From NCBI RefSeq assembly GCF_917563915.1, contig NZ_CAKJTI010000012.1:1-64000 (forward strand): DNA of 64,000 nt, given 5' to 3'. The notes beneath the pieces are model-generated. The model was not told the origin of the DNA. It saw nothing but the letters and a program-made list of their open reading frames with translations, and made no database searches. A program made the position numbers and the translations under genes. Source of the stretch: Bacillus rhizoplanae (GTDB lineage: Bacteria > Bacillota > Bacilli > Bacillales > Bacillaceae_G). Below, one piece after another: positions 1 through 64,000 of this stretch (within the stretch, counting starts at the first letter, position 1; every line of letters starts with the position of its first letter).

Positions 1-34
1 GATTTTAATGTGTAAGTAAGTATTATTAATATTC
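1..34. repeat. 34-bp repeat, left copy (partner at 8451-8484)
   Basis: The first 34 bases match 8451-8484 at 32 of 34 positions, in the same orientation, and similarity ends at the same AATATTC in both. The left copy runs into the LysR remnant. The right copy lies upstream of the ligase and abuts the Tn3 remnant. The match may extend left of the window. Confidence 0.8.
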
Positions 35-438
35 AATTACAACATATTGTTCAAGTCACAAAACTCAGTTCTCTGACTATAGCAGCATGGAATCTTCATG
101 TGACCAAATCCACAAGCAGCCAACCCATTGCCAGCTTAGAAAAGGAATTAAGACTAAAATTTTTTAATCGCTCCTGGGGACACGGTGCTGTACCAACCGA
201 TAAAGGTAGAATCAGTCTAATACTTGTCTTTGGGGTACTAAGAAAGCTTGAGGAAACAAAAGAGACAGCCAACTTATTCAATTCCACGAAAGTAGGGGAA
301 CTAAAAATATCTTCTTCCCCCGGATTGATGACATTACTGGTAAAAGCTATAGTCGCTTTTAGACATGATTATCCATATGTAACTCTGCAGATTCAGCGCT
401 TCAAATATTGTCATGTATCTCTCCCCTTCCCTCAATAA
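22..438 (+). pseudogene. LysR-family regulator, 3'-truncated remnant
   Basis: The frame is open from about base 16 and gives a LysR winged-helix N-terminus: residues reading IQLQHIVQVTKLSSLTIAAW, then SLEKELRLKFFNRS and the start of the effector domain (LKISSSPGLMTLLVKAIVAF). No ATG lies at the expected start; an ATT or ATA start, or loss of the start, is possible. The protein stops after about 135 residues against about 290-300 for the family, just where a dispersed hairpin repeat begins. It probably once regulated the acyl-CoA ligase/dioxygenase genes of this island, because its upstream bases recur upstream of the ligase. Family assignment is confident; loss of function is inferred from the truncation. 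Confidence 0.75.
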
Positions 439-577
439 AGTGAAACTTCCATCAGTGGGGTTTTCTTCATCCCCCACTGATGGTTAACCAATCGGGCTTT
501 TACGGGCAGTTATCCCCCTATCTCCTTCGCTTCTCTCAATTTTGAGGTGGGGGTCTTACTGCCCGTTAATGCGGGAT
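436..577 (+). repeat. Dispersed double-hairpin repeat, fullest copy
   Basis: The element starts at ATAAAGTGAAACTT. It contains a perfect hairpin (CATCAGTGGGG at 450-460 with its complement at 471-482) and a second long hairpin (ACGGGCAGT at 502-510 with ACTGCCCGT at 558-566). Related partial copies occur at 42211-42335 (+), 50551-50621 (-) and 27229-27263 (-). It resembles the short interspersed bcr-type repeats known from the B. cereus group, but I cannot assign a numbered family. It abuts the truncated end of the LysR remnant. Confidence 0.75.
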
Positions 578-641
578 AAACGAGCATAGGAGTGAGCCGC
601 CCTCTTGAGGAACCTATTCGATTGTACAAGAAAAATAAAAG

Positions 642-680
642 ACCGATACATTTTACTAAGGTATCGGTTCTATTTTATTT
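642..680 (+). terminator. Hairpin with T-rich tail
   Basis: ACCGATAC at 642-649 pairs with GTATCGGT at 661-668 and is followed by a T-rich run. No intact gene precedes it. The rest of 580-853 is AT-rich with no convincing coding sequence. Confidence 0.5.
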
Positions 681-853
681 ACAAAATAGTTTTTTCTATT
701 TTATATTAGTAGTACTTAATTACAAATTAAAATCTTTAATTTTATTTAATTATAATTTATCAGTAGAATTAAAAGTATAAATGAGTTAATATTCAAAAAA
801 AATCACTTTCGAGTTTGGTCTTTTACGGTTAAATCGAAACAGGAGGTTGAACT

Positions 854-1627
854 ATGGACTTAAAGTTATCCGGAAAAAAAGCACTTATTGTTGGAGGAAG
901 CCGAGGGATTGGTAAAGCTGTTGCCCGCCAGTTGGCTCTGGAAGGTGTAGATTGTACGATTTGTTCAAGAAACGAATCCTCACTAAAAATCACTGCAGAG
1001 GAATTAGCTCAAGAAACAAAAAGAAATATCTATCCAATTGTGGCAGATACCACTGATCCTGACTCTATCCTAAATTTAGTTGAAAAATCAGCAGCAGCAA
1101 TGGGAAGCATTGATATTTTAATCAACAGTGGAGCCCGTGTTGGCGGCTTTGAGCCAGAGGATTTTAATAGTATTAAAGATGAACTTATTTTGAAAGATTT
1201 TGAAGAAAAGTATATGGGCTATTTTCGTTGTATCCGAGCTGTTGCTCCTTATATGATAGAAAATAATTGGGGACGTATTATAAGTATAAGTGGCCTGGCT
1301 GCCAGAATTGGCGGCAATTATTTTAGTTCCGGTCCGCGTAATGCATCTGTTGTCCATTTAACAAAATCCGCATCAATGGAATTAGGAAAGCACGGAATTA
1401 ACGTCAATGCTGTTTATCCAGGGATTGTCGATACGGAAATGTTTAGAAACCGAGTCACTAACGAAGAGGCTGTGCGTCAGATGGCAGCACTCAATGCACT
1501 CGGCCGCTTGATTACAGTAGAAGAAATTGCTAATGTCATTACCTTCCTAGCTTCACCTTTGGCGGCATCGATTACTGGTGATGTCATTTCGGTAACCGGC
1601 GGAATTGGAGATACCGTTTTTTACTAA
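854..1627 (+). CDS. SDR-family oxidoreductase with atypical active site
   Basis: This is a 257-residue short-chain dehydrogenase/reductase. The Rossmann nucleotide-binding motif GGSRGIG lies at residues 14-20, an NSG motif at about 91-93 replaces NNAG, and INVNAVYPG at about 182-190 is the usual post-catalytic segment. The YxxxK pair cannot be found: aligning on HLTK places Ser159 at the Tyr position and Asn163 at the Lys position. It may therefore be a divergent SDR with altered chemistry or a binding protein. The start is set by a strong AGGAGG at 841-846. It converges on the esterase gene and shares a terminator with it. It probably belongs to the island's pathway; the substrate is unknown. 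Confidence 0.85.
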   Translation: MDLKLSGKKALIVGGSRGIGKAVARQLALEGVDCTICSRNESSLKITAEELAQETKRNIYPIVADTTDPDSILNLVEKSAAAMGSIDILINSGARVGGFEPEDFNSIKDELILKDFEEKYMGYFRCIRAVAPYMIENNWGRIISISGLAARIGGNYFSSGPRNASVVHLTKSASMELGKHGINVNAVYPGIVDTEMFRNRVTNEEAVRQMAALNALGRLITVEEIANVITFLASPLAASITGDVISVTGGIGDTVFY

Positions 1628-1683
1628 AAAGCTAGGATTGATATTGTAACTGTTTCGTAGATTACCAATAATAGTGTATTTAA

Positions 1684-1720
1684 AAAACGAGCCTCGCTAA
1701 AAGCTGAGGCTCGTTTTTTT
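1684..1720. terminator. Bidirectional intrinsic terminator
   Basis: ACGAGCCTC pairs with GAGGCTCGT, with an A-run to the left and a T-run to the right, between the convergent SDR and esterase genes. It touches the esterase stop codon. Confidence 0.85.
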
Positions 1721-2682
1721 TAAACTTTTGAATTCCAATCTATCCCTATTGTATATTTAGTGGTACTCAAGAACTTGTCGATCTTAGAAACAGTTGATTC
1801 AATGCTCTTAGAGAATATAGCCATGTGTGCAAAAAAGCCGTGGACTATACCGAGTTCACATGCATACTCAACTTGCACACCAAATTTTTTCAGACGTTCA
1901 GCATAAGCCATTCCTTCATCCCGAAGCACATCATTTTCTGCTGTAATCACGATTGCTGGCGGGAGACCACTTAAATCTTCAGCAACCAAAGGAGCAGCGT
2001 ATTCATTATACCTGTCCTCATCATTCCTTAAATAATGATTACGGAACCAAATCAACTGTTCGCGATCCAGACCAAATCCTTTTGCAAATGTTTGATGGGA
2101 TTCCGTATTAAACTCAAGATTTGTCACAGGGTAGATTAAGACCTGTGCAGCGATGTCGGGACCTTTTCTGTCTCTCGCCATCATAGTTACTACTGTCGCT
2201 AGATTTCCACCTGAGCTATCCCCTCCGACCGCCAATCTAGTAACATCTCCGTTAAAGGAGGGCCCTTTTTCATAAACCCATTCCAATGCCGCATATGCGT
2301 CTTCGACTGGAGTCGGGAACTTATACTCTGGAGCAAGACGATAGTTTACAGATACAACAATACTAGCCGTTCTATTTGCTATCATTCGGCAACTTGCATC
2401 CATCACTTCAATGTCTCCTAGAACCCATCCTCCGCCATGGTAGTAAATAAATATCGGGAAGGGACCTTTCCCCTCCGGTATGTATACCCTACATTTGATT
2501 TCTTCGTCTTTGCTTACCGGTATCATCAAGTTCTCTACCTTTGAAACTGGATCTAATTTTACAGCAGGGCGCGGTGCATTGGACAACATATCTCTTACTG
2601 CCTTAGGATCCATCTCGTGAATAGGCGGCATCTGATTATATGCTTGTAAATATTTTTCTGCTTGCGGATCTAAATTTGCCAT
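1720..2682 (-). CDS. HSL-type alpha/beta hydrolase (esterase)
   Basis: This 320-residue protein belongs to the hormone-sensitive-lipase (family IV) esterases. The oxyanion-hole motif HGGGW lies at about residues 82-86. The nucleophile is in GDSSGG (Ser156), followed by Asp251 in ENDVLRDEG and His281 in VHGFF, which together form a complete triad. The family hydrolyses short-chain esters in the cytoplasm; no signal peptide is seen. It is the last gene of the minus-strand island, about 200 bp downstream of a TauD-like dioxygenase with a strong hairpin between them, so it may be transcribed partly separately. Its role in the pathway, such as releasing an acid that the ligase activates, is inference. 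Confidence 0.88.
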   Translation of the reverse strand: MANLDPQAEKYLQAYNQMPPIHEMDPKAVRDMLSNAPRPAVKLDPVSKVENLMIPVSKDEEIKCRVYIPEGKGPFPIFIYYHGGGWVLGDIEVMDASCRMIANRTASIVVSVNYRLAPEYKFPTPVEDAYAALEWVYEKGPSFNGDVTRLAVGGDSSGGNLATVVTMMARDRKGPDIAAQVLIYPVTNLEFNTESHQTFAKGFGLDREQLIWFRNHYLRNDEDRYNEYAAPLVAEDLSGLPPAIVITAENDVLRDEGMAYAERLKKFGVQVEYACELGIVHGFFAHMAIFSKSIESTVSKIDKFLSTTKYTIGIDWNSKV

Positions 2683-2790
2683 GAAACATCATCCTCACTT
2701 CAATTTATTTTAAAATTAACTCGGCTATTTCTTAAACCTTGATTCCGATCCTGAAACGCTCACATTCACTTCATCATAAAAAAACATACA

Positions 2791-2833
2791 ATGGTGATTT
2801 TATTCACCTTATTTCGATGAATAAAATCACCAT
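2791..2833 (-). terminator. 16-bp perfect hairpin between dioxygenase and esterase
   Basis: ATGGTGATTTTATTCA at 2791-2806 is perfectly complemented at 2818-2833. On the minus strand the hairpin is followed, after a few bases, by a T-run. It is probably a partial or full terminator after the dioxygenase at 2881-3879. Confidence 0.65.
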
Positions 2834-2880
2834 ACAACTTGATATAAGAGATATTGGTGATTAACGTTACCACCAGCTTT

Positions 2881-3879
2881 TTATCTAATTACAGGTGCTC
2901 CTCCGATATAAAACTCGAAATCTGGGGCAATTTTTCGGCCATTTGGCATCATGAGCCACAATCTTAATAAATGACGTTTGCGGTCATCTTCTTCATAATC
3001 TTCAAATAATGTACGTGAATGAAAAACCGCATAATTATTAACGAATTGCATATCACCTGGTTCCATCATCATATCAATATGAAAGTTTTTATCATGAGTA
3101 AGGGAATCTATAAAATCAAATGCTTCGATTTCCTCTTTCGACAAAGAGATACCTGTTTTCATTTGTGCTGATTCGACATATTGGCGCATATATCTGCAGC
3201 TCAATTTACCATCGTAATAGCTAAAGATTGGTGATTGAACTACCGAAGATTGACCTAGTGCTTCTTCCCCACGAAGATCATGGGCGAATGGACGATAAAG
3301 AATTTCAAGGTACTCTGGGTGCTTCTCCAGAATTTCATTATAGATAGACATTGCACTAGCGATACTGCTTAAACCACCAGATTTCGCTTTGCGAAGACAT
3401 AGTAATCCGACCACATCAGCAAGATCTGTGTGATAGTCAAGATGCACATTTGTTTGGTAACCTCTTACTTTTGTATTATCATTAAAGTCTTTACCTATGT
3501 TTTTGATATGCCCTAAGAGGTCCCCAGTTTTGCTTTGGATGATCGGCAGTCCCAAGTGAAATCCGAGACCCCAGTAAATGATGCTTGCTTCTTCATCAGT
3601 ATACCGTTCCATTGGCAATCCGCGAATCAATAGAAACCCTCTTCCATTCTCCAGTTCGTCGACAAAGTATTTGATTTCGTCAGCGAGATCAGGAATCGGG
3701 AAATCCTCTTTTCTAAAATCAGGTGCTTTTAATCCCTTTTGTTGAACATGTAATACAGCCTTCTCAAGTGCAGCAATCGTTTTCTCGGACAAATAATAAA
3801 TCCATGAATCATTTTTAGCTAGTTCAATACCTTTCCACGCTGAACGCCCTTGAATTTTTTCCTTTACAATGATCGACAT
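2881..3879 (-). CDS. TauD/TfdA-type dioxygenase, copy 1
   Basis: This 332-residue protein is an Fe(II)/2-oxoglutarate-dependent oxygenase. The iron facial triad is visible as His150-x-Asp152 (YHTD) and the distal His287 (FHSRTLFED). A downstream arginine in KRHLLRLW (about 302-306) fits 2-oxoglutarate binding. The family hydroxylates or cleaves small acids, sulfonates or ethers with O2 and 2-oxoglutarate. A close paralogue lies at 5731-6786, with the MFS gene between them. The start follows an AGGAGG sequence. The substrate cannot be read from the sequence. Confidence 0.88.
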   Translation of the reverse strand: MSIIVKEKIQGRSAWKGIELAKNDSWIYYLSEKTIAALEKAVLHVQQKGLKAPDFRKEDFPIPDLADEIKYFVDELENGRGFLLIRGLPMERYTDEEASIIYWGLGFHLGLPIIQSKTGDLLGHIKNIGKDFNDNTKVRGYQTNVHLDYHTDLADVVGLLCLRKAKSGGLSSIASAMSIYNEILEKHPEYLEILYRPFAHDLRGEEALGQSSVVQSPIFSYYDGKLSCRYMRQYVESAQMKTGISLSKEEIEAFDFIDSLTHDKNFHIDMMMEPGDMQFVNNYAVFHSRTLFEDYEEDDRKRHLLRLWLMMPNGRKIAPDFEFYIGGAPVIR

Positions 3880-4304
3880 AAATAATCCTCCTTTATTAAT
3901 TTGGTTATTTTCTTACTTAAGATGACTGAATTTTTTTAGCGTTAACAATGAAGAAAAGCGAAACATCTTAATCGTTCTTGGCCCCGGACTTCTCGCTATC
4001 TCCCAAAACATTAATAGCGTTTACATAAGTGTTGTGACTGAATATTTTGAATTTTCTTTTCTTCAGTATATTCATAATTATTAATTAAGTAAAATTATTA
4101 TTTTTAACTTATAATTAAGTTTTATTAATATATACCGTCTTCCAATCTCACAAACTAACCCTTTCAAAAAAACTAAGTAATAGATTCATTGATCAAATGA
4201 TTAATCAACATAGTTATGGTCATCTTTCCTCAATTTAGTATATTCACTAATTAAGAAAATCCTTCGTTGAAGTTATAGCTGTACCCTTATTGACTGTAAA
4301 TCTT
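3880..4304. promoter_or_regulatory. AT-rich region upstream of dioxygenase copy 1
   Basis: This stretch has no gene. Bases 4064-4105 resemble 8415-8456, upstream of the ligase operon (32 of 42 positions by eye). This suggests a duplicated control region, so dioxygenase 1 probably has its own promoter under the same regulator. The AT-richness weakens the comparison. Confidence 0.4.
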
Positions 4305-5645
4305 TTAAATGCTCACTTGCCCCTCTGCTTTTATCGTTGTGTGACTTTGCTTTGCGGGACGTACAACAATCCAAAACAATAATCCGATAACAAACATACC
4401 CAAAGCAGTTACTTGAAACCCATAACGATATCCCATTGCCTCAGTCGCTGCATATTGAATAAAATACCCGAATACGAGTGGGGCAATAATACTTGTTGAA
4501 CTTGAAAGAGCAATGAACGTCCCTTGTGCTTTTCCGATGTTTTTGGGAGAAAAAAAATCCATTAATATTGCGGGTGCAAGTGAAAGAATGACATATGCAA
4601 AACCTGGAGCCAGGGTAAAAAACAGGATGGATATAGCAGTTGAATTCACAGCATTTGCCAAATATACACAAAGAGCAGATAGTACCATCATGGAACCGGC
4701 AAGATTGATTCGTGCTTTACGAATATCCCCAGTTTTGCGATAAATCCGGTCTGATAGCATGGAAAATCCAATTTGGCAAACGGCAGCGAAAAGAAAAGGT
4801 AAAGACACAGCTAATTTTAATGTTTGACCATCAAAATGTTGAACTTTAGTAAAGTATGCCGGAAACCATATCGCTTGAACGGACAATAACCAATAAGCAC
4901 AACCTCCACACAAAACGGTAAAAATAAAATTTTTAGACAAAAGATACGGAAGAAACTGACGCCAAGAAACTTTAGAAAGGGTTGATGAATGCTGCTCCTC
5001 TTGATGAAATGAAGGCAACCCAATTTCTTGTGGACTTTCTTTACCGAAAATGACCCATAAAACTAGCACAATAAGTCCAACAATCCCCATAGCTATAAAA
5101 GCAGATCTCCATCCATATTGATCGATTAAGGAGATTAATAATGGCGAAGCAATCGCTGATCCGCCTGTTGTTCCTAACAGAACAGCGCCAAAGCCTATAC
5201 CATGTCTGTGTTTTGGGAACCATTTTCCCATTATTGCCGTTGATAGGGCAGGGGCTGGACCTTCGCCTGCTCCCAAGATCATTCTTGTAAAGACTAGCAG
5301 AGACAGACTGGAAACAAAAGGTGTGAGAAATTGAACAATCAACCATGTAAGTGACATCCAAGTTAACATTTTTTTCGTGTTTTTGGAATCGGCCATACCA
5401 CCAAGAATGATAGAGGAAAAGGTAAAGAACCAAAAGAAGGAACTTCCCACCAATCCCCATTGTGAAGGACTTAAATGTAACTCTTTCATTAGGGGAACGG
5501 AAACCAAACCAATAACAATTTTATCAACTTGGTTGATCATACCGGAAGCAACTAGAAATAATAATATAATCCAAGAATATTTTGGAGTGCTCAACGTATA
5601 AATCCCCCTTATTTTTACCATCAAGGGAAAACCTTTTCCTGACAT
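4305..5645 (-). CDS. MFS transporter
   Basis: This is a major facilitator superfamily permease of up to 446 residues with about 12 hydrophobic segments. The N-terminal helix ends in MINQVDKIVIG, followed by the loop GGMADSKNTKKML. It resembles the anion:cation symporter branch, which takes up organic acids, but the substrate is unknown. It lies between two paralogous dioxygenases and downstream of an acyl-CoA ligase, which points to import of the island's substrate. The start is uncertain. The listed ATG at 5645 has only GGGGAG 11 nt upstream. A TTG at 5594 (giving STPKYSWIIL) follows AAGGGGG and fits the family N-terminus better. Confidence 0.85.
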   Translation of the reverse strand: MSGKGFPLMVKIRGIYTLSTPKYSWIILLFLVASGMINQVDKIVIGLVSVPLMKELHLSPSQWGLVGSSFFWFFTFSSIILGGMADSKNTKKMLTWMSLTWLIVQFLTPFVSSLSLLVFTRMILGAGEGPAPALSTAIMGKWFPKHRHGIGFGAVLLGTTGGSAIASPLLISLIDQYGWRSAFIAMGIVGLIVLVLWVIFGKESPQEIGLPSFHQEEQHSSTLSKVSWRQFLPYLLSKNFIFTVLCGGCAYWLLSVQAIWFPAYFTKVQHFDGQTLKLAVSLPFLFAAVCQIGFSMLSDRIYRKTGDIRKARINLAGSMMVLSALCVYLANAVNSTAISILFFTLAPGFAYVILSLAPAILMDFFSPKNIGKAQGTFIALSSSTSIIAPLVFGYFIQYAATEAMGYRYGFQVTALGMFVIGLLFWIVVRPAKQSHTTIKAEGQVSI

Positions 5646-5730
5646 CTGAAAAGGTGCTCCCCATCACATGAATCAATTGGTGTTCTTATGAAACGGTTTA
5701 TAAAGGTAAGTCTTTCGGATTTAAACCCAA

Positions 5731-6786
5731 TTACTTCAAGTTTTCTACAATACCGCCAGATGTTTTTCCACGGACAGGAATACCGCCGCGACCCGCTTTA
5801 CCTGTTTTCTCATCAATAAACATCGCGAAATCATGTGCAATTTCTCGGCCATTTGGCATCGTGAGCCACAATCTTAATAAATGACGTTTGCGTTCCGGTT
5901 CTTCATAGTCTTCGTATTGAGTACGTGAGTGAAGAACTGTATAATTATTGACGAATTGCATATCACCTTCTTCCAACATCATATTATAATGCATATTTTC
6001 ATCATGAAGGAGGGAATCCAGTATGTCTAACGCTTCAATTTCAACTTTTGACAAATGGATACCTGTTTTCGCTTGTGCTGATTCTATAAATGTACGGACA
6101 TATCTGCAGCTCAATTTACCATCATAATAACTAAAAATTGGTGATGTAAATACCGGCGATTCACCTGGCGCTTCCTCACCACGACGATCAAACATGAATG
6201 GACGACAGAGAATTCCAAGATACTCTGGGTATTTCTCCAGAATTTCATTATAAACAGCCATTGAACTTATGATACTACTGAACCCTCCAGATTTCCCTTT
6301 TCGAAGGCTTAATAATCCGACGACATCAGATCCATCTGCGTGAAAAGGAAGATGCAGTTTCGTTTGGTAACCGCGTACATTTGAATTTTCTAAGCTAAGA
6401 CCTTGATCAATGACGTGCCCTAAGAGGTCACCATTTGCGTTTTGCGATACCGGAATGCCCATGTGAAGTCCGAGACCCCAATAAATGATGCTCGCTTCTT
6501 CATCCGTATACCTTTCCATCGGTAATCCACGAATTAATAGGAACCCCCTCCCATTCTCTAGTTCTTCAACAAAGTAAGCAATTTCGTCAGAGAGATTCGG
6601 AATCGGGAAGTCCTCCTTGTTAAAATTAGGTGCTTTTAACCCCTTTTGTTTAACATGAATTAAAGCGCTTTCAAGAGATACAATCATTTTCTCGGACAAA
6701 TAATAAATCCATGAATCATCTTTAGCTAAATCCATACCTTTCCATGCTACTGGTCCTTGAACTTTTTCCTTTAAAATAGACGACAT
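5731..6786 (-). CDS. TauD/TfdA-type dioxygenase, copy 2
   Basis: This 351-residue paralogue of the gene at 2881-3879 is alike over nearly its whole length, with a short extra C-terminal tail (GKAGRGGIPVRGKTSGG). The HxD motif is FHAD (His149, Asp151), the distal His is in LHSRTQYED, and KRHLLRLWL supplies the 2-oxoglutarate arginine. The ATG at 6786 was chosen because AGGAGG lies just upstream and because it aligns with copy 1; an earlier in-frame ATG at 6837 lacks a ribosome site. It lies 37 nt downstream of the ligase in an apparent operon. Retention of two intact copies suggests two different oxygenation steps or substrates, which is inference. Confidence 0.88.
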   Translation of the reverse strand: MSSILKEKVQGPVAWKGMDLAKDDSWIYYLSEKMIVSLESALIHVKQKGLKAPNFNKEDFPIPNLSDEIAYFVEELENGRGFLLIRGLPMERYTDEEASIIYWGLGLHMGIPVSQNANGDLLGHVIDQGLSLENSNVRGYQTKLHLPFHADGSDVVGLLSLRKGKSGGFSSIISSMAVYNEILEKYPEYLGILCRPFMFDRRGEEAPGESPVFTSPIFSYYDGKLSCRYVRTFIESAQAKTGIHLSKVEIEALDILDSLLHDENMHYNMMLEEGDMQFVNNYTVLHSRTQYEDYEEPERKRHLLRLWLTMPNGREIAHDFAMFIDEKTGKAGRGGIPVRGKTSGGIVENLK

Positions 6787-6823
6787 ACATAATCCTCCTT
6801 CAATAATATGATTAGTTAGTTTC

Positions 6824-8338
6824 TTACTTAACTTCAATCAATTGTCTCAACTCTCTGCGCAAAATTTTCCCTGTTGAGTTTTTAGGTAACTCTTTAGAAA
6901 ATTCCACTTGTTTAGGAAGCTTGTACTTCACCAGCTTACCCTGACAGAATCTGACAATGTCATTCATGGTGATCTGCTCATCATTAACTACGACATAAGC
7001 TTTTACGTTTTCTCCGTATTCTCCATCGGAAACTCCGATTACGGCCGCCTCTACAACAGCAGGATGTTGATACAGAACTTCCTCCACTTCACGAGGATAT
7101 ACATTATATCCACCAACAATAATCATGTCCTTCTTGCGATCAACGATGTAGATGTATCCTTCTTCATCCATTGTTGCTAGATCACCAGTGTAAAACCATC
7201 CATCTATAAAGGCAGCTGATGTAGCTTCCGGCATCCTCAAGTATCCATTCATTATATTTGGCCCTTGAACTACTAATTCTCCGACTTCTCCTCTCGACAA
7301 TTCTTTTCCGTCCTCATTGACAATTTTGCTCTTGACGCCTGGTATATCTAGACCGATAGATCCTGGCTTGCGGGTTCCATTTAAAGGATTAATAGCAACG
7401 AGAGGAGAAGTTTCCGAAAGCCCATACCCTTCCAAGATAAAAACGTTGTACTTGTTTTCAAATTTTTGTAGCAGCTCGACCGGAATCGAGGCACCGCCAG
7501 AGATACACAAGCGAATAGATGAGAAATCTTCCGCAGTGGATTCAGGCAATTGAAAGATAAAATTGTACATCGTAGGAACTCCAGCAAACACTGTTGCCTT
7601 TTTTTCTCGAATGGTACGGACCACATCAAGAGGGCTGAATTTAGGTATTATCAGGACAGTTGCCCCGCAAGCAATTGGCGCATTCAGACAAATAGTCATA
7701 CAGAAAACATGAAACATTGGTAGAACAGATACTACACAATCTTTATCATGGAGTTCAATTAATTCTGAAATGGCGTCTGCATTCGAAGCCAAATTCCGAT
7801 GCGATAACATCGCACCCTTTGGTTTCCCTGTTGTTCCTGATGTGTATAGAATGACTGCAAGATCTTCCTGATCAATAAAAGGACTTAGGCAAACATCATT
7901 GCTTGTTTCCATCAGTTGCTCCCATGCCCATTCCTGATCCTTGGCATCTGTATAAATGACTAGCTTTAGATTTTTCAATTGTCCTTTTACTTCTGATAAC
8001 TTCGGTTCTACAGATACGTGAGCAATAACCGCTTTAACTTGACTATCCTCTAAAATGTAATTGATTTCCTCTTTGGTATACATAGGATTCATCGGAACAA
8101 CAAATGCACCTAGTCGTAAAATGCCATAGTACGTAATGAGAAATTCAGGGCTATTTCCTAATAAAAGGGCCACTCCATCTCCCTTCCCGATTCCTCGGGC
8201 AGACAAACCAGCAGCTAATCGATCCACTTGCTGATTTAGTTCTGTATAAGTAACACTTTTATCTCTATAGATATAAGCGATACTGTCTGGGAAACTACTT
8301 GCACTTCTTTTCAAATTTTCATCTAAATTATAGCTCAT
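6824..8338 (-). CDS. AMP-forming acyl-CoA ligase
   Basis: This is a 504-residue ANL-superfamily acid:CoA ligase. The phosphate loop YTSGTTGKPKG is at about residues 163-173, the adenylate motif GYGLSETSP at about 300-308, the hinge DRKKDMIIVGG near 400 and the catalytic lysine in NSTGKILRREL near 495. It activates a carboxylic acid with ATP and CoA; the substrate may be a fatty or aromatic acid. The start at 8338 has AGGGGTG nine nt upstream. It is the first gene of the minus-strand run ligase, dioxygenase 2, MFS, and lies opposite the 34-bp repeat and the Tn3 remnant. Confidence 0.9.
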   Translation of the reverse strand: MSYNLDENLKRSASSFPDSIAYIYRDKSVTYTELNQQVDRLAAGLSARGIGKGDGVALLLGNSPEFLITYYGILRLGAFVVPMNPMYTKEEINYILEDSQVKAVIAHVSVEPKLSEVKGQLKNLKLVIYTDAKDQEWAWEQLMETSNDVCLSPFIDQEDLAVILYTSGTTGKPKGAMLSHRNLASNADAISELIELHDKDCVVSVLPMFHVFCMTICLNAPIACGATVLIIPKFSPLDVVRTIREKKATVFAGVPTMYNFIFQLPESTAEDFSSIRLCISGGASIPVELLQKFENKYNVFILEGYGLSETSPLVAINPLNGTRKPGSIGLDIPGVKSKIVNEDGKELSRGEVGELVVQGPNIMNGYLRMPEATSAAFIDGWFYTGDLATMDEEGYIYIVDRKKDMIIVGGYNVYPREVEEVLYQHPAVVEAAVIGVSDGEYGENVKAYVVVNDEQITMNDIVRFCQGKLVKYKLPKQVEFSKELPKNSTGKILRRELRQLIEVK

Positions 8339-8374
8339 TGCATGATTCACCCCTTTATTCATATGTAAGTATCA

Positions 8375-8460
8375 GAATACCCACTATTGTGAATATTCAA
8401 AATATTATTACATAAAGTATACTCATAAATTATAATTAAATAAAATTAAAGATTTTAATT
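8375..8460 (-). promoter_or_regulatory. Control region of the ligase operon
   Basis: This region holds the palindrome GAATATTC at 8391-8398, with a half-site GAATAC at 8375-8380, in an AT-rich context. Such dyads suit a LysR-type regulator, consistent with the LysR remnant at the window start. The bases 8415-8456 resemble those upstream of dioxygenase 1. No convincing -35/-10 pair was fixed. Confidence 0.4.
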
Positions 8461-8484
8461 TGTAAGTAAGTATTACTAATATTC
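8451..8484. repeat. 34-bp repeat, right copy
   Basis: This copy matches bases 1-34 at 32 of 34 positions. Immediately to its right begins unrelated sequence leading into the Tn3 transposase remnant, so it marks a rearrangement junction. Confidence 0.8.
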
Positions 8485-8519
8485 GAAAAGAGGGGCCGCC
8501 ATGTTGGAGGGGGCTTCAG

Positions 8520-9196
8520 CATGGTACAAACATGGAAATAGATCGAAATTATGTCGACACGCATGGACAAAGTGTTGTCGCCTTTGCCTTTTGTTATTTG
8601 CTTGATTTTAAGCTGATACTACGTTTCAAAAATATTGGATCTCAGAAATTGTATCGACCTGAAGCTGGATGAATGAGGAATCCCCTCACTTGCAGCTCGT
8701 CTTACGGAAGCACATTAACTGGGATATTATTCGTCAACAGTATGAGCAAATTATTAAGTTTGCGAATGCTTTGCGATTAGGGACCACATCAACGAAAGCA
8801 ATTTTAAAGCGATTTACGAGAGATGCCAAGCACCCTATCTATCAAGCTCTATGTGAGTTGGAGAAAGCAATTAAGACCATTTTTTATGTGATTATCTACA
8901 CTTTGAGGAAGTCCGTAGAGAGGTTAATGAAGGACTTAACACCGTTGAAGATTGAAACTTTGTTAACAACTACATCTTTTACGGAAAGAATAGTAAAATT
9001 CTCTAGAAGATCAAGAAGTGTCTGGATGGTCACTCCAATTGCTACAAAATTTTCTAGTTTACATGAATACGTTAATGGTTCAGAGAATTCTCTATCATAA
9101 CAATCAGTATTGGCTAAAAAAATAACCCCTGAATACTTCAGAGGATTAACGCCTTTGTTCCACAATCATATAAATCCGTATGAAACATTTAAATGA
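8520..9196 (+). pseudogene. Tn3-family transposase (TnpA) C-terminal remnant
   Basis: The remnant can be followed across three frames. The first gives NYVDTHGQSVVAFAFCYLLD up to a TGA at about 8667. The second, in the ORF at 8669-9100, gives INWDIIRQQYEQIIKFANAL and LRLGTTSTKAILKRFTR. Frameshifted continuations then give VNEGLNTVEDWNFVNNYIFY and [20 protein letters not shown], ending at TGA 9194-9196. These are the conserved last blocks of Tn3-family transposases. Several frameshifts and the lost N-terminal two-thirds make it inactive. No terminal repeats or resolvase were seen. It marks past transposition at the edge of the island. Confidence 0.85.
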
Positions 9197-9199
9197 AAT

Positions 9200-9224
9200 G
9201 AAAAAAGGCTAGCTTTACTAGCCC
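9200..9224 (-). terminator. Intrinsic terminator of the hotdog gene
   Basis: GGCTAG at 9207-9212 pairs with CTAGCC at 9218-9223. On the minus strand this is followed by a T-run (AAAAAA on the plus strand at 9201-9206). It lies about 85 bp downstream of the gene at 9308-9685. Confidence 0.75.
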
Positions 9225-9307
9225 GCATTATACTCATATATAGTATGGCACTTAATTTCTTTTTATACAAAAAATTCCATTAACACATATTTTCAATTTT
9301 AGAATGT

Positions 9308-9685
9308 TCAATCTCGAATGATTCCACGACTTGAACCTAGCATTACTTCTTTCCCATTTTGATTGCGATATACTGACCTTATTTCTACCTTTTTAAAACC
9401 TTCCATTTGTTCAACATTTGTAAGAGTTATTTCGCATGTAATGGTATCTCCAGTAAAAACAGGTCGAATAAATTCACTTACCATTTCTCTTGCGATGTAA
9501 TTTACATCACCACCAATTTTCGTTCCTATACTTGCAGTTAATAAACCTTGCACCACTAAACGACCTTTTTCATCATGTTCAATATGATGCCTACCTTGGT
9601 CGCCTGAAAAACTTCCGAACTGCAAAACATCTTCTTCAGTAAAAGTTCTTTCCCATGTAAAAACATCACCTGTTTTAATAACCAT
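9308..9685 (-). CDS. MaoC-like hotdog-fold dehydratase/hydratase
   Basis: This 125-residue single-domain hotdog protein is of the MaoC / (R)-specific enoyl-CoA hydratase type. The segment FGSFSGDQGRHHIEHDEKGR (residues about 23-42) occupies the place of the hydratase-2 motif with its catalytic Asp and His, and VVQGLLTASIGTKIGG forms the central hotdog helix. Members hydrate trans-2-enoyl-CoA or act on related thioesters; the exact substrate is not evident. The start follows AAAGGAGAGG. A FadR-like operator lies about 55 bp upstream, which would fit fatty-acid degradation. It is transcribed alone with its own terminator. Confidence 0.8.
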   Translation of the reverse strand: MVIKTGDVFTWERTFTEEDVLQFGSFSGDQGRHHIEHDEKGRLVVQGLLTASIGTKIGGDVNYIAREMVSEFIRPVFTGDTITCEITLTNVEQMEGFKKVEIRSVYRNQNGKEVMLGSSRGIIRD

Positions 9686-9739
9686 ATTCCTCTCCTTTAT
9701 TTTGAATATTCTTTATTTTTAGTTTAGCACAAAAATGAA

Positions 9740-9757
9740 TGAATGACCACTCATTTT
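9740..9757. promoter_or_regulatory. Putative FadR (YsiA)-type operator
   Basis: TGAATGACCACTCATTTT is an imperfect palindrome close to the Bacillus FadR box as I remember it (TGAATGAnTAnTCATTCA). It lies 55-72 bp upstream of the MaoC-like start. FadR is a TetR-family repressor released by long-chain acyl-CoA. The match is by eye. Confidence 0.5.
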
Positions 9758-9796
9758 TAATAGTTTCACTAAATTACATACATTAATTTAATAAGA

Positions 9797-9824
9797 AAAA
9801 ATCCTGCATGAAACAGGATTTTTA
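9797..9824 (-). terminator. Intrinsic terminator of the hydrolase gene
   Basis: AAAAATCCTG pairs with CAGGATTTTT around a 7-nt loop. It lies just downstream of the minus-strand gene ending at 9852. Confidence 0.75.
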
Positions 9825-9851
9825 ATCATTTCTTTTACAAATTATTAAATG

Positions 9852-10682
9852 TTATTCAAAAACCACAATATTTTCTTCTACTCTATTTAACCATTCATTT
9901 ATTAACGAATGGAATAAAACATCCTGCTCAATCTGTAAGTTATGTCCCGCTTTATCTAAAACAGCAAAAGTAGCACGAGGAAATTTATCAAGAATCTTCC
10001 AAGCATCCTTGTAGCCTGTTACTGAATCCTGTTTTCCCAATAAAAAGAGACTTGGTTTTTCATACAGGGATAACTGGCTATCCACATCAAATGAAAAAGC
10101 ATATTGCTCCATTATTTTTGTTAAAAACGCCTCATCTGCTATTTTAATACCTGATATAATCTCTTCAAGATAACGTTGCCAATTATTTTCGTTAAGTGCT
10201 ACAAATTTCAAACTGAAATTCTCACGTTCCTCCGTACTTAACTGAGATAAAAACTTTTCATCTTGGTAAATAACGGTATGTGAAGGAAGCTGTCTCTTGT
10301 TTATATCCGGAATAATCATAGGACAAATAAATGCTGCTCCATCTATTTTTTCTTTTCTTTTGGATATAACTCCTCTAGTTATGTATCCACCATAGGATTC
10401 GCCTGCAATTAAGAAAGATTCGTCTGGAATAATCGTATCTATGAATTTTAAAACAAGCTCTAACATTCCATCTGAGTTTTGAATAGATTCGTTCCCCTTC
10501 GTTTGTCCCATTCCTGGTAAATCAATATAAATTCGTTTCCAACCTTCTCTTTTTACAAAAACAGGTTCCATGCACCCTAACATTAGTCTATGATCAGGAG
10601 AAAAACCATGAAGCATAATAATTGGTTTTCCAGAACCATAAATCTCATAATGAACTTTTACATCCCCTATTAAGCATTCCAT
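9852..10682 (-). CDS. Alpha/beta hydrolase
   Basis: This 276-residue cytoplasmic alpha/beta-hydrolase-fold protein has the oxyanion motif HGF at residues 25-27, the nucleophile elbow GESYGG (Ser96), an acid in LLGKQDSVTGY and His in DKAGHNLQIEQ near residue 254. The triad is complete. The family is broad (esterases, lactonases, haloperoxidases), so substrate and pathway are unknown. The ribosome site is GGGGTGG. It has its own terminator and a long non-coding region upstream. Confidence 0.85.
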   Translation of the reverse strand: MECLIGDVKVHYEIYGSGKPIIMLHGFSPDHRLMLGCMEPVFVKREGWKRIYIDLPGMGQTKGNESIQNSDGMLELVLKFIDTIIPDESFLIAGESYGGYITRGVISKRKEKIDGAAFICPMIIPDINKRQLPSHTVIYQDEKFLSQLSTEERENFSLKFVALNENNWQRYLEEIISGIKIADEAFLTKIMEQYAFSFDVDSQLSLYEKPSLFLLGKQDSVTGYKDAWKILDKFPRATFAVLDKAGHNLQIEQDVLFHSLINEWLNRVEENIVVFE

Positions 10683-11020
10683 TATAATCCACCCCGAATT
10701 TTCAGTATTATAATTACTATCAATAATATAAAGGTTCTATCTTTCCAAACAATTAATCTCATACTTCTTATTGTTAAATTTACAACTTGTACATAGTTTG
10801 CATAGTTTACATAATATTGTTATGCGATAAATATTTCTTGTTTTCTACGTGCTTACATTTTACTTAGCTCTTCTATTCTTTTTCAAATAACTCCATTAAC
10901 TCTATAATTGTTTGCGCCGAAAAATCAAAACGAATACCTGCTGCTTCATACACTACTTTTACTGATTTAAGTGTTCATTAAAACTGAATATAATGTTATT
11001 TTAATTGTCCATCTATTTCA
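10683..11020. other. Mostly non-coding region with a gene-tail fragment
   Basis: On the minus strand at about 10870-10975 there is a short open stretch without a start, reading VKVVYEAAGIRFDF then SAQTIIELMELFEKE and a stop. It looks like the eroded C-terminal end of some protein that I do not recognise. Nothing else is supported here. Confidence 0.35.
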
Positions 11021-11149
11021 TCTAATAATCTGACGCTTTAACCAACTCTCAAGCTCCTTACTACATTGAATCTCTGCTTGTAGCAGAGATTCAAATTTCA
11101 CTTGTAACGATTCCAAATCAATAATAACGAAATATTCAGTATTATCCAT
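11021..11149 (-). CDS. Small hypothetical protein (42 aa)
   Basis: A 42-codon frame begins MDNTEYFVIIDLESLQVKFE and ends KRQII. It starts 15 nt after the stop of the gene at 11165-11413, with a modest GAAAGGG site, and so looks like the second gene of a two-gene unit. The middle is predicted helical and charged (ESLLQAEIQ, KELESWLKR). I recognise no family. Its composition and spacing favour a real gene, but it could be chance. Confidence 0.45.
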
Positions 11150-11164
11150 TTGAAAGACGCCCTT

Positions 11165-11413
11165 TCATACAATATTCTTCGCAACAAGTTTCAAATGCTC
11201 AGCAGGAATAATTTGTTTGACTGTTTCCTGCAAATCCTCTGCCATCACTTCTTCAATATGTTCCAATGCTACTTCTAATATACTGCATTCCATTGTTTCA
11301 ATATTAAGTAGAGAATAATGATCATTTTTCTTTATCACTAAATATCTATGATTCTCTGTCACTAGTAAAGCACCTAACTGAATCCCTAGTATTCTGTTAT
11401 CTTCAAATTTCAT
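11165..11413 (-). CDS. Hypothetical protein (82 aa)
   Basis: This 82-residue protein begins MKFEDNRILGIQLGALLVTE and ends in IPAEHLKLVAKNIV. The start at 11413 directly follows TAGGAGGAGTGTAC; an upstream ATG at 11431 lacks such a site. A beta-rich N-terminal half (YLVIKKNDHYSLLNIETME) is followed by an acidic helix (VALEHIEEVMAEDLQETVK). No membrane or signal segment is seen. The family is not recognised. It pairs with the small ORF immediately downstream. Confidence 0.6.
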   Translation of the reverse strand: MKFEDNRILGIQLGALLVTENHRYLVIKKNDHYSLLNIETMECSILEVALEHIEEVMAEDLQETVKQIIPAEHLKLVAKNIV

Positions 11414-11566
11414 GTACACTCCTCCTATCAATAAATATTTTACAATAAAAGGATATTAAAATATACAAAAAAGGTTCCTAATTTCTTCAGAGAATCTCGC
11501 TTTCTTGCTGATACAGTACTTATACCATAAAGGGAAATAGGGAAACAATTAATCGACTACAAACTA

Positions 11567-11795
11567 TTAATTAGCAATGAAAGGACATTTTCTTACATAT
11601 AAAGGACTGAAAATTTGCCTAATTAAAAAATCAGAAATATCACCATTATGAATCTTTATACCCGGCATATCTGTCAAACTCTCTTTTATTCTGCTAGTAG
11701 CAACTCCTTCTACTACAAATGGTAAACGTACAAATGTCCAATCAAGATTATTTTTTAACAACAGGTCTAATTCTTTATACTTATTTATCCCAAAT
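11567..11795 (-). pseudogene. NAD(P)H-binding (NmrA-like) oxidoreductase C-terminal remnant
   Basis: The minus-strand frame reads KYKELDLLLKNNLDWTFVRL, PFVVEG, then DMPGIKIHNGDISDFLIRQI and a short tail to a stop at 11567. This is the typical C-terminal third of NAD(P)H-binding atypical SDR (NmrA-like) proteins. The Rossmann half is absent; the frame ends just downstream of the murB terminator. It is therefore a fragment with no start codon or ribosome site of its own. Confidence 0.7.
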
Positions 11796-11801
11796 AAAAA
11801 A

Positions 11802-11824
11802 CACCTCTCATTTCGAGAGGCGCT
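11802..11824 (-). terminator. murB terminator
   Basis: CACCTCTC pairs with GAGAGGCG. On the minus strand it is followed by a T-run (AAAAAA at 11796-11801 on the plus strand), just after the murB stop. Confidence 0.8.
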
Positions 11825-11829
11825 TACTA

Positions 11830-12744
11830 TTAAGATACTAAATCTTCTCCAATAATTTTTACTTCTGTTTCTAATTCTACGTTAAATTGGGATTTTACCT
11901 TTTCCTGCACATATCGGATAAGTTTTACATAATCACTCGCTGTAGCTTCACCTACATTTACGATAAATCCAGCATGCTTAGTAGATACTTGGGCATCTCC
12001 TATTTGTTTTCCTTGCAGCCCGCTATCTTGAATTAACTTACCAGCAAACATACCTGGAGGGCGTTTAAAAACACTGCCACAAGAAGGATATTCTAATGGT
12101 TGTTTTGATTCACGCAAAAATGTCAATTCATCCATTTTTTCTTTGATTATACTGTATTCACCTTCTTGTAAATCAAATGTCGCTTCTAACACAAGATATC
12201 CTTTTCTAGAAATGCAACTGTTTCTGTATTCTAATTCTAAATCATTTTTATTTAAATTAAGAATTTCGCCATCTCTAGTTATAACTAATACACTTTCAAT
12301 AACATGTGATACTTCGCCACCATATGCTCCCGCATTCATATATACTGCTCCGCCAACTGTTCCTGGAATACCACAAGCAAATTCTAATCCAGTTAGATGA
12401 TTTTTCAATGCAAATCTAGAAGTATCAATAATGGTTGCCCCGCTTTGAACAATTATCTTATTATCTTTCAATGAGATATCAGTCAATTTAGTTAAATTCA
12501 GAACAATCCCTCTAATGCCGCCATCCTTAATAATTATGTTTGAACCATTACCTAAAATAGTGAAATCTATATTATTTTGATTTGCATATTTTATTACGTT
12601 TTGTACCTCTTGATACGTAGTAGGTAAAACAAAATAATCCGCATTTCCACCCGTTTTAGTGAAAGTGTATCGTTTTAACGGTTCATCTTTTTTAACTTTA
12701 TTATCATCTAATATGTTCAATAAATCGTTGTATACTTTATCCAT
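11830..12744 (-). CDS. murB: UDP-N-acetylenolpyruvoylglucosamine reductase
   Basis: MurB is the FAD- and NADPH-dependent enzyme that reduces UDP-GlcNAc-enolpyruvate to UDP-MurNAc in peptidoglycan precursor synthesis. The 304-residue protein shows the FAD-binding block [11 protein letters not shown], the [19 protein letters not shown] segment, the proton-donor serine in CGSVFKRP and the C-terminal KHAGFIVN. Length and motifs fit the short form found in Bacilli. The start at 12744 has AGAGG at good spacing; an ATG six bases earlier is too close to it. It stands alone rather than in the cell-division cluster, so it may be the second MurB paralogue known in B. cereus-group genomes. Confidence 0.95.
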
Positions 12745-12916
12745 TTTCATAACCTCTTTACTAAAACTTTTTCCTATCCATTATAATATATTTAGTTTCA
12801 AAAAAAAGCTAATAACTAATTTTGTTTATTTTTTAATTATTCACTTTTGGTAACTCTAATGATTAATTAATCCATAATTACATCAACATTTTCAAATATT
12901 GCATGAAACCTCTCTC

Positions 12917-13315
12917 TTAACCTTGAATTTTCTCTAACTTTGTAACCCATATCTTTGCAGGATAAGATTCAAGTATTTCACTACACTCTATTCTAACTTT
13001 ATCACCCGTTTGTAATTCCTTTTTTATACTTGGATTATTAAATTGCAAAATAGCGTCAGTGGGAATGCTCCATTTTAGCCTTTCTTCTAAATTTTTTCTG
13101 TCGTTATCTGTTTTTATATTTTTCTCGTAAATAAAAAACACAGTATCTCCCTGAAGCAAGATATAACCATCTATCCCATTAGAAACTGTATTATTATCTA
13201 TTTTCGTTGTAGACTTTTTTATTTCGTTACCTGTACCTGTTTTCCAAACTAAAACAATCATGAAGATGATTACCAAAAATAAAATCGTACCAACTGCTTG
13301 TAGACTTTTTTTCAT
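12917..13315 (-). CDS. Membrane-anchored DUF3221-like protein
   Basis: This 132-residue protein has an N-terminal hydrophobic anchor (about residues 8-25, FLVIIFMIVLVW) and a small extracellular domain. That domain contains IDGYILLQGDTVFFI, an ILQFNNPSIKKELQTGDKVR segment and a basic C-terminus. The pattern is that of YobA/DUF3221 proteins: GYI near the start, then a GDKV turn of an OB-like beta domain. Function is unknown. The start at 13315 was chosen for the GGAG 6-8 nt upstream. Confidence 0.6.
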   Translation of the reverse strand: MKKSLQAVGTILFLVIIFMIVLVWKTGTGNEIKKSTTKIDNNTVSNGIDGYILLQGDTVFFIYEKNIKTDNDRKNLEERLKWSIPTDAILQFNNPSIKKELQTGDKVRIECSEILESYPAKIWVTKLEKIQG

Positions 13316-13377
13316 TTGCATCTCCATCACCTAAAATGCCTTTTCTAAAAAATTCATTAACAAATAGTTGAGAAAAC

Positions 13378-14082
13378 CTACGCTTTGATTTCTTTAAAAG
13401 AATGCAATAAAAATGCAACTATATATTCGCACGCTTTCTCACAAGCTAACATTTTAAATACTCTTTGCTCTTCTACTGTTTTATCATTCGCTTGATCTGA
13501 AGCAGCTTTTAAGCAAAGAAATGGCTTGCCATTCACATGACAAACGTAAGAAAATGCAGCAACTTCTTGATCCACCGCAAGCGCTCCGTAAACTGTCCGA
13601 AGCAATTCTCTCGTTTCCGAACTACGAATACGTTGATCACCTGAAATGAAGGTACCATAATGAGAGGTATAAACTAATTGCAACTTTTTCATTTCTTTAA
13701 TCAAATGTTTCGAAGGTTGAATACACGCTGTTCTGCCCGTATATAAATCAAACGGATCCGCTCCAGTTCCCGCTCCTGTTACATCATGTTGCATAACTTT
13801 AGTGGCGACAACAATATCACCGTTTTTCACCTTGTTTGATAAGCTTCCACAAATTCCTGTCATAAATAGTCGTTCTGGTTGAAATTCACTAATAAGAAGC
13901 TGAACACAACTTGCACATTGGACTTTACCGACTCCGGTTATGACAGAAACGACTTCAATCCCGTTCATATTATGAAAATGAAATTGCCAAGCCGCTCGTT
14001 CTTCTTTACGATAACTTGGATAATATTTATGTAAATACGTAAGCTCTGGTTCCCATGCTGCAACGATAGCAATTCGATTCAT
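13378..14082 (-). CDS. MTA/SAH nucleosidase-family protein
   Basis: This 234-residue protein belongs to the purine nucleoside phosphorylase/MTA-SAH nucleosidase superfamily. It has RIAIVAAWEPEL at the N-terminus, SVITGVGKVQCASC, the FMTGICGSLSNKVKNGDIVV core and AVDQEVAAFSYVC, where the ME of canonical MtnN becomes QE, followed by the catalytic-Asp segment LKAASDQAND. The family cleaves the N-glycosidic bond of methylthioadenosine or S-adenosylhomocysteine. It is probably a paralogue of mtnN rather than the main enzyme, given its divergence. The start at 14082 has AAAGGA nine nt upstream. Confidence 0.8.
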   Translation of the reverse strand: MNRIAIVAAWEPELTYLHKYYPSYRKEERAAWQFHFHNMNGIEVVSVITGVGKVQCASCVQLLISEFQPERLFMTGICGSLSNKVKNGDIVVATKVMQHDVTGAGTGADPFDLYTGRTACIQPSKHLIKEMKKLQLVYTSHYGTFISGDQRIRSSETRELLRTVYGALAVDQEVAAFSYVCHVNGKPFLCLKAASDQANDKTVEEQRVFKMLACEKACEYIVAFLLHSFKEIKA

Positions 14083-14152
14083 GGGTATCATTCCTTTCTA
14101 GTATTTATGTCAATTCCTAACTGTATTGATGCTCTAAATTTCCAGATTAGAA

Positions 14153-14197
14153 AGACCCTATTCTCAAATTGGTGACAAAAAAACGAAAATAGAGTCT
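14153..14197 (-). terminator. Weak terminator-like hairpin
   Basis: AGACCCTATTCTC at 14153-14165 pairs with GAAAATAGAGTCT at 14185-14197 through 13 pairs including G-U, just downstream of the histidine phosphatase. The T-tail is poor. Confidence 0.45.
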
Positions 14198-14214
14198 CTA
14201 CTATCAACAGTTCG

Positions 14215-14835
14215 TTAAATTGTTACAACCTTATTAAAATGGGTAGTATCCCCTTCTAGCTGTATATTATAATTTTCATCTTTCATTTCTAAAACAGTTA
14301 AACTTGTACCATGTAGAAAAGGAGGGTCCCATAAATTTGTAATAGATTTACCTTTGACATGCATAAGTAATACTTTGAGAAACACAGCATGCGTAACAAT
14401 TAGAATGTTTTCATCTTGATGATTTGAAATAATAGTATGAAATATAGACACGACCCTATGTACGAATTGCTCAAACATTTCTCCAGCAGCTGATTCATAT
14501 TGTGTTGGATTTTCCCAAAAGTTCTTGTATTGTGTAGGGAAAGATTGTTTAATTTCTTCATGTGTTCTCCCTTCCCAGGCGCCCATATTAATTTCTCTTA
14601 AATCTTCGTGTAATACGAGATTCGTATCATTTTGGCCAATAATTAATTTAGCTGTTTCTATCGTTCTATTACTTGTACTCACATAAACAGTATCAAACTG
14701 TATATCTTGTAATGCTTTACTCAAAGAAATTGCATTATTTATTCCTTCATTAGTCAACTTAGAATCTTTCCAACCTTGCATTCTATTTTCAACATTCCAT
14801 TCTGTTTGACCATGTCTCGTTAAATAAATTTTCAT
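14215..14835 (-). CDS. Histidine phosphatase family protein
   Basis: This 206-residue phosphoglycerate-mutase-like phosphatase has the catalytic motif LTRHGQTEWN at the N-terminus (phosphorylated His8), the second Arg in SNRTIETAKL, the acid in EINMGAWEGRTHEE and the second catalytic His in VTHAVFLKVLL. The family includes cobalamin-pathway CobC, fructose-bisphosphatase-like and broad acid phosphatases; the substrate is not decidable. GGGGG precedes the ATG. It appears to be monocistronic. Confidence 0.88.
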   Translation of the reverse strand: MKIYLTRHGQTEWNVENRMQGWKDSKLTNEGINNAISLSKALQDIQFDTVYVSTSNRTIETAKLIIGQNDTNLVLHEDLREINMGAWEGRTHEEIKQSFPTQYKNFWENPTQYESAAGEMFEQFVHRVVSIFHTIISNHQDENILIVTHAVFLKVLLMHVKGKSITNLWDPPFLHGTSLTVLEMKDENYNIQLEGDTTHFNKVVTI

Positions 14836-14917
14836 TTTTCGGAACCCCCGTAATTTTTTATCAAAAACTCAAATATAAAAATACAGTATCATTTATTTTA
14901 TCTTTAGTATTCCTCTT

Positions 14918-15895
14918 TTAAATAACACTCTCTACGTTTTCTTTCCCCTGATTGGTTAATAAGTTGGTATGTTTTTGAAACAACTCTTTAGCTACATTAC
15001 TAAGTATTTTAGAGTCGATTTCCCTCCATTTTTCAGGATCAGTCACATAATCCACACTATGTATTTCTTTTGACAAATTAGAACAAATTACATAACTTGA
15101 ATATGGATGTGGATTCTCCCTATTATTATCCGCATCTGATAAAAACTTTTTCATTAATACTTTATTATTTAAAGGATGGTAAATTAATTCTACTAATTTT
15201 GCTCGATATTCTAGATCTACGGGAAGAAGACATGGGAAGTCTTCATAATCCGCTAAGTGTTGCGCTTCATGAGCAAGATATGAGTATAAAAAATCAGGCT
15301 TATTTAGAACTTTTTCATACCTTTCTTTTACACAATATAAGGCATTTTTTGATGCCCATCCTCCTGTTGCTCTCCCACCAAAGGTAGCGAAATGCAACCA
15401 GCTCTGCATAATAAAATCTGACATGAAATATACAACAACCTTTTTAGATTTATCTGGCAGGATAATTTCATACTCAGCCTTCTCTTCTTTCCTCCAAATA
15501 TATGGCCCCCTATAGGGTGGGGTAATTCCTCCAAGAAAGTAAAACCCTCTTGATTTAAACTCTTTAGCTAATATTTCTTCAATAGAATCTATGTCATTTG
15601 TAGTTTCGAATCCTGGTAACAACTTTATTAGGTGTTCCGCTAAGATACTTTCTGCTTCTTTTTTATTTTTTCTATTTGTTAAGACGGATATAAAGTATTC
15701 GTAATACACTCTAATAACACTTCTAATCCAAGCATCTTTTGTTTTATATTGAAATACTGGTTTTTCAACAAAAAAACGGTTGTAGTATTTCTTTTTAAGC
15801 TTTTCCAAACCAATATTATTATCAATACTTTGGAGATATTCATAAGCTTTATTAACATTTCCTTGTAAACAATAAGAATATAGTTTTTGTTTCAA
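14918..15895 (-). CDS. Hypothetical HEXXH protein (putative metalloprotease)
   Basis: This 325-residue protein has no family name that I recognise. It contains SYLAHEAQHLADYEDFP, an HEXXH zinc motif at about residues 209-213, followed about 18 residues later by DLEYRAKLVEL, whose Glu could be the third zinc ligand as in gluzincins. Upstream lie helical repeats (residues 1-100) and an edge-strand-like stretch VVVYFMSDFIMQSW. There is no signal peptide, so it should act in the cytoplasm. The start is a TTG with AGGAG 11 nt upstream. Peptidase function is inferred from the motif only. Confidence 0.65.
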   Translation of the reverse strand: MKQKLYSYCLQGNVNKAYEYLQSIDNNIGLEKLKKKYYNRFFVEKPVFQYKTKDAWIRSVIRVYYEYFISVLTNRKNKKEAESILAEHLIKLLPGFETTNDIDSIEEILAKEFKSRGFYFLGGITPPYRGPYIWRKEEKAEYEIILPDKSKKVVVYFMSDFIMQSWLHFATFGGRATGGWASKNALYCVKERYEKVLNKPDFLYSYLAHEAQHLADYEDFPCLLPVDLEYRAKLVELIYHPLNNKVLMKKFLSDADNNRENPHPYSSYVICSNLSKEIHSVDYVTDPEKWREIDSKILSNVAKELFQKHTNLLTNQGKENVESVI

Positions 15896-16016
15896 TGGTT
15901 ATTGAACTCCTATCTATTTTTTTGTAAACTCAGAAACTAGGTCTTTAGAAGAAATTAATAATCTCATATAAACTTAGATTAATGACGATGTAGTGCTATC
16001 CCAAAGCAAACTTTAC

Positions 16017-16580
16017 TCATCTACTAAATATTATAGACATATCATCAGTGCGTCTCTTCCAAATCATATGATCACACCCCTCACCCCAATAATCCTTCAG
16101 TAAATAATCAGGCTCTCCAAATTTCTTCTTCCATATCTTCTGTGCATTTGTATATCCACTATCCAAACAAAATTCTTTAATATCCCTATTCAACAGGGTA
16201 AGAAACATTACATTTAAAAGTAATGTTCCGATACCACGCCTTTGATATTCTGGAAGTACAAATACAGTTCCTATCTCATATAACTCTTTCAGTGCTCTAT
16301 CTGTGCAAATGTTAATCAGTTGACTAGCTGGACCATATTCAATTGTACCGATAACTTTATTACAACTTTTATCAACAGCTATCAAAAAATATCGATTTCT
16401 CCCATTGCTATCAAAGTCACATTTCAAGTATTGTTCCTTACTTTCAATTTCCTTTTCTATATCATCAACCAACTCCGATAAACCTTCTTTAGCAAACGTA
16501 TCTTTAATCGTTGTACTAAAAAATTGATTTAGCTCTTCAATGTCCTCAATTCGTGGTCTCCTTATCTCAACATTACACAC
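16017..16580 (-). CDS. GNAT-family N-acetyltransferase
   Basis: This 187-residue protein has the GNAT acetyl-CoA motif in GTVFVLPEYQRRGIGTLLLN (the RRGIGT pantetheine loop) and a preceding strand VIGTIEYGP. The C-terminal part DSGYTNAQKIWKKKFGEPDY resembles the usual fourth-motif helix. The acceptor is unknown. The start is GTG preceded by GAGGAG nine nt upstream. It is a single gene on the minus strand, next to a decayed PAP2 gene. Confidence 0.85.
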   Translation of the reverse strand: MCNVEIRRPRIEDIEELNQFFSTTIKDTFAKEGLSELVDDIEKEIESKEQYLKCDFDSNGRNRYFLIAVDKSCNKVIGTIEYGPASQLINICTDRALKELYEIGTVFVLPEYQRRGIGTLLLNVMFLTLLNRDIKEFCLDSGYTNAQKIWKKKFGEPDYLLKDYWGEGCDHMIWKRRTDDMSIIFSR

Positions 16581-16737
16581 CGGAAATCACTCCTCGGTTT
16601 TCTAAAATTTCATTTATAATTTGGTTTATTCTATACGATCTTTATAAAAATGCTTATAGTCATCAAGTTTTTATTCTATATAATAAAAAATAATCCTTTT
16701 TCATTACGTTACGTGAAATTTTAATGTGCGACATATT

Positions 16738-17047
16738 AAACAATTCGTTAATCACACTTACGAATTCTTCTTTCCCAAGTGATCATGCTACAACTGCTTT
16801 AGTAATTACTGTAACGATTCGGCTATCTAGTAGAGAAAATAAGTTTATGTGGGCCATTCTTGGAATGTGAATTGTCTTTTTGAGAATTTGGGTTGGTGCA
16901 CATTATCCTCTAGATGTATTAGCAGGTATAATCTTTGGAGTATGTATTGCACTACTTTTCCACTATCGAATTATGAAAATGAATCTTATGAACAAAATAA
17001 CGAAATATCCCTTATTCCAAAAATTTATCTTCTATCTAAAAAAATAA
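16738..17047 (+). pseudogene. PAP2-family phosphatase remnant
   Basis: The plus strand encodes FVNHTYEFFFP, then after a one-base insertion PSDHATTALVITVTIRL. An in-frame TGA follows, then IVFLRIWVGAHYPLDVLAG and a tail ending YLKK at TAA 17045-17047. PSDH and RxWxGxHYPxD are the two active-site motifs of PAP2 phosphatases such as BcrC-type undecaprenyl-pyrophosphate phosphatases. The N-terminal membrane helices are missing. The frameshift and the stop show decay. Confidence 0.8.
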
Positions 17048-17063
17048 GATAGAAATACATTAT

Positions 17064-17561
17064 TTACACTTTATGTAACTCTGATTCTTTATAATGTTTT
17101 TCTACTCTATCTAAAGTAATATCACGCTCTTTATCCCAAACAGAATGCCATTCAAATGTCCCAGATTCAAAGAATAGCGGAAACCTTTTTCTGAACCAAT
17201 CTTGCATTGGTAAATTTACCACATCTTTTATATCTACCCATACTAATTCTCCTTCAGGTGGATCTTCAAGTAGCTTTCCTTCAAAAGATGTTGCTAAATA
17301 ATTAAAAACCATATACCTTAATTTCATATTCGGCTCGCAAAACTCGGATATTCCTTTAAAAATGATGTTTTTTACAGTTAAGCCAGTTTCCTCACGTACT
17401 TCTCTGATTGCTCCGTCTACAATACTTTCTGGAAAATCGACTTTTCCACCTGGAGCAATGAACCCAGGAAAGCCTAAACGATCTGGACGATTAATTAACA
17501 AGACTTTGTCTCCATCTTGCACCATACACATCGTTAACATTTTACATTCGAAATTATTCAT
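17064..17561 (-). CDS. Nudix hydrolase
   Basis: This 165-residue protein carries a full Nudix box, GGKVDFPESIVDGAIREVRE followed by ETG, which binds Mg2+ and cleaves nucleoside diphosphate-X bonds. The upstream VLLINRPDRLGFPGFIAPGG fits the MutT / 8-oxo-dGTPase-like branch, and the C-terminal WFRKRFPLFFESGTFEWH is like Bacillus members of that group. The substrate is unproven. The ATG at 17561 follows AGAGGGAG; an upstream ATG at 17606 has no good site. Confidence 0.88.
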   Translation of the reverse strand: MNNFECKMLTMCMVQDGDKVLLINRPDRLGFPGFIAPGGKVDFPESIVDGAIREVREETGLTVKNIIFKGISEFCEPNMKLRYMVFNYLATSFEGKLLEDPPEGELVWVDIKDVVNLPMQDWFRKRFPLFFESGTFEWHSVWDKERDITLDRVEKHYKESELHKV

Positions 17562-17645
17562 CAAAAAACTCCCTCTCTTATGTAGATTCGTTGTTAGAGA
17601 ATACATTTTGTTTCTTACCTAGATTTTTATTAAGGATATCCCTTA

Positions 17646-18434
17646 TTATTTTTTTCGTGCTAAATACAACGCAACAAACTGTGGTTTTTCAATTTTGCCA
17701 CCATGTTTTTCGATTACGTTACGAATACTATGAAACAATTTTTCTTTTATATCTTTTTGAAGCAAGCGATGCGCAGATTGTGTATGTAATAGTGCAATAT
17801 AATCGTCACTATTATATGTATCAGTCCACGTATATGTTTTCACAACTAAATCTTGAAACAAATTATGCTGCATTGTAAGACCTTTTCGTTCTTCAATTAG
17901 TTCGTCTGGCATTGGTAACTTATTAGGGTGTAAATGCGGTGCATATTTTTCATAGCAAGCTCCAATCTCTCGAAAAACATCTGTATTAGGTTGTATGTGA
18001 TATGTCCAAAAGAATGCCATTGTCCCATGATTACGTAACAAACTCGCCACTTTCGGATAGCCAATTTCAGGATTAATAAAATGAAATGCTGTTGCTGAGA
18101 ATACAAGCGAATATTCATTATGCAGCGGCGTCCATTCTTCAAAAGCGCTTCGATACACTTGGACGTCTTTTTCATATTTGAATTTATCAGCTGTAAATTG
18201 AGCTAGTTCCTCTCCAAGCTCAACACAATCAATACATTTATATCCTAGTTGAACAAACCCTTCCGTCCCTTTTCCTGTACCGCAGCCAACTTCAAGAACG
18301 GGAGAATCTATTTCAATTTTCGAATAATTAATAATATCAGCAAATAGTTCTCCTGGATAGGTCGGCCGTATTTTTTCATATTCGTAGACAATATTATCAA
18401 AGGTATATTTTCTTTCTTCTAAATGGTGAGTCAT
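17646..18434 (-). CDS. Class I SAM-dependent methyltransferase
   Basis: This methyltransferase of about 262 residues has motif I VLEVGCGTGKGTEGF, motif II after CVELGEELAQF and the acidic motif SLVFSATAFHFINPEIGYPK (post-II). It belongs to the ubiE/Tam-like class, whose Bacillus members often act on small molecules; the acceptor is unknown. The start is either ATG 18434 (GGGGGA upstream) or ATG 18449 (AAGG 10 nt upstream). No operon partner is evident. Confidence 0.85.
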   Translation of the reverse strand: MTHHLEERKYTFDNIVYEYEKIRPTYPGELFADIINYSKIEIDSPVLEVGCGTGKGTEGFVQLGYKCIDCVELGEELAQFTADKFKYEKDVQVYRSAFEEWTPLHNEYSLVFSATAFHFINPEIGYPKVASLLRNHGTMAFFWTYHIQPNTDVFREIGACYEKYAPHLHPNKLPMPDELIEERKGLTMQHNLFQDLVVKTYTWTDTYNSDDYIALLHTQSAHRLLQKDIKEKLFHSIRNVIEKHGGKIEKPQFVALYLARKK

Positions 18435-18616
18435 CTCTTCGTCCCCCATTACTTTTTTACCTTGAACAATTCATTTTTCCATATAGTCTCATCTGCAATT
18501 GCACCAATATTAGAATGAAAATTCTTTATTTTCATTCTCTCATATTATAATAATATTTTCTACAAAGTAGTGTATATGATGAAAGTAGCAGCTCATCAGC
18601 GGAATATTTATCATTA

Positions 18617-18662
18617 AACAGAAAAACCTGCCGAATTCGATTCGTGGCAGGTTTTTCTGTTT
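18617..18662. terminator. Bidirectional terminator at the end of the M1 peptidase gene
   Basis: AAACAGAAAAACCTGCC pairs with GGCAGGTTTTTCTGTTT. The stem includes the first bases of the peptidase stop codon (18661-18663). Confidence 0.85.
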
Positions 18663-20154
18663 ATTCTTGGTCAGAAACAAATACCCTATGAGACGCAAAG
18701 AAATTTGTCAAATCTCTTCCAGTTGATTTCTCCATAATTTGAATAAAATCTTTTGTCGTACTCACACCAAATTTCTTTTCGTTAAAGTAATCTTTCATCG
18801 CTTTGTAAAAGACTTCATCGCCAAGTTCAAGACGAAGATCATTAACTGTTCTTGAACCGTAACCATAAATCATACCATAATATGCTCCAATCCCGCCTTC
18901 TGCAGCATGTTCAGTAAATGTTGAAACAGGATACGAAAGATGATAGTCTCCGACAGGTTCCGCATTTAGTTGATCAAGTTCTTTGCTGTAGAGCGCAGCT
19001 GCAAAACTAGCAAATGATTCGTCAAGCCACGGTTCATCGTTCTCATTATTTCCAATAATGCCATAAAACCATTGATGCCCAATTTCATGTGCAGTAACAT
19101 GTTTGACCCATTCTTGAGGAGGATTACCAGCGATACTAATCATCGTTAATTGCGGATATTCCATTCCGCCAAACCAGCCTTCCATGCCAACGATATCTAG
19201 TTCTGGCCATGGATACTCTCCAAAGCGGTCACTGAACAGCTTGATGCTTTCAACCCCTGCCTCAACCATAGAATCAGCATATTGTGCCTGTTCATCTGTA
19301 TAATACACATTAATATTTACATTATTTACTTTCGTTTTTTTTACTTTGTAAGTCGTATCCATTTCTATTGCAAAATCGCGAACTTGTTTAGCTTTATAAT
19401 GATGCGTTGCTAAATTTCCTGAAATACCTGGCTGTCCCACTTCCGTTCCTGTCGTTGCAATGACCTGGGCTTTATCAGTCGTAAGTGTTACATCAAAATC
19501 TCCAGTTAAAGAATAAAAAGATTCTCCATATGGAAAATAAGCATCTACATTCCAGCCCTCTTTATCATAAACTGCCAGAATGGGAAACCAGTTTCCAAGC
19601 GAAACAGTGTTTTTATTCCAACCAAAACGATCTTGTTGTTCCGGTACATGAACTACAAAATCCATCGATACAGTAGATTTTTGATTATCGGGAATTTGAA
19701 CAGATGAAATATGCATTGCAGTACTATCAACAGTATATTTTGCTGTTTTCCCATTTACTTTTACGTTAGAAACAGACATACTTCCGCCATTTTCTTTAAA
19801 TGTTTCTGCGTTTCCCCACAAATTAAAATAAAGTTCGTTTAGCTGCGTACGAGTATTGTTCTTAAAAGTGACAGTCATTTCCCCTTGAATAGTATGATTG
19901 GTAGAATCATAGTTAACGTTCATTTTATAGTCTGGATTGGCTGGACCAAATATATCTTGTCCGTGCTTGTTCATGAATTGCGACTGAAATGGTGTCTTCA
20001 GCTGAACAGGAGATGTAACTGCCGGATGGTATGCTCCTTTTACAGGGTAATCCGTTTCCGCAGCACTTATAGTAAGTCCAGGAAAAAATAATATCCCACC
20101 TACAAATGTCGAAGCTGTTACCCATTTTGCAGTCTGTTTTACAAAACTTTTCAT
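18661..20154 (-). CDS. Secreted M1-family zinc metallopeptidase
   Basis: This 497-residue protein starts with a signal peptide (MKSFVKQTAKWVTAS, then a hydrophobic core ending near ISAAE). A beta-sandwich N-domain is followed by the gluzincin catalytic motif VTAHEIGHQWFYG with the downstream Glu in EPWLDESFASFAAAL. GMEYPQLTMIS resembles the GxMEN exopeptidase motif, but with GMEYP. It lacks the long C-terminal helical domain of PepN, so it is a short M1 enzyme exported to the cell surface or medium. The start at 20154 follows GGAGGG seven nt upstream. Its job is probably peptide scavenging, which is inference. Confidence 0.9.
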   Translation of the reverse strand: MKSFVKQTAKWVTASTFVGGILFFPGLTISAAETDYPVKGAYHPAVTSPVQLKTPFQSQFMNKHGQDIFGPANPDYKMNVNYDSTNHTIQGEMTVTFKNNTRTQLNELYFNLWGNAETFKENGGSMSVSNVKVNGKTAKYTVDSTAMHISSVQIPDNQKSTVSMDFVVHVPEQQDRFGWNKNTVSLGNWFPILAVYDKEGWNVDAYFPYGESFYSLTGDFDVTLTTDKAQVIATTGTEVGQPGISGNLATHHYKAKQVRDFAIEMDTTYKVKKTKVNNVNINVYYTDEQAQYADSMVEAGVESIKLFSDRFGEYPWPELDIVGMEGWFGGMEYPQLTMISIAGNPPQEWVKHVTAHEIGHQWFYGIIGNNENDEPWLDESFASFAAALYSKELDQLNAEPVGDYHLSYPVSTFTEHAAEGGIGAYYGMIYGYGSRTVNDLRLELGDEVFYKAMKDYFNEKKFGVSTTKDFIQIMEKSTGRDLTNFFASHRVFVSDQE

Positions 20155-20300
20155 AAAAATCCCTCCACTTCCATTTTTCACCACATAAATTCGATATACA
20201 TGGTGAAAATCCCTTCAATTTTTATTTAAAATCACTTAAGAAAGTTATCAGGGGAATTTTTAGCACTTTTTCACATTTTTAAAGTGTTTAAGATTCCAAG

Positions 20301-20344
20301 AAAAAAAGGCGGTCTCTTACTCTCGTAAGAAATCCGCCTTTTTT
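20301..20344 (-). terminator. Terminator of the histidine phosphatase at 20371
   Basis: AAAAGGCGG pairs with CCGCCTTTT, and TCTTAC with GTAAGA inside the stem. A-runs and T-runs lie on both sides. Confidence 0.85.
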
Positions 20345-20370
20345 CTCATTCTATTACTTTCGACATTCTA

Positions 20371-21099
20371 TTATACTCTTACACTTTCTTTTCCTTTTTC
20401 AGCATAACTCATATCACCAACAGATTCGACTTTATATTCTCCATCCTTATAGAGAATTTTAGTTACACTTGCATTTTCTAATCCAAGTTTTGTTTTACTA
20501 CTATCAAGCATGTCTACTAATGCCATGATCGCAATTCCATGAGATATAACTAAAACGTTACCTCCACCATTTTTGGCAGTCTCTTCACTAATTTTATCAA
20601 TTTCTTTTTTTATACGAGTTGAAAAGGTTTTCCAATCTTCAGCTTGCTTCGTATGGTCTGCTGCTGCAATAAAATTAACAATTTTCTCAATAGATAACTC
20701 CATTAGTTCATCTACTGATGTAACTCCAGCAGCATCTCCAATAACTTTCCACATAATTTCATTCTTCTCGCCTTCAAAAATCCCAAAATTCAATTCCCGT
20801 AAATCTTTCCTTTGTTCAAGTTTTAACTTTGATTGCCCGCTATATTTTAATACTAAGTTAGCAGTTTCAATTGCGCGGCCACTATCACTACTGTAAGCAT
20901 CATCAAAATGAATACCTTTTAATCCATTTCCTAAATCTTTAGCTACTTCAACACCCTTCTCTACTAATGGAGAATCTGCCCAACCTTGCACACGCTCACT
21001 AGCATTTAACATTGTTTTACCGTGTCTAGTAATATATAACGTAACTATATTATCTTTATTTCTATCTAATTCATTACTATGTTTTTCCATATTACTCAT
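20371..21099 (-). CDS. Histidine phosphatase family protein
   Basis: This 242-residue protein has TLYITRHGKTMLNASERVQG with the phospho-His, SGRAIETANLVLK, the acid segment ELNFGIFEGEKNE and the second His in VLVISHGIAIMALVD. It carries an insert around residues 120-160 relative to the shorter gene at 14215-14835 and is a separate member of the phosphoglycerate-mutase-like superfamily. The cytoplasmic substrate is unknown. GGGGAG lies six nt before the ATG. An IS3-type remnant lies upstream. Confidence 0.87.
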   Translation of the reverse strand: MSNMEKHSNELDRNKDNIVTLYITRHGKTMLNASERVQGWADSPLVEKGVEVAKDLGNGLKGIHFDDAYSSDSGRAIETANLVLKYSGQSKLKLEQRKDLRELNFGIFEGEKNEIMWKVIGDAAGVTSVDELMELSIEKIVNFIAAADHTKQAEDWKTFSTRIKKEIDKISEETAKNGGGNVLVISHGIAIMALVDMLDSSKTKLGLENASVTKILYKDGEYKVESVGDMSYAEKGKESVRV

Positions 21100-21169
21100 T
21101 AATTTCTCCCCTTTAGAATATTATCTATCTGTTTTAATTACTGAATTTAATGGACACAAAAAGGTAAAC

Positions 21170-21285
21170 CTAAGCTGCCAAATCCTCTATTGCTTGAGGA
21201 GTTTTATAACTAACTCTACTATGTATTCTCTTACAATTATATCATCCCTCGGTATATTGAAATAGTGCTAGACTTTCTATTGTGT
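21170..21285 (-). pseudogene. IS3-family transposase (OrfB) C-terminal remnant
   Basis: The minus-strand frame reads ESLALFQYTEG, an in-frame TGA where Trp is expected, then YNCKRIHSRVSYKTPQAIED and LAA to a stop. YNxxRxHSxxxYxTPxxxx is the conserved end of IS3/IS150-type integrase-core transposases. Only about 38 codons remain, so it is a relic of a past insertion. Confidence 0.75.
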
Positions 21286-21632
21286 ACGATATATTAAAAA
21301 TATTATAAAATTACTCGATACAAGCGCTATCACACGGACACTTCATCCTTAAAATCCGTTGTAAGGACTTAACTACTATACTCATATGACTATACTAACT
21401 CCATACATCTAATCATAGCTGTGGCTTTGAACTTAAGTCGGGGTGTTTTGAATAAAGACACGACATTGGTAAAAAAGTTGCGTTGTTCCCTCCCCTTTGG
21501 TTATGATTACCAATGGAAGGCGTTTATGCCCAAAAGAAGGAGATTATCTGAAGTTGAAAAGTAGCTTGTATTTAAAAACACAAAGAAAAATTTAATTTCT
21601 ATAAAATTAATTAGAAATTTATTTTTATATCG
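21286..21632. other. Non-coding region with one long-loop inverted repeat
   Basis: No gene is supported. CATTGGTA at 21464-21471 is complemented by TACCAATG at 21508-21515. The sequence around it (21440-21545) has a GC content unlike the flanks and may be another mobile-element relic that I cannot name. Confidence 0.35.
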
Positions 21633-21660
21633 TATCCTTTCAATATAACTTGAAAGGATA
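21633..21660 (+). promoter_or_regulatory. Hairpin masking the hydrolase ribosome binding site
   Basis: TATCCTTTCAA (21633-21643) and TTGAAAGGATA (21650-21660) are a perfect 11-bp inverted repeat with a 6-nt loop. The right arm contains the AAAGGA Shine-Dalgarno of the gene starting at 21666, so folding would block its translation. Confidence 0.6.
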
Positions 21661-21665
21661 CTCCT

Positions 21666-22652
21666 ATGAGAAAATTATTTAAAGTATTAAAGCATATATT
21701 TGTTATATTTATTGCCGTTATCTTACTCGTATCAGTATCTGTTTTTATTTACCATAACTATCAATTAAGCAAAGAAGCTGCATTAATTAAAAATGAAGGA
21801 ACATTAATTAATTTTAATAATAAAAAAATTAATGTATATAATGAAGGAAACGGTGAGGATACATATGTATTTATGTCTGGCTCTGGGATTGCTGCTCCTG
21901 TTTATGAATTGAAAGGACTATATAGCAAATTTTCAAAAGAAAACAAGATTGCTGTAATAGAAAGAGCAGGTTATGGATACAGTGATGTTTTTCACGATGA
22001 TAGAGATATTGATACAATATTAGAACAAACTAGAGAAGCGCTAATTAAAAGTGGAAATAAACCTCCGTATATATTAGTACCACACTCTTTATCAGGTTTA
22101 GAAGCGATTTACTGGGCGCAAAAATACCCAAGTGAAATAAAGGCAATTATTGCTTTAGATATTGGTTTACCTCAGCAGTACGTAACTTATAAAATGAGCC
22201 TAGTTGATTCATTAAAAATAAAAGGAATGAATATTTTAACGAAAATTGGTTTTCAGCGACTCGTTCCCTCCGCTACTTATAACCCCAAAGTGATTCAGCA
22301 ATCTTTTTTAACTGAACATGAAAAAGAAATTTATAAAGCACTATCATATAAACAAGCTTTTAATGATGATATGGAGCAAGAGCTGTTACAGAGTTACAAT
22401 AACGGTAAAAAATCAATTAACCTACCGATACCAAAAGAAACACCTATTTTATTTATAGATGCGATTGCTGATCAATATAAAAACTCGAAATATACAAAAC
22501 AACAAAACAAAGATTATGAGGAGTTTGCGGATCGACTATTAATAGCAGATGTAAAAATAATTGAAGGCACGCACAGCATTTATTTATACGCTCCTGATGA
22601 GATTTATAATCTCGCCATGGATTTTATCCATAACGAAATAGAAAAAAATTAA
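21666..22652 (+). CDS. Membrane-anchored alpha/beta hydrolase
   Basis: This 328-residue protein has an N-terminal membrane segment (about residues 10-30) followed by an alpha/beta-hydrolase domain. The first motif is VFMSGSGIAAPVYE. The nucleophile elbow is atypical, PHSLSGLEA (Ser near 142; canonical GHSxGG). The acid may lie in LFIDAIADQY and the His in EGTHSIYLYAPDE. It is the first gene of an operon with a response regulator 33 nt downstream and a histidine kinase, which suggests a surface hydrolase linked to signal detection or detoxification. Its ribosome site is inside a hairpin. Confidence 0.82.
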   Translation: MRKLFKVLKHIFVIFIAVILLVSVSVFIYHNYQLSKEAALIKNEGTLINFNNKKINVYNEGNGEDTYVFMSGSGIAAPVYELKGLYSKFSKENKIAVIERAGYGYSDVFHDDRDIDTILEQTREALIKSGNKPPYILVPHSLSGLEAIYWAQKYPSEIKAIIALDIGLPQQYVTYKMSLVDSLKIKGMNILTKIGFQRLVPSATYNPKVIQQSFLTEHEKEIYKALSYKQAFNDDMEQELLQSYNNGKKSINLPIPKETPILFIDAIADQYKNSKYTKQQNKDYEEFADRLLIADVKIIEGTHSIYLYAPDEIYNLAMDFIHNEIEKN

Positions 22653-22685
22653 TAAGTTGTTATTTAAAAATGGAAGGTCTACGTG

Positions 22686-23357
22686 ATGAAAGGATATAAC
22701 ATTTTAATTGTTGAAGATGATTTGATGATTGGTGATTTATTGCAAAAAATTTTGCAACGCGAAGGGTACAATGTATGTTGGAAGAAAGAAGGAAAAAATA
22801 TTATTGATATTATCCATGAGATAGATTTAGTCATAATGGATATTATGTTGCCAGGTGAAGATGGCTATCAAATTACAAGGAAAGTAAAAAAACTAGGATT
22901 AAATATTCCAGTTATTTTTCTTTCCGCTCGAAATGATATGGATAGCAAACTCCAAGGCTTGACAATCGGTGAGGATTATATGATAAAGCCTTTTGATCCT
23001 AGAGAGTTGTTACTAAGGATGCAGAAAATGCTAGATAATCAATATGGTACTTTTACGCAAATTAAACATTTATATATTGACGCAGAACATAAAAAGGTTT
23101 TCAATAATAACTTGCATAATGAAGTTGTTTTTACGGCGATTGAGCGTAAAATATTCTTCTATTTATATGAAAATAGAGATAGAATTTTAACGAAAGAACA
23201 TTTCTTTGACTATTTATGGCAACTTGAAGATAGAAATCCAAATATCATGAATGTACACATAAAAAAAATTAGAACAAAAATCAATGATAAAATGGGTGAG
23301 ATTATTCAAAATATATATGGAGAAGGGTATAGATTAAATACCTATATGAAGAAATGA
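22686..23357 (+). CDS. OmpR-family response regulator
   Basis: This 223-residue protein has a receiver domain (acid pair in VEDD near residue 10, phospho-acceptor Asp52 in MDIMLPGEDG, Ser/Thr in FLSARND, Lys in IKPFDP) and a C-terminal winged-helix DNA-binding domain ending NVHIKKIRTKIN and GEGYRLN. It controls transcription once phosphorylated by its partner kinase. GGAAGG precedes a GTG and ATG in tandem; the ATG at 22686 has the better spacing. Its stop overlaps the kinase start (ATGA), showing translational coupling. Confidence 0.92.
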   Translation: MKGYNILIVEDDLMIGDLLQKILQREGYNVCWKKEGKNIIDIIHEIDLVIMDIMLPGEDGYQITRKVKKLGLNIPVIFLSARNDMDSKLQGLTIGEDYMIKPFDPRELLLRMQKMLDNQYGTFTQIKHLYIDAEHKKVFNNNLHNEVVFTAIERKIFFYLYENRDRILTKEHFFDYLWQLEDRNPNIMNVHIKKIRTKINDKMGEIIQNIYGEGYRLNTYMKK

Positions 23358-24355
23358 AATTAAAGAAGAAATACCAGTTATTGTTATTTTCCGCTGTTAT
23401 AAGCGTACCGTTTTTATTACTATTGATTAGCATCCTTATGTCAGTAATTTATGATAGGGTCTTTAAAATGAAAAATAATGGCATTCCTTTTCATGAATCA
23501 TTTGCATACACTACAATGCTAGTCGTATTTTTTTTATAACTATTATTATTAGCCTTTTTATTTTCGAAATCGATTAACTCACTATTAAATAAAATAAATA
23601 TATTGAATAAAACGATTCGAAATTTAGCTAGTGATAAAAAGATTCCAAATAAATTAGACGTTAAAAGCGATGATGAAATAGGAGAACTAATCAGGTCAGT
23701 AAATTTATTAATTGAAAGAACTACATATCGAGAATTAGAACTTAAACAACAAGAGGAAATGAAAAAGGAACTATTAAATAAATTAAGGCATGATATTAAT
23801 ACACCTTTAACAGCTGTTAGATTACAATTATTTTACTTAGAAGGTCAATATAATGATCAAGCACCAATACTAGAATCTTTATATCAACAAATACAATATA
23901 TTGCCGAATTAACCAATGAATTTAATTTACAATCTACTGATACGTTAGAGAATTCTTATATTTTAAATGATGAAGTGAATATACATGATTTATTAGAAAC
24001 CATGGTTAAAAAGTGGGATTATTTGTATAGTATTCATGATATTGAATTAATATATAATCCACTAAATAAAGATTTGATATGGACAAGTAATGATTTGTGG
24101 ATTCAAAGGTTATTTGACAACATTTTCCAAAATACGTTAAAACATTCAAAAGCTAAAAAACTTGAGGTGACCATTGAAAATAGTGTTGTTTCTTTTAGGG
24201 ATAATGGAATTGGTTTCGATATTAATAGTAAAAGTGCAGGGCTTGGATTAAAAATAATTGAGGATATATCTAGAATGCTCGATATAAACTATACTTTACA
24301 ATCAAATAAAAATGGGACTATATTTTCTTTTACAACAATCGAAAAAAATATATAA
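23354..24355 (+). pseudogene. Sensor histidine kinase interrupted by an in-frame TAA
   Basis: The reading frame starts at 23354, overlapping the response regulator stop, and gives a first membrane helix (YQLLLFSAVISVPFLLLLIS). It meets TAA at 23537-23539 within the second hydrophobic segment and then continues in the same frame to 24355. Downstream are a HAMP-like linker, the H-box LRHDINTPLTAVR, the N-box LFDNIFQNTLKHSKAKK and the ATP motifs RDNGIGFD and GLGLKIIED. One base change (TTA to TAA) would explain the stop. It is functional only if read through, if a second start such as ATG 23603 gives a soluble kinase, or if the stop is a sequencing error. Confidence 0.85.
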
Positions 24356-24555
24356 AGCACACTTTCCATTACTATTTTGTGACATAATATAGTCTGAGTT
24401 TGAATATCTCCCAATTGAAATGTTTGATCAAACTTTTTTATAAAAACCAAAATTAAATCTGCTGGATCATTCAATTTGGTTGATTTACCAAGTCTTCCCC
24501 TCTTCAAAACATACACAAAATAGGTTCTGCAATCCTAATTAATACCTTGTAACAA

Positions 24556-24604
24556 TAAAAAGAGCGAAATCCTGCATTATCAATACAGAATTTCGCTCTT
24601 TTTA
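24556..24604. terminator. Intrinsic terminator downstream of the two-component operon
   Basis: AAAAAGAGCGAAAT pairs with ATTTCGCTCTTTTT, with CTG/CAG continuing the stem. It can serve the plus-strand kinase operon and minus-strand sspH. Confidence 0.85.
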
Positions 24605-24685
24605 TAAACGATCAGACTTTATTCTAAAGCTACAGCTATCGAGATTTTTCTGACGGCTGTTTTTATCAAGAAAACATGTAAGCAA

Positions 24686-24865
24686 TTAATGCTCAGTTAA
24701 GCTAGAAACAGGAACCTCTTGTTCATTATTTGGTTGGTTGAGAGGATAAATTCTAGCTGTTTCATTATTTTCATCTACATTTTGAATGTAGATTTGCTCT
24801 CCATTATAGGTTACATTAGCCATAACTGGTGAAGCAGCAATTTCTTGTGCACGTTGTTTGTTCAT
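24686..24865 (-). CDS. sspH: Small acid-soluble spore protein H
   Basis: This 59-residue H-type spore protein reads MNKQRAQEIAASPVMANVTY, NGEQIYIQNV and ETARIYPL, the SspH pattern of B. subtilis and relatives. These minor spore-core proteins are made in the forespore. The ATG at 24865 was chosen because AGGAGG is eight nt upstream; the ATG at 24871 is too close. A possible sigma-G promoter is GAATA (24922-24926 on the complement) with AATATTA (24897-24903) 18 nt downstream, a weak match. Confidence 0.9.
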   Translation of the reverse strand: MNKQRAQEIAASPVMANVTYNGEQIYIQNVDENNETARIYPLNQPNNEQEVPVSSLTEH

Positions 24866-25126
24866 GATCATAACCTCCTTTTTCTTTTAACAACTATAAT
24901 ATTGACTTCAATTCCCTCAAATATTCTTGTTATTTCATAATTAAGTAAACAAGAAGCTAATTTTTAAAATATAGTTGTTCAAAGACTGTTAAAGAATAGA
25001 AGTACATGGAACATATGAAAGAACTTTATCTCTAATATCCTATATACAATCAATTTTTCTATTTTTTTATTTAATACATTATTTCTCGTTCCTATTTTGA
25101 TTTATATTTAGTACTCACAAACAAAA

Positions 25127-25166
25127 ATAAAAAAGCAAACTCTCTGTATCGAAGAGTTTGCTTTTT
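25127..25166 (-). terminator. Terminator of the leucine-degradation operon
   Basis: AAAAAGCAAACTCT pairs with AGAGTTTGCTTTTT, immediately downstream of the last operon gene. Confidence 0.88.
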
Positions 25167-25170
25167 AAAA

Positions 25171-27114
25171 TTACATTTGTTTCTGAGACTGTAGTCCTTG
25201 AATATACGTCACAACCTCAGGATTCACAAGTGAAGATAAATCTCCAAGTTCTTTTCCTAAATACGCTGCTTTAATAACGCGGCGCATCACTTTAGAGTTA
25301 CGTGTTTTCGGTAAATCTTCGACCACATGAATATCTTTCGGACACAATGCTTTCCCGATATGAGAGTTTACTAGACTCAATAATTCTTTTTTCAATTCTG
25401 GTGTAAACGAAGTACCCTCGCGTAACACAACAAAACAATGACACACTTCACCTTTCACTTCATCAGGAACTCCAATTGCACCGGCTTCTACGACATCATG
25501 GTGTTTTACGAGAATAGATTCATACTCCGCAGGTCCGATACGTTTTCCGGCTATATTTAACGTATCGTCAGAACGACCTGTGATGATATATTGTTCTCCA
25601 TCATATAATACCCAGTCACCATGCACCCATTTGTTTTCAAAACGAGACCAGTATGTGCTTATATAACGATCATCTTCTTCCCAGAAACTTTTCGTCATAC
25701 CAACCCAAGGCTTTTCTAAACATAATTCTCCGACCTCATTTTGAACTGGTGCACCCGTTTCATCCAATACAACCGCAGCCATTCCTGGTAATGAGGCATT
25801 AAAGCTAATTGGTGCAATCGGTTTAATAAGGACGTTTCCAAAAATGCCACCAGAAATTTCAGTACCACCAGAATAGTTGCAAATTGGTACTTTCCCCTTG
25901 CAAACTGTTTCAAAGAGCCACATCCAAGGGTCTGGATTCCATGGTTCACCTGTTGAACCGATTGCTTCTAAACTTTGCAGTGAGTATTTGTTCACCCATG
26001 CGTCACCTTTTGACATTAATGAACGAATTAATGTTGGTGAAATACCAAGGTGTGTTACTTTATAACGATCAACCATTTCCCATAGACGATCTGGTTCTGG
26101 ATAATCTGGCACACCTTCATACATAACCATTGTTGCTCCGTTAATAAGAGAACCAAATAGTAGAAACGGTCCCATCATCCAGCCCATATCAGTAATCCAT
26201 AGCATACGGTCACCTTGTTTTACGTTCATACCAAAACTAGCATCAAATGCTGCTTTTAGCGGGAATCCTGCATGTGTATGCACAGTTCCTTTCGGTTTAC
26301 CTGTTGTACCAGATGTATAAATAAGCATAAGCGGGTCGTCGCTTTTCATCTCTTCTGCATGCGTAAATGGCTTATCTTTTTCAAGAACGCTCCATGAAAT
26401 ATCATAATCATGCTGTGTAAATTCGTTCCCAGCATGACGAACAATTACTACTTTTTCAACACTTGGGCAATGCTCACATGCTTTATCCACTTCATCTTTT
26501 AAAGAAACTGTTTTACCGCGGCGCGCAAATCCATCTGCCGTAATAATCATTTTGGATCCTGCTGCTTGCACACGCGTCATAACTGCATCTGAAGCAAATC
26601 CTGAGAAAATAGGAGAAATGATTGCGCCGATTTTCATCACAGCTAACATTGCAACCACTGTCTCTGGTATCATCGGCATGTAAATTGTTACACGATCTCC
26701 TTTTTCAATTCCTAAATGCTTAAGACCATTTGCAACGCGGCTCACCCAATGATCTAACTCTTCATATGTAAACGACTTTGATGTTCCATTTTCCCCTTCC
26801 CAAATGAGAGCCTTTTGCGCTTTCGTATCATCTTCTGCAATCCAGCGAGACAATGCAGATTCTACGACATTACAAGTTCCATCCACATACCACTGTGCAA
26901 ACGGAATACCGTTTGCCAAATCTAACACTTCTGTATACGGACGCATCCATTGGTAGCCTACAGCTCGCTCTGCTTCTCCCCAAAACCATGCTGTATCTTC
27001 AATAGACTTATTATAAAATGTTTCATAATCATCATAGCCCAGTGATTGCATCCATTGATATAAGCGTGTTTTTGCTTTATATTCTTCTGTTGGAAACCAA
27101 ACTGCTTGCTTCAC
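25171..27114 (-). CDS. Acetoacetyl-CoA/acetyl-CoA synthetase-like AMP-forming ligase
   Basis: This 647-residue ANL enzyme of the acetyl-/acetoacetyl-CoA synthetase size class has the phosphate loop IYTSGTTGKPKGTVHTH, the substrate-pocket region WITDMGWMMGP, YSGGTEISGG, the hinge GRSDDTLNIAGKRIGPAEYE and the catalytic Lys in LPKTRNSKVMRRV. The start is a GTG at 27114 preceded by AAGGGGGG; the longer frame to 27189 has no good site. As the last gene of the isovaleryl-CoA operon it probably converts acetoacetate, the HMG-CoA lyase product, to acetoacetyl-CoA. Acetate or propionate are alternatives. It is larger than B. subtilis YngI and not its simple counterpart. Confidence 0.85.
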   Translation of the reverse strand: MKQAVWFPTEEYKAKTRLYQWMQSLGYDDYETFYNKSIEDTAWFWGEAERAVGYQWMRPYTEVLDLANGIPFAQWYVDGTCNVVESALSRWIAEDDTKAQKALIWEGENGTSKSFTYEELDHWVSRVANGLKHLGIEKGDRVTIYMPMIPETVVAMLAVMKIGAIISPIFSGFASDAVMTRVQAAGSKMIITADGFARRGKTVSLKDEVDKACEHCPSVEKVVIVRHAGNEFTQHDYDISWSVLEKDKPFTHAEEMKSDDPLMLIYTSGTTGKPKGTVHTHAGFPLKAAFDASFGMNVKQGDRMLWITDMGWMMGPFLLFGSLINGATMVMYEGVPDYPEPDRLWEMVDRYKVTHLGISPTLIRSLMSKGDAWVNKYSLQSLEAIGSTGEPWNPDPWMWLFETVCKGKVPICNYSGGTEISGGIFGNVLIKPIAPISFNASLPGMAAVVLDETGAPVQNEVGELCLEKPWVGMTKSFWEEDDRYISTYWSRFENKWVHGDWVLYDGEQYIITGRSDDTLNIAGKRIGPAEYESILVKHHDVVEAGAIGVPDEVKGEVCHCFVVLREGTSFTPELKKELLSLVNSHIGKALCPKDIHVVEDLPKTRNSKVMRRVIKAAYLGKELGDLSSLVNPEVVTYIQGLQSQKQM

Positions 27115-27228
27115 TATTTTTCCCCCCTTATTTTTTGGAAAAGAAAGCCCTTCAAAAGGGCCATTTCTCTTGCTCGCATAGACAAACAAAGCATTGCCTA
27201 TTACGAACTTGATTCATTCTACTTACCA

Positions 27229-27263
27229 GCAGAGGCTTCCACTGAGGGAAGTTTCACTTTATA
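27229..27263 (-). repeat. Short copy of the dispersed repeat overlapping the yngE stop
   Basis: On the minus strand ATAAAGTGAAACTTCC and CAGTGG match the start of the element at 436-577. The TAA stop of yngE (27259-27261) is the TAA of the repeat's ATAAAG. CTTCC and GGAAG make a small hairpin. Confidence 0.6.
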
Positions 27264-28800
27264 CTGGGTAAACTGGATGTTTTCGATCCGTAAATACTTG
27301 ATATTTACTCATATACATTTCAAAACGTTTCTTTAATTCTTCACGTAATTGATTCGGATGAACAATACCATCAATCACCATTTCTGATGCAAGACGATAA
27401 ATATCAATATCTTGCTTGTACTCTTCACGTTTTTGAGCGATAAAGCTTGGACGCTCTTCTTCTGGAAGTGCTGCAATTTTATTTGCATACACTGCGTTTA
27501 CCGCTGCTTCTGGACCCATTACTGCAATTGAAGCTGTCGGAAGTGCAAGGCAGCAATCAGGTTCAAATGCAGGACCTGCCATCGCATATAAACCAGCACC
27601 GTATGCTTTTCGTACAACGATAGAAATTTTCGGTACAGTTGCTTCACTCATAGCAGAAATCATTTTTGCACCGTGACGGATAATACCAGCACGCTCTACT
27701 TTTGTACCAATCATAAAGCCTGGTACATCAGCTAAGAATAAAAGTGGAATGTGGTACGCATCGCATAATGTAATAAATTTTGCTGCTTTATCAGCGGAAT
27801 CGTGGAATAATACGCCGCCTTTCATACGAGGCTGGTTCGCAATAATTCCAACTGGCATACCGTTAATACGTGCAAATCCAGTAATAAGTTCTTGTGCAAA
27901 TAATTTTTTTACTTCAAAGAAAGAGTCTTCATCAATAATACGTTTAATTAAATCAAGCATATTAAAAGGTGCATTTTGATTTTCCGGGATAATTTGTTCT
28001 AATGTTTTTTCAAATTCTTTCGGTTCTTGAGGTTCTGTCATTGGAGCTTTTTCTAAGTAGTTACTTGGAAAGTAAGAAATATATTGACGTGCTTTTGAAA
28101 TTGCATCTTCTTCTGTTTTGCACAGGACATCTCCGCAACCAGATACAGAACAATGCATACGTGCTCCGCCCATTTCTTCTAATGTTACTTTTTCACCGAT
28201 TACCATCTCAGCCATACGAGGTGAACCAAGATACATGGATGCATTTCCTTCAACCATCATAACAACGTCACAGAAAGCAGGAATATATGCACCGCCAGCA
28301 GCCGATGGACCAAATAGTAAACAAACTTGCGGTACTTTTCCGGATAATTTTACTTGGTTATAGAAAATGCGCCCTGCGCCGCGTCTCCCTGGGAACATTT
28401 CAACTTGGTCAGTAATACGTGCGCCAGCGGAGTCAACAAGATAAAAGAGCGGTACACGTAATTTTTCAGCTGTTTCTTGAATACGTAAAATCTTTTCTAC
28501 TGTACGAGATCCCCATGATCCTGCTTTTACGGTAGAATCGTTTGCCATTACACAAACAGTACGCCCATTTACTTTACCAGTTGCGGTAACAACTCCATCA
28601 GCAGGTAAGCCTTCTTGTTCGCAGTTTGCAAATAACGCATCTTCTACATACTCACCGTTATCAAACAAAAGCGCCAAACGATCACGAACAAACAGTTTCC
28701 CTTTTGCTGTATTTTGCTCATGATATTTCGGTGCACCGCCTTGCTTTATCGTTTCTACGCGTTCTTCTAATGTACGAAATTGTTGTTTTTGATCTAGCAT
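27259..28800 (-). CDS. yngE: Methylcrotonyl-CoA carboxylase carboxyltransferase subunit
   Basis: This 513-residue acyl-CoA carboxylase beta subunit has both crotonase-like halves. The N-terminal part contains GGARMHCSVSGCGD after FGPSAAGGAYIPAF, and the C-terminal part PRMKGGVLFHDSADKAAKFI and KAYGAGLYAMAGPAFEPD. It moves carboxyl from biotin to 3-methylcrotonyl-CoA, working with the biotin carboxylase and carrier genes upstream in this operon. The ATG at 28800 has AAGGGGG at good spacing, and the preceding hydratase stop overlaps this region, so translation is coupled. Confidence 0.92.
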   Translation of the reverse strand: MLDQKQQFRTLEERVETIKQGGAPKYHEQNTAKGKLFVRDRLALLFDNGEYVEDALFANCEQEGLPADGVVTATGKVNGRTVCVMANDSTVKAGSWGSRTVEKILRIQETAEKLRVPLFYLVDSAGARITDQVEMFPGRRGAGRIFYNQVKLSGKVPQVCLLFGPSAAGGAYIPAFCDVVMMVEGNASMYLGSPRMAEMVIGEKVTLEEMGGARMHCSVSGCGDVLCKTEEDAISKARQYISYFPSNYLEKAPMTEPQEPKEFEKTLEQIIPENQNAPFNMLDLIKRIIDEDSFFEVKKLFAQELITGFARINGMPVGIIANQPRMKGGVLFHDSADKAAKFITLCDAYHIPLLFLADVPGFMIGTKVERAGIIRHGAKMISAMSEATVPKISIVVRKAYGAGLYAMAGPAFEPDCCLALPTASIAVMGPEAAVNAVYANKIAALPEEERPSFIAQKREEYKQDIDIYRLASEMVIDGIVHPNQLREELKKRFEMYMSKYQVFTDRKHPVYPV

Positions 28801-28802
28801 GT

Positions 28803-29591
28803 TCATTCCCCCTTATAAATCGGCTTCCGTTTTTCGCGAAATGCTTGTAATCCTTCTAAGCGATCTTCCGTATGAATCACTCCTTCATACGCTTGCTTTT
28901 CCATTTGTAAACCAGTCTTTAAATCTACTTGCATGCCATTTGTAATCGCTTCTTTCGCAAGGCGAACAGCAATTGGGCCATTCTCTGCAATTTGCTTTGC
29001 AATTTCAATTGCTTTTTCTTCTAGTTCATCAGCAGGAACAACATATTCTACAAGTCCATATTCCTTTGCTTCTTCAGCTGCAATACGTCTTGCTGTATAA
29101 ATTAATTCTTTTGCACGTCCAATTCCAATTAAACGCGGAAGACGCTGCGTGCCACCAGCTCCTGGAATAATCGCAAGCGAAGTTTCTGTTAAACCAAGAC
29201 TTGCTGTTTCAGAAGCAATGCGAATATCACAAGCAAGACTTAATTCTGTACCGCCACCAAGCGCAATTCCATTTAGAACTGCAATAACAGGTTGTGATAA
29301 TTGTTCTACCATATCCATTGTAGAGCGAATCATCCCAACTGCATGGCGCACTTGTTCTTCGTTCATATTCGCGCGTTCTTTTAAATCTGCACCTGCACAA
29401 AATGCTTTTGCACCTGCACCCGTAATCATTACGACACGGACATTATTTTCTTCGTTAATACGACTAAGTGTCTCTTGTAATTCTTCTAAAAGAGCAAGTG
29501 ATAAAGCATTTGCTTGTCGTTCACGATTTAACGTCACTTTCACAATATGAGGAGTTACGTATTCAACTGAAATATTTTGCAGCTGTAACAT
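28803..29591 (-). CDS. yngF: Enoyl-CoA hydratase (methylglutaconyl-CoA hydratase)
   Basis: This 262-residue crotonase-fold protein has the oxyanion-hole segment AFCAGADLKERANM, the second motif GIALGGGTELSLACDIRIAS and the catalytic Glu region LGLTETSLAIIPGAGGTQRL. From its place between the carboxylase and HMG-CoA lyase genes it should hydrate 3-methylglutaconyl-CoA to HMG-CoA. It lies 4 nt after the lyase gene and overlaps the carboxyltransferase start. GTAGGTG precedes the ATG. Confidence 0.92.
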   Translation of the reverse strand: MLQLQNISVEYVTPHIVKVTLNRERQANALSLALLEELQETLSRINEENNVRVVMITGAGAKAFCAGADLKERANMNEEQVRHAVGMIRSTMDMVEQLSQPVIAVLNGIALGGGTELSLACDIRIASETASLGLTETSLAIIPGAGGTQRLPRLIGIGRAKELIYTARRIAAEEAKEYGLVEYVVPADELEEKAIEIAKQIAENGPIAVRLAKEAITNGMQVDLKTGLQMEKQAYEGVIHTEDRLEGLQAFREKRKPIYKGE

Positions 29592-29595
29592 GGGA

Positions 29596-30507
29596 TCACC
29601 TACTCACTGTTTTATGTTGCAAGGCACGGTATACATGGCTTGGAATCTGCATATCGAGCTTGCTTTGAATAAATTTCGTTGCCTGTAATAACTTTTCTTC
29701 ATTTACATTTGTCTGCACGCCCATTTTATGAAGCATGTGAACTAAATCATTTGTTGCGACGTTTCCAGACGCACCTGGTGCATACGGGCATCCGCCAAGA
29801 CCACCGCACGAACTATCAAATGTTGTAACACCGCATTCTAATGACTTTACAACATTGGCAAGTGCCATGCCGTACGTGTTATGAAAGTGCATCGCAAATT
29901 TAGAAGAATCATATTTTTTGAGTAAATGCTCTAGTACACGTTCTACTTGTGCTGGATTTGCTACCCCAATCGTATCTCCAAGCGATACTTCATAAATACC
30001 GTACGAAAACAATTTGTCACAAAGTTCATCAACGGCATGAATGCTTATTTCGTCCTCATACGGACAACCAAACACAGTAGATACGTAACCACGTACCGTT
30101 TTCCCAGCAAATAGCGATTGTTTCGTTATATCTTCAATAACAGAAAGTGCTTCATCAATTGATTTATTAATATTTTTCTTATTATGCGTTTCACTAGCAG
30201 ATAAAAAGACGTTCACCTCATCTACATCTTGCAAAAGCGCCCGCTCCAAACCATTTTGATTTGGAACGAGAGCTGCATATGTAACATGTGGTTTCCGCTC
30301 AAGCATTGTAAACACATCTTGTGCATCTGCTAAAGCAGGAATCCATTTAGGGTGAACGAAAGATGAAACTTCAATATAAGAAAGACCTGCGTCTGCTAAC
30401 ATATGAATCCATTTCACTTTATCCTTTGAGCCAACAATTTTCTTTTCATTTTGCAAACCATCACGCGGTCCAACTTCTTTAATAGAAGCAAAAGAAGGTA
30501 GTTTCAA
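29596..30507 (-). CDS. yngG: Hydroxymethylglutaryl-CoA lyase
   Basis: This 303-residue TIM-barrel lyase of the HMGL-like family has the N-terminal EVGPRDGLQNE (divalent-metal Asp and catalytic Arg), VSLGDTIGVANP and the signature SCGGLGGCPYAPGASGNVAT, with the catalytic Cys in GGCPYA. It splits HMG-CoA into acetyl-CoA and acetoacetate. The start is TTG with GGGGTG seven to eight nt upstream. It is tightly packed in the operon. Confidence 0.93.
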   Translation of the reverse strand: MKLPSFASIKEVGPRDGLQNEKKIVGSKDKVKWIHMLADAGLSYIEVSSFVHPKWIPALADAQDVFTMLERKPHVTYAALVPNQNGLERALLQDVDEVNVFLSASETHNKKNINKSIDEALSVIEDITKQSLFAGKTVRGYVSTVFGCPYEDEISIHAVDELCDKLFSYGIYEVSLGDTIGVANPAQVERVLEHLLKKYDSSKFAMHFHNTYGMALANVVKSLECGVTTFDSSCGGLGGCPYAPGASGNVATNDLVHMLHKMGVQTNVNEEKLLQATKFIQSKLDMQIPSHVYRALQHKTVSR

Positions 30508-30528
30508 TCGATTACACCCCGTTTCTAA

Positions 30529-30744
30529 TTATTCAATTTCTACTAATACATCTCCCTCATTAACAAAATCGCCTTCTTGCACAAGAATCTTCATAACTGT
30601 GCCAGATTCTTCTACAGCGATTGGAATTTCCATTTTCATAGATTCTAAAATGACGACGTCTTGATCTTCCTCTACTGTATCCCCTACACCTACCACAATT
30701 TTCCAAACATTTCCTGCCATCGTTGCATATACTTTTGTCATCAT
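30529..30744 (-). CDS. yngHB: Biotin carboxyl carrier protein
   Basis: This 71-residue single biotinyl domain carries the biotinylated lysine in ILESMKMEIP (about residue 37) and a C-terminal half ending GDFVNEGDVLVEIE. It shuttles carboxyl between the biotin carboxylase and the carboxyltransferase. AGGAGG precedes tandem ATGs, and either could start. The free-standing carrier is a feature of the Bacillus yng operon. Confidence 0.92.
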   Translation of the reverse strand: MMTKVYATMAGNVWKIVVGVGDTVEEDQDVVILESMKMEIPIAVEESGTVMKILVQEGDFVNEGDVLVEIE

Positions 30745-30772
30745 TTATTTCCTCCTTTAAATTTCGTAACCT

Positions 30773-32110
30773 TTATTTTTTCACAAGCTGTTTCGTTACA
30801 AAGCTTGTTGTGTAAATACCACTTTGGAATACTTCATCTTCTAATACTTGCAGAAGCATCGGCGTATTTGTTTTAATACCTTCCACTTTCAATTCTTCTA
30901 ATGCCACTTGCAATTTTTGAATTGCATCTTCACGCGTTTCACCATGTGCAATTATTTTTGCAATCATTGGATCATAAAACGGCGTAATTGTTACACCATC
31001 TTCTAAGAAATGATCGATGCGAATTGATGGTGGAAGAGAAAGAGACGTGATTTTCCCTGGTGATGGGAAAAATGTTTTTGGATCTTCCGCATAAATACGA
31101 GCTTCAATGGCATGACCACTGCGTTTTACTTCGTCTTGCGTAAACGAAAGTGTTTCGCCTGATGCGATGCGCAGTTGTTGCTCTACTAAATCAAGACCTG
31201 TAATTTCTTCTGTTACCGGATGCTCTACTTGTAATCTCGTATTCATTTCTAAGAAATAGAAATTTTTCTCATCATCAACGAGAAATTCAATCGTTCCTGC
31301 ATTCGCATAACCAAGTGCTTTTGCAGCTTTTACCGCAACTTCCCCCATCGCCTTGCGCGTTTCTTCATCTAAAAATGGAGATGGCGCTTCTTCGATTACT
31401 TTTTGGTTACGGCGCTGCACAGAGCATTCACGTTCCCACAAATACACCGTATTCCCTTGTTTATCGGCAAGCACTTGAATCTCAATATGATGCGCGTTTG
31501 TAATCAATCGTTCCATATACATTTCCCCGTTTCCGAAGAAATTTTTTGCACGCGTTTGATTACTTTCAAATGCTTGAGTGAGCGCTTGTTCAGTTTCAAT
31601 CACTTGCATACCAATGCCTCCGCCGCCAGCGGATGCTTTTAACATAAGTGGATAACCAATTTGACTTGCAATTTCTTTCGCTTCTTCAACTGTGGGAATG
31701 CTAGTTGAAATACCAGGTACAATTGGAACTTCAGCTTCTAGCATTGCTTTACGGGACTCTATTTTGCTTCCCATCTTCGCAATAACATCTTTAGAAGGAC
31801 CAATGAAGACAATTCCTTCTTCTTCACAGCGCGCTGCAAATGTTGGATTTTCTGATAACAATCCATAACCTGGGTGAATTGCCTCTACATTTGTTTCTTT
31901 TGCAATTTCAATGATCTTTTCAAGATTTAAATAACTTTCTTGGACGCGCGGACCACCAACAAGATATGCTTCATTTGCCATTTTCACATGAAGTGCAAAC
32001 TCATCAGCTTCTGAATAAATCGCAACTGTACGAATCCCAAGTTTTTGACACGTCTTTATAATACGAACAGCAATTTCACCGCGGTTCGCAATTAATATTT
32101 TTCGAAACAT
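30773..32110 (-). CDS. yngHA: Biotin carboxylase subunit
   Basis: This 445-residue ATP-grasp enzyme has FRKILIANRGEIAVRII at the start, the ATP-binding glycine loop LMLKASAGGGGIGM, the ECSVQRRNQKVIEEAPSP block and the active-site EMNTRLQVEHPVTE. It carboxylates biotin on the carrier protein. The ATG at 32110 follows AGGAGGGG and gives the family N-terminus exactly; the longer frame to 32134 overlaps the upstream gene. Confidence 0.93.
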   Translation of the reverse strand: MFRKILIANRGEIAVRIIKTCQKLGIRTVAIYSEADEFALHVKMANEAYLVGGPRVQESYLNLEKIIEIAKETNVEAIHPGYGLLSENPTFAARCEEEGIVFIGPSKDVIAKMGSKIESRKAMLEAEVPIVPGISTSIPTVEEAKEIASQIGYPLMLKASAGGGGIGMQVIETEQALTQAFESNQTRAKNFFGNGEMYMERLITNAHHIEIQVLADKQGNTVYLWERECSVQRRNQKVIEEAPSPFLDEETRKAMGEVAVKAAKALGYANAGTIEFLVDDEKNFYFLEMNTRLQVEHPVTEEITGLDLVEQQLRIASGETLSFTQDEVKRSGHAIEARIYAEDPKTFFPSPGKITSLSLPPSIRIDHFLEDGVTITPFYDPMIAKIIAHGETREDAIQKLQVALEELKVEGIKTNTPMLLQVLEDEVFQSGIYTTSFVTKQLVKK

Positions 32111-32124
32111 AGTGACCCCTCCTA

Positions 32125-33270
32125 TTAACGACATCCTAAATGTCTTGAAATAACGAGACGTTGAATTTCAGAAGTACCTTCACCAATTTCTAATAACTTT
32201 GCATCACGAATATGACGCTCTACTTCATACTCACGCATATATCCGTAACCACCATGAATTTGAACCGCTTGATTTGATACACGGCTTGCTGTTTCAGATG
32301 CAAAAAGCTTTGCCATCGCAGCTTCTTTCCCAAATGGCTTATCATTGTCTTTTAACCAAGCAGCTTTATGTACCATATTGCGTGCTAATTCAATTTCTGT
32401 TGCCATATCAGCCAATTTAAATTGAATTGCTTGGAAGTTTGATAGAGAACGACCAAATTGTTTACGCTCCTTTGCGTATTGCAATGCACGCTCAAATGCA
32501 GATTGAGCAATCCCTACTGCTAATGAAGCAATAGAAATACGGCCACCATCTAACGTATATAAAAATTGTTTAAATCCTTTATTTACATCGCCAAGGATAT
32601 TTTCCTTTGGTACACGAACGCCATCTAATACAATTTCACATGTATTCGAAGCACGAACACCCATCTTGTCGTACGGACTAGAAATTGTTAATCCTTCGCT
32701 ATTTGTCGGTACGATAAAAGCAGAAATTCGCTTCTTACCACTTTCCTCAACGCCATTGATAGCGGTTACAATAATCGTATTTGCATACTCAGCATTTGTA
32801 ATCCAGCACTTCTCGCCGCTAATTACATACTCATCGCCATCTAATACCGCTTTCGTTTGTGTACCACCAGCATCAGATCCAGCATTTGGCTCTGTTAATC
32901 CAAATGCACCAAGCGTCTTACCAGATGCCATTGGAACTAAATATTTTTGTTTTTGTTCTTCTGTACCAAAATAATAAATAGGAGAAGCGCCCAGTGAGAT
33001 TGTTGCAGCATAACTTAATCCTGTACCACCGCAAGCACGGCCAATTTCTTCAACTGCTAATGCATACGATAACGTATCGCCGCCAGAACCACCGTATTCT
33101 TCAGGGAATGGGATTCCTAACAAACCAAGTTCGCCCATCTTTTGAAACGTTTCATATGGGAATTCTGCCGTTTTGTCGTAATACACCGCTTTTGGAGCGA
33201 TTTCCTTTTCAGCAAAGTCGCGCACCATTTCTTTGATCATTTGTTTTTCTCTAGTAAGAGTAAATTCCAT
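32125..33270 (-). CDS. yngJ: Acyl-CoA dehydrogenase (isovaleryl-CoA type)
   Basis: This 381-residue FAD enzyme has GAFGLTEPNAGSDAGGTQT (the first family signature), CWITNAEYANTII, QFGRSLSNFQAIQFKLADMA and the C-terminal QIHGGYGYMREYEVERHIRD. Being first in the operon, ahead of the carboxylase genes, it most likely oxidises isovaleryl-CoA to 3-methylcrotonyl-CoA. AGGGGTG precedes the ATG. The operon promoter lies in 33271-33480; I could not identify a clear sigma-E or sigma-A site, although the B. subtilis operon is sporulation-linked. Confidence 0.92.
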   Translation of the reverse strand: MEFTLTREKQMIKEMVRDFAEKEIAPKAVYYDKTAEFPYETFQKMGELGLLGIPFPEEYGGSGGDTLSYALAVEEIGRACGGTGLSYAATISLGASPIYYFGTEEQKQKYLVPMASGKTLGAFGLTEPNAGSDAGGTQTKAVLDGDEYVISGEKCWITNAEYANTIIVTAINGVEESGKKRISAFIVPTNSEGLTISSPYDKMGVRASNTCEIVLDGVRVPKENILGDVNKGFKQFLYTLDGGRISIASLAVGIAQSAFERALQYAKERKQFGRSLSNFQAIQFKLADMATEIELARNMVHKAAWLKDNDKPFGKEAAMAKLFASETASRVSNQAVQIHGGYGYMREYEVERHIRDAKLLEIGEGTSEIQRLVISRHLGCR

Positions 33271-33483
33271 TTGTCACACCCCTTATCGAATTCGTTATTT
33301 CGACAGCGTGCGCGTATATAGTACAAATCTTGCCCCGAAAAAAGAATGAACAGTAGTGAGATAATTGCTATAATTCTGTCATAATTCAATTGTAAAACAG
33401 AATCTGTACTAATGCACGAAAAAATTCCTACATTGTTCTACAACAACATAGGAATAAAAAGGTCGAATTATGTAGTTTTTTGT

Positions 33484-34452
33484 TTAATAATCTCTTCCTT
33501 TTCCAGAATCTGTGATTTCCACTAAAACTTCTGGATACGGTTCAAAATATGTTTGTCTCAGTAAATATGTTTCCTCAAACCGAAGTGCCCACGATTTTAA
33601 AATAGTGAGAATACTGCTTAATGGTATTTTCTTTTCTGCATACTTACTAAGTAAAGAAAGAAAATGATCTTTCTCTTCTTTCTTCAATTTATTTTTAAAA
33701 TAGCCAAAAATATGCTGACATACGTTTATATTTGATGTATACCGCGGTGTACGTTTTAACAACTCATACAATGTTTTTTCATACTTTGCAAATACTTCAT
33801 CAATCGGACATTTTTCCTGATTAGCAATGATACGCCCTAATTCTTTTTGCTTCGTTTGATTGTACGCCATAAATAAGTATTTATACTCAGATTGAAATTC
33901 AACCAAGGCCTTCATGTTTTTCTTTTTCTTTAACGTTTTAAAATGAGCAATCGTAAATAACTGCGTAAAGAAATGTTCACGAATGATGAAATTCGACAAT
34001 CTTCCTTCTTCCTCAATTGCTAAATGTGAAAAAGTAGCTAATACTGCACTGCCAAATACCCCGGCGCCCTTTCCTTTTGTTGGCGCTTTTCCTACCCCAG
34101 CATATATTTTCACATCACGAGTTCCGCAACTTGGGGAACGATTTTTTAAAATAAAGCCATCTACATCTGGTAAAGACGATAAAAATACATCTGAAAACTG
34201 CTGCATTTTCTCCGTTAAATCATCTCCTGTTGATGGCTGCACTAATTTTTGCGTCCCATCTTGTTCAACAATACGAATAGTTTCTCTTGGAATACTGAGG
34301 CCAATCTCCACTTCTGGACAAACTGGAATGAATTCTACATACGGCTGTAAATTACGCACTGTTGCATCAGAAATCTTGTCACCGTTATAACGGCATGCTT
34401 CAAATTCTAAACATTTACTTACGACAACTGTTGGTTTTACAAATTGCCTCAT
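33484..34452 (-). CDS. DUF523-DUF1722 protein (TudS-like plus YbgA-like)
   Basis: This 322-residue two-domain protein has an N-terminal DUF523 domain (about 1-150). Cysteines lie at VVSKCLEFEACRYNG, FIPVCPEVEIGLSIPR and LKNRSPSCGTRDV. These correspond to the cysteines that bind the 4Fe-4S cluster in thiouracil desulfidase TudS. A C-terminal DUF1722 (YbgA) domain (about 185-300) follows. A sulfur- or nucleobase-related role is inferred from TudS; this fusion's own function is unknown. GGAGGT precedes the ATG, and it lies 4 nt after the TetR gene, so it is probably co-transcribed with the ABC exporter operon. Confidence 0.8.
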   Translation of the reverse strand: MRQFVKPTVVVSKCLEFEACRYNGDKISDATVRNLQPYVEFIPVCPEVEIGLSIPRETIRIVEQDGTQKLVQPSTGDDLTEKMQQFSDVFLSSLPDVDGFILKNRSPSCGTRDVKIYAGVGKAPTKGKGAGVFGSAVLATFSHLAIEEEGRLSNFIIREHFFTQLFTIAHFKTLKKKKNMKALVEFQSEYKYLFMAYNQTKQKELGRIIANQEKCPIDEVFAKYEKTLYELLKRTPRYTSNINVCQHIFGYFKNKLKKEEKDHFLSLLSKYAEKKIPLSSILTILKSWALRFEETYLLRQTYFEPYPEVLVEITDSGKGRDY

Positions 34453-34456
34453 ATTA

Positions 34457-35110
34457 TTACCTCCGAGGTGTTAGCCCGTATAAAATGAATTGAACTGTAG
34501 ACTCGACCTCAGCATCATCATCCCATTTTTCTTCTGGTAGTAATAAAAAACGAGTTAAAATTAAACCAATAACAGGTGATAATGTAAACCGTAATACTGC
34601 CGGCTTGGGAAGTTCAATAATTTGTCCCTGCTTCTGAAAATGATCAACGATTTTTTCAAAACGAGAGTAAATTTCTTTTGCTAGTAATTGTTGAATTTCA
34701 TCTTTCAATTCAGGATGAAACGGTACTTCTTGAATTAAAATTTTCAGCATCGGAAAGTGTTTTCTTGCAAATTCAAAGCGATTGCGAATGACAGCACGTA
34801 AAAAATTTTCATATGAATCATACGTATTTTCAAATATTTCTTTTGCAAAAGTTTGCACAAAAAACGGTGCGGCAAATTTCGTCAAAGTCGGCATCACAAC
34901 GGCAAACAACAAATCTTTTTTCGTTTTATAGTAGCGGAAGATTGTTCCTTCCGCTACACCGGCACGTTTCGCAATTTCACTCGTTGAAGTTGCCGAATAT
35001 CCTTTTTCACTAAACATATCCACTGCCGCTTCTAAAATGCGCATTTGCCGTTCATTGCGCTTATCCGTTCCTGTGGCGGCAATTAATTCTTCTAACCAAT
35101 CCTCTTTCAT
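34457..35110 (-). CDS. TetR/AcrR-family regulator
   Basis: This 217-residue regulator has an N-terminal helix-turn-helix (residues about 20-65: QMRILEAAVDMFSEKGYSAT, then STSEIAKRAGVAEGTIFRYY) and an all-helical ligand domain. It is encoded downstream of the ABC ATPase and permease genes and probably represses them through the palindrome at 36903-36926. The ligand is unknown. AAGGAG precedes the ATG. Confidence 0.88.
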   Translation of the reverse strand: MKEDWLEELIAATGTDKRNERQMRILEAAVDMFSEKGYSATSTSEIAKRAGVAEGTIFRYYKTKKDLLFAVVMPTLTKFAAPFFVQTFAKEIFENTYDSYENFLRAVIRNRFEFARKHFPMLKILIQEVPFHPELKDEIQQLLAKEIYSRFEKIVDHFQKQGQIIELPKPAVLRFTLSPVIGLILTRFLLLPEEKWDDDAEVESTVQFILYGLTPRR

Positions 35111-35132
35111 GATAAGCTCCTTTTTATTTCCA

Positions 35133-36155
35133 TTATATTCTTCTATGCTTCTTCAAAGCAAATACGTTACCTACTGCAAACACAAGCGCAAATAATAATA
35201 AAACTCCAAGATCACCCGCAATTTCGCTAAATCCTTGATTTCGAATCATAACTTGCCGCATCGCATCTGCACCGTATGTTAATGGAAATAACTTTCCAAG
35301 AAGTTGTAACGACTTATTCATAGACTCAATCGGAAATAAGCCCGAAAAGAAAATTTGTGGTACGATCACTAATGGGATAAATTGAATCATTTGAAATTCA
35401 TTGTTTGCATACGCTGATAAAAATGTTCCAAGCGTTAGCGCCGTTAATGAAAGCATACATGTAATAAGTAATGTGAGCCAAGGTGAACCTGCAACATATA
35501 AATCAAGAAGATACACAGAAAAACTAACAATCAGTACGGATTGTAAAAACGCAAAGATGCCGAAGCCAATGATATAACCTGCAACAATCTCCCAGCGTCG
35601 AATTGGGGTCGATAATAATCGTTCCAAAGTACCGCTTAAACGCTCTCGAACGAATGAAACTCCTGATAAAATAAAGACAAAGAAGAATGTAAAGAAACCA
35701 ATTAATACCGGACCTAATCCATCAAACATCGTAAAATCAGCTGATCCATGTAAATAAGAAACATCAGGCTTCATAGTCGTCGTTTCTGTTTTCTCCATAC
35801 TCTTTTGCAAAACTTGCATGACAGCACGATTTTTCGATGAATCACTACCTTCTAACGTTATTTTCATCTTTCCATGATCTACAGTAATTATCGCATCAAT
35901 TGCTTGATCTTCTAATTTACTATGTGCTTTCTCTTTATCATACTCATAAAAAAAAGCATCTTGTTTTTTCATTGAGTCTACAATTGGTGCTGGTACATCA
36001 ACTAAAGCAATATGAGGCTTATAATCTTTTTGTGTGAATACAAGTGAAAGAAGCCAAAGAAGTAACATCGGTGCTCCGAACATAAGCGCAAGCGACCTTT
36101 TATCTCGGAAAAACTGACGAATAATGCGGATAACAACTCCAAATACTCTCATCAT
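35133..36155 (-). CDS. ABC-2 type exporter permease
   Basis: This 340-residue permease has one N-terminal helix (SLALMFGAPMLLLWLLSLVF), a large extracytoplasmic loop (about residues 45-155) and five C-terminal helices. These include the ABC-2 signature VRERLSGTLERLLSTPIRRW. With the ATPase upstream it forms a drug/antibiotic-type exporter of the YhhJ/LinI-like class. Its ATG overlaps the ATPase stop, so translation is coupled. Confidence 0.9.
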   Translation of the reverse strand: MMRVFGVVIRIIRQFFRDKRSLALMFGAPMLLLWLLSLVFTQKDYKPHIALVDVPAPIVDSMKKQDAFFYEYDKEKAHSKLEDQAIDAIITVDHGKMKITLEGSDSSKNRAVMQVLQKSMEKTETTTMKPDVSYLHGSADFTMFDGLGPVLIGFFTFFFVFILSGVSFVRERLSGTLERLLSTPIRRWEIVAGYIIGFGIFAFLQSVLIVSFSVYLLDLYVAGSPWLTLLITCMLSLTALTLGTFLSAYANNEFQMIQFIPLVIVPQIFFSGLFPIESMNKSLQLLGKLFPLTYGADAMRQVMIRNQGFSEIAGDLGVLLLFALVFAVGNVFALKKHRRI

Positions 36156-36880
36156 TCCACCGCTCCTTCCAGTAAAAAGACATCCTCAATACGTCCCGAC
36201 GTTGTCCGCTCTTTTAATTCATCTGGAGAACCCGTTGCGATTAACTTCCCTTCACGAATTAAACCAAGACGTTCACAAAACTCTGCTTCATCCATAATGT
36301 GCGTTGTAACAATAATTGTTGTACCTTGTTTTTTCAGCTCATAAAACTTATCCCAAATTGATTTTCGAAGAACAGGATCAATCCCAACAGTCGGTTCATC
36401 TAAAATAAGAAGCTTAGGTTCATGCAACAGTGACATGGCAAGTGATAAACGCTTTTTCATTCCACCTGAAAAGTGCTGCACTTGCTTTTTTGCATCCTGA
36501 GATAACTGGACTAGTTCAAAAACTTCTGAGATGCGCTCCTTCTTTTGCTTTCCTTTTAATCCGTACATTGTCGCAATAAAATCAGCATTTTCATAAGCAG
36601 ATAGTTCATCATACAATGCATCAGCTTGAGCCATATAGCCAATTTGTTTCATTCCATCCAAGTTTGGCATAACCGTTTGTAGTGCAGTTACTTCTCCTGA
36701 GGTTGCTTCACTAATACCAGCAATCATTTTAATAAGTGTCGTCTTCCCTGAACCAGAAGGACCGACTAAACCAAATATTTCAGCTTCTCCGACAGAAAAT
36801 GAAATATCTTGAATCACTTGTTTCTTTCCAAAGTACTTGGAAACACATTTAAGCGTTACTGCCTCATTTATTGGAGACAT
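36152..36880 (-). CDS. ABC transporter ATP-binding protein
   Basis: This 242-residue ATPase has Walker A GPSGSGKTTLIK (about 37-48), a Q-loop IGYMAQADALYDEL, the signature HFSGGMKKRLSLAMSL, Walker B LLILDEPTVGID and the H-loop TTHIMDEAE. It powers the adjacent ABC-2 permease. It is first in an operon ATPase, permease, TetR, TudS-like. The ribosome site is GAGGAGGAAAG, and the operator palindrome lies 23-46 nt upstream of the start. Confidence 0.93.
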   Translation of the reverse strand: MSPINEAVTLKCVSKYFGKKQVIQDISFSVGEAEIFGLVGPSGSGKTTLIKMIAGISEATSGEVTALQTVMPNLDGMKQIGYMAQADALYDELSAYENADFIATMYGLKGKQKKERISEVFELVQLSQDAKKQVQHFSGGMKKRLSLAMSLLHEPKLLILDEPTVGIDPVLRKSIWDKFYELKKQGTTIIVTTHIMDEAEFCERLGLIREGKLIATGSPDELKERTTSGRIEDVFLLEGAVE

Positions 36881-36902
36881 ATACTTTCCTCCTCTTCATA
36901 AT

Positions 36903-36926
36903 AAAAGTGAGTGAGTACTCACTTTT
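36903..36926. promoter_or_regulatory. TetR-type operator palindrome
   Basis: AAAAGTGAGT and ACTCACTTTT are a perfect 10-bp inverted repeat with a 4-nt spacer (GAGT), just upstream of the exporter operon. Size and symmetry suit a TetR-family repressor, most simply the one encoded at 34457-35110. Confidence 0.7.
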
Positions 36927-36930
36927 ATTT

Positions 36931-37231
36931 TAAGCTAATATTAATGTATGTCAAATGTTTCTTTTTATTGTTGATTGCATACATATTTTTTTATTAACAT
37001 TGTTGGTATATACGCTATTCTTCTTCAACTAACCGATAGGCTCTAAGGCACCATAGTTGATCGACCTTCTTCTCCCAGCCATAAAATTTTCATCCTCTGT
37101 GGTGCAGCGCTTGCGCTGTATGAATCGTTAACAGGCAGTTATTTGCAAAAAACAACGTAATTTTCGTATTGATTTAATGGTTCTACACGCGGTAAAATTT
37201 GTAAAACAAAGATCATTAGGAGGAAGGTAGA
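36931..37231. other. Non-coding region before the FGE-fold gene
   Basis: This is AT-rich sequence with a GC-richer patch at 37035-37140. On the minus strand that patch holds an open stretch ending WCLRAYRLVEEE and a stop at about 37018, without a start. It may be a C-terminal gene fragment of unknown family. Confidence 0.3.
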
Positions 37232-37912
37232 GTGCCAAATAAAATAAAGAGTTACCTTGACTATCCAATGGTAAAAATTCCTGGGGGAGAAATTGAATTA
37301 AGAGACGATAGAATAAAAAGCAAATGGAAAGCTGAAATAAGACCTTTTCTTCTTGCCCAGTATCCTGTAACTATGGATCTTTACTATGCTATTACAAATA
37401 ACTCACCTAATTCTTTTGACGGAGATTTAAAACCGGTTGTGAATATTTCCTGGAATGATGCAATTTCTTTTTGTAATCTACTTTCACAAAAAGCTGGACT
37501 GAAAGAGTGTTATTCTATAAGTAATGATGGTGAAAACATTATTTGTGATTGGGAATCAGACGGCTATCGACTTCCTTCAGAAGCAGAGTGGCAATACGCA
37601 TGTAAAGCAGGGACTACTGGTTATAGATACGGAGAGCTTGATAAGATTGCCTGGTATAATGAAAATTCAGGAGGCAAAATCCATGAAGTAGGAAGAAAGG
37701 AACCGAATGCTTGGGGTTTGTATGATATGTTAGGTAGTGTTTGGGAGTGGTGTTGGGATTTATATGATGAACAAGTGTACGGCTCCTACCGAATTTTTCG
37801 GGGAGGTAGCTGGGCTGAGGATGCTAGAGGGTGTGGAGCTTCGTGTCGTCGTCGTAGCCATCCGTCATTTTGCATAGACGACCTTGGATTCCGTCTTGCC
37901 CAGTCTTTTTAA
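37232..37912 (+). CDS. Formylglycine-generating-enzyme-fold protein
   Basis: This 226-residue protein of the SUMF1/EgtB/PvdO superfamily has MVKIPGGEIELRDD at the start, PVTMDLYYAITN, PVVNISWNDAISFCNLLS, YRLPSEAEWQYACKAGT, NAWGLYDMLGSVWEWCWD and the C-terminal FRGGSWAE ... LGFRLAQSF. In true formylglycine-generating enzymes two copper-binding cysteines lie 3 and 8 residues after GGS. Here the first is Glu and only the second Cys remains, with an extra Cys four residues on. It is therefore unlikely to convert sulfatase cysteines. No sulfatase gene is nearby. The start is GTG after AGGAGGAAGG. Confidence 0.82.
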   Translation: MPNKIKSYLDYPMVKIPGGEIELRDDRIKSKWKAEIRPFLLAQYPVTMDLYYAITNNSPNSFDGDLKPVVNISWNDAISFCNLLSQKAGLKECYSISNDGENIICDWESDGYRLPSEAEWQYACKAGTTGYRYGELDKIAWYNENSGGKIHEVGRKEPNAWGLYDMLGSVWEWCWDLYDEQVYGSYRIFRGGSWAEDARGCGASCRRRSHPSFCIDDLGFRLAQSF

Positions 37913-37978
37913 CTTCTACAAACAAGTCAACTTTCGAGATTTTACAGTTCAACTAACGGAGCGCTAATTTTAACATCT

Positions 37979-38022
37979 AAAAAAGCTATTGGAATTAGTA
38001 AACATAATTCCAATAGCTTTTT
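37979..38022. terminator. Intrinsic terminator, bidirectional
   Basis: AAAAAGCTATTGGAATTA pairs with TAATTCCAATAGCTTTTT between the FGE-fold gene (+) and the YuzL-type gene (-). Confidence 0.88.
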
Positions 38023-38063
38023 CACTTTACTACGTTACAGAGTAAACTCATGAAAAATTATGA

Positions 38064-38198
38064 TTAACTACGTTTTTGTCTCTTATTTGATGAAGGTACT
38101 TTCATGGAACCTGTTTCTTGCGTAGTAGTTCCTTGACCTTCGACTTGTGAAGAACCAAGGCCTGCTCTGGAAGGATCCTGTTTAGTTTTTCGACCCAC
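38064..38198 (-). CDS. yuzL: YuzL-family small protein
   Basis: This 44-residue gene starts with GTG at 38198 after GGAGGTGAGC. It reads MGRKTKQDPSRAGLGSSQVE, GQGTTTQETG and VPSSNKRQKRS. The KxDPSxAG start, Gly/Ser/Thr-rich middle and basic end match YuzL-type peptides of Bacilli, which resemble minor spore proteins. Function is unknown. It has a terminator directly downstream and is convergent with the FGE-fold gene. Confidence 0.75.
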   Translation of the reverse strand: MGRKTKQDPSRAGLGSSQVEGQGTTTQETGSMKVPSSNKRQKRS

Positions 38199-38388
38199 TT
38201 TGCTCACCTCCAACGTTACTTTTTGCTTAGATGTTAGAAACTATGCAGGACAAAGTAAAAAACTCCCTTCCCTTTTAATTAACTTCTTTTTCATAGTTTC
38301 AAACAGGAAAGTCATAAACGCTGGTTGTATATATAAAGTAATTAATCCCTTTATAATTTGAAATTAACTGAAACTGGAGGAATTTTTA

Positions 38389-38907
38389 ATGAAACATCCA
38401 GCATTACAAACGTATGATTATCACGTATGGGCAAACAAAAGGCTATTTGAACACTTAAAAACATTACCAGCGGACGTTTGGTCTACAGAAGTACAAAGTG
38501 TATTTCCCTCTATTTCACAAACATTTGCGCATATGTATATTACTGATACAATCTGGCTACACACTTTATCCGGTAAACCTTTTGATGAAGTAAAGGCATC
38601 AGCAATACATCTTTCAGAAAAAATAAAAGAGACAGCTATTAAAGAAATGGAACAATTATTTTTAAATTTATTTGAAGACTACCAAGCATTCTTCACTAGT
38701 AAGGAGAACTTAAATGAAGCCATTTCCCCTGAACACCCTCACTTTGGACGGCTAGAAACGACTGTTTTTGAATTGATACAGCATGTTGTTAATCATGGAA
38801 CATATCATCGCGGAAATATAACAGCTATGTTAAGGCAGTTAGGTTATACAGGAACTTCGACTGATTATATTTTTTATTTGTACGCAATGAGTAAATCAAA
38901 AAAATAA
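38389..38907 (+). CDS. DinB-family protein
   Basis: This 172-residue four-helix-bundle protein has the DinB-type metal histidines: QTFAHMYITDTIWLHTL (His near residue 48) and a C-terminal pair in LIQHVVNHGTYHRGNITAML. YDYHVWANKRLFEHL is the usual first helix. Members are metal-dependent, damage-inducible or thiol-related (bacillithiol transferase-like) enzymes; the substrate is unknown. GGAGG precedes the ATG. Confidence 0.85.
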   Translation: MKHPALQTYDYHVWANKRLFEHLKTLPADVWSTEVQSVFPSISQTFAHMYITDTIWLHTLSGKPFDEVKASAIHLSEKIKETAIKEMEQLFLNLFEDYQAFFTSKENLNEAISPEHPHFGRLETTVFELIQHVVNHGTYHRGNITAMLRQLGYTGTSTDYIFYLYAMSKSKK

Positions 38908-39024
38908 TGTTCATTTTGAACTTTTCATACGTAGAAATATAAGAGAGGCTATTTTAACGAATATGTCTAAAATATAAAAAAAGATACTCCCTTAAAGCTT
39001 TACATAATGTAAGGAGGAATAAAC

Positions 39025-39189
39025 ATGGACTCTAAACAGAAAGACTATAATATTGAATATCAATGTCCTAAAGGAGTTGTGTATTACAGAAAAGTACAAG
39101 CGAGTAATATTGAAGAAGCAAAACAACAAATATTAGCTCAACAACCCGACATGAAAGTTAGGGCTGTTAACCTTATTGATTCTAAATAA
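39025..39189 (+). CDS. Small hypothetical protein (54 aa)
   Basis: A 54-codon gene starts at 39025 with an excellent AAGGAGGAATAAAC site and ends in a strong terminator. It reads MDSKQKDYNIEYQCPKGVVY, YRKVQASNIEEAKQQILAQQ, ending VNLIDSK. It looks like a small two-strand/helix fold with no membrane segment. I do not recognise a family. The expression signals make it a confident gene of unknown role. Confidence 0.75.
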   Translation: MDSKQKDYNIEYQCPKGVVYYRKVQASNIEEAKQQILAQQPDMKVRAVNLIDSK

Positions 39190-39246
39190 ACAACAATAGC
39201 TAGAGTTGAGGTAGATAACTACTACGAGCTCTAGCTATTGTTGTTT
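39189..39246 (+). terminator. Intrinsic terminator of the small gene
   Basis: AACAACAATAGCTAGAG pairs with CTCTAGCTATTGTTGTT across a 23-nt loop, with a T-rich 3' end. Confidence 0.75.
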
Positions 39247-39282
39247 CATTCACATAATTGATGTCAGCAGAAAATAATATTA

Positions 39283-39738
39283 TTATTTTTCAATTTGCTT
39301 TATAAACGCAGATACGTTTCCTAAACAACAAGAACCTTGAGGATTATTTATCTCGCATCCACAACGATTTGCTTTAATATGCATTGATATCTCTTGTACT
39401 GCTTGGCTCTTTCCGGTTTGTTTTATTTCTTCATGAATACGTGATCGTGTCCAATTAAAACAGTAACAAGCAGGCACTTCTTCCTCTATATCTTTTTGAA
39501 AAACAGGAACCTTAAGATCATTTTTAATAAATACTTGCTGTTCTTCATTAAAGTACACTACGTTACATTCTTGCTCTGAACAAAAATAGTATGTTTTATC
39601 TGACTCCAATTGAGCTAAAGCATTAGCATTCAGCAAGCTTTTTAATGTAATCAATTTGACCTGTTTTCCTTTCATTTTGCATAAAGGACAAACAACATCG
39701 CTCGTTACACTTTTCGAAGCACCGCAGCAGTCTCCCAT
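39283..39738 (-). CDS. Putative Fe-S/zinc metallochaperone (CopZ N-domain-like)
   Basis: This 151-residue cysteine-rich protein has N-terminal MGDCCGAS, a CPLCKMKG knuckle, the CSEQECNVVYFNEE region, then PACYCFNWTRSRIHEEI and a C-terminal ANRCGCEINNPQGSCCLGNV. This is the layout of proteins like the N-terminal domain of Archaeoglobus CopZ, which binds zinc and a 2Fe-2S cluster. It probably handles copper or another metal. GGAGGT precedes the ATG. There are no metal transporters nearby. Confidence 0.75.
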   Translation of the reverse strand: MGDCCGASKSVTSDVVCPLCKMKGKQVKLITLKSLLNANALAQLESDKTYYFCSEQECNVVYFNEEQQVFIKNDLKVPVFQKDIEEEVPACYCFNWTRSRIHEEIKQTGKSQAVQEISMHIKANRCGCEINNPQGSCCLGNVSAFIKQIEK

Positions 39739-39814
39739 TTTATATAGAACCTCCTTTTACAAAAATTTCACCACCAAACCAAAGTGTATATTCGTATCTA
39801 TCAGGTATGATACT

Positions 39815-40522
39815 TTAGGAAACCTTTGGACAAGTAAGTGATTTTCCATTGTCTTTGGATGTGATACTAAGCATGTATGGTACAGCGACATGTGACCAAG
39901 CTTCAGGTGTTGGGGAATTTGATATATATTCTGGTGCACACGAATGCAGCATCGGAGTATCGATGCTACCACCTGGATCCATTGAAACCACTGCCATTTC
40001 TTTTGGTAATTCTAATGCCATTGATTGAGTCAGACCCTCAATAGCAAACTTGGAAGCACAGTACGGTGCAAGTTTAGCTTCTCCAGACCTTCCCCAACTA
40101 GAGCTAATGTTGATAATGACACCTCGTTTATTATGAATCATAGCTGGAACAAATGACCGTATCACATTGACTACACCATTCACATTGATATTCATAACAT
40201 TTGCAAATTCTTCCGAAGAAATAGTCCAAAGCGTTGCATTTTTATTAACGATAGAAGCATTATTAATAAGTAAATCTGGTGCATCGTATCGCTGGAGAAT
40301 ATATTCTCCCCAAGCTCTAACAGCCTTATCGTCCGAAACATCAACGGATTGAAAATCATGTTTGTCGTCAAATTGACTCCTAATTTGTTCTATCTTGCTT
40401 TGAGAACGGCCACATCCAACAATCAACCAACCGAGTTCAGAAAAACGGTCAATTAATGACCGACCTAAACCTTGCGTTACTCCAGTGATTACCACAAGTT
40501 TTTTATTATTTTCTCTACTCAA
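39815..40522 (-). CDS. SDR-family oxidoreductase
   Basis: This 235-residue short-chain dehydrogenase has the nucleotide motif TGVTQGLG (residues about 14-21), NNAS, the catalytic Ser in NISSSWGRSG and the YCASK Tyr-Lys pair, followed by DPGGSIDTPM. All catalytic residues are present, unlike the SDR at 854-1627. The substrate is unknown. The start is TTG after GGGAGAGAG. Confidence 0.88.
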   Translation of the reverse strand: MSRENNKKLVVITGVTQGLGRSLIDRFSELGWLIVGCGRSQSKIEQIRSQFDDKHDFQSVDVSDDKAVRAWGEYILQRYDAPDLLINNASIVNKNATLWTISSEEFANVMNINVNGVVNVIRSFVPAMIHNKRGVIINISSSWGRSGEAKLAPYCASKFAIEGLTQSMALELPKEMAVVSMDPGGSIDTPMLHSCAPEYISNSPTPEAWSHVAVPYMLSITSKDNGKSLTCPKVS

Positions 40523-40668
40523 TTAGTTTCTCTCTCCCTTCTAACATTTTGATTCTTAAATTCATTTTACATTTTTTCAATTATAGATACTTGCTACATA
40601 TTGACTAAATTTTCTCCAACTTTAGTAGTAATTTAAATATTGTCGTCAACTGACTTAATAAACTAAAC

Positions 40669-40705
40669 AAAAAGAGATGCTCTAAAGATATAAGCATCTC
40701 TTTTC
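40669..40705 (-). terminator. Intrinsic terminator of the dipeptidase gene
   Basis: AAAAAGAGATGCT pairs with AGCATCTCTTTT just after the stop codon at 40719 on the minus strand. Confidence 0.85.
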
Positions 40706-40718
40706 ATCTCAAACATAT

Positions 40719-42185
40719 TTAAACTAAAGACTTCGTCTCCCGCAATACTTCAATAAAATACTCCCAGTTATTCAAAACAGAAGGAATACTTACATGCTCA
40801 TCTGGCGTATGAACATGAAACATATCTGGTCCAAGTGAAATCGCATCTAGTCCTGGAATTTTCTCCATAAATACCCCGCACTCAATTCCTGCATGAACTG
40901 CAAAGATCTCTGCATCTGTACCATACTTTTCTTTATGCACCTTTTCAAATAAGCTGCGAATTGAGGAATTTGGATTATATGGCCACTCTGGGTACTCAGA
41001 TTCTTTTTCAAACTGAGCTCCAACTAGTTCTGCAATATGCTTAATTTCATTTACAATATGTTGTTTTAAGCTTTTTACAGAACTTCTTACTTCGTTTCTT
41101 AATTTCATTTCATTATGTAACGTTTCAACAACACCTAAGTTTGTAGAACTTTCTACTAGTCCTTTTATATCCATACTCATACTTTGAATACCGTTAGGGA
41201 TTAAAAATAATGAAGAAATAAGCTGTTTTTGCGTTTTTTGTGCGAATACCTTCTCAACTGTTTCTTCTAATTTCGTAAGTGAAACATACACATCTGGGTC
41301 TACAGCACGTAGTTCTTCTTGCAAAATGCCTGTCCACTCTTCCACTTTCTCCTCTACTTTTTGCGCATCACTTGCAGAAAGTAAAATCGTCGCTGTACTT
41401 TCACGTGGAATCGCATTCATTTTTAATCCACCATGAACTTCATTTATAAAAAATGAAATTTCATTCGATACATCACGAAGGACTCTACCTAAAATTTTAT
41501 TTGCATTTCCTCTTTCTTTATCAATTTCCATACCGGAATGTCCACCTTTTAATCCGCCAACAAAAAGACGATACGGTAATACGTTAGCTGGCGTTTCTTC
41601 CCAAACGATAGAAATTGTTTCAACTGCTTTTGCACCGCCCGCACTGCTTACTAACAATTTATGATCTTCTTCTGAGTCAAGATTAATAAAAATTTTACCG
41701 CTAAAATGATTTGGATCAACCGCAAAAGCGCCGCCCATCGTTGTTTCTTCTTCTGTCGTAATGACTACTTCAAGAGCAGGATGTGGAATATCTGTTGCAT
41801 TTAATAAAGCTAAAGCATATGCAACAGCAATCCCATTATCTGCACCTAACGTTGTATGATTTGCATACAGCATATCCTCTACAATTCGTAATTGAATTGG
41901 ATCTTTCTCAAAATCATGAACAGTCGATTGATTCTTCTCACATACCATATCCATGTGACCTTGAATAATAATTGTTGGCACTTGCTCATATCCAGGTGTT
42001 GCCGGCTTTTTCATAATGACATTTAACGCATGGTCTTGCACAACTTCTAAATTTCTATCTTGTGCAAACTTTACTAAATAATCACTAATCTCTTTCTCAT
42101 TACCAGATCCTCTTGGAATCTTTGAAATTTCTGCAAAATGATGAAATACAGGATGCTTTATTAATTCTTCTAAATTCGTATACAT
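40719..42185 (-). CDS. pepD: Aminoacyl-histidine dipeptidase (M20 family)
   Basis: This 488-residue cytosolic M20C dinuclear zinc peptidase has IQGHMDMV (His/Asp ligands near residue 80), LGADNGIAVAYALAL (bridging Asp), TTEEETTMGGAF (catalytic Glu plus ligand), NLDSEEDH and the C-terminal AVHAGIECGVF with a His ligand in MFHVHTPDEHVSI. It hydrolyses Xaa-His and other dipeptides. AGAGGCG precedes the ATG. It is monocistronic with a terminator. Confidence 0.92.
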   Translation of the reverse strand: MYTNLEELIKHPVFHHFAEISKIPRGSGNEKEISDYLVKFAQDRNLEVVQDHALNVIMKKPATPGYEQVPTIIIQGHMDMVCEKNQSTVHDFEKDPIQLRIVEDMLYANHTTLGADNGIAVAYALALLNATDIPHPALEVVITTEEETTMGGAFAVDPNHFSGKIFINLDSEEDHKLLVSSAGGAKAVETISIVWEETPANVLPYRLFVGGLKGGHSGMEIDKERGNANKILGRVLRDVSNEISFFINEVHGGLKMNAIPRESTATILLSASDAQKVEEKVEEWTGILQEELRAVDPDVYVSLTKLEETVEKVFAQKTQKQLISSLFLIPNGIQSMSMDIKGLVESSTNLGVVETLHNEMKLRNEVRSSVKSLKQHIVNEIKHIAELVGAQFEKESEYPEWPYNPNSSIRSLFEKVHKEKYGTDAEIFAVHAGIECGVFMEKIPGLDAISLGPDMFHVHTPDEHVSIPSVLNNWEYFIEVLRETKSLV

Positions 42186-42210
42186 ATGCTTCGCCTCTTT
42201 CTACCCATGG

Positions 42211-42335
42211 TAAAATGAAATTCTCATTTTGTCTGCTTCTTCTTACTTTGAACCAATCGGGATTTTACGGGCAGTTATCCCCACATATCTTCTTCGGATT
42301 TCAGGGTCTTGCCCGCGAATAACAGGATAAACAAT
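42211..42335 (+). repeat. Diverged copy of the dispersed double-hairpin repeat
   Basis: CCAATCGGG, TTTTACGGGCAGTTATCCCC and GGATAAAC match the copy at 436-577 in order. The first hairpin has been replaced by AAAATGAAATTCTCATTTT, which still forms a hairpin, and the second keeps CGGGCA/TGCCCG pairing. It lies between pepD (-) and the PKS gene (+). Confidence 0.65.
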
Positions 42336-42451
42336 CCTATATAAGTATTGTACCACTTTCAATTGATATATCATCTATTTTCATTTCTTGAATACTTCCA
42401 CATAAAATTGTGCACCGTATAATCTATATGATGAAAAATGGAGTAGATACT

Positions 42452-43549
42452 ATGCCTAAAATTATATCAGTTGGAATTTGTCCACCTCCTCACATAATCA
42501 ATCAAAAAACAGTCGTCCACTTTGCAAAAGATTTATTTGGAGATGCTTTTAAAGATATAAAACGTTTATTACAAGTATTTGAAAACGGACAAATAGAAAA
42601 ACGCCATATCGCAAAAGAGCTATCTTGGTTTGAAAATGATCATACATTTGAGGATAAAAATAATGCGTATATAGAGTGCTCCATTACACTCGGTGCTCAA
42701 GCAATCGAAAACTGCGTAACCAATAAAACATTTTTGAAGCAAAATATGAAACTAGAAGAGATTGAAGCATTGTTTTATATTTCTTCTACAGGACTCGCAA
42801 CCCCAACGATTGATGCGAGAATTATGAACGTTTTACCATTTTCTTCACATACGAAACGGATTCCTCTTTGGGGTCTTGGGTGTGCAGGCGGAGCAGCAGG
42901 ATTAGCAAGAGCTTTTGAATATTGCAAAGCTTTTCCAAAGGCAAAAGTCCTTGTTCTTGCTGTTGAATTATGCAGTCTCACATTTCAGCGCAATGATTTG
43001 TCCAAAAGCAACCTAATTGGAACATCTCTTTTTGCTGACGGTGCAGCATGTGCTTTAATAGCAGGTGATGAAGTGGATATTTCAGCTATGTCTTCTCTTT
43101 CTATTCTTCCTTCTTATATTGATTCACAATCTACTCTTATGAAAGATAGTGAAGATGTAATGGGATGGGACGTAAGAAATGAAGGATTGTACGTTATCTT
43201 TTCCAAAGATATCCCAAGTATTATTAGTACTTGGTTTCATCCGAACGTAAAAGAATTTTTAACGAAGAATCATACTCAGCTTAGTGATCTTTCTCATTTC
43301 ATTGTACATCCTGGCGGAAAAAAAGTACTAGAAGCTTATGAATATGCGCTAGGAATAGATGCACGGAAAATGCAGATTTCTTTTGATATACTACGTGAAT
43401 ATGGAAATATGTCGTCTGTTACTGTATTGTATGTGTTACAAAAGTATGTACAGACTGTCAACAAAAGCGGTGAACTCGGGTTAATTGGAGCACTTGGACC
43501 AGGTTTTAGTTCAGAGTTAGTCCTTCTACGCTGGGAGGATATTCAATGA
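42452..43549 (+). CDS. bpsA: Type III polyketide synthase
   Basis: This 365-residue chalcone-synthase-like enzyme has the Cys-His-Asn triad: Cys in LWGLGCAGGAAGLARAF, His in FIVHPGGKKVLEAY and Asn in EYGNMSSVTVLYVL. Bacillus BpsA condenses long-chain acyl-CoA with malonyl-CoA to alkylpyrones. It is coupled by an ATGA overlap to a methyltransferase, as in B. subtilis bpsAB. The ATG at 42452 has GGAG eight nt upstream and gives the family N-terminus; the longer frame from 42410 does not. Confidence 0.9.
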   Translation: MPKIISVGICPPPHIINQKTVVHFAKDLFGDAFKDIKRLLQVFENGQIEKRHIAKELSWFENDHTFEDKNNAYIECSITLGAQAIENCVTNKTFLKQNMKLEEIEALFYISSTGLATPTIDARIMNVLPFSSHTKRIPLWGLGCAGGAAGLARAFEYCKAFPKAKVLVLAVELCSLTFQRNDLSKSNLIGTSLFADGAACALIAGDEVDISAMSSLSILPSYIDSQSTLMKDSEDVMGWDVRNEGLYVIFSKDIPSIISTWFHPNVKEFLTKNHTQLSDLSHFIVHPGGKKVLEAYEYALGIDARKMQISFDILREYGNMSSVTVLYVLQKYVQTVNKSGELGLIGALGPGFSSELVLLRWEDIQ

Positions 43550-44091
43550 TTTTTTTTATTGCTTTCATTCTTATTGTAATGCAACGCCTCATAGAGTTAG
43601 CAATTGCAAAACGAAATGAAAGATATATGAAACAAAAAGGCGCACTAGAATTCGGAAAAGCACATTATAAATACATTGTATTACTTCACACTTCCTTTCT
43701 CATTTCAATTTTTTTAGAAGTTACAATCTTTCATCGTCAACTTTCACCTATTTGGTACATACTTCTTACTTTTTTACTTTTGACTCAACTCCTTCGTGTT
43801 TGGACGATCACTTCTCTCGGCTCGTATTGGAACACCAAGATTATTGTTTTACCTAACACCTCCGCAACAACAAAAGGTCCCTATAAATTTATACGGCACC
43901 CCAACTATATGATTGTAATCTTGGAAATTTTACTCATTCCACTTTTATTTCAAGCATATATCACTGCTGTTGTTTTTAGTTTCTTCAACTTAGCTGTTCT
44001 ATCAATCCGAATTCGTGAAGAAGAGAAAGCGCTCATAGAAGTAACCAATTATAAAGAAGCGTTTCAGCATATTTCACGATTTCGCCCATAA
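43546..44091 (+). CDS. bpsB: Isoprenylcysteine methyltransferase-family membrane protein
   Basis: This 181-residue integral membrane protein has about four to five helices and the ICMT/PEMT SAM-binding motif TTKGPYKFIRHPNYMIVILE, followed by EEEKALIE near the C-terminus. In the Bacillus bps system such a protein methylates the alkylpyrone made by the type III PKS. The start overlaps the PKS stop. A strong terminator follows immediately. Confidence 0.88.
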   Translation: MIFFIAFILIVMQRLIELAIAKRNERYMKQKGALEFGKAHYKYIVLLHTSFLISIFLEVTIFHRQLSPIWYILLTFLLLTQLLRVWTITSLGSYWNTKIIVLPNTSATTKGPYKFIRHPNYMIVILEILLIPLLFQAYITAVVFSFFNLAVLSIRIREEEKALIEVTNYKEAFQHISRFRP

Positions 44092-44128
44092 TGAAAGAGG
44101 ATGTGTCTACACACCCTCTTTCATTTTT
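44092..44128 (+). terminator. bpsAB terminator
   Basis: GAAAGAGGATGTG pairs with CACACCCTCTTTC around a tetraloop and is followed by TTTTT. Confidence 0.9.
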
Positions 44129-44172
44129 CCCTTACGTATATATAGATTACCAACTTCTATACCCTGTCTATA

Positions 44173-44910
44173 TTAGAGTGATATATGCTTCGGAATTTCT
44201 CCTTCTGGCACTTCTCCATCCATGCTCAAATAATAATGTCGAATCGGTTGTAAATTATCATCTAATTCATACACAAGCGGAATGCTTGTAGGGATATTTA
44301 ACGTTACAACTCCATCATCAGATAAGTGATCTAAATATTTTACAAGTGAGCGAATTGTATTACCGTGCGAGGAAATAATTACTTTCTCACCACTTTTTAA
44401 TACTGGCGCAATTTCTTCATACCAATACTTAAGAACTCGTTTTTCTGTATCTTCTAGACACTCTGTAAGAGGAAATTCGCCTTCTTCGAGATATTTATAT
44501 CTGGGATCTGAAACTTCATAACGCGGATCATTTTCCGTAAGTGCTGGCGGTCTTACATTTGTACTTCTGCGCCATATATTTACTTGTTCTTCCCCATATT
44601 TTTTAATCGTTTCATCCTTATTTAAACCTTGCAGTGCACCGTAATGCCTTTCATTTAAATGCCATGTTTTATAAACAGGTACCCAAGCGAGATCCATCTC
44701 ATGAAGAATAATCCATAACGTTCGAATTGCTCGTTTTAACACGGAAGTGTGTGCCACATCAAACGTATAACCATTCGCCTTTAAAATTTGTCCTGCTTCT
44801 CTTGCTTCCTGTAATCCTTTTTCAGACATATCAACATCCGTCCATCCAGTAAACCTATTTTCCAAATTCCATACACTTTGACCGTGACGAAGAAGTACAA
44901 GTTTAATCAT
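44173..44910 (-). CDS. gpmA: 2,3-bisphosphoglycerate-dependent phosphoglycerate mutase
   Basis: This 245-residue dPGM has [19 protein letters not shown] with the phospho-His, [23 protein letters not shown] and the second His in [17 protein letters not shown]. It interconverts 3- and 2-phosphoglycerate in glycolysis. Length and motifs are exactly those of the family, unlike the two shorter phosphatase relatives in this window. AGGAGGAAAC precedes the ATG at 44910. Confidence 0.93.
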
Positions 44911-45108
44911 GACGACGTTTCCTCCTAACAATAAAAATTTTTAACCTTACAATTATGCTGTTTCTTTTCTTTACTCCTATGATGTGCTATTACACGATTT
45001 GTTCTATTTATGCTATATAAATCATGTAAATGTTATCGTAGTTTCAATTTAGATGATTCTTCATCCAATCCTCACACTTGTTAGTATATCCGTCATTTTT
45101 TACATACA

Positions 45109-45150
45109 AAAAAAACATGAGTCCCCTATTCAAAGGATACTCATGTTTCA
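45109..45150 (-). terminator. DEAD-box helicase terminator
   Basis: AAACATGAGT pairs with ACTCATGTTT. On the minus strand the hairpin is followed by a run of T. Confidence 0.8.
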
Positions 45151-45169
45151 TGATTTATATAGCTTCAAC

Positions 45170-46489
45170 TTATCTTCCGCGATTTTTCTGTCCCGGCTTT
45201 GCACTGCGTTTCTTCTTGCTTGGTTGACCGTAACGTGATTTTTCTGTTTTCGTTCCTTCTTTTCTATCACGACTTCTAGATTGATCAGATTGCTTCTTCT
45301 CTTTAAATTGTTTCTTTTCTTTTGGCTTTTGCGATTTTGTTTCCTTTTTCACAGATTCTTGCTTGTTAGGCTGCTCTAATACTTGTCGTTGTAATGATGC
45401 GTTAATTCCTTTTTCAATTTGTTGTAGATACATTTTATCTTTTGGCGCAACTAATGTAATGGCAAGTCCACTTCCGCCAGCACGACCTGTTCGACCGATG
45501 CGGTGAATGTAACTCTCAACATCTTCTGGAATGTCATAGTTAAACACATGTGTAACCCCTTCTACATCAAGACCTCTTGCCGCTACGTCCGTTGCGATTA
45601 AATATTGACTTTCGGCATCTCGAAAACGTTTCATGACACGTTCACGTTTTGCTTGTGATAAATCGCCATGAAGTTCATCACAGTTGTAACCGTATCCCTT
45701 TAGCGCTTCATACAAGTTTGTAACTCTGCGTTTCGTACGGCAGAAAATAACTGCTAAAAACGGTTGATCTCGTTCCATTAATTGACGCAGCGTATCCTGC
45801 TTTGCTCGGTCTGTCGTTTCAACAACGCGTTGTTGAATATTATTTACTGTTACCTCTGCACTTTGAATTTTTATAATTTCAGGTTTTCTCATATAACGCT
45901 TTGCAAGAGATTGAATTTGCTTAGCCATCGTTGCAGAAAACAACATTGTTTGTCTCTCTACAGGTGTTTGTTCAATAATTTCTTCTACCTCTGGTAAAAA
46001 ACCAAAATGCAGCATTTGGTCCGCTTCATCTAAAACAAGCATAGATACATGTGATAATTCAATTGTTCCGCGGCGTAAATGGTCTAATAATCGTCCAGGT
46101 GTCGCCACAACAATATGTGTATTTCCTTGCAATTTCTTCATTTGCTGTGAAACATCTTGTCCACCATAAACAGCAAGCACATGAATATCCTTTACATGCA
46201 CAATCATTTTTTGAATTTCATTTGTGATTTGCAATGCTAATTCTCGTGTTGGTGCTACAATTAACGCCTGAACATGACTGGACTGTGGATTTATTTTTTC
46301 TATTATCGGCAAAATAAATGCTAATGTTTTTCCCGTTCCTGTTTTTGCTTGTCCAATAATATCTTTTCCTGCTAGAACTACTGGGATTGCTTTTTCTTGA
46401 ATTGGAGTCGATTCCGCGATTCCGTTTTCTCTTAATGTATCATTTAACGTTGTGCTAATTCCTAATTCTAAAAAACCTTTCAAATCCAT
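45170..46489 (-). CDS. DEAD-box ATP-dependent RNA helicase
   Basis: This 439-residue helicase has the Q-motif TPIQEKAIP, motif I AKTGTGKT, Ia [47 protein letters not shown] and [13 protein letters not shown] strongly basic low-complexity tail (residues about 375-439, rich in K, Q, S and R) should bind RNA. It resembles the smaller CshB/YfmL-type Bacillus helicases, which act in ribosome assembly or RNA decay in the cold. The exact orthologue is not assigned. GTG-ATG tandem start. Confidence 0.93.
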
Positions 46490-46558
46490 CACTTCTTTTC
46501 ACTATTTTTCATATCAAATATTGATTGTACCATTTATTTAGCTAAATATGAAAAACAA

Positions 46559-46604
46559 AAACGCGCTATTATTGTATTTATTCAAAATAAGAGCGCGTTT
46601 TTAC
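46559..46604 (-). terminator. Intrinsic terminator of the MutS2-like gene
   Basis: AAAAACGCGCT pairs with AGCGCGTTTTT with an extended A/T stem, about 85 bp downstream of the gene. Confidence 0.8.
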
Positions 46605-46687
46605 ACATTTATTCTATTTTTAACGTTTAAGTGGGGGCTTGTTGACAATCGAATTATATCTTGAATACTCGTACAGAAATTCTTAGT

Positions 46688-48583
46688 TTACTTTTTTCTA
46701 ATTTCTTGTTGTATTTTTCTTAATGCTTTTTTAGAACCTCGTTCTATATCATGTTGTAACTTTCTCTCTTTATAACTTACAAATAACGTATTTAAATCAT
46801 AGCCTTCTGGATACAACTCTGCTGCTTTCAATTCCAGAATAACGCGCTTACAATTCACTTCAATAAACTCTTCTTTGTATAGTCCTACAATATTATTGAA
46901 ACTATCTTTTTTCTTGTATACAATGCCGTAATCATTGTGATCTAATAATTTTACTTTGTCTCCAATCTCATACTCATAAATTTCTTTCGTTTTCACCGCA
47001 TTCACTTCAGGCTTCTTTAATTTATTTTCTCTTACTAGCTCTAAGCTATAATCTTTATTTTCCATGTAACACTGTGCCCGTTGCAAAACATTTTCTCGTA
47101 AATTCATCTTCCTCGAAATCCAAAGTGCGTTGCTATCTCCGGACTCTCCAATAATTAACTTATACATAGGCTCTAATGTTTCATTATTGAATTGCATAGC
47201 CGCATTCATGAAGTCACTGTGAATTTCTGAGAATCGTTTAATTTCACCATAATGAGTCGTAGCAACTGTTATACACCCCATATGATAAAACTCTTCTAAA
47301 ATGGCAATCGCAAGTGCAGCACCTTCATTCGGTTCTGTACCACTACCAATTTCATCAAATAACAACAACGTATTATTGTTAGATATCCTCATAATTTCTG
47401 AAATATTTTTCATATGTGATGAAAATGTACTTAAAGCATTTTCAATACTTTGATTATCACCTATATCTACAAAAATGTGATCAAAAAGTGCAATTTCCGT
47501 CTCTTCATCACCATGAATATGAAACCCTGACATTGCTGCTAAAGTTAATAATCCAATTGTTTTCAAGACAATTGTTTTTCCTCCAGCATTCGGTCCCGTA
47601 ATGACTAAACTGCGATATTCTTTTCCAATCTCAAAATTTAATGGAACAATCTCACCTTGTAAAAGAGGATGTTTACATTCAACTAGTTTTATATATCCAT
47701 GACTATTTAATTTCGGTGCTATACCATCAATACTCTTACTAAATTTAGCTTTCGCGAAAATCATATCATATTGACTTATAAGCTCAATATTGATTTTTAT
47801 ATCACTAACATTCTCACGAATCATTCCTGATAAAGTCGCTAATATTTGATACTCCTCTATCACCTCTTCCGCTTTTAAACTCGCCAACTCCCCGCTTAAT
47901 TTGGAAATAACAGCAGGTTCCATAAATACTGTTGAACCTTTAGAAGAAATCTCTACAATTGTTCCTGCAACTTGATTTTTATAAGAAGCCTTAATAGGAA
48001 CAGTATATCGATCATCTTTTTTACTAATAAAGAATTCTTGAATATACTCCTTATTTGCACTACTTTTTAAAAATTTATTTAAGCGATCTCCAATCTTTTC
48101 TTCTGTTGTTTCAATATGATTTCGAATTCGCTTTAATTCTTTACTTGCAGCAGAATCAACTCGATTCCCTTTAATAGAAAAATGAATCTCTTCCTCAATA
48201 TTTTTGAACTCTGACATAGAGTATGCGTAAGAACTTAAAACAGGCGCAAAAAATGCTTTACTTAACATGAATCCCTTAATTTTTCTACATCCTCTTAAAA
48301 AATCTGATATGCTAACTAATTCTGTTGGTTCCAAAATTATTCCTTTTTCAAGCTTTCCAATGATACCTTCTATATTAGAAATTCCTATCAATGGAACGTG
48401 ACTCTCTGTATTTAAAATTGATTTTGCTTCAGTCGTTTCATTTAATCGATTCTTCACTACTTTCATATTTGAGCTTGGCTGCAATTTATCTAATAATTGT
48501 TTTCCTAATCCACTTACACAATATGACTTTACAATTTCCTTTAATTCGTTATACTGCAATTTTTCAAATGTCATGATATTCAT
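46688..48583 (-). CDS. MutS2-like ATPase lacking the Smr domain
   Basis: This 631-residue protein is collinear with MutS2: a core/lever helical part (about 1-280), then the ABC-type ATPase with Walker A VITGPNAGGKTIVLKT (near 325), DNQSIENALSTFSSHM signature, Walker B LLLFDEIGSGTEPNEGAAL and TVATTHYGEIK. After a KOW-like segment (KVKLLDHNDYGIVYKK) it ends in a basic helix. The usual C-terminal Smr nuclease of MutS2 (about 785 residues) is absent. B. subtilis MutS2 is reported to act on collided ribosomes, so a ribosome-related rather than DNA-repair role is possible. The start at 48583 follows GAGGAG. The long leader upstream carries attenuator features. Confidence 0.85.
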   Translation of the reverse strand: MNIMTFEKLQYNELKEIVKSYCVSGLGKQLLDKLQPSSNMKVVKNRLNETTEAKSILNTESHVPLIGISNIEGIIGKLEKGIILEPTELVSISDFLRGCRKIKGFMLSKAFFAPVLSSYAYSMSEFKNIEEEIHFSIKGNRVDSAASKELKRIRNHIETTEEKIGDRLNKFLKSSANKEYIQEFFISKKDDRYTVPIKASYKNQVAGTIVEISSKGSTVFMEPAVISKLSGELASLKAEEVIEEYQILATLSGMIRENVSDIKINIELISQYDMIFAKAKFSKSIDGIAPKLNSHGYIKLVECKHPLLQGEIVPLNFEIGKEYRSLVITGPNAGGKTIVLKTIGLLTLAAMSGFHIHGDEETEIALFDHIFVDIGDNQSIENALSTFSSHMKNISEIMRISNNNTLLLFDEIGSGTEPNEGAALAIAILEEFYHMGCITVATTHYGEIKRFSEIHSDFMNAAMQFNNETLEPMYKLIIGESGDSNALWISRKMNLRENVLQRAQCYMENKDYSLELVRENKLKKPEVNAVKTKEIYEYEIGDKVKLLDHNDYGIVYKKKDSFNNIVGLYKEEFIEVNCKRVILELKAAELYPEGYDLNTLFVSYKERKLQHDIERGSKKALRKIQQEIRKK

Positions 48584-48672
48584 TTCTGTTCTCCTCACTG
48601 TGATTTAATAATTGAATCATGTATGAAGATACCTAATAATAAGATTTCAATGAGTTTCTATAAAGTGAAAAT

Positions 48673-48701
48673 AAAAAAAGCTACGGGGATACCGTAGCTT
48701 T
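48673..48701 (-). terminator. Intrinsic terminator inside the MutS2-like leader
   Basis: On the minus strand AAAGCTACGG, a short loop and CCGTAGCTTT are followed by seven T, 90 nt before the start codon. No other gene ends nearby on this strand, so it should act on the leader itself. Confidence 0.8.
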
Positions 48702-48920
48702 ACATACATTTACAAGACAAGTGTAAAAACAAGTATCTATCATTAAACAAACCTTTTTCAAATAAAGGTCTAGGTCTTTAATAATAAATACCGCTACATG
48801 CTTTATAAAGTGTTGTAGGTATCTTCATAGGTAACTTAAATAAATCCATGACCGAATACAGGGTATATATTGATATAAAAAATACCCTTCATCATCAGAT
48901 TTATTTAATTAAATTTTTGC

Positions 48921-48944
48921 CTATTTAGATACTACTCCACTCAC
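48921..48944 (-). CDS. Putative leader peptide (7 aa)
   Basis: GTG-initiated MSGVVSK with a stop at 48921-48923 is preceded by the SD GAGGTG (48951-48956 on the complement) with 6-nt spacing. It lies about 50 nt after the predicted transcription start. Its position and size match leader ORFs of ribosome-mediated attenuators. Translation is not shown. Confidence 0.45.
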   Translation of the reverse strand: MSGVVSK

Positions 48945-49002
48945 AAAAAGCACCTCGTCTAATTTATTTTTTTATTCTCATTGAAATCTAAATTATGGAA
49001 TT

Positions 49003-49031
49003 ATTATACTATATGTACAAAATCAAGTAAA
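49003..49031 (-). promoter_or_regulatory. Sigma-A promoter of the MutS2-like transcript
   Basis: On the minus strand TTTACT, 17 nt, TATAAT: a perfect -10 and a fair -35 at ideal spacing. The predicted start is near 48996. Confidence 0.7.
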
Positions 49032-49098
49032 GGTACGTTAAATTACCTATAAAGCAAATTTACTTCGATGAAGATTCTCATTTCGAAAAACAATTTTC

Positions 49099-49611
49099 TT
49101 ATTTTGCTGTAAGTTGTACTTCAAACTCTATAATAGATTCCTCGTTTTCACCTATTCTTTCCACTGTAATTTTATCAATAGTGAATCGCATAGTCTCTCG
49201 AAGTGGATGAAGATTTTTTATAATACGGAAAGCCTGTTCTTTATCACCTTTCCTTCCTAATGTAACATGAGGAATATAAGGAATTTCTTTGCGAAGAAAC
49301 GGTTGAAGAAAATCTGTATACAACTTATGATGTAACTCAATTATATTTTCTTTTCCTTCTTCTATGAGTAAAAATAAGTACTCATCCTCATTGGTTACAA
49401 CTGGATTTAACGTAATATAAAAAGAATTCATGCTGCCTATAATTGTTTCTATATGTTTTTTTAAACACTCATTTGGCACTTCACTCACAAAAGGAAATAC
49501 TAGCGTAATATGAGGTGAAATCAAACCAAATAAAGGATCATGTTTTCTTCTTATCGCTTCAATTTCTTCTAAATCATTATTACCTAAGAAAAGTAAAATT
49601 GTTCTCTCCAT
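49099..49611 (-). CDS. 2H phosphodiesterase / 2'-5' RNA ligase-like protein
   Basis: This 170-residue protein has the two signature HxT motifs, SPHITLVFPF (near residue 34) and IPHVTLGRKG (near 113), of the 2H phosphoesterase superfamily. Members cleave cyclic phosphodiesters of RNA or nucleotides. The substrate is unknown. It starts 5 nt after the methyltransferase stop at 49617, so the two form an operon. Confidence 0.85.
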   Translation of the reverse strand: MERTILLFLGNNDLEEIEAIRRKHDPLFGLISPHITLVFPFVSEVPNECLKKHIETIIGSMNSFYITLNPVVTNEDEYLFLLIEEGKENIIELHHKLYTDFLQPFLRKEIPYIPHVTLGRKGDKEQAFRIIKNLHPLRETMRFTIDKITVERIGENEESIIEFEVQLTAK

Positions 49612-49616
49612 CGAAA

Positions 49617-50330
49617 TTACCCTTTCTTTCTAAAAAGAGCCGTCCAAAGAAATGCTTCACCAAACACCTCATTTGGTTGCTTAATTTCATTCATTTTACG
49701 CAGTTCAATAACCTCAAAATCTTGAAAAACATCACGCAGTTTTTCTTCTGAATACGCAATTCCTCCCTGTAAGCTCCACCCTCGATATACATCCCAATCT
49801 GATATTTCCGAACCATTTTTTTCGTCTGATTCTCCTGCAGCAAAGCATGTTAAACCGAAATACCCGTTTGGCTTTAATGCTTGCTTGACTAACTCCACAT
49901 AATGTATTCTTCGGTGAGGTGGGATATGATGTAAACAGCCAGAATCATATACAAAGTCATATTGGTTCTCGACTTGTAAATCAAAGATAGACTTACAGAT
50001 AAAACGCACTGATACGTTTTGCTCAGCCGCTCTTTCTTCTCCCCATTTAATCCCTTCTTCTGATAAATCAACTGCATCTACTTCACAGCCCGTTTTTGCT
50101 AAATACAAAGCATTTCGACCAGGACCGCAGCCTAATTCTAGCACTTTTCCTTTCTGAATCACGTTTCTATCAAAATAAGAAACTAAATTTTCATCCGGTA
50201 CATTAGCAAAGAAAGGTACTTCTTTACCACGATCAGAATAAAAATGATTCCAAAACGACTCAGGTGATCTTAATAGAGAGTCTAACATAGTAATAATATC
50301 ATCCATAGTATGTAAAGTTTCATTTCTCAT
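49617..50330 (-). CDS. Class I SAM-dependent methyltransferase
   Basis: This 237-residue methyltransferase has SFWNHFYSDRGKEVPFF at the start, motif I VLELGCGPGRNALYLAKTG, the acidic end of strand 2 in DAVDLSEEGI and motif IV YDSGCLHHIPPHRR. This pattern occurs in a group of Bacillus small-molecule or thiopurine-like methyltransferases. It is the first gene of a pair with a 2H phosphodiesterase. AGAGGTG lies about 11 nt upstream of the ATG. Confidence 0.87.
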   Translation of the reverse strand: MRNETLHTMDDIITMLDSLLRSPESFWNHFYSDRGKEVPFFANVPDENLVSYFDRNVIQKGKVLELGCGPGRNALYLAKTGCEVDAVDLSEEGIKWGEERAAEQNVSVRFICKSIFDLQVENQYDFVYDSGCLHHIPPHRRIHYVELVKQALKPNGYFGLTCFAAGESDEKNGSEISDWDVYRGWSLQGGIAYSEEKLRDVFQDFEVIELRKMNEIKQPNEVFGEAFLWTALFRKKG

Positions 50331-50495
50331 AATCGAATTTCACCTCTTATAAATTATGCTTATAAGATAATTATACCAAATCCCATTCAAATTTAACGTC
50401 TATTCAGAATTATCCTGAGTAATTTGGAACTACTATTAATTAAACAAATTTATATTTTATTAACTTTTAATAGTCGAGATTTTGGGGCATAAAAA

Positions 50496-50530
50496 CACCC
50501 CTTTAGAAAATCAAATCTAAAGGGGTAAAG
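50496..50530 (-). terminator. Intrinsic terminator downstream of the tautomerase gene
   Basis: ACCCCTTTAGA pairs with TCTAAAGGGGT. On the minus strand GTTTTTAT follows. It lies beyond the repeat at 50551-50621, about 190 bp after the tautomerase stop. The rest of 50331-50716 shows no gene. Confidence 0.65.
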
Positions 50531-50550
50531 CATTGCAAATTTGTCTCACT

Positions 50551-50621
50551 ATTCGTGGGCAGTAAAACTCCCACCTCAAGATTATAAAAAAAATCCTACT
50601 GATGAAAGTTTCACTTTATTT
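50551..50621 (-). repeat. Internally deleted copy of the dispersed hairpin repeat
   Basis: On the minus strand it reads AATAAAGTGAAACTTTCATC, then AGTAGGA, and after a gap TTGAGGTGGGAGTTTTACTG and CCCACGAAT. Both ends match the copy at 436-577, but the middle (second arm of hairpin 1 and first arm of hairpin 2) is missing. Confidence 0.7.
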
Positions 50622-50716
50622 CTAAACAGCTTAACTCTGTTTTAAATCTACATCAAATCAAGATTTCTTTAAGTTATCACTGCTTGATTAATAAATAAGT
50701 TGCCTTAGTATCGAAA

Positions 50717-51106
50717 TTAAACATCCAGCTTAAAGGTAACACCTATTTGAGAAGCTTGCTGCCCTCCTTTAAATCCCCAATTATCAAGAGATGGTTCGTG
50801 TAGCGTTATAATTATGGCATTCTTGTTGATTTTCAATATATTTGATACTTGTTCTGTTATTTCTTTTAGCAATTTAGCTTTTGTTTCTTTCTTGCGTCCA
50901 GGCAAGATTAGAAGCTCAATAAAGACCTTTTCTTCTTCCCATCCATCGGGCATAAACCAGTCACTTTCATCTATTTCAAAAAACTTTACAGGTCCATCAT
51001 TAGCAGGCACTTTAAAAACATCCTTAAGTATCTCTCTTACAGTAAAAGCAATCAATTTTTTATCTATTCCATTTCTTTTTTTTAAATAAATTTTTACTAA
51101 TGGCAT
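50717..51106 (-). CDS. Tautomerase-superfamily protein
   Basis: This 129-residue protein begins Met-Pro (MPLVKIYLKKRNGIDKKL), leaving an N-terminal proline as in 4-oxalocrotonate tautomerase/MSAD/MIF enzymes. A second beta-alpha-beta unit (KVFIELLILPGRKKETKAKL) makes it a fused double-length tautomerase, and FFEIDESDWFMPDGW is typical of the malonate semialdehyde decarboxylase-like group. The substrate is unknown. The ATG at 51106 follows GGGAG; the longer frame from 51142 would bury the proline. Confidence 0.83.
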   Translation of the reverse strand: MPLVKIYLKKRNGIDKKLIAFTVREILKDVFKVPANDGPVKFFEIDESDWFMPDGWEEEKVFIELLILPGRKKETKAKLLKEITEQVSNILKINKNAIIITLHEPSLDNWGFKGGQQASQIGVTFKLDV

Positions 51107-51370
51107 AAAGACACTCCCTACATTTCCTTTATTGTGTAGCATGTGTATAAATAATTCGTTTGTAGTAACAAAATATCCTTTCTATGTTTTTCCTTAATCT
51201 TGTTTTCTCATCTTTGTATACTTTATTCATATGAAGTTAACATACCATTATCGGTAGCAAGCAAACTGTAAACCCTCTTCCCGTATTTTGGTTTGTTTAC
51301 TTTCTTTTTTTTAAATTGTAATTATTATTACGATACGTGAAATTACCAACTATTATCTCCATCCAAAATT
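51107..51370. other. Non-coding region upstream of the tautomerase gene
   Basis: No gene is supported. The sequence is AT-rich with T-runs and a weak AAACTG/TTGGTTT-type inverted repeat around 51263-51300. Confidence 0.3.
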
Positions 51371-51410
51371 AAACAAGCGAGCATTGATATATCAATGCTC
51401 GCTTGTTTAA
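51371..51410. terminator. Near-perfect palindromic terminator of xpaC/telA
   Basis: AAACAAGCGAGCATTGATA and TATCAATGCTCGCTTGTTT form a 19-bp stem reaching the xpaC stop. Confidence 0.85.
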
Positions 51411-52237
51411 TTCTTAAATTTCTCTTTCGCTGCACGCATCTTCACTTGTAAATCATAATCAACAGCGTTACGAATATTACGTTCTACTGCTTCCATTTCT
51501 TTTTGGAATCCTTTTAGATAAACAGTAAGCTCTTCTTCTTTCTCCGAACGCTGTGCTGGTGGAATTTGTGCAATGAGTGACAACATATCTACTAAGTCTT
51601 TCATTAAGAAAGTCTCAAGTTTATGCTGCTGTTCAAACATACGATTTTCTTGATAATACGGAATGGCATGTAAAACGGAGATTGTCACATCATCAATGCT
51701 TCTTTGCAATGATGGATTCACTGAACGTTTATACATTTCAATGTCTTTTAATGCGTCCGGATAACGATCATAGAAGTATAGCTTGTAAAATGAGAAATCT
51801 TTCGGCTTCGATGATTGCTGTGATTCTTGTTTCAAGAATTCTTTTACTTTCATCGTTGCCATTTCCATATCTTCACTTGTAATTTGCTTTGTTGTTTTTA
51901 CAACATAATGTAGTTTTTTCTGTTTTTCCCTCGGCAACATTGAAAAAACCTGTTCCTTTGTGCGCTGATTAGCTGTGCAAAAAAGAACTGTAAATGCTTT
52001 TTGACTACTGCTTCCTTCTGTGCGAATCCAGCGGTAAAACAATGGATGTTGTGTAAATTCTTGTAAGAATGGTATTGTGCTGTGTGATAAGCGCTCCATT
52101 GAATCTGCCGCTCGTTTATACGGTTTTGTCCATGATATATAAAACTTTCGTCCAAAATAAGCAAGTAAAATTACTGCAGTAAGTCCTAACAAAAGAACAA
52201 TACCTATCAGCATCAAGATAAATTGAAAGAAATTCAT
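51407..52237 (-). CDS. xpaC: XpaC-family protein
   Basis: This 276-residue protein has one N-terminal membrane helix (about 6-28, LMLIGIVLLLGLTAVILLAY) and a cytoplasmic helical domain. It is related to the 5-bromo-4-chloroindolyl phosphate hydrolysis (XpaC) family and paired with a TelA protein, as xpaC-yaaN in B. subtilis. Biochemical role is unclear; the pair is linked to toxic-anion and envelope stress. GGAGGTG precedes the ATG, and it lies 23 nt after telA. Confidence 0.75.
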   Translation of the reverse strand: MNFFQFILMLIGIVLLLGLTAVILLAYFGRKFYISWTKPYKRAADSMERLSHSTIPFLQEFTQHPLFYRWIRTEGSSSQKAFTVLFCTANQRTKEQVFSMLPREKQKKLHYVVKTTKQITSEDMEMATMKVKEFLKQESQQSSKPKDFSFYKLYFYDRYPDALKDIEMYKRSVNPSLQRSIDDVTISVLHAIPYYQENRMFEQQHKLETFLMKDLVDMLSLIAQIPPAQRSEKEEELTVYLKGFQKEMEAVERNIRNAVDYDLQVKMRAAKEKFKN

Positions 52238-52260
52238 GTTTTCACCTCCTCTATTGCAGC

Positions 52261-53367
52261 TTATTTAGTTGGACGCTGAATGAGCTTCTTTTTCATTTCA
52301 TCGTTGAACGAATCTAGTTCTTTTACAAACATTTTACTTGATTCGATAATTCGCTCTGTTGATTTTTCAGACGCTTCAATCGCTGCAAAGACGTTTTGGA
52401 ACGATTCACGAAGTTTCTCCATGCCGATTGCTGGATTTTCTAATAATTTTGTCGTTTCTTCTGTATTTTGTTTCAACGCTTGTGAGTTACTTAATATCAT
52501 AGATTCAATTGCTTCGTTTGTTGCATTCACTGCGTCAATTGTTTTCCTTTGATTCGTTAATGCCAATTGAATAGCTGCAGATACAGTTACAACGTTTTGT
52601 GTCATTGTAATTGCATTTCGAATCGCTTCTGTTAATTTTTCATTGTTTTTCTTAATAATATCAACAGAGGCAATGGATTGCAGTAAGACACTCTTCGCTT
52701 GCTGCATGTTACGCGTACGTACAAGAATTTTTTCTAGCGCATCATTAATTAATGGAATATCTTTTTGCCGCTCTGGATTTTGTTTCTCTACTTCCAACAT
52801 ATCCGCAAGTTTCTTACCTAAATATACTTGTTTATCAAGCGCATGAATCTTTTGCTGAGACTGTTCTTTTAACATTTCTAAACCAACGCTGTCTTCTTGT
52901 AAATTATCACGACCAACTAATAATGACTTAATAATCTCTTCGATTTGCTTATCAATGGATTGGTATTTATGAACATACGTTTCCATCGGATTTTTCTTAA
53001 ATACTTTAAACATAATTCGTTTCATACCAGTTGCTTGTAATGAGTTCGGATCTAATTCTGAAACAACTTTACGTAAATCAAGCAATGTTTTAGGAATATC
53101 CTCATTTTTTCCATTCATCATTGCCGTTACTGGACGTTTTAATGCCGTTAATGTTTGTCCTGCATCGCGTTGTTCTTTATCTCCTAAATCAGCCAGTTGT
53201 GACAATACTTTTGAAAGATCTGCATTATGCTCACTATTTAACTTTTGTACATACAAATCTGCCTCTTTATTTAGTTCAACTAATTCATCCTCTTTAATTA
53301 CTGTATCCACAACTACTTCCATATTGTCCTCTACTGATAAAGTTTCCTTCTTTTGCAATTCCGTCAA
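52261..53367 (-). CDS. telA: TelA-family toxic anion resistance protein
   Basis: This 368-residue, mostly alpha-helical protein has the TelA core: SQLADLGDKEQRDAGQTL, ALKRPVTAMM, KVFKKNPMETYVHKYQSIDK and IQLALTNQRKTIDAVNATN, with long coiled-coil-like helices and no membrane segment. The family is named for tellurite resistance and also associated with cell-envelope antimicrobial tolerance; the mechanism is unknown. The TTG at 53367 with AAAGGAG eight nt upstream is preferred over ATG 53394, which lacks a site. First gene of the telA-xpaC operon. Confidence 0.88.
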   Translation of the reverse strand: MTELQKKETLSVEDNMEVVVDTVIKEDELVELNKEADLYVQKLNSEHNADLSKVLSQLADLGDKEQRDAGQTLTALKRPVTAMMNGKNEDIPKTLLDLRKVVSELDPNSLQATGMKRIMFKVFKKNPMETYVHKYQSIDKQIEEIIKSLLVGRDNLQEDSVGLEMLKEQSQQKIHALDKQVYLGKKLADMLEVEKQNPERQKDIPLINDALEKILVRTRNMQQAKSVLLQSIASVDIIKKNNEKLTEAIRNAITMTQNVVTVSAAIQLALTNQRKTIDAVNATNEAIESMILSNSQALKQNTEETTKLLENPAIGMEKLRESFQNVFAAIEASEKSTERIIESSKMFVKELDSFNDEMKKKLIQRPTK

Positions 53368-53573
53368 CAAAATCGCTCCTTTATATGCATACACTTATAA
53401 TTATGGTTAGGTTACCATATCTCTAAACAGTTTATATTGCATTCATTCCCTGTTTTATATTATAAGTATACCTATTGTATTTTTGATTGTCCTCAGACTT
53501 AAGGCTGAGAAACATCCATTCTTTAGTCGGATTCTTTAGTTTAGGGGCTAACACTTCCTCTTAAATGTTCTAT

Positions 53574-54161
53574 TCAGCTATTTTTCCGCATTACATAGGC
53601 ACCCATCTTAAAAGGCAATAACACTGTTTCAAAGCTTTCCTCTTCTTCGACTAACTCAAAAAACTTCTGTAATTCTTCCACATGCGAAGTCGCATTGTCA
53701 ATGACGATAACTCCTTTAGGTGTTAAAATACGTTTTAAATCTTCCCACCACCACATATACTGCGTTCGTTCTGCATCTAAAAAAATAAAATCGTATGACT
53801 TGTCTAGCTGTTCTGATAAAAATGCACCAGCTTCTTGATTATGGGTATGAATATAGTTTGTGAGGTTTGCTTTTTGGAAGTTTTCAATTGCTTGTGCAAC
53901 TCGTTTCGATGAGAGTTCAACTGTTGTAACAGTTCCTCTTGTTTCCTCTGCAGAATTGGCAAGCCATAACGTAGAAAATCCATTCGAAGTTCCAATTTCT
54001 AGAATATGTTTTGCTTCACACATTTTCACCAAAATAGATAAAAACTGCCCCATTTCTTTAGAAACGTTACGCAGCTTTTCTTCCCTCGTTTCTTTTGTGT
54101 GGTCATGTTCTAATCCGAATGTTTCAAGGTTTTGCAGTAACTTTTCTACTTCTATTCTCAT
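53574..54161 (-). CDS. O-methyltransferase (class I SAM-dependent)
   Basis: This 195-residue protein of the catechol/caffeoyl-CoA O-methyltransferase-like family has motif I ILEIGTSNGFSTLWLA, TTVELSSKRVAQA and the metal-side acid DFIFLDAERTQYMWWW with DNATSH. The acceptor is unknown. AAGGGGGATT precedes the ATG. No operon partner. Confidence 0.87.
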   Translation of the reverse strand: MRIEVEKLLQNLETFGLEHDHTKETREEKLRNVSKEMGQFLSILVKMCEAKHILEIGTSNGFSTLWLANSAEETRGTVTTVELSSKRVAQAIENFQKANLTNYIHTHNQEAGAFLSEQLDKSYDFIFLDAERTQYMWWWEDLKRILTPKGVIVIDNATSHVEELQKFFELVEEEESFETVLLPFKMGAYVMRKNS

Positions 54162-54401
54162 GCATAATCCCCCTTATTTACGCTGCATATGGATGATACT
54201 GAAAATGATATGTAGGTCTACTTACAATTATATGCCATTAGAAAGGCTTTTTCCTGTATGGAGGCGAACTATTATTTTATTAAATACAAAATAGACAAAG
54301 GGTGATCCAATTTCAGTATATTATTGTGCTTGTTGTAAGTATTAAAGGATTTCATCTTTTTACAAATGACATATCAGCGACATTTTATAACTTTTTGTAT
54401 A
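54162..54401. other. Non-coding region
   Basis: There is no supported gene on either strand. A plus-strand ATG at 54258 gives only a few codons without a ribosome site. Confidence 0.3.
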
Positions 54402-54444
54402 GGTGTTAGCAAGTTCGTTTGTAAACTTGTTAGCACTTTTTTAT
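54402..54444 (+). terminator. Orphan plus-strand terminator hairpin
   Basis: GTGTTAGCAAGTT pairs with AACTTGTTAGCAC, with one mismatch, and is followed by TTTTTT. No plus-strand gene precedes it. It lies downstream of the minus-strand YHYH gene but has the wrong polarity for it. Confidence 0.55.
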
Positions 54445-54483
54445 ATTTCTTGAATTAAATAGATCTTCGCAAATACATCATAC

Positions 54484-54849
54484 TTATTTTGAACCACCCG
54501 AATGACCTTGGTCAATACCATCTTCAAAACCATTACCGTAATCTTGCGTACCATTCCATTCCCATTCATATTCCTGGCAATTAGAAGCATATTTATATGC
54601 CGTTTCATACCCTTTTTGATAACCACTATCATATTCAGCTTGCGGATCATATTCTGGCTCATTATTATCACTTGCATTGTCATTTCCTCCGTTGTGGATA
54701 TGGTACTGTCCGTTTTTTAAATCCCAATTCTCACAATTTGTCCAACAATAGTGGCCACGACTACTATCAGTTCGTCCTAGGTGCGCTAATGTAATTTGCG
54801 GAATCAAGAAAAAATAAAAGAAAAATATGTATACAATGTTTTTTAGCAA
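54484..54849 (-). CDS. Secreted YHYH-type protein
   Basis: This 121-residue protein starts with a hydrophobic signal segment (LLKNIVYIFFFYFFLIPQIT) followed by AHLGRTDSSRGHYCWTNCEN and WDLKNGQYHIHN, a Cys/His motif of YHYH-type proteins. An acidic Asp/Tyr-rich tail with repeats of YxxGYxxGYE type follows. Exported; function unknown. The TTG at 54849 after GAGGGGG is preferred to the ATG at 54927. It is divergent from the Mrr-like gene. Confidence 0.65.
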   Translation of the reverse strand: MLKNIVYIFFFYFFLIPQITLAHLGRTDSSRGHYCWTNCENWDLKNGQYHIHNGGNDNASDNNEPEYDPQAEYDSGYQKGYETAYKYASNCQEYEWEWNGTQDYGNGFEDGIDQGHSGGSK

Positions 54850-54986
54850 ACTATCCCCCTCATTTCTATAATTTATAACAATGAAATATTCAACAAAATA
54901 TATGTATGTCCTTGATAACAAAAACATCTATTGGAAGAATTACTAATTACACTCTTGGTTACACTTCATAATGAGGTGAAGTGTAC

Positions 54987-55682
54987 GTGGCTAGACGGAA
55001 AACCTATAAAAATAAAGCTGCAGCAAATGTTATAGCAGTATTTTGGTTCATCATCGCTGGAATCTTTTTATATGGACTGTATTTATTTGCGGGCTTTCTC
55101 GATTATTTAATCGATGAAATACGAAATAAAAACATCTTTATTATCTCTTCACTGATGACAAGTTCGATTATAGGTTTATGGCTCTTTTTCAGATCTGTAA
55201 TACAGTATTTCGAACGGCAATCTGCATTGATTGAAGAAGCTGAAGAGAGATTGAAACTAGAAGAAATACGAAGAATAGAAAGAGAACGTAAATTACGTAC
55301 GTTGGAAGGTCTTCGTGACATGGATCCATTTGATTTTGAGGAACTTGTGGCAGACATTTTCCGAAAACGTGGATATAAAGCTCAAGTTACAAGTCGAAGT
55401 AATGATGGTGGTAAGGACATTATTTTACGTAGAAATGGCCAGGTGGCTTTCGTTGAATGCAAGAGATATAATGCGAAGAAAAAAGTTGGTAGACCAGACA
55501 TGCAAAAATTTCATAGCGCTCTAGTAGACGCAAATGCCAATAAAGGTTATTTCGTCACGTCTAATGAATTTGCAAGCACTGCACAGGAATATGCAAAAGG
55601 TAAAGGGATACAACTAATCGATGGAATAAAACTTTTAGAAATGATGGAGAAAAATTCGAAATATGTATTATCAAAAAAATAA
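54987..55682 (+). CDS. Membrane-anchored Mrr-type restriction endonuclease-like protein
   Basis: This 231-residue protein has two N-terminal membrane helices (about residues 15-37 and 50-70), a charged coiled coil (EEAEERLKLEEIRRIERERK) and a C-terminal Mrr_cat domain. That domain starts DPFDFEELVADIFRKRGY and carries the PD-(D/E)xK site as DGGKDIILRRNGQVAFVECK. All catalytic residues are intact. Mrr-like nucleases cut modified or foreign DNA; membrane anchoring suggests action on incoming DNA, but this is inference. GTG at 54987 has GAGGTGA seven nt upstream. Confidence 0.85.
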   Translation: MARRKTYKNKAAANVIAVFWFIIAGIFLYGLYLFAGFLDYLIDEIRNKNIFIISSLMTSSIIGLWLFFRSVIQYFERQSALIEEAEERLKLEEIRRIERERKLRTLEGLRDMDPFDFEELVADIFRKRGYKAQVTSRSNDGGKDIILRRNGQVAFVECKRYNAKKKVGRPDMQKFHSALVDANANKGYFVTSNEFASTAQEYAKGKGIQLIDGIKLLEMMEKNSKYVLSKK

Positions 55683-55710
55683 CCCAGCTCACAAAAGAGC
55701 TGGGTTTCTA
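55683..55710 (+). terminator. Intrinsic terminator of the Mrr-like gene
   Basis: CCCAGCTC pairs with GAGCTGGG and is followed by TTTCT, right after the stop codon. Confidence 0.8.
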
Positions 55711-55845
55711 GCATTTCAAGGTAATATTTATATGAAATATTTTACTTTATAACCATAAAAATCAAAAATCATGTAAAATTACCCTCCCCCTTCTGATATA
55801 CTTAACATTGTAATATATACATATTTTCCGAGGGGGAAACAAGTA

Positions 55846-56454
55846 ATGCAGAGTAAGTTTTGGACTATTTTCTTTTTAATCATCTTCTTTCCAATTGGTT
55901 TATTTTTAATGTGGAAGCATAAACATTTCACAAAAACAGTACGTGTTATCATTACATTATTTTTCCTAATTTTTATTCTATTCACATCGTGTAGTAATAA
56001 CACAAGTAGTGCCCAGAAAGCTAAATTAGAAAAGAAAGAACAACAATTAAATAAGAAAGAGAAAGACTTAGACAAACTTGAGAAAAAATTGAAAGAAAAA
56101 GAAATGGAACTAGATGAAAAATCTAAAGAATGCCAAAAGGTTGATGAAGAAAAGAAAAAACTAGAAGAGCAAAAGAAACTAGAAGAAGAGAAACGTAAAC
56201 AAGAGGAAGAACAACACAAGCAAGAAGAAGCGAGAAAACAAGAGGAATTGAAAAAACAACAAGAACAACAAACTCAATCTGAGCAGCAACAAACTGCACA
56301 GCAACAATCAAACAACGATTTACCTCAAGAGAAGTATAATTTTAAAAGTTGTAAAGAAGCAAAAGCGGCTGGCTTCTCTAACATTAAAAAAGGGGAACCG
56401 GCGTACTCATCTAAACTGGATCGTGATGGCGATGGATTAGCTTGTGATAAATAA
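55846..56454 (+). CDS. Membrane protein with coiled coil and Excalibur domain
   Basis: This 202-residue protein has two N-terminal hydrophobic segments (about 5-22 and 31-47), then a long Lys/Glu/Gln-rich coiled coil (about 55-155). A C-terminal Excalibur domain follows: FKSCKEAKAAG, then LDRDGDGLACDK with the DxDxDGxxC calcium motif. Excalibur domains occur in extracellular, often nuclease-linked proteins. GAGGGGG precedes the ATG. It follows the Mrr-like nuclease in the same direction, beyond a terminator. Confidence 0.85.
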   Translation: MQSKFWTIFFLIIFFPIGLFLMWKHKHFTKTVRVIITLFFLIFILFTSCSNNTSSAQKAKLEKKEQQLNKKEKDLDKLEKKLKEKEMELDEKSKECQKVDEEKKKLEEQKKLEEEKRKQEEEQHKQEEARKQEELKKQQEQQTQSEQQQTAQQQSNNDLPQEKYNFKSCKEAKAAGFSNIKKGEPAYSSKLDRDGDGLACDK

Positions 56455-56461
56455 TTAATTG

Positions 56462-56490
56462 TAGAGCCGACTCGCAAGAGCCGGCTCCTA
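56462..56490. terminator. Weak terminator-like hairpin
   Basis: GAGCCG and CGGCTC arms follow the Excalibur gene. The T-tail is poor, so the call is tentative. Confidence 0.4.
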
Positions 56491-56496
56491 TTATTA

Positions 56497-56577
56497 CTTC
56501 TCAAATCTCACATATTCACCTGATACCCATTGATCGCCTCCAACGTTGTACCACCCATTAGAAACAAGTATCCGACA
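56497..56577 (-). pseudogene. SH3-like domain tail fragment
   Basis: On the minus strand the bases directly after the stop of the gene at 56578-56937 continue in frame as CRILVSNGWYNVGGDQWVSG, EYVRFEK and a stop. NGWYxVGGxQWVSGxY is the end of a bacterial SH3-like cell-wall-binding domain. It has no start or ribosome site and seems to be the remnant of another gene. Confidence 0.6.
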
Positions 56578-56937
56578 TCAATCTCTCATACGTTTCCTAA
56601 TATCTGCTGCCACCTTAGTCGGATTATCAATCTCAAACATAACATACTTGTATTTTTCGTGCCCTTCTAATTCAATCATTACGAGAGAAACTCTGTTTTC
56701 ATAAGAAAGAAAGTACCACTCATCGGCGTATTTAAAGCTTCCTTCAAAGATATTAAGGGCAGAAATAGATGTTCCAGGCATCCGAAGCATCCATTGCGGG
56801 GCATCAAAATAATCAACATATACACTTTTAATCGTGTGAAATGGAATTTTTAATTTTAGTTTCAATGCAAAAAAACCAGTTACTCCATTCAACTTCAAAA
56901 CTACACCTTCGTCATCAAAGAGCACTTCTCTCCCCAT
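56578..56937 (-). CDS. Hypothetical protein (119 aa), possible PH-like fold
   Basis: This 119-residue soluble protein is predicted mostly beta with a C-terminal helix (IDNPTKVAADIRKRMRD). LKLKIPFHTIKSVYVDYFDA and ALNIFEGSFKYADEWYFLSY are reminiscent of bacterial PH-like domains, but I do not recognise a named family. AGGAGGGAG precedes the ATG. It stands alone. Confidence 0.6.
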   Translation of the reverse strand: MGREVLFDDEGVVLKLNGVTGFFALKLKLKIPFHTIKSVYVDYFDAPQWMLRMPGTSISALNIFEGSFKYADEWYFLSYENRVSLVMIELEGHEKYKYVMFEIDNPTKVAADIRKRMRD

Positions 56938-57137
56938 GTTCTCCCTCCTAATTTTTTATACCGTATTTACCACCTAAATTATACCATGTCTATTTCAAGA
57001 TTGTTCAAAGATACTGTCAGAATCCATATACCTATAAACCATTTTCGTATATACATTCGTACTTTTGAACGATATAAACAGCAAAGAAAAAACATATTAT
57101 ACTATTAAAATCTATGATTTATAAGGAGTGATCCATT

Positions 57138-57452
57138 ATGTCACTTAGCAATATGTTAAAAAAAGAGATTCTTAGCTGGGAAGGTGTGACTGAAAAGGCG
57201 CATCGATACGGTGGGGTTGAATTTAATTATAAAAATAAAGAATTAGGTCATGTTCACGGAGACACATTAGCTGATTTGCCATTTCCAAAATCAATAAGAG
57301 ATGAGATATTAAAACAAGAATTAGCTCAACCACATCATATTTTACCTAATTCTGGTTGGATTAGTTATCACATAAAAAGTGAAGATGACCTTCCTTTGCT
57401 CATTCATCTTTTTCGTTTACAATACGATAGATTCGTAAAAAAAATTAGATAA
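57138..57452 (+). CDS. DUF5519-family protein
   Basis: This 104-residue protein reads HRYGGVEFNYKNKELGHVHG, DTLADLPFPKSIRDEIL, QPHHILPNSGWISYHIKS, the layout of DUF5519 (sometimes annotated luciferase-family) proteins. Conserved His, Gly and Asp suggest a ligand site, but no function is known. AAGGAGTG precedes the ATG, and a terminator follows. Confidence 0.8.
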   Translation: MSLSNMLKKEILSWEGVTEKAHRYGGVEFNYKNKELGHVHGDTLADLPFPKSIRDEILKQELAQPHHILPNSGWISYHIKSEDDLPLLIHLFRLQYDRFVKKIR

Positions 57453-57464
57453 CAACCAAATGTA

Positions 57465-57507
57465 AAAATATAAAAGGTATATTAGCTCCAACTAATATAC
57501 CTTTTAT
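57465..57507. terminator. Bidirectional terminator
   Basis: AAAAGGTATATTAG pairs with CTAATATACCTTTT between the convergent DUF5519 and GNAT genes. Confidence 0.85.
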
Positions 57508-57525
57508 ACTAAATCCATATATCAT

Positions 57526-57999
57526 CTATTCTTCCCTGCTAATTATGAGGCGGAATACATCTTCTTCTTGATCAAATTTCCCTGCTTCAACAAAACCAAA
57601 ACTTTTATATAATTGACGAGCAGCATGGTTTTCTTTATGAGCTGTTAAGCGAATTTCTTTGCACTGCGGATATTGATTTATAATCCAATTCACCATTTTA
57701 TATAGAGCCGCTCTACCGTACCCTTTACCTTGATGCTTTTCATCAATGATGAATCCGTTAATCCAATACATATCATCAGTATTTTCTACATAAGCATGCA
57801 TCACAAAACCAATCATACCATGCGCTTCTTCATAAATTGCAAAGGGAAGATAATTCACATTATCACCATCTGGTTTAATATATACTTTAGCAAGTGATAC
57901 CGCTACAGTGGGAACGAACTGATTTTGAACATCTTTAACTTTTAATCTTAGGGCCTCTTGCCAATTCTCTCTTGTCACTGCTTCCAATTGCACTTTCAT
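57526..57999 (-). CDS. GNAT-family N-acetyltransferase
   Basis: This 157-residue protein resembles polyamine-type (BltD/SpeG-like) GNATs. YWINGFIIDEKHQGKGYGRA holds the QGKGYG pantetheine loop; EIRLTAHKENHAARQLYKSF and GFVEAGKFDQEEDV complete the fold. Spermidine is a plausible but unproven acceptor. GGAGG precedes the ATG. Confidence 0.87.
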   Translation of the reverse strand: MKVQLEAVTRENWQEALRLKVKDVQNQFVPTVAVSLAKVYIKPDGDNVNYLPFAIYEEAHGMIGFVMHAYVENTDDMYWINGFIIDEKHQGKGYGRAALYKMVNWIINQYPQCKEIRLTAHKENHAARQLYKSFGFVEAGKFDQEEDVFRLIISREE

Positions 58000-58193
58000 C
58001 TTATTCCTCCATCTTTAATTTAGTTCTACATTTCTCTACTTCTTAAAGTTCTCCTTCTTTTTTTTAAAAATGTGCTATGTATACTCTATTTCATCACTCA
58101 GTAAGCAAATTATTCAACATTATCTTTACATGTATTACCAAATAAACCACATACTAAGTGTAAATTTATTTAGAATAAAGTGAGGCCCATTAC

Positions 58194-59708
58194 ATGATGA
58201 AAACTCCTAAAGCTATTATTGTTATTTTTGGCGCAACAGGTGATTTAGCCAAGCGTAAATTGTTTCCTTCTATTTATAGATTGTATCGTAACGGAAAAAT
58301 TTCTGAAGATTTCGCCGTTGTTGGTGTTGCAAGAAGACCTTGGTCTAATGAAACATTTCGTGAAAATGTCAAACAATCTGTTAACCACTTTCCAGATGAT
58401 GATGGAAATCAGGAGACATTTGCTTCCCATTTCTATTACCATCCTTTTGATGTAACAAACGTATCTTCTTATCAAGAGCTTAAAAGTTTATTAAGCACTC
58501 TTGATAACAATTATAATACGAATGGAAACCGCATTTTTTATTTAGCGATGGCACCTGATTTTTTTGGTACAATTGCCACAAATTTAAAGTCAGAAGGATT
58601 AACTTCTACGGAAGGATGGATTCGTTTAGTTATTGAAAAGCCGTTTGGCCATGACTACGAATCAGCCGAAGAGCTAAACAACCAGCTTCGCCAAGCGTTT
58701 ACAGAAGAACAAATTTATCGAATTGACCATTACTTAGGAAAAGAAATGGTTCAAAATATTAAAGTAATTCGTTTTGCTAACGCTATTTTCGAACCACTTT
58801 GGAACAATCAATATATTGCTAACGTTCAAATTACTTCAAGTGAAACATTAGGAGTTGAGGATCGCGGACGTTATTACGAGTCCTCAGGTGCTCTCCGTGA
58901 TATGGTTCAAAATCATATGTTACAAATGGTTGCTCTCCTTGCAATGGAACCGCCCATTAAATTAACAGCAGATGAGATTCGAAGCGAGAAAATAAAAATT
59001 TTTCGTGCTTTAAGATCACTTACTGAAGAACAAGTCGAACAATATTTTGTTCGTGGACAGTACGGGTCCGGCATCGTAAACGAAGAAAAGGTGATTAGCT
59101 ACAAAGAAGAAAACGCGGTAGATCCCACATCGAATACAGAGACATTTGTCTCTGGTAAGCTTATGATTGACAACTTTAGATGGGCAGGGATTCCTTTTTA
59201 TATTCGAACAGGTAAACGTATGCAAGAGAAATCGACTGAAATTGTCATACAATTTAAAGACTTGCCAATGAACTTGTATTTTAATAAAGAAAAAAAGACT
59301 CATCCTAACTTACTAATTATTCATATTCAACCCGATGAAGGAATTACACTGCATTTAAATGCCCAAAAAACAAATAGCAGTGTTACATCAACACCAATTA
59401 GATTAAGTTATTGTAATAACTGTGCAGATAAAATGAACACACCCGAGGCATATGAGGTTCTCCTATATGATTGCATGCGTGGTGACTCAACCAATTTTGC
59501 GCATTGGGAGGAAGTGGCCCTTTCCTGGAAATTTGTTGATGTTATCTCAAATGTTTGGACAAACAAAAAAGCTGAAAACTTCCCTAACTATGAGTCTGGA
59601 TCAATGGGTCCTAAAGAATCTGATGCTTTATTAGAAAAAGATGATTTTCATTGGTGGCCAACTATAACAACTCGTTTTAAAGAAGAGAACGACAATGAAA
59701 ATATATGA
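58194..59708 (+). CDS. zwf: Glucose-6-phosphate 1-dehydrogenase
   Basis: This 504-residue Zwf carries out the first step of the oxidative pentose phosphate pathway. It has the NADP motif IFGATGDLAKRKLFPS, the EKPFGHD signature, the substrate motif IYRIDHYLGKE with the catalytic His, and PFYIRTGKRM. It may be a second zwf-like copy, as it stands without gnd, and it is followed by a truncated cyclase gene that overlaps its 3' end. GTGAGG precedes tandem ATGs. Confidence 0.94.
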   Translation: MMKTPKAIIVIFGATGDLAKRKLFPSIYRLYRNGKISEDFAVVGVARRPWSNETFRENVKQSVNHFPDDDGNQETFASHFYYHPFDVTNVSSYQELKSLLSTLDNNYNTNGNRIFYLAMAPDFFGTIATNLKSEGLTSTEGWIRLVIEKPFGHDYESAEELNNQLRQAFTEEQIYRIDHYLGKEMVQNIKVIRFANAIFEPLWNNQYIANVQITSSETLGVEDRGRYYESSGALRDMVQNHMLQMVALLAMEPPIKLTADEIRSEKIKIFRALRSLTEEQVEQYFVRGQYGSGIVNEEKVISYKEENAVDPTSNTETFVSGKLMIDNFRWAGIPFYIRTGKRMQEKSTEIVIQFKDLPMNLYFNKEKKTHPNLLIIHIQPDEGITLHLNAQKTNSSVTSTPIRLSYCNNCADKMNTPEAYEVLLYDCMRGDSTNFAHWEEVALSWKFVDVISNVWTNKKAENFPNYESGSMGPKESDALLEKDDFHWWPTITTRFKEENDNENI

Positions 59709-59889
59709 TATAACAGCACCTGTTTTTGAAGGAATAACTGTTTACAAAAATAAGCTTGAAAAACAACCAAAATTTTCGAAAGTAACAAACGCTCCGTATA
59801 GAGTTAGATGTTCATAGCGGTACACATATTGACGTACCTCTACATATGATCAATGAAGGAAAAACACTTGAAACAATTTCATTTTTCTG
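59695..59889 (+). pseudogene. Cyclase-family (KynB-like) remnant
   Basis: ATG 59695, inside the zwf end, starts MKIYDITAPVFEGITVYKNK and continues for about 40 codons. After a frameshift the stretch LDVHSGTHIDVPLHMINEGK follows, with the HxGTHxD metal motif of cyclase/kynurenine formamidase-like proteins. It stops soon after, at about 65 of the usual 210 or so codons, so it is a truncated, shifted relic. Confidence 0.75.
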
Positions 59890-60066
59890 ATTTTTTCATT
59901 TACTAATTGACGTTAAAATCTTACAATAACCCTTAAGATATTCCATTTAGAAAGGAAATGTACATATATGTATCACTATGTAATAGACATATAGTAACTT
60001 CATTTCATGTCGTGGACCTCCTCTTATATATTACAGCTATAAATATATAACTCAGGAGGAATTACT

Positions 60067-60819
60067 ATGAAGGACACTTTTTACCATTTCATTAAACAGG
60101 CGGATAAGCCTTTTCATGGGTGGAACTTCTCGTTTTTAGCAGATACCGGAAGGCTAAGCACAGAACCTCTACCATGGAGTTATGCAGCAAATGTATTACA
60201 CTATATACAAAAAGTAGATAGCATGCTAGATATGGGGACTGGTGGCGGTGAGTTTTTATCTTTGTTAACCCCGCTTCCTGATAGAACTGCAGCAACAGAA
60301 GGCTATCCGCCAAATGTAGCTTTAGCAAAAGCAAAATTAGAACCTTTAGGTGTCTCTGTTTATCCCGTCGAGGATGATACATGTTTGCCTTTCGCAAACA
60401 ATCAATTTGATTTAATTATTAATAAACATGAATCATATTGCGAATTAGAAATAAAACGAATTTTAAAACCAAACGGAATTTTTATTACACAGCAAGTTGG
60501 CGGATTAGATAATTTAGAATTAAATCACCTGCTTCATGCATATAATGAAAATGAATATAGTTATTGGAACATGCAGTACGCCTCTTCACAACTAAAACAA
60601 GCTGGCTTTCAAATTCTTAAGCAACAAGAAGCATTCCCGTATCAACGCTTTTACGACATCGGAAGCATTGTGTATTATTTAAAAGCAGTTCCATGGCAAA
60701 TCCCTGATTTTTCAGTATCCAAATATGAAGATCGCTTACTTTGCACTTATAACTCCATTCAACAAAATGGGTATATTGAAGTAAAAGCACATCGATTCTA
60801 TATCGTAGCTTCCTTATAA
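60067..60819 (+). CDS. Class I SAM-dependent methyltransferase
   Basis: This 250-residue methyltransferase has motif I MLDMGTGGGEFLSLLTPLP, EGYPPNVALAKAKLEPLGV (strand 2 acid), FDLIINKHESY (motif IV) and LKPNGIFITQQVGG (motif V). The acceptor is unknown. CAGGAGG precedes the ATG, and a terminator-like hairpin follows. Confidence 0.87.
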   Translation: MKDTFYHFIKQADKPFHGWNFSFLADTGRLSTEPLPWSYAANVLHYIQKVDSMLDMGTGGGEFLSLLTPLPDRTAATEGYPPNVALAKAKLEPLGVSVYPVEDDTCLPFANNQFDLIINKHESYCELEIKRILKPNGIFITQQVGGLDNLELNHLLHAYNENEYSYWNMQYASSQLKQAGFQILKQQEAFPYQRFYDIGSIVYYLKAVPWQIPDFSVSKYEDRLLCTYNSIQQNGYIEVKAHRFYIVASL

Positions 60820-60823
60820 TGCC

Positions 60824-60862
60824 TCACCTCTCCAAGCAAGTTAATCCTGCATGGAGAGGCCA
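60824..60862 (+). terminator. Hairpin after the methyltransferase
   Basis: GCCTC and CCTCTCCA pair with TGGAGAGG and GGC; a short T-containing tail follows. Confidence 0.6.
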
Positions 60863-60894
60863 TTTGTTAAAATAGCCAAAAATGTTACCATCAC

Positions 60895-60923
60895 TTGCAA
60901 TATTTCTCATTTCGTTGTAAAAT
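60895..60923 (+). promoter_or_regulatory. Sigma-A promoter of the cold-shock gene
   Basis: TTGCAA, 17 nt, TAAAAT. The predicted start near 60930 leaves a leader of about 160 nt, typical for csp genes. Confidence 0.65.
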
Positions 60924-60957
60924 GAAACCGTAGAGTACAATATGCAGACAAATCCAC

Positions 60958-61023
60958 TTCACATATTATCAAGCATCAATAGGGATGATATGCGTTCCTT
61001 ATGGGTTTTTGATAATATGTGAA
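60958..61023 (+). promoter_or_regulatory. Long inverted repeat in the cold-shock leader
   Basis: TTCACATATTATCAA (60958-60972) and TTGATAATATGTGAA (61009-61023) are a perfect 15-bp inverted repeat enclosing a 36-nt loop with its own small stem (AGG/CCT). A T-rich stretch follows. It may be a temperature-responsive fold or a conditional terminator. Confidence 0.6.
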
Positions 61024-61091
61024 TTTTTATTTTCTTAGAAATAAGACGGATCATATTATATTTATTTTTTTATTTTTAGGAGGCATTTACC

Positions 61092-61295
61092 ATGACATTA
61101 ACAGGTAAAGTAAAATGGTTTAACAGCGAAAAAGGTTTCGGATTCATCGAAGTTGCAGACGGAAACGACGTATTCGTTCACTTCTCAGCTATCACTGGCG
61201 ACGGCTTCAAAACTCTTGACGAAGGTCAAGAAGTTAGCTTCGAAGTTGAAGAAGGTAACCGCGGACCTCAAGCTAAAAACGTTGTAAAGCTATAA
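61092..61295 (+). CDS. Cold-shock protein
   Basis: This 67-residue CspA-family OB-fold protein has the RNP1 motif KGFGFIEV and RNP2 VFVHFSAI. It binds single-stranded nucleic acid and acts as an RNA chaperone. AGGAGG precedes the ATG. A structured leader lies upstream and a YdjO-type cold-inducible gene lies 88 bp downstream beyond a terminator. Which csp paralogue it is cannot be told from the sequence alone. Confidence 0.96.
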
Positions 61296-61305
61296 TTTAG
61301 ACAAT

Positions 61306-61342
61306 AAAAAGGTTGTTAACACGAACGGTTAACAACCTTTTT
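61306..61342 (+). terminator. Cold-shock gene terminator
   Basis: AAAAAGGTTGTTAAC pairs with GTTAACAACCTTTTT around a 7-nt loop. Confidence 0.9.
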
Positions 61343-61382
61343 ACTTATACAAACAAATATTTCACATAAAAGGAGTGATCTC

Positions 61383-61568
61383 ATGTATCGTAACAAAAAG
61401 AATGACGTTGCAGAAGTACCACCAGAAGAAATCCCAGTTTGGGAATGTGAGTCAGAAGAGTGCTTAGGATGGATGCGAAAGAACTTCGCATTTGAAGAAC
61501 ATCCGAAATGTCCTTTATGTGGAAGTGAAATGAAAAGCGGAGAACGTTTATTGCCTCGATTAGGATAA
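61383..61568 (+). CDS. ydjO: YdjO-family cold-inducible zinc-ribbon protein
   Basis: This 61-residue protein has two Cys pairs, VWECESEECLGWMRKNFA and HPKCPLCGSEM, forming a zinc ribbon as in B. subtilis YdjO. Such genes follow cold-shock genes in Bacilli. AAAGGAGTG precedes the ATG. Function is unknown; nucleic-acid binding is plausible. Confidence 0.85.
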   Translation: MYRNKKNDVAEVPPEEIPVWECESEECLGWMRKNFAFEEHPKCPLCGSEMKSGERLLPRLG

Positions 61569-61579
61569 ACCATAGGTTG

Positions 61580-61613
61580 CCCCTTGCAAGATGTTCTCTG
61601 CAAGGCTTTTTCT
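61580..61613 (+). terminator. ydjO terminator
   Basis: CCTTGCA pairs with TGCAAGG, followed by CTTTTTCTTT. Confidence 0.8.
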
Positions 61614-61996
61614 TTCATCTCTCCTAAATGATAATTCAAATGATTTCCAAGCGATACATAATTGCCAACAGCTATTGAACTCTCTTCCTCCCTTATTATC
61701 ACCAGCATAAAATACATCATATTACTAACTATATGAATCATTAAGTATTTTCTATTTTCCCTTATACTTCATTACAACAAAAAGTAAAGTAGTAAATAAA
61801 CTACTTTGCTTTTTTGTTATGCTTACTCCTTTATGTAACTCTTTTCCTACACAGTACTTCCATTCCCCTTCTATATCGTATCATTGTGGATTATCGTACT
61901 TGAAAAAGCTCCCTTTTCCATAGCTTTTATTTATTTGTATATTTTACCTATTTTATCAAAAAATAAGTTTAGCTTAATAATAAAGGAGTGAGTACG
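61614..61996 (+). promoter_or_regulatory. Non-coding region upstream of the ThDP enzyme gene
   Basis: There is no supported gene. A terminator-type hairpin lies at 61782-61818 (AAAGTAGT/ACTACTTT with flanking A and T runs). It ends nothing obvious and may be part of the leader of the gene at 61997. Confidence 0.4.
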
Positions 61997-63697
61997 TTGT
62001 TTCGAAAAACAGCCGGTGAAGTACTAGTCGATTTACTAATCGAATGGGGCGTTGATCACGTATATGGCATGCCTGGTGATTCCATTAATTCTATTATCGA
62101 ACCTCTTCGTAAAGCACAAGATAAAATTAAATTCATTCAAGTTCGTCACGAAGAAGCAGGTGCTTTAGCTGCTGCTTCTTATGCAAAATTAACTGGAAAA
62201 CTCGGCGTATGTATGGCAATCGCAGGGCCAGGTGCAATTCATTTACTAAATGGATTGTATGATGCCAAATTAGATCAAGCACCCGTCCTCGCTATTACCG
62301 GTCAGATTGAGTCTGATTTAATTGGAACTGGTTTTTTCCAAGAAGTAAATTTAGAAAGAATGTTTGATGATGTCGCAGTTTATAACCAGCGAATCATGTC
62401 AGCTGAGCAGCTGCCAGCTGTTGTAAATCAAGCAATTCGCATGGCTTATACAAAAAAAGGGGTGTCAGTTCTTACAATTCCAGATGACATTCAAAAATTT
62501 GAGGTAGATGCAAAAGCACGGATTACAACCTCTTCTTTTACGATGCCGGAGTTATTTCCGCAAAAACATGATTTAGAAAAAGCAACGGCTGCATTAAATG
62601 AAGCAGAAAAGCCTGTTATTCTAGCAGGAAAAGGGGCAAAAGATGCAAGGGAATCTTTGCTTGCTTTTGCAGAACATATTGGAGCTCCTATTGTGTTAAC
62701 ACTTCCAGCTAAGGGGATTATTCCAGATGAGCATCCACTTTGTATTGGTGGTTTAGGTTTAATCGGAACAAAACCTTCATATGAAGCGATGAAGAATGCC
62801 GATACACTCATTATGGTCGGTACTTCTTACCCATTCACAGGATTTTTACCAGACAAAGCAAAAACAATTCATATCGACACAGATCCAGCACAAATCGGAA
62901 AGCGTTATCCAACCGATATTGGTCTTGCTGGTAATGCTGATAAAACCTTAAAATGGCTCACACAAAATATTGAAAAGCATACTGATCACTCTTTCTTAGA
63001 ACATCATCAAGAACTGATGAAGAAATGGGAAGAAAGACTGCACAATCAAGAAAACGACACTTCTATTCCAATTAAACCACAAAGAGTAATGCATGCTGTA
63101 CAGCAAGTTGCACACGATGATGCTATTTTATCAGTAGATGTAGGCAATGTAACAGTTTGGACAGCGCGCCATTTCCGTATGACAAATCAGCGCTTTATTT
63201 TATCAAGCTGGTTAGCAACACTTGGCTGTGGTCTTCCCGGCGCAATCGCTGGGCAGATTGCATATCCAAATAAACAAGTTTTCGCAATTTGCGGAGATGG
63301 TGGATTTGGTATGACGATGAACGATTTTGTAACAGCTGTGAAATATAACCTCCCAATCATTGTAGTTGTATTAAACAACCATAAAATCGCTATGATTAAA
63401 TTTGAACAAGAAGTAATGGGAAATATTGAGTTTGGTACAGAACTTACAAATCCAAACTTCGCAAAATATGCTGAAGCATGCGGTGGAATCGGTTACCGCG
63501 TGGAAAAACTTGAGGAATTAATGCCTGCTTTTGAAAAAGCTGTAAAGCAAAATAAACCATGTATTATTGATGTTATCGTTGATGTCAATGAAGCCCCTAT
63601 GCCGGCAAAAATTACATTCGCACAGGCAGCTGGCTATACAAAGCACATGCTGAAAGAGTTATTTGAAGAAGGAAAAATTGATTTACCTCCTTTATAA
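61997..63697 (+). CDS. ydaP: Pyruvate oxidase-like ThDP-dependent enzyme
   Basis: This 566-residue enzyme of the pyruvate oxidase/acetolactate synthase family is close in layout to B. subtilis YdaP. It has the catalytic Glu in QVRHEEAGALAAASYAK, a middle FAD/DHS domain (GKGAKDARESLLAFAEHIGA) and the ThDP motif CGDGGFGMTMNDF ending in VVLNNHK. A flavin- or quinone-linked pyruvate oxidase role is likely; in B. subtilis it is stress-controlled. The start is TTG 61997 with AAGGAG eight nt upstream; the GTG at 61988 overlaps that site. A strong terminator follows. Confidence 0.88.
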   Translation: MFRKTAGEVLVDLLIEWGVDHVYGMPGDSINSIIEPLRKAQDKIKFIQVRHEEAGALAAASYAKLTGKLGVCMAIAGPGAIHLLNGLYDAKLDQAPVLAITGQIESDLIGTGFFQEVNLERMFDDVAVYNQRIMSAEQLPAVVNQAIRMAYTKKGVSVLTIPDDIQKFEVDAKARITTSSFTMPELFPQKHDLEKATAALNEAEKPVILAGKGAKDARESLLAFAEHIGAPIVLTLPAKGIIPDEHPLCIGGLGLIGTKPSYEAMKNADTLIMVGTSYPFTGFLPDKAKTIHIDTDPAQIGKRYPTDIGLAGNADKTLKWLTQNIEKHTDHSFLEHHQELMKKWEERLHNQENDTSIPIKPQRVMHAVQQVAHDDAILSVDVGNVTVWTARHFRMTNQRFILSSWLATLGCGLPGAIAGQIAYPNKQVFAICGDGGFGMTMNDFVTAVKYNLPIIVVVLNNHKIAMIKFEQEVMGNIEFGTELTNPNFAKYAEACGGIGYRVEKLEELMPAFEKAVKQNKPCIIDVIVDVNEAPMPAKITFAQAAGYTKHMLKELFEEGKIDLPPL

Positions 63698-63709
63698 AAA
63701 TACAAATAT

Positions 63710-63746
63710 AAAACAGCGGTTTTTTTTCAATAACCGCTGTTTTATC
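63710..63746. terminator. Bidirectional terminator
   Basis: AAAACAGCGGTT pairs with AACCGCTGTTTT between the ThDP enzyme gene and the convergent Nudix gene. Confidence 0.88.
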
Positions 63747-63767
63747 GGTATCTATCCTGTTATTTCA

Positions 63768-64000
63768 TTAAAAAGCCACCAAAAATGGTTGTTTCTTTTC
63801 ATCTAAACAATATAAAATACGCTCTTTGAAATTTGTCCATGTTACCATTTGTAATACTTCTTCAATAGGAAAATACCCTACATCTAAGCTTTCACTACTT
63901 GTTGCAAATTGTCCACCGACTGGCTTTCCTAAGAACAAATGGTTACAGATACATTGTGAAACATTTTGATACACTCCGCAATATTTTATAATCTCAATAT
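63768..64000 (-). CDS. Nudix hydrolase, partial at the window edge
   Basis: The minus-strand frame is open from the window end and reads IEIIKYCGVYQNVSQCICNH, LFLGKPVGGQ, LDVGYFPIEEVLQMV, then to a stop at 63768. This is the C-terminal part of a Nudix hydrolase after the Nudix box, which would lie beyond 64000. No intact start is visible; the internal GTG at 63974 is not the true start. Confidence 0.7.
   Translation of the reverse strand, partial: IEIIKYCGVYQNVSQCICNHLFLGKPVGGQFATSSESLDVGYFPIEEVLQMVTWTNFKERILYCLDEKKQPFLVAF

Follow-up and report, generated by a model that had tools for sequence, protein, structure and literature searches.

How is the gene for a MutS2-like ATPase controlled at a locus where a promoter, a short upstream open reading frame (uORF) and an intrinsic terminator all lie ahead of it? 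We addressed this question in the window, by which we mean the whole 64,000-nucleotide stretch of Bacillus rhizoplanae DNA that was analysed. We consider it likely that the leader of this gene is a ribosome-mediated attenuator of the VmlR type, acting on both transcription and translation, and that its MutS2-like product most likely is an inducible ribosome-rescue or ribosome-splitting factor. The locus is composed of the following features, given from the promoter to the gene:

49003..49031, minus strand: promoter TTTACT-17-TATAAT, read in the sequence and recovered by a motif scan
48977..48989, minus strand: arm A, a few nucleotides past the likely transcription start and partner of A' (inverted-repeat search and pairing across 61 leaders)
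48951..48956, minus strand: uORF Shine-Dalgarno (SD) sequence GAGGTG (sequence and alignment)
48921..48944, minus strand: uORF running from GTG to TAG, MSGVVSK and stop, 7 codons (sequence)
48920-48935, minus strand: 3' half of the uORF, from codon 4 to one base beyond the stop, predicted by folding as the partner of B
48832..48919, minus strand: nested hairpin within the uORF:B stem, the putative anti-antiterminator body (fold and alignment)
48815..48831, minus strand: hub segment B, CCTATGAAGATACCTAC, with the uORF, the terminator 5' arm and B' as candidate partners
48702..48814, minus strand: spacer whose ends are predicted to pair with each other beside a pairing of B with the terminator 5' arm, the predicted antiterminator
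48677..48701, minus strand: intrinsic terminator stem-loop AAAGCTACGG-TATCC-CCGTAGCTTT, 10 bp (terminator scan)
48673..48679, minus strand: T7 run of the terminator, its first three T inside the stem (sequence)
48642..48654, minus strand: arm A' (inverted-repeat search and pairing across 61 leaders)
48622..48635, minus strand: arm B', which can pair with B and also, locally, with the region around the main SD (inverted repeat and folding)
48591..48596, minus strand: main-gene SD sequence GAGGAG (sequence)
46688..48583, minus strand: MutS2-like ATPase gene, 631 aa, MutS III and V domains (profile searches, alignment and tree)

The preliminary description of this locus had named the TTTACT-17-TATAAT promoter, which is present at 49031-49003 on the minus strand, and a leader of about 410 nt with an SD sequence and a GTG-initiated seven-codon frame encoding MSGVVSK, all of which the sequence contains. 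It had also named a 10-bp terminator with T7 90 nt before the start codon; the hairpin and the run are there, about 90 nt upstream of the main-gene ATG, but three of the T belong to the stem. The leader ends at ATG 48583 on the minus strand, which is the conserved main start (631 aa), the longest open reading frame beginning at a GTG further upstream. Promoter and terminator bound a terminated transcript of about 320 nt. Within the 581 nt scanned, this terminator was the only one on either strand (shuffles gave a mean of 0.1, sd 0.4), and promoter-like matches numbered nine against 3.9 (sd 2.1) in shuffles. Two perfect inverted repeats that cross each other, claimed earlier from the letters, are present: a repeat search returned a 13-nt repeat at 48989-48977 and 48654-48642 (A:A') and a 27-nt pair at 78%, inside which the sequence shows a 14-nt repeat at 48829-48816 and 48635-48622 (B:B'). 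In addition, GGTATC at the top of the terminator 5' arm complements GATACC in B. The window leader folded at -116.8 kcal/mol, compared with -75.6 (sd 5.0) for 100 shuffles, none of which equalled it (z -8.2).

The order of promoter, leader frame, terminator and gene had been likened to the layout of ribosome-mediated attenuators, and it matches the logic of vmlR in B. subtilis. Passages of the vmlR report (PMC9226507) describe a Met-Ile-Asn uORF within an anti-antiterminator stem, an intrinsic terminator and an SD-sequestering hairpin, all in a 219-nt leader ahead of an ABCF gene; the residues set free are proposed there both to make up an antiterminator and to break the SD hairpin, and polymerase pausing is described. 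An anti-antiterminator containing the uORF, an antiterminator, a terminator and an SD hairpin are likewise predicted from sequence in the window, although here the uORF has 7 codons, the leader runs to about 410 nt and the gene is MutS2-like. The likeness is one of logic and not of sequence, and the A:A' clamp that crosses B:B' in the window leader has no counterpart in those passages. A second precedent comes from part of PMC6310831, where ribosome-dependent attenuation is shown for rli80, the hflXr leader of Listeria monocytogenes, with a 14-aa uORF carrying Arg-Leu-Arg, and where HflXr illustrates that a ribosome-splitter relative controlled by an attenuator can serve in antibiotic resistance. 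Similarly, part of PMC8632094 proposes ribosome-dependent attenuation for uORFC-6-1 before hflX, again with an Arg-Leu-Arg uORF motif. These systems resemble the present one in having an attenuator before a relative of a ribosome-splitting factor, and differ in the protein, which is HflX-like there and MutS2-like here. In agreement with the earlier statement that no such control was known for a MutS2 relative, we found no description of it before a MutS2 or MutS gene in the open-licence papers searched; the available passages of PMC10897456 and PMC11633108 describe none for MutS2, and MutS is unmentioned in the main text of PMC8632094.

We propose that the leader would adopt two conformations, with B as a hub contested by the uORF, the terminator 5' arm and B'. 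In the basal state, the 3' half of the uORF would pair with B in a long hairpin and the downstream hairpin would terminate transcription, while in transcripts that slipped through B' would pair with the main SD. Upon induction, we infer, a ribosome stalled on the seven-codon uORF would cover the 5' strand of the long hairpin and free B. B together with the nucleotides that follow it could then pair with the emerging 5' arm of the terminator, forming an antiterminator, and RNA polymerase would read on. After read-through, B would switch to B' and the main SD would be released. In the read-through RNA, A:A' would form a pseudoknot clamp of the leader, whose role might be to bring B near B' or to protect the 5' end.

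The gene downstream had been called MutS2-like, and on its sequence the product does belong to the MutS2 superfamily, with a MutS core and an ABC ATPase carrying Walker motifs. It scored 572.7 bits against TIGR01069 (MutS2; cut-off 400), matching up to profile position 523 of 790, and aligned with residues 8-515 of B. subtilis MutS2 at 388 bits (PDB 7qv3, 8qpp), with Walker A (GPNAGGKT) and Walker B intact. A domain search detected Smr and its associated SH3 domain in both canonical MutS2 controls and in neither the window protein nor three proteins of a second family introduced below; nor was Smr among the families matching at least 2 of 29 relatives, among the best 25 of 35 families. The window protein gave no Pfam match to KOW, and a KOW-like stretch is weak (a profile comparison aligned 24 columns at E 0.0013, though with a probability of 18.7). 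The protein ends in a basic tail, RGSKKALRK, conserved in 15 aligned proteins, an alignment in which L060 is cut at the tail by the chosen coordinates. More broadly, the C-terminal tail LYPEGYDLNTLF...RKLQHDIERGSKKALRK (46691-46800, minus strand) is basic, well conserved and occupies the position of Smr in canonical MutS2. Compared with B. subtilis MutS2 as presented in part of PMC10897456, the window protein therefore shares the core and ATPase region, including Walker A/B, and differs in lacking Smr, in having a weak KOW-like stretch at best and in its conserved basic tail. Without Smr, it must therefore find ribosomes otherwise, if at all. The PADLOC candidates AriA and AbiLi were rejected as weak matches over the ATPase only. 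Among relatives, the L078 and L061 genes contain early translation stops (379 and 526 aa), possibly broken copies or record errors.

A protein search of 397 genomes from one order was bimodal: 43 genomes carried a copy at 68-77% identity (976-1100 bits), and the next match, among the matches listed, scored 534 bits at 44% identity. We also collected 80 relative loci at 50-77% identity from Bacillaceae, Paenibacillaceae, Enterococcus, Aerococcus, Clostridia and others; the relatives compared are from genera other than the B. cereus group. A tree of 61 proteins placed the window family (31 proteins; support 100/100), the second family (20; 100/98) and canonical MutS2 (10; 100/100) each on its own side of a branch. 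The Aerococcus protein L053, on a long branch, was placed among Bacillaceae (100/97), which suggests gene transfer between lineages, as judged from this sequence-based placement. The commonest neighbouring gene cluster occurred at 10 of the 80 loci, so that the neighbourhood offers no operon clue and leader and gene seem to travel as a unit. In the window, a helicase gene adjoins the MutS2-like gene; its best matches among 299 order-level genomes reached 71-72% identity.

A leader preceded the gene in all 43 family members of the 397-genome sample, 34 of them of class 1 and nine of class 2. Class 1 has the order A, uORF, B, terminator with GGTATC atop its 5' arm, A', B' and SD. In the rearranged class 2 (Psychrobacillus, Peribacillus, Cytobacillus, Lysinibacillus and others), uORFs begin with ATG-TCG and encode peptides such as MSGVGIN, the segment resembling B reads ATACCTACC and the terminators are different, and the class-2 leaders inspected have a second terminator-like hairpin ahead of the gene; the nine class-2 proteins form one group in the tree (100/99). 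B:B' pairing was not detected in class 2 (listed z about 0), which does not share B' with class 1, and this class would therefore have to operate via terminators alone. In L003, L004, L019, L021 and other class-2 leaders this second hairpin is large (TGCCCGCAGGAGC...GCGGGCA-T run) and lies 20-120 nt upstream of the gene, and its inner CTTTCTA/GGTAGGAG element could compete for the B-like ACCTACC.

Lack of conservation in relatives had been named as grounds for giving up the attenuator, and the uORF, B and a terminator were found to recur, in Bacillaceae and Paenibacillaceae relatives among others. R1, a class-1 RNA model of the uORF-to-B core, matched 10 of 398 class-level genomes, in all ten directly before the gene, as well as Clostridia, Aerococcus and Enterococcus loci (E 6e-10 to 2e-4). 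A dispersed repeat was rejected, since each of the 8 + 10 R1-matched genomes has one strong match, before the gene; weak extra matches (E 0.5-0.9) were not before the gene where checked (L089, L090). R1 acts chiefly as a sequence profile. RNAalifold placed B opposite the SD and start of the uORF, a structure we rejected because single-sequence ensembles disagreed with it in 30 of 30 leaders; we therefore used single-sequence ensembles and regard the structure of R1 as doubtful.

The length of the uORF was 7 codons in 56 of 62 class-1 leaders and in 43 of 50 other distinct leaders (5-9 allowed), and a promoter-like motif ended 58-69 nt ahead of uORF codon 4 in 49 of 59 class-1 leaders as a raw count. 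The uORF search in the 80 loci required Ser at codon 2, whose constancy is thus built into the search; an MS-type uORF of the expected kind came out at 74 loci, L021 and L032 were mis-picked, and none was found in L055, L058, L063 and L080. A length change in L028 shifts the uORF frame, giving the peptide MSAGSF. Both A arms were located in 61 of 65 class-1 rows and were not located in the Clostridia leaders L059, L060 and L066. Two lineages depart from this pattern. Anaeromonas L055 has, some 150 nt upstream of the gene, a 19-codon uORF ending in ...SVGVRRLNK with an 18-nt perfect complement of its end just downstream, and an SD-region hairpin; no terminator was found there, and control may perhaps be translational only. 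Enterococcus L067-L070 carry a 5-codon uORF, MSVSI, and a B segment, with B:B' z of -2.6 to -3.8; the main SD there seems to lie within a B' hairpin in the final 60 nt upstream of the gene.

We examined the predicted pairings in 65 distinct class-1 leaders against 300 shuffles, with identical leaders removed and near-copies kept (33 rows from the 80-locus set plus window and 32 from the order sample). Five leaders without a fitting uORF were dropped (L013, L018, L067, L070, L071), and L053, L056, L068, L069 and L072 were matched by R1 and missed by the B pattern. Fuzzy matching to the consensus was used to find the arms, which favours pairing, and the uORF column is out of register for L028, L046, L066 and L141, which counts against it; the margins over shuffles, computed without a relatedness correction, are not probabilities. 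A:A' was paired in 91.9% of cells across 61 leaders (shuffle maximum 86.9%), with two-sided changes at 7 pairs against a shuffle mean of 4.4, uORF:B in 85.7% (maximum 84.7%; 8 pairs against 2.6), B:B' in 91.9% across 64 leaders (maximum 91.1%; 5 against 1.3) and the terminator stem in 100% across 59 leaders (maximum 98.5%; 3 against 1.7). For example, two adjacent T-A pairs of A:A' are replaced by A-T and G-C in L135-L138, where a third pair is broken, and L048 has the B:B' variant GAAGAACCCTAC against GTAGGGTTCTTC. All four pairings are thus kept through two-sided changes at modest margins, which are small because B is nearly invariant in class 1. B paired with the uORF 3' half at 0.61-0.82 in 30 of 30 leaders with a B match, which L053 lacks. 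The terminator GG and the four loop bases complement B at 6/6 positions in 41 of 59 leaders and at 5/6 or more in 52, a level of at least 5/6 that random draws of the same letters reached in 4.3% of cases, with shared ancestry uncorrected.

Folding of the class-1 leaders with a recognised terminator (58 in the equilibrium test and 59 in the masked-fold test) bears on the proposed switch. When the RNA was ended at the terminator loop and the uORF masked, the terminator 5' arm paired with B..B+45 at a mean of 0.68, exceeding 0.3 in 59/59 leaders; with the uORF unmasked in the same shortened RNA the mean was 0.00 and 0/59 exceeded 0.3. Shuffling B with the uORF masked gave 0.44 compared with 0.66 for the real letters in 30 leaders, and the real value lay above the leader's own shuffle mean in 27 of them. 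At equilibrium, the terminator formed at 0.47-1.00 with the uORF masked (above 0.8 in 56/58), and the completed terminator was favoured in both uORF states. Folding at equilibrium thus gave no sign of antitermination, which would have to be kinetic; because the terminator is favoured in both states, read-through would depend on timing here, as with the polymerase pausing in the vmlR passages.

The translational arm was examined in the same way. B:B' scored z < -2 against shuffles in 60 of 65 class-1 leaders. The main SD was paired at 0.81, compared with 0.63 when upstream letters were shuffled (n=60), and exceeded the 90th percentile of its own shuffles in just 21 of 60 leaders. Blocking B' lowered median main SD pairing from 0.82 to 0.33 in class 1 and from 0.67 to 0.64 in 44 other leaders, and from 0.81 to 0.51 in the window. 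These results raise the alternative of translational attenuation only, in which a stalled ribosome would let B:B' open the main SD and the terminator would be a constant brake. The strength of B:B' above shuffles in class 1, the finding that masking the uORF leaves the terminator as the preferred fold, and Anaeromonas L055, with its complement to the uORF end and no terminator found, all fit this alternative. Against it stand class 2, where a terminator is present but B' was not detected, and the complementarity of the terminator GG and loop bases to B at 5/6 or more in 52 of 59 leaders, with ancestry uncorrected. We therefore consider translation-only control unlikely, and favour an attenuator that would act at both levels.

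The second Smr-less MutS2-like family is 37-45% identical to the window family. Its upstream regions (L142-L168), 27 leaders chosen non-randomly from the listed top matches, contain a 7-codon uORF, typically MxGVVLN ending in GTTCTTAACTAA, in 26 of 27 cases, followed by the downstream complement GTTAAGAAC in 24 of these and GTTAAGGAC in 2; the strict terminator pattern was satisfied in 19 of 27, and in L160 the uORF lies 722 nt upstream. R1 gave no match at E up to 1 in these 27 regions. As far as the sequences indicate, this leader is the same design in unrelated letters. The peptides MSGVVSK, MSAVGSK, MSGVGIN and MLGVVLN share small-V-(V/G)-x-(K/N)-stop with differing codons, and Arg-Leu-Arg is in none of the uORF peptides listed for class 1, class 2 or the second family. 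We then applied a motif-free test calling for an SD, a frame of 6-8 codons whose 3' end pairs at <= -10 kcal/mol, and then a terminator. Smr-less genes passed in 51/81 and 33/43 cases (overlapping sets) and the second family in 14/27, compared with 0/20 for canonical MutS2 and 0/27, 0/27, 0/27 and 0/20 for shuffled sets. The test is strict, since its misses include leaders with a plain uORF.

That three leader sequences without relation to one another all keep a short uORF, in nearly every case of 7 codons, also weighs against riboswitch-like sensing of a ligand, tRNA or protein with an incidental uORF. A long, structured and conserved leader would suit such a sensor, yet no Rfam family reached its gathering score in the window, and the sub-threshold matches of the window leader and five relatives fell well below the cut-offs; we find this explanation very unlikely. 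A T-box, riboswitch or other known RNA was rejected, nothing in the Rfam comparison lying above cut-off. More doubtful still is the idea that the terminated transcript of about 320 nt is mainly a small RNA acting elsewhere, with read-through secondary: a promoter and a terminator do delimit a structured RNA, but the ten R1 matches all lie directly before the gene, and A' and B' are past the terminator yet conserved with their upstream arms. Least probable of all is an attenuator responding to starvation for an amino acid or charged tRNA, which would likewise have a short uORF and a terminator, but for which MSGVVSK, MSGVGIN and MLGVVLN offer no single-codon run and the gene family is not biosynthetic.

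For the ribosome-mediated attenuator, the analogy with HflXr leads us to infer that the Smr-less proteins would serve in inducible ribosome rescue, and the window product is most likely an inducible rescue or splitting factor used under ribosome-targeting antibiotics or similar translation stress. A broader generalization, whose chances of being right and wrong seem to us evenly balanced, is that Smr-less MutS2-like ATPases of Firmicutes are undescribed inducible ribosome-splitting factors for tolerance or resistance, a counterpart of HflXr, each family with its own leader-peptide attenuator, and that the class-1 hub would perform antitermination and then SD release under a pseudoknot clamp. 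The finding links a widespread and apparently unstudied branch of MutS2 to a mode of control that otherwise typifies genes for antibiotic resistance and ribosome rescue. Three leader sequences that share this logic yet are unrelated make up a natural set for learning which features of a uORF cause stalling, and the attenuator predicts an inducible rescue or resistance function for these proteins that is directly testable.
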